Assembly: GCA_041486365.1 (NCBI GenBank)
Contig: JBGPLH010000097.1
Span: forward strand, 1 to 10,047
Length of the DNA: 10,047 nucleotides
Direction of reading: 5' to 3'
Origin: JBGPLH01 sp041486365 [NCBI: Thermodesulfobacteriota bacterium]
GTDB taxonomy: Bacteria > JAUYMQ01
Shown: positions 1 through 10,047 of the stretch, in pieces
Layout: every line of letters starts with the position of its first letter
Position numbering within the stretch: position 1 is the first letter of the stretch
Program-made: the position numbers and the translations under genes
Notes under the pieces: generated by a model
The model's input: only the letters and a program-made list of their open reading frames with translations
Told to the model about the DNA's origin: nothing
Database searches by the model: none

Positions 1-196
1 CCGGCGCGCGGTCGCGAAGCACCCCATCCTCGCCGCCGGCACACCGATCGCGATCACGATCTCGCTCGGCGTGGCCACGCGGCTACCCCAGAGCCCGCTG
101 TCGAGCGAGGAAGTGATCAAGATGGCCGATCAGGCCCTTCTAGAAGCCAAGCGCCAGGGGCGCAACGCCGTGGCCTCCCTCCCCTCTCCCGTCTGA
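1..196 (+). CDS. GGDEF-domain protein, C-terminal end (partial; probable diguanylate cyclase)
   Basis: An open frame enters from the left edge (first full codon at 2) and stops at TGA 194-196, leaving 64 residues. They match the end of a GGDEF domain: a beta strand reading ITISLGVAT, followed by a helix reading ADQALLEAKRQGRN, which corresponds to the family pattern AD-x-ALY-x-AK-x2-GRN with the usual Tyr replaced by Leu. The GG(D/E)EF active-site loop and any sensor domain lie outside the window, so cyclase activity cannot be judged. GGDEF proteins normally make cyclic di-GMP from two GTP. The protein ends within about ten residues of the domain, so this is the natural C-terminus. Nearly 590 bp separate it from mraZ and a promoter lies between, so it is probably not part of the dcw transcript. 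Confidence 0.85.
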   Translation, partial: RRAVAKHPILAAGTPIAITISLGVATRLPQSPLSSEEVIKMADQALLEAKRQGRNAVASLPSPV

Positions 197-343
197 GCTA
201 CTGCCCCCTACGCAATTTCAAGTCGCTGTCATCCTTGAACTTTCATGAAGCCGCGCTGCCCGTGAGGCACGCCCACGCCGCCCGCGGCTCGCGGCCGTTG
301 GAAAGTGCCGGCCGGTGGGGAATCCCGTCCGCGGGGCCTTTCG

Positions 344-371
344 AAAAAAAATCGCCTTTCACGAAAAAAAA
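344..371. promoter_or_regulatory. Two helically phased A8 tracts upstream of the mraZ promoter
   Basis: Runs of eight A lie at 344-351 and 364-371, starting 20 bp apart, close to two helical turns. They sit in near-duplicate contexts (CCTTTC, then CGA8, then CGCC; second copy with two extra bases). In so GC-rich a sequence they stand out sharply. Phased A tracts are known to bend DNA, and A-rich DNA upstream of -35 can bind the alpha C-terminal domain of RNA polymerase. Here they lie roughly 60 to 90 bp before the inferred start point, somewhat far for a classical UP element, so bending or protein binding is the better guess. Confidence 0.4.
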
Positions 372-395
372 GCGCCCGGGGACCAAAGAAATCTC

Positions 396-425
396 TTGAC
401 AGGACTTCTGGCTCGCGTTTATGGT
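396..425 (+). promoter_or_regulatory. Probable sigma-70-type promoter of the dcw operon
   Basis: The -35 box TTGACA (396-401) matches the consensus at all six positions. After an 18-bp spacer comes TATGGT (420-425), matching the -10 consensus TATAAT at four of six positions, including the important A2 and T6. Transcription would start near 432, just before the TGGGG repeats. The location upstream of mraZ matches the main promoter of the E. coli dcw cluster. The weak -10 box and the unknown host keep the confidence moderate. Confidence 0.55.
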
Positions 426-438
426 GGCGCCATCGAAG

Positions 439-463
439 TGGGGATTAGTGGGGACAGGTGGGG
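439..463 (+). promoter_or_regulatory. MraZ operator: three TGGGG direct repeats with 10-bp period
   Basis: TGGGG occurs at 439-443, 449-453 and 459-463, each separated by exactly five bases. This is the arrangement described for MraZ binding sites upstream of mraZ: TGGGN repeats with 5-nt spacers, read by the ring-shaped MraZ oligomer. Placed a few bases after the inferred start point, a bound MraZ could block early transcription, giving the autoregulation known from E. coli. The operator lies about 320 bp before the mraZ start codon, unusually far. No fourth repeat is in phase on either side. Confidence 0.75.
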
Positions 464-552
464 AGCCCTTCAAATCTCGGAGCTTAGCAGCTTTGCCGCC
501 GGTACCTCGTGGGCATTCTGGGGGGGAAGCGCAGGAGGCAGGCGGCACACAT

Positions 553-588
553 GGGTCGGTGCGGGGGGTCACTCCCCCGCACCGGCCC
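553..588 (+). other. Strong GC hairpin in the mraZ leader
   Basis: The arms 553-567 and 574-588 pair over 15 bp with a single G-U pair (556 with 585), around a six-base loop; a G-U pair between 568 and 573 could extend the stem. The core is CGGTGCGGGGG against CCCCCGCACCG. No T tract follows (next bases AAGTCGTCC), so it is not a standard intrinsic terminator. In the inferred mRNA it lies about 120 nt after the start point. It could be an attenuating structure, a processing or stability element, or part of an unrecognised small RNA. Only the base pairing is observed; function is unknown. Confidence 0.6.
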
Positions 589-782
589 AAGTCGTCCATA
601 GGGCTGACATCATTGGTCGTTAGAGCAGCATCGAGCCGTAGCGCCGGACACTGCTCAATCCCTCCCGGCGCAGACCCTTCACCCTCCCCGCTTGGGTCGG
701 CCTCTCCGGGGAGCAGGGCATTCGGGGACCCCGGGCGCGCGGCCGTCCATTCCCCGGGAACCACCGCCAGCAGGTCCGTCCC

Positions 783-1226
783 ATGTTCCGCGGCCGTTAC
801 GAGCACACGATTGACCGAAAGGGTCGCATCGCGATCCCGGCCAGGTTCCGGGAGGTGCTCGAACAGGAGTACGGTGGCCAGCCTCTCATCGTGACCAACC
901 TCGAGAAATGCCTCGTCGCGCTCCCGCTTCCCGAGTGGGTCCGCTTCGAGGAGCGCGCGGTCGAGATACCCACCGCCGATCCCAAGGCCCAGCTCTGGCT
1001 CCGATTCTTCATGTCGGCGGCCGTCGAGTGCCCGCTCGACCGTCAGGGGCGGATTCTCCTCCCGAACAACCTGCGGGAGCACGCGGCCCTGGACCGCACC
1101 GCGATGCTGTCCAGCATGGGCCGCCGCTTCGAGATCTGGTCGAAGGACCGGCTGCAGCAGGAGCTGGCCCGGGCGCAGTCGGAGCCGGACGATCACATGG
1201 CTGCGCTGGCCAAGTACGGAATCTGA
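783..1226 (+). CDS. mraZ: MraZ, dcw transcriptional regulator and RsmH antagonist
   Basis: The 147-residue product has the family length and two tandem SpoVT/AbrB-like DNA-binding folds. The first opens with FRGRYEHTIDRKGRIAIPARFR (D11, K13-G14-R15); the second repeats the pattern as D86-x-Q-G89-R90-ILLP. The D-x-(K/Q)-G-R signature is what MraZ uses to contact TGGG repeats, and three such repeats lie upstream at 439-463. MraZ forms a ring on DNA, represses its own cluster in E. coli, and is antagonised by RsmH, encoded two genes downstream. The ATG at 783 is chosen because the family signature begins at residue 2. The Shine-Dalgarno is poor (AGG at 772-774), which may limit expression. The gene is first in the cluster and is separated from the STAS gene by 122 bp of palindromes. 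Confidence 0.96.
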   Translation: MFRGRYEHTIDRKGRIAIPARFREVLEQEYGGQPLIVTNLEKCLVALPLPEWVRFEERAVEIPTADPKAQLWLRFFMSAAVECPLDRQGRILLPNNLREHAALDRTAMLSSMGRRFEIWSKDRLQQELARAQSEPDDHMAALAKYGI

Positions 1227-1232
1227 GCCGCG

Positions 1233-1270
1233 GGCCCGGGTGGTTCCCGGGCCGGCTTTGGCAAGCCGGC
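1233..1270 (+). other. Two overlapping, mutually exclusive hairpins after mraZ
   Basis: Directly after the mraZ stop, arms 1233-1240 and 1246-1253 (GGCCCGGG/CCCGGGCC) form an 8-bp stem with a 5-nt loop. The second stem, 1251-1258 with 1263-1270 (GCCGGCTT/AAGCCGGC), is also 8 bp with a 4-nt loop, and shares bases 1251-1253 with the first. It also shares 1267-1270 with the next palindrome (1267-1289). The structures therefore compete along the RNA. No T run follows, so termination is not indicated; pausing, partial termination or mRNA processing between mraZ and the rest of the operon are possible. Confidence 0.55.
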
Positions 1271-1340
1271 CCTCGCGCAGCGAGGGCCGACAAAGAGGGA
1301 CCCGAGGTCCCTCGCGCAGCGAGGGCCGACTAAAGAGGGA
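1267..1340 (+). repeat. Two-unit palindromic (REP-like) repeat, 39-bp period
   Basis: The string CCCTCGCGCAGCGAGGGCCG begins at 1270 and again at 1309, each followed by AC(T)AAAGAGGGA. The two units therefore match over about 31 bases with one inserted T, and start 39 bp apart. Each unit is a palindrome: CCCTCGC/GCGAGGG around a GCA loop, extended to a 10-bp stem (1267-1276 with 1280-1289) in the first copy and 7 bp in the second. The last part of the second unit (AAAGAGGGA) forms part of the purine-rich ribosome binding region of the STAS gene. Related units lie in ftsI at 4869-4930. The form resembles REP/BIME intergenic repeats, but the family is not one I can name. Confidence 0.75.
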
Positions 1341-1348
1341 AGGGACGC

Positions 1349-1699
1349 ATGGACCCGAGCGTGTCAATGATCGAGGTGTCCGGCGAGATCGACCGGAGGC
1401 TGATGCGGGAGCTCTGCGCGCTGATCGCGTCGCTCATCGACGAGAACCGAACGCGCGTGGTGCTGGACTTCTCCCGGGTGGAGCACCTGCACTATCAGGG
1501 GATCGCGCTGCTGGCCGAGCGATCCAGGCAGCTGCGGAGCTTCGGCGGCGATCTGCGGATCGTCGGCGTGAGCCCCTATGTCCGGGACATCTTCCGCGCG
1601 GTGGACGCGGAGAGGTCCTTCCAGCTCCGCGGTCCCTTCGGAGACGTCGCAGGAACGCATCCCCTCCCGATCGAGGCGCACGGGGCGCCGGGCCCGTAA
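1349..1699 (+). CDS. Small STAS-domain protein (anti-sigma-factor antagonist-like), lacking the phospho-acceptor Ser
   Basis: This 116-residue protein is essentially one STAS domain (about residues 5-95): an opening strand ending in GEID, a strand reading TRVVLDFSRVEHL, the conserved Gly of the signature loop (G51), and RSFGGDLRIVGVSPYVRDIF, typical of the SpoIIAA/RsbV-like fold. In phospho-regulated members the loop before that Gly reads D-S-S/T-G; here it reads H48-Y49-Q50-G51, so there is no serine or threonine to phosphorylate. It probably works by protein-protein binding without the kinase switch, or is a structural STAS like those in transport complexes. The ATG at 1349 follows GAGGGAAGGG (1335-1344), a good ribosome binding site. 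It sits between mraZ and rsmH, which are usually adjacent, and is 52 bp from rsmH, so it is very likely co-transcribed. The partner is unknown. Confidence 0.8.
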   Translation: MDPSVSMIEVSGEIDRRLMRELCALIASLIDENRTRVVLDFSRVEHLHYQGIALLAERSRQLRSFGGDLRIVGVSPYVRDIFRAVDAERSFQLRGPFGDVAGTHPLPIEAHGAPGP

Positions 1700-1739
1700 G
1701 CGGGCCGGGGACGGCGAGGCCCGCCCGCCGGACGTGATC

Positions 1740-1746
1740 GGGGGAG
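1740..1746 (+). promoter_or_regulatory. Ribosome binding site that fixes the rsmH start
   Basis: GGGGGAG lies five bases before ATG 1752. The rsmH frame stays open upstream into the STAS gene, to an ATG at 1578, but only the ATG at 1752 has this site, and it gives the family's N-terminus. Confidence 0.6.
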
Positions 1747-1751
1747 CATCG

Positions 1752-2699
1752 ATGCCGTCCGAACACCGGCCGGTACTGCTGGAGGAAACCCTGGACGCTC
1801 TCAGGTGTCAGTCCGGCCGGCTGTACGTGGATGCCACGGTGGGCGCCGGGGGACACGCCCGCGGGATCCTGGAACGAAGCGCCCCGGACGGCCGCCTGAT
1901 CGGCGCCGACCAGGATCCCCGCGCTCTGGCCCGTGCGGAGGAGCGCCTGGCCCCCTTCGCCGGACGCTTCGAGCTCCTCCATGCGAATTTCCGGGATCTC
2001 CCGGGCCTGCTGCGCGCCCGTGGCGCGGTCCCCGTCGACGGCGTCCTCCTCGATCTCGGGATCTCCTCCGACCAGCTGGCCGACCCGGAACGGGGGTTCT
2101 CCTTCCAGCGGCCGGGCCCGCTCGACATGCGCATGGACCCGCGGGCACCGCGCCGGGCGGCCGATCTCGTGAACACCCTCGACGAGCGATCGCTCGCCCG
2201 AATGATCCGCGATCTCGGCGAGGAGCCGCGCGCCGCGCGCATCGCCCGCGCCATCGTGGGGGCGCGGGAGGAGGCGCCGATAGCGACGACCGATCGCCTC
2301 GCCCGCATCGTGGAGGAAGCCGCGCCCCGGCGGCGCGACGCGGCCGCGATCCACCCGGCCACCCGCACCTTCCAGGCCCTGCGCATGGCCGTGAATGACG
2401 AGCTGGGCGCGCTGAACGCGGCTCTGGACGGCTTTCTCGAATGCCTCGCCCCCGGCGGCCGGCTCGTCGTGATCGCGTTCCACAGCCTCGAGGACCGGAT
2501 GGTGAAGCGGCGGCTGCAGAGCTGGGCGGGGACGTGCACATGCCCCCCGGGCCTCCCCCTGTGCGGCTGCGGCGCGCGGGCCCGCGTCCGAATCGTCACG
2601 CGCCGGGCGGTGAAGTCGGGCCCCGCGGAGCTCGCCACCAACCCGCGGGCGCGGAGCGCGCGGCTAAGGACGGGAGAACGGCTCCGGGAGGCGGCGTGA
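1752..2699 (+). CDS. rsmH: 16S rRNA m4C1402 N4-methyltransferase RsmH (MraW)
   Basis: The 315-residue protein has the usual length. It methylates N4 of C1402 in the 16S rRNA decoding centre using S-adenosylmethionine. Visible family motifs in order: HRPVLLEE near the N-terminus; the SAM-binding loop D27-ATVGAGGH35; IGADQDP; D101-LGISSDQL with RGFSF and GPLDMRMD; FQALRMAVNDEL; F243-HSLED248; and the C-terminal NPRARSARLR. A CxC-x6-CxC cluster (C262, C264, C271, C273) lies before the C-terminal tail, as in many RsmH proteins; metal binding is possible but not shown. The start at 1752 is set by GGGGGAG at 1740-1746. The stop overlaps the ftsL GTG start. In E. coli RsmH also opposes MraZ, so the two may balance each other here. 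Confidence 0.97.
   Translation: MPSEHRPVLLEETLDALRCQSGRLYVDATVGAGGHARGILERSAPDGRLIGADQDPRALARAEERLAPFAGRFELLHANFRDLPGLLRARGAVPVDGVLLDLGISSDQLADPERGFSFQRPGPLDMRMDPRAPRRAADLVNTLDERSLARMIRDLGEEPRAARIARAIVGAREEAPIATTDRLARIVEEAAPRRRDAAAIHPATRTFQALRMAVNDELGALNAALDGFLECLAPGGRLVVIAFHSLEDRMVKRRLQSWAGTCTCPPGLPLCGCGARARVRIVTRRAVKSGPAELATNPRARSARLRTGERLREAA
2686..2691 (+). promoter_or_regulatory. Ribosome binding site supporting the GTG start of ftsL
   Basis: GGGAGG lies four bases before GTG 2696, inside the end of rsmH. It is the evidence for using this GTG, which overlaps the rsmH stop (GTGA), rather than the in-frame GTG ten codons later. Confidence 0.6.
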
Positions 2700-3001
2700 A
2701 GGGAGCGGGCCGGCGCAACGGGCGAGTGTGGCGGCGCCTGAGAACCTTCGGGGCCGCCGCGACCGTGGCCACCGTGCTGACGGGATCGGCGCTGTTCTAC
2801 GTATGGACGCGGCTGCAGGTGGTGAGCTGGGGCTATCGGATCTCCCAGGCCTCGGCGCGTCAGGAGGAGCTTCGCCAGGCGAACCGCGAGCTGCGGATCG
2901 AGGCCGCGAGCCTCCGTTCGCCGGGGCGGATCGAATCGATTGCTCGAAAGGAGCTGGGGCTCGATTACACGCGCCCCGGCCAGGTCTTCGCCGTGAAATG
3001 A
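2696..3001 (+). CDS. ftsL: FtsL-type divisome protein
   Basis: The 101-residue product has the FtsL/DivIC architecture: a basic cytoplasmic N-terminus (residues 2-16, rich in Arg), one membrane segment (about 18-37), a short extracytoplasmic coiled coil (about 46-73), and the end motif SPGRIESIARKELGL seen in this family. FtsL partners with FtsB and FtsQ and activates the FtsW-FtsI septal synthase. Sequence is weakly conserved in this family, so the call rests on topology, the end motif and position between rsmH and ftsI. The start is GTG, overlapping the rsmH stop by four bases (GTGA) with GGGAGG upstream, so translation is probably coupled. Its stop overlaps an ATG (ATGA at 2998-3001) that opens a 26-codon frame. 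Confidence 0.88.
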   Translation: MKGAGRRNGRVWRRLRTFGAAATVATVLTGSALFYVWTRLQVVSWGYRISQASARQEELRQANRELRIEAASLRSPGRIESIARKELGLDYTRPGQVFAVK

Positions 3002-3078
3002 GGCGGCTCGTCGGAGGCCGGCGCGATCGGAGTGAGCGCGCGCCCCGGGTGAGTCCGCCGGTCCGGAAGACGCTATGA
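2998..3078 (+). CDS. Possible 26-codon coupling ORF between ftsL and ftsI
   Basis: The ATG at 2998 overlaps the ftsL stop (ATGA) and the frame ends at TGA 3076-3078, which overlaps the ftsI ATG (ATGA at 3075). The peptide is 26 residues, strongly basic (8 Arg, 1 Lys), beginning MRRLVGGRRDR. It resembles no family I know. Ribosomes finishing ftsL could re-start here and be delivered to ftsI, so the frame may serve coupling rather than encode a useful peptide. It could equally be chance: ATGA overlaps are common in GC-rich DNA, and 73 bp of open frame is not remarkable. It is not the N-terminus of FtsI, which is in another frame. Confidence 0.25.
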   Translation: MRRLVGGRRDRSERAPRVSPPVRKTL

Positions 3079-5186
3079 AGCCGCTCGTCTCCCGCTGGAT
3101 CCGAATCCGCCTGGGTGTCGTCGGCGTGATCTATCTCGCCGCGCTGGCGATGGTCCTTGCACGTGTTTTCAGCCTCCAGGTCCTGGACCGCCCCCGCCTC
3201 GCCCAGCTCGCCGAGAAGCAGCACACCGCCGAGATCCACCTCGCTCCCCGGCGCGGCCCCATCTACGACCGCCGGATGCAGGAACTGGCGGTGAGCCTCG
3301 ACGTCGACTCGATCTACGCGCGACCCGGCGAGATCCGTTCGCAACCCCTCGCCGCCGCGCGTCTGGCCGCCGCCCTGGGCATGGACGAGGACGCGCTCCG
3401 GCGCAGGCTCGAGGGGAAGCGCCCCTTCGTCTGGGTGAAACGCCGGGTGACGCCCGGAGAGGCCGAGGCCGTTCGCACGCTACACCTCGCGGGCGTGGGC
3501 TTCTTCAAGGAGGGGCGGCGCTACTACCCGCACCGGGATCTCGCGGCGCAGGTGCTCGGCTTCGTAGGGATCGACGGGCAGGGGCTGGAGGCGGTGGAGC
3601 GCCGCTTCGACGACGTGCTGCGCGGGAAGGTCGAGATCGTCGTGGCCACGCGCGACGCGCTGCTTCGCCCGATCATGGATCGCGGCGCGCCCGAAGACGA
3701 CGCCGACGCGGGCCACGGCCTGGTGCTCACGATCGACCATGCGATCCAGTACATCGCCGAGACGGAGATCGAGGCGGCCGTCCGCCAGGCGCAGGCCGCC
3801 CACGGTGTCGCGATCGTGATGGAGCCGAGGACGGGCGACGTGCTGGCGATCGCGGAGGCGCCCGGCTTCAACCCGAACGTATACGCCGACTCGCCCGCCG
3901 AGCTCCGCAAGTGCCGCGCCTTCTCGACCACCTTCGAGCCCGGCTCGACCTTCAAGATCTTCGTCGTGGCGGCGGCGCTCGAGTCCGGGGCGATCCGACC
4001 CGCCGACCGCTTCTACTGCGAGAACGGCGCGTACGGATTCGCCGGACGGGTGATCCACGACGTCCATCCCTACGGCTGGCTCGACGTGGCCGACATCGTG
4101 AAGCACTCCTCCAACATCGGTGCCCTCAAGATCGCGGACCGTCTCGGCGCGGACCCCTTCTACCGCTATATTCGTGACTTCGGCTTCGGCGCCCCGAGCG
4201 GGGCCGACTTCCCCGGTGACCTCCCCGGTCTCCTCCCGCCACTCCAGCGCTGGTCGCGGATCACCCAGGGAACCATCGCGTTCGGACAGGGGATTGCAGT
4301 CACGCCGATCCAGATCACCGCCGCCGTGGCGGCCATCGCCAACGGCGGCGTGCTCATGCGTCCCCGGCTCGTCCTGGCGGAGGTTGACGCCCAGGGTCGC
4401 AGGGTGCGGCGCTACGAACCGCAGGCCGTCCGCCGCGTGATATCCGAGGACACCGCCCGGATCGTCACCGGCTTCATGAAGCGGGTGACGGAGAAGGGCG
4501 GAACGGGGGAAGCCGCGCGAACGGCTGGCTACGTCGTGGCGGGAAAGACGGGGACGGCGCAGAAGATCCGGGAAGGGGTCCGCGGCTACTCCTCCAAGCG
4601 GGTAGGCTCCTTCATCGGGTTCGTGCCGGCAGACGACCCCCGGCTCGTGATCAGCGTGATCATCGACGAGCCCAAGGGGATCCCCTACGGCGGAAAGGTG
4701 GCCGCGCCGGCGTTCCGCGGGATCGCGGAGAAGACGCTCACCTACCTGAACGTGCCGCCGCAGCCCCTGCCGCCGGAGGAGATCGAATCCCCCTCGAAGA
4801 AGACCCCGACGCTCGAAGTCGCGGCCCCCCCCGCGCGCAGGGTCCCGGAGCCTCCAGGCGGCCGAACGCCCGTCGCGCAGCGAGGGCCGGCGGAGTCCTA
4901 CGAGCCAGTTCTTGCAAAGCGAGGCCCGACCGCATTGGGGAACCCTCCGCCCCCGGAGACCGCGCCGCCCTCGATCCCCGCCGTGACGCCCGTGGCGCTC
5001 GGAGCGAGGGTCCCGGACTTCGCCGGCATGAGCGTGCGGGAGGCGCTGCAGCTCGCCCAAGGGAACGGCATCACGATCGACATCGAGGGGAGCGGCGTTG
5101 CGGTGAGCCAGAGCGTGCCGGCCGGCGCGCCGGCCGCACCGGGGACGACCGTGAAGGTGGTCTTCTCGTCACCGGAGCGATCATGA
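3075..5186 (+). CDS. ftsI: FtsI/PBP3-type septal peptidoglycan transpeptidase with one PASTA domain
   Basis: This 703-residue class B penicillin-binding protein cross-links septal peptidoglycan. Order: short cytoplasmic end; membrane anchor about residues 12-33; dimerisation domain opening with RRGPIYDRR; transpeptidase domain with S291-TFK294 (catalytic Ser), S345-S-N347 and K491-TGT494; a Pro-rich linker about 562-645; and one PASTA domain from about 646 (VPDFAGMSVREAL) to the end. All three active-site motifs are intact. PASTA modules bind peptidoglycan fragments or beta-lactams in some proteins. It is longer than E. coli FtsI (588 residues) because of the linker and PASTA. ATG 3075 is the only possible start: an in-frame TGA at 3033 and no other start codon between. 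A GGAAGA lies four bases upstream. The linker contains a repeat-derived stretch at 4869-4930. The position after ftsL supports FtsI over elongation PBP2. Confidence 0.95.
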   Translation: MKPLVSRWIRIRLGVVGVIYLAALAMVLARVFSLQVLDRPRLAQLAEKQHTAEIHLAPRRGPIYDRRMQELAVSLDVDSIYARPGEIRSQPLAAARLAAALGMDEDALRRRLEGKRPFVWVKRRVTPGEAEAVRTLHLAGVGFFKEGRRYYPHRDLAAQVLGFVGIDGQGLEAVERRFDDVLRGKVEIVVATRDALLRPIMDRGAPEDDADAGHGLVLTIDHAIQYIAETEIEAAVRQAQAAHGVAIVMEPRTGDVLAIAEAPGFNPNVYADSPAELRKCRAFSTTFEPGSTFKIFVVAAALESGAIRPADRFYCENGAYGFAGRVIHDVHPYGWLDVADIVKHSSNIGALKIADRLGADPFYRYIRDFGFGAPSGADFPGDLPGLLPPLQRWSRITQGTIAFGQGIAVTPIQITAAVAAIANGGVLMRPRLVLAEVDAQGRRVRRYEPQAVRRVISEDTARIVTGFMKRVTEKGGTGEAARTAGYVVAGKTGTAQKIREGVRGYSSKRVGSFIGFVPADDPRLVISVIIDEPKGIPYGGKVAAPAFRGIAEKTLTYLNVPPQPLPPEEIESPSKKTPTLEVAAPPARRVPEPPGGRTPVAQRGPAESYEPVLAKRGPTALGNPPPPETAPPSIPAVTPVALGARVPDFAGMSVREALQLAQGNGITIDIEGSGVAVSQSVPAGAPAAPGTTVKVVFSSPERS
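4869..4930 (+). repeat. Two degenerate units of the 39-bp palindromic repeat inside ftsI
   Basis: TCGCGCAGCGAGGGCCG at 4873-4889 is identical over 17 bases to the repeat units at 1273-1289 and 1312-1328. A second, more diverged unit at 4911-4930 (CTTGCAAAGCGAGGCCCGAC) matches the 20-base consensus at 16 positions. The aligned spacing between the two is 39 bp, the same as in the mraZ-STAS gap. Since 39 is a multiple of three, the protein shows a 13-residue period: V600-AQRGP605 and L613-AKRGP618. The units fall in the Pro-rich linker between transpeptidase and PASTA domains, where extra sequence would be tolerated. Confidence 0.65.
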
Positions 5187-5216
5187 TCCGGGCGGGAGAG
5201 AGCGCGGGATGGGCGC

Positions 5217-6736
<1,520 letters not shown>

Positions 6737-6740
<4 letters not shown>

Positions 6741-8134
6741 CGTCCACCGGGACATCGCGCTTCCCCGTCGCCTGGATGGTCCAGGCGGCGCGGGGCAGGC
6801 TGATCCGGGGCAACGCCGGGGGGATCCTCACGGGCGTGTCCAACGACACGCGCACGATCGCGCCGGGCGAGCTGTACGTGGCCCTGCGCGGCGAGAACTT
6901 CGACGGCCACCGCTTCTGCGCGGAGGCGATCGCGAAGGGAGCGGGGGGCGTGCTGATCGAGAGCGGCGACGCGCGGAAACCGGCTCTCCCGGGCGCGGGA
7001 TGCGTGATCGAGGTGCGCGACACGCTGAAGGCGCTCCAGCGGATCGCTCGCGCGCACCGCCGGCGCTTCGACATCCCGGTGATCGCCATCACCGGATCGA
7101 ACGGCAAGACGAGCACCAAGGAGATGACCGCCGCCATTCTCGGGACGCGGCTCCGGACGCTGAAGACCGAGGGGAACCTGAACAACCTGATCGGGCTCCC
7201 GCTCATGCTGCTCCGTCTCGACGGGATGCACGACGTGGCCGTGCTGGAGCTGGGCATGAACCACCGGGGCGAGATCCGGGCCATGACCCGGATCTGCGAT
7301 CCAACGATCGGCGTCATGACGAACGTGGGCCCGGCTCACATCGAGCACTTCCGGGACGTCGACGACATCGCCCGGGCGAAGGGGGAGCTCTTCCGGACGA
7401 TGCGCCCCGGGACGATCGTCGTGAACGCCGACGACCCCCGCGTGGTGCGGCAGGCCCGCGGGCTCCCGCACCGTCGGCTGAGCTTCGGCGTGAAGCGCCG
7501 GGCCCGGATCCGCGCGGAGCGGATCGCCTCCCGGGGGGTCGAGGGGCAGACGTTCACACTTGTGGCCGGCGGGAAGCGCACCCGCGTCACTCTCCCCGCG
7601 CCGGGGCGCCACAGCGTCTCCAACGCCCTCGCAGCGGCGGGCGCCGCCTTCGCCGTGGGGCTGGGGCCGATGGAGGTGGCCGAGGGGCTGGCCTCCTTCG
7701 AGAATACGAAATGGAGGATGCAGATCATGAAGCTCGGGCGGAACATCATCCTGATCAACGACTGCTACAACGCGAACCCCGCCTCCATGGAGGCCGCGCT
7801 CCGCTCCTTCACCGAGATGAAGGGGGATGCCCGGGGCTTCGCGATCCTGGGCGACATGCTCGAGCTGGGTAGGGAGAGCGAAGCGGCGCACCGCGAGGTG
7901 GGACGCCTCGTGCGTGACCTGGGGATCGAGGTGCTCTTCACCTACGGGAAGGCGGCCGAGGCCATCGCCGACGAGGCGGCCTCGGGCCCGGGCGCGACGG
8001 AGGTCCACCGCGGGCGGAGCCACGCGGACATCGCGGGCCGGCTGAGGGAAATGACGCGCGGGAAGGACTGGATCCTCGTGAAGGGATCACGCGGGATGGA
8101 GATGGAGAAGATCGTCGAGGGGTTCGTCGGCTGA
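6737..8134 (+). CDS. murF: UDP-MurNAc-tripeptide:D-alanyl-D-alanine ligase MurF
   Basis: The 465-residue cytoplasmic ligase joins D-Ala-D-Ala to the UDP-MurNAc-tripeptide with ATP, completing the pentapeptide. The N-terminal domain shows [19 protein letters not shown]; the ATPase domain has the P-loop T119-GSNGKTS126 and [11 protein letters not shown] with [11 protein letters not shown]; the C-terminal domain begins near ND342-CYNANP348-AS, a MurF hallmark, followed by [10 protein letters not shown]. The length fits the family. The start ATG at 6737 overlaps the murE TGA (ATGA) and has no strong Shine-Dalgarno, so translation probably depends on ribosomes finishing murE. The frame is open further upstream inside murE, but the homologous N-terminus fits 6737. 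Its stop shares one base with the mraY start. Confidence 0.97.
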
Positions 8135-9216
8135 TGCTGTACCACCTCCTCTACCCCCTACACGACCAGATCACGCTCTTCAACGTGATCCGGTACCTCT
8201 CCTTCCGGAGCCTGGCTGCGGCGATGACGGCCCTCGTCATCAGCTTCATCTTCGGGCCGATGCTCATCCGCTGGCTCCAGCAGGAACAGATCGGCCAGAC
8301 GATCCGCAATGACGGCCCCAGCCGCCATCTCCAGAAGGCCGGCACGCCCACGATGGGGGGCGCGCTGATCATCGTCGCGGTGACGCTGGCCACGTTGCTC
8401 TGGGTGGAGCTGGACAACATCTACTCCTGGCTCGTGGTGCTGATCATGCTGGGCTACGGGGCCGTGGGATTCGTGGACGACTGGCGAAAGCTGCGGCGGA
8501 AGGACTCGAAGGGGCTCCGCGGCAAGCAGAAGCTGTTCTGGCAGTTCCTTCTGGCCGCGGTCGTGGCGGGCGTGCTGTACGCGCTGCCGGACAACGAGTT
8601 CCGGCCGACGCTCACCGTCCCCTTCTTCAAGAACGTGCAGCCCGACCTCGGGTGGCTGTATATCCCGTTCGTCATGCTCGTGATCGTGGGGGCCTCCAAC
8701 GCGGTGAACCTCACGGACGGGCTGGACGGGCTGGCCATCGGCCCCGTGATCACCTGCATGGTGACCTTCGGGATCCTCACCTACGTGGCGGGGAACGAGA
8801 AGCTCGCCGGCTACCTGCAGGTGCCCTACGTCCCGGGCAGCGGCTCGCTCGTGATCCTCTGTGGCGCCGTGTTCGGGGCGGGGCTCGGGTTCCTCTGGTT
8901 CAACACGTTCCCGGCGCAGGTGTTCATGGGGGACGTGGGGAGCCTCGCGCTGGGAGGCGCGCTCGGCACCGTGGCCGTCGTGACCAAGCAGGAATTCCTG
9001 CTCGCCGTGGCGGGCGGGATCTTCGTCCTGGAGGCGGTGAGCGTGATCCTGCAGGTCGCGAGTTTCCAGTGGACGGGGCGGCGCATCTTCGCCATGGCCC
9101 CCATTCATCACCACTACGAGCTGCGTGGCTGGGCGGAGCCCAAGATCATCGTGCGATTCTGGATCATCTCGATCATCCTGGCGATGGTCGCGCTCTCGTC
9201 CCTGAAGCTCAGGTAG
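8134..9216 (+). CDS. mraY: Phospho-N-acetylmuramoyl-pentapeptide transferase MraY
   Basis: This 360-residue membrane enzyme, the same length as E. coli MraY, transfers phospho-MurNAc-pentapeptide from UDP to undecaprenyl phosphate, making lipid I. Many hydrophobic segments cover most of the chain (about ten in the family). Catalytic and family motifs are intact: [18 protein letters not shown]113-VDDW with D115 and D116; [14 protein letters not shown]267-VGSLALGG; and the His cluster H325-H326-H327 in APIHHHYE. D115, D116 and D267 fall at the same numbers as the essential aspartates of E. coli MraY. The start is set by the one-base overlap with the murF stop (TGATG), and the first residues (MLYHLLYPL) match the family. 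Confidence 0.98.
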
Positions 9217-9221
9217 GTGCC

Positions 9222-10047
9222 ATGTCCGACGATCTTTCCGGCCGCAGGGTGCTCGTCCTCGGGATCGGGGTGACGGGAATCGCCGTCACGAAGTTCCTCG
9301 CCGCTCGGGGCGCCCGCGTCTGCGTCCAGGACGACGCCCCCGAGACCGGGATCGCGACGGCGATCGCGGCCGTGCGCCCCGCCGCGGAGGAGATCCGCAC
9401 GGGCGGGAGGCGCTGGGACGATCCCCGCGGCTTCGACCTCGTGGTCCCGAGTCCGGGCGTGGCCCCCTACGGCGGCACGCTGCGCGCTGCGCTGGACACG
9501 GGGATCACGGTCTGGAGTGAGATCGAGCTGGCGTTCCGCTTCCTGCGGATCCCTCTCATCGCGGTCACCGGATCCAACGGAAAGTCGACCACGACGTCGC
9601 TGATCGGCGAGATGCTCCGCGCCGGCGGGAAGCGGACGTTCGTGGGCGGCAATCTCGGCACGCCGCTCATCGAGTGCGCGGCTTCGCCCCAGGGCGAGGA
9701 GATCGCCGTGGCGGAGGTGTCGAGCTTCCAGCTCGAACACGTGGACACTTTCAGCCCCCGGATCGCCCTCTTCCTGAACCTCTGCGAGGACCACCTCGAC
9801 CGCTACCGCTCCTTCGAGGAGTACGCGGGGGCGAAGGCCCGGATCTTCGCGCGGCAGACCGTCAAGGACCTCCTGATCCACAACGCGGAGGACGCGAAGG
9901 TCGTGGCGCGCGCCGCGGCCCGGCGCCGCCCCTTCAGCATCGCGCGCTCCCTGCCGGAGGGGATCTTCCAGCGCAACGGCGTACTGATCCGGCGCGAGGG
10001 CGGCACGGAGGAGCAGTACAGCCTCGAGACGATGCAGCTGACGGGCG
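9222..10047 (+). CDS. murD: UDP-MurNAc-L-alanine:D-glutamate ligase MurD, N-terminal part (partial)
   Basis: The frame starts at ATG 9222, five bases after the mraY stop, and runs off the right edge after 275 codons. MurD adds D-Glu to UDP-MurNAc-L-Ala with ATP. The N-terminal Rossmann-like domain has RVLVLGIGVTGIAVTKFL and LVVPSPGVAP, typical of MurD; the ATPase domain has the P-loop T116-GSNGKSTTT, GGNLGTPL, EVSSFQLE, LNLCEDHLDRY and YAGAKARIF, with K205 at the carbamylated-lysine position. These motifs separate it from MurC, MurE and MurF. The C-terminal domain is outside the window. The Shine-Dalgarno is weak (AGGTAGGTG merged with the mraY stop), so coupling is likely. The usual next genes (ftsW, murG, murC) would lie to the right. 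Confidence 0.96.
   Translation, partial: MSDDLSGRRVLVLGIGVTGIAVTKFLAARGARVCVQDDAPETGIATAIAAVRPAAEEIRTGGRRWDDPRGFDLVVPSPGVAPYGGTLRAALDTGITVWSEIELAFRFLRIPLIAVTGSNGKSTTTSLIGEMLRAGGKRTFVGGNLGTPLIECAASPQGEEIAVAEVSSFQLEHVDTFSPRIALFLNLCEDHLDRYRSFEEYAGAKARIFARQTVKDLLIHNAEDAKVVARAAARRRPFSIARSLPEGIFQRNGVLIRREGGTEEQYSLETMQLTG

Follow-up and report, generated by a model that had tools for sequence, protein, structure and literature searches.

How does the same GC-rich palindromic core come to stand both in the spacer between two genes and inside the reading frame of the division gene ftsI? The stretch of DNA analysed here (the window, 10,047 nucleotides) appears from its open frames to hold a division and cell-wall cluster of mraZ, a STAS-domain gene, rsmH, ftsL, ftsI, murE, murF, mraY and murD. 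Pfam was run on the MraZ, STAS and FtsI products, and the other names are read from the frames. A STAS-domain gene lies between mraZ and rsmH in the window (1349-1699) and at the locus of its best relative (L001, 605-958), which we take to be an addition to the usual cluster order. Upstream of mraZ, GTGGGG is repeated three times in direct orientation every 10 bp (438-463); these copies directly follow a sigma-70-like site at 396-425 and presumably resemble the MraZ operator. A perfect 11-bp hairpin at 557-584 also precedes mraZ. Rfam models searched against the whole window at E values up to 1 returned FinP alone, at 555-586, with 22.7 bits against a cut-off of 45.

Table 1. Repeat units, the features that contain them and the unit sequence
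Feature	Coordinates	Strand	Description
Spacer unit 1	1267..1291	+	10-bp perfect hairpin 1267-1289, loop GCA, ends in GAC tag (GTC on the other strand); -22.1 kcal/mol
Spacer unit 2	1306..1330	+	Hairpin 1306-1327, then GAC; 39 bp past unit 1; -15.8 kcal/mol
ftsI unit 1	4868..4891	+	Holds the 17-mer core; one bulged base in its hairpin (4868-4887); GGC replaces the GAC tag; -12.2 kcal/mol
ftsI unit 2	4910..4930	+	6-bp hairpin, weak, with G-U pairs and an AAA loop, followed by the GAC tag; -4.5 kcal/mol
mraZ-STAS spacer	1227..1348	+	122 bp; holds four perfect hairpins of at least 8 bp
ftsI	3075..5186	+	703 aa; PBP dimerisation, transpeptidase and one PASTA domain; long linker
Unit sequence			CTCGCGCAGCGAGGGCCGAC

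The core itself is the 17-mer TCGCGCAGCGAGGGCCG, which the original prediction placed at 1273, 1312 and 4873 and which a search of the window finds there exactly. With up to three mismatches, its sole further match is 1267-1283, the self-complement of copy 1. The two spacer copies have 22 exact bases in common, beginning 39 bp apart at 1270 and 1309, and past these they also share AAAGAGGGA, shifted by one base. A second, diverged unit had been predicted at the same spacing in ftsI. It lies at 4911-4930, exactly 39 bp on, and shares 16 of 20 bases with the intergenic unit, with which ftsI unit 1 shares 18 of 20. The two ftsI units agree with each other at 14 of 20, and at both positions where unit 1 departs from the intergenic 20-mer, unit 2 carries the intergenic base. 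The tail common to both spacer units is absent from the ftsI units. The bases between the units are unrelated when the spacer pair is compared with the ftsI pair (5/19 agree), which counts against REP-like elements at both places. A copied pair would be expected to bring its middle along, so this mismatch, beside the 18/20 agreement of unit 1, means that the sequences do not support the transfer as a dimer considered in the original prediction.

Folded singly, all four units form hairpins with 3-nt loops. With their tags, the spacer units are hairpins of 22-25 bases, within the 20-40 bp expected of a short REP palindrome, and the ftsI units are weaker. Read on the other strand, the tags are TGTC and AGTC in the spacer and CGCC and GGTC in ftsI, of which TGTC alone (one of four) is a stated variant of CGTC. 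GTAG, the tag of those REPs that flank a RAYT transposase gene, does not occur beside the units. Two features of the ftsI pair speak against a REP origin. Its first unit is without the tag, and the region containing the pair (4860-4935) folds no better than shuffled sequence (z -0.47, 58/200). The four changes in ftsI unit 2 include two in the loop and one that yields a G-U pair. Retention of structure in this unit is nevertheless weak support, because the five inner pairs survive in 11% of random four-change variants (22,607/200,000).

The spacer is structured well beyond its two units. Against its four hairpins of at least 8 bp, 2000 shuffles have none in 1925 cases, one in 73 and two in 2, and a 152-base fold across it has a z score of -4.09. 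Perfect hairpins are chained at 1233, 1249, 1267 and 1295 (1233-1313), and because the first three have arms in common with adjacent hairpins, mutually exclusive folds are conceivable. A consensus scan of 200-1800 for terminators found none in the spacer, and a search with the spacer sequence returned one plasmid match (27 bases, E 0.3).

How far can chance account for these resemblances? Among 400 codon shuffles and 400 Markov-3 windows, 24 and 28 contain a 17-bp repeat whose copies are 200 bp or more apart when one strand is considered, and 38 and 47 when both are, so that overall 6-12% of randomised windows reach one. Far direct repeats of at least 17 bp also occur in 13 of 55 fetched loci of at least 8 kb (GC 36-67%, cut to 10,047 bases), or in 18 of 55 when either strand is counted. 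Such repeats are therefore common in real DNA, and a single 17-bp match is weak on its own in this 70% GC window. These frequencies favour an explanation that combines coincidence with duplication. The linker sequence PV(L)A(Q/K)RGP would have been duplicated in frame as protein-coding sequence, its first copy would by chance match a tandemly duplicated spacer hairpin over 17 GC-rich bases, and the equal spacing would be accidental. The unrelated bases between the units fit this account, and shuffled linker codons not infrequently match the intergenic unit at 14/20 (5064 of 10,040,000 positions).

Other comparisons are harder to reconcile with coincidence. ftsI unit 2 is nearer to the intergenic unit than to its own neighbour, and the ftsI spacing exactly equals that of the spacer pair. 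When the spacer segment 1262-1340 is compared with the rest of the window, a 17-mer is reached in 3 of 3000 codon shuffles. Codon shuffling yields a 16/20 match to the intergenic unit 18 times in 3,526,800 positions, and shuffling confined to the linker codons 125 times in 10,040,000. The two ftsI units together score 34 of 40. The maximum in 1500 codon shuffles is 29 at a spacing of 39 and 32 at spacings of 20-100, and the maxima in 252 fetched loci (2,115,993 bases) are 28 and 31, respectively. The two-unit resemblance exceeds what base and codon composition produce, although these nulls destroy any internal duplication in ftsI and are tests of composition, not of duplication.

The protein sequence bears on the same choice. 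As the original prediction had it, the units give an in-frame echo, VAQRGP and LAKRGP, 13 residues apart, with the Pfam transpeptidase match (244-551) before it and the PASTA match (645-698) after it. The two ftsI units differ at 2, 0 and 5 sites of codon positions 1, 2 and 3, respectively. Such a third-position bias suggests a history at the protein level, and the pattern inclines toward an earlier duplication in frame that was retained as protein, as the combination of coincidence and duplication would have it and against insertion of REP-like DNA. On the other side, the linker is long, at 98 residues compared with 47-84 in relatives, by a crude motif rule that could be applied to 18 of 80 loci. 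Elsewhere in ftsI, the PASTA-coding end holds a perfect 18-base palindrome, CGGCCGGCGCGCCGGCCG, at 5119-5136.

The 80 relatives are those kept from 85 loci found through peptide patterns in a species collection. The best of them, L001, has an FtsI with 61-63% identity, and all others fall below 50%. Its gene order (mraZ-STAS-rsmH-ftsL-ftsI) is that of the window. Its mraZ-STAS spacer measures 36 bp and is without the unit, and its FtsI has 682 residues, 21 fewer than that of the window. If the ftsI stretch were an old protein feature, it should be kept in a relative that is without the repeat. GRTPVAQRGPA of the window does align with GRLPV-HRAPA of this relative, which favours duplication of protein-coding sequence, but 172 of 2000 shuffles reach that score. 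Realigning the window linker with 13-26 residues removed picks out no single insertion site. The best single gap (609-627) scores 140, gaps over 600-617 reach at most 135 and free alignment gives 152. Comparison with the linker of this relative leaves an insertion neither confirmed nor excluded, and its site, if there was one, ambiguous. Weighing both sides, we hold coincidence combined with duplication to be possible, though doubtful.

High copy number in the genome is what defines REP elements. Among 386 genomes, mostly remote from the lineage of the window, the unit with up to two mismatches has 13 matches in 12 genomes compared with 19 for the reversed control, and no genome is rich in it. 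In G001, the genome of L001 and the sole genome of its phylum in the comparison, the intergenic unit has no matches. The spacer unit with its tail, CGAGGGCCGACAAAG, matches 5 places there with up to two mismatches, compared with 25 for the control, which is no enrichment. Both the absence of the intergenic unit from G001 and the lack of enrichment in the 386 genomes count against the REP reading, though neither speaks for the organism of the window itself. The 15-mer TCGCGCAGCGAGGGC has four matches, in 2 of 98 relatives. In viral contigs, the 17-mer is found in seven stretches, two of which (L084 and L087) have CCTCGCGCAGCGAGG, the inner stem of 6 bp. Neither the exact 22-mer nor the spaced pair has a match in viral contigs, and a degenerate pattern of tag plus hairpin matches L087 only. 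In two Desulfoluna loci (L070 and L074), a CTCGTTCCTCGGG hairpin close to the ftsI cluster is surrounded by long repeats, inverted and of 30 bp in the former, direct and of 54 bp in the latter. These are possibly another REP-like family.

The failure to find such a family in the 386 genomes would suit local copying without any mobile element. Replication slippage at the hairpins could have doubled the spacer unit, and short template switches could have copied unit sequence across the 3.6 kb that separate the spacer from ftsI. All known copies lie within one cluster, and the spacer is unusually rich in perfect hairpins, both of which agree with this mechanism. The bases between the units would be expected to travel as well, yet they are unrelated, and we regard local copying as improbable.

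A different repeat in G001 also speaks for REP-like elements in both places. Repeated 15-mers in 23 stretches of this genome pointed to TGTCATTGCGAGGAG, which with up to two mismatches occurs at 192 places compared with 4 for the control. The full repeat consists of TTGCGAGGAG, a variable hairpin and then GACGAAGCAAT or a near form. A hairpin count in G001 gives 37 in 120,618 bases. The repeat is seen for example in L150-L179; some of its copies lie head to tail 27 bp apart, and opposed pairs about 80 bp apart also occur. Read on the other strand, the repeat is CGTC followed by a hairpin, which is the layout of CGTC REPs in the portion of their description used here (PMC3733652). A literature search by sequence produced no report of it, matching only unrelated plant papers. 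Its pattern also matches 63 stretches of IMG/VR viral contigs (L180-L242), so a similar repeat is widespread. Three Y1_Tnp matches above the Pfam cut-off occur in G001 contigs C176, C110 and C244 (L147-L149), in open frames of 136, 362 and 340 aa; these could be RAYT or other transposases.

In both the window units and the G001 repeat, a hairpin is followed by GAC on one and the same strand, loops are short with A as the usual last base, and head-to-tail copies occur. The two differ in their stems and flanks (the G001 flanks are TTGCGAGGAG and GAAGCAAT) and in array period, which is 39 bp compared with 27 bp. A covariance model of the G001 repeat (R2), run on the window with filters off and E values up to 10, gives ten matches, none at the units, and this too counts against the REP reading. 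The best of these is at 8123-8151, with 9.9 bits and an E value of 0.22. The same model finds 3 places in 21 sources from G001 and L001. That the window units and the G001 repeat are related is only a suggestion.

Taken together, we judge the chance to be slightly better than even that REP-like palindromic DNA units lie in both the mraZ-STAS spacer and the FtsI linker, partly decayed in the latter. The claim that a mobile or copied REP-like element entered a coding region draws on the two-unit score, the hairpins formed by single units, the long FtsI linker, a relative rich in another REP-like repeat and the known occurrence of REPs in genes. The element would be a GC-rich hairpin with a 3-nt loop and an adjoining GTC tag, and it would have spread as DNA in this lineage; its mobility, like the common descent of the spacer and ftsI units, is what we infer from these resemblances. 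One head-to-tail pair would have settled in the mraZ-STAS spacer, and its transcript would form strong hairpins. These might have an RNA role, for instance in shielding the 3' end of mraZ or adjusting expression of the genes downstream. The FtsI linker would hold two further units in a partly decayed state; there the 39-bp (13-codon) period preserves the frame, and the flexible linker presumably tolerates them.

A stronger version is that an undescribed REP-like family entered the essential division gene ftsI as two in-frame units at the 39-bp period of the array, with the period itself making coding insertions tolerable. This we think somewhat unlikely. If the REP reading is true, a cell-division gene and a poorly sampled lineage would join the genes known with REP-like inserts, and a repeat period divisible by three would be suggested to aid survival in coding sequence. 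If not, the locus shows that a single 17-bp match in 70% GC DNA means little alone.

Known systems provide partial precedents. REPs are found inside genes, often in groups, including dimers or groups that encode 20-30 residues, and elements within coding regions are therefore of a known kind (PMC3733652). In the parts of that account drawn on here, REPs of the CGTC super-family have a tag at one end (CGTC, in many families TGTC or CCTC), loops of 4-5 and stems whose first two positions are A-T pairs. The window units are likewise short palindromes adjoining an unpaired tag, which is TGTC in spacer unit 1, and likewise lie downstream of a coding region and also within a gene. Unlike these REPs, they have loops of 3 nt and G-C outer stem pairs. 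They also form a head-to-tail pair, an arrangement that is negligible among the CGTC families as described there and that counts against a REP origin. Rickettsia palindromic elements, which can be likened to the units by description only, measure 105-146 bp in the portion of the report used here, compared with about 20-25 bp for the units, and they too are palindromic repeats within protein genes (PMC2229807).
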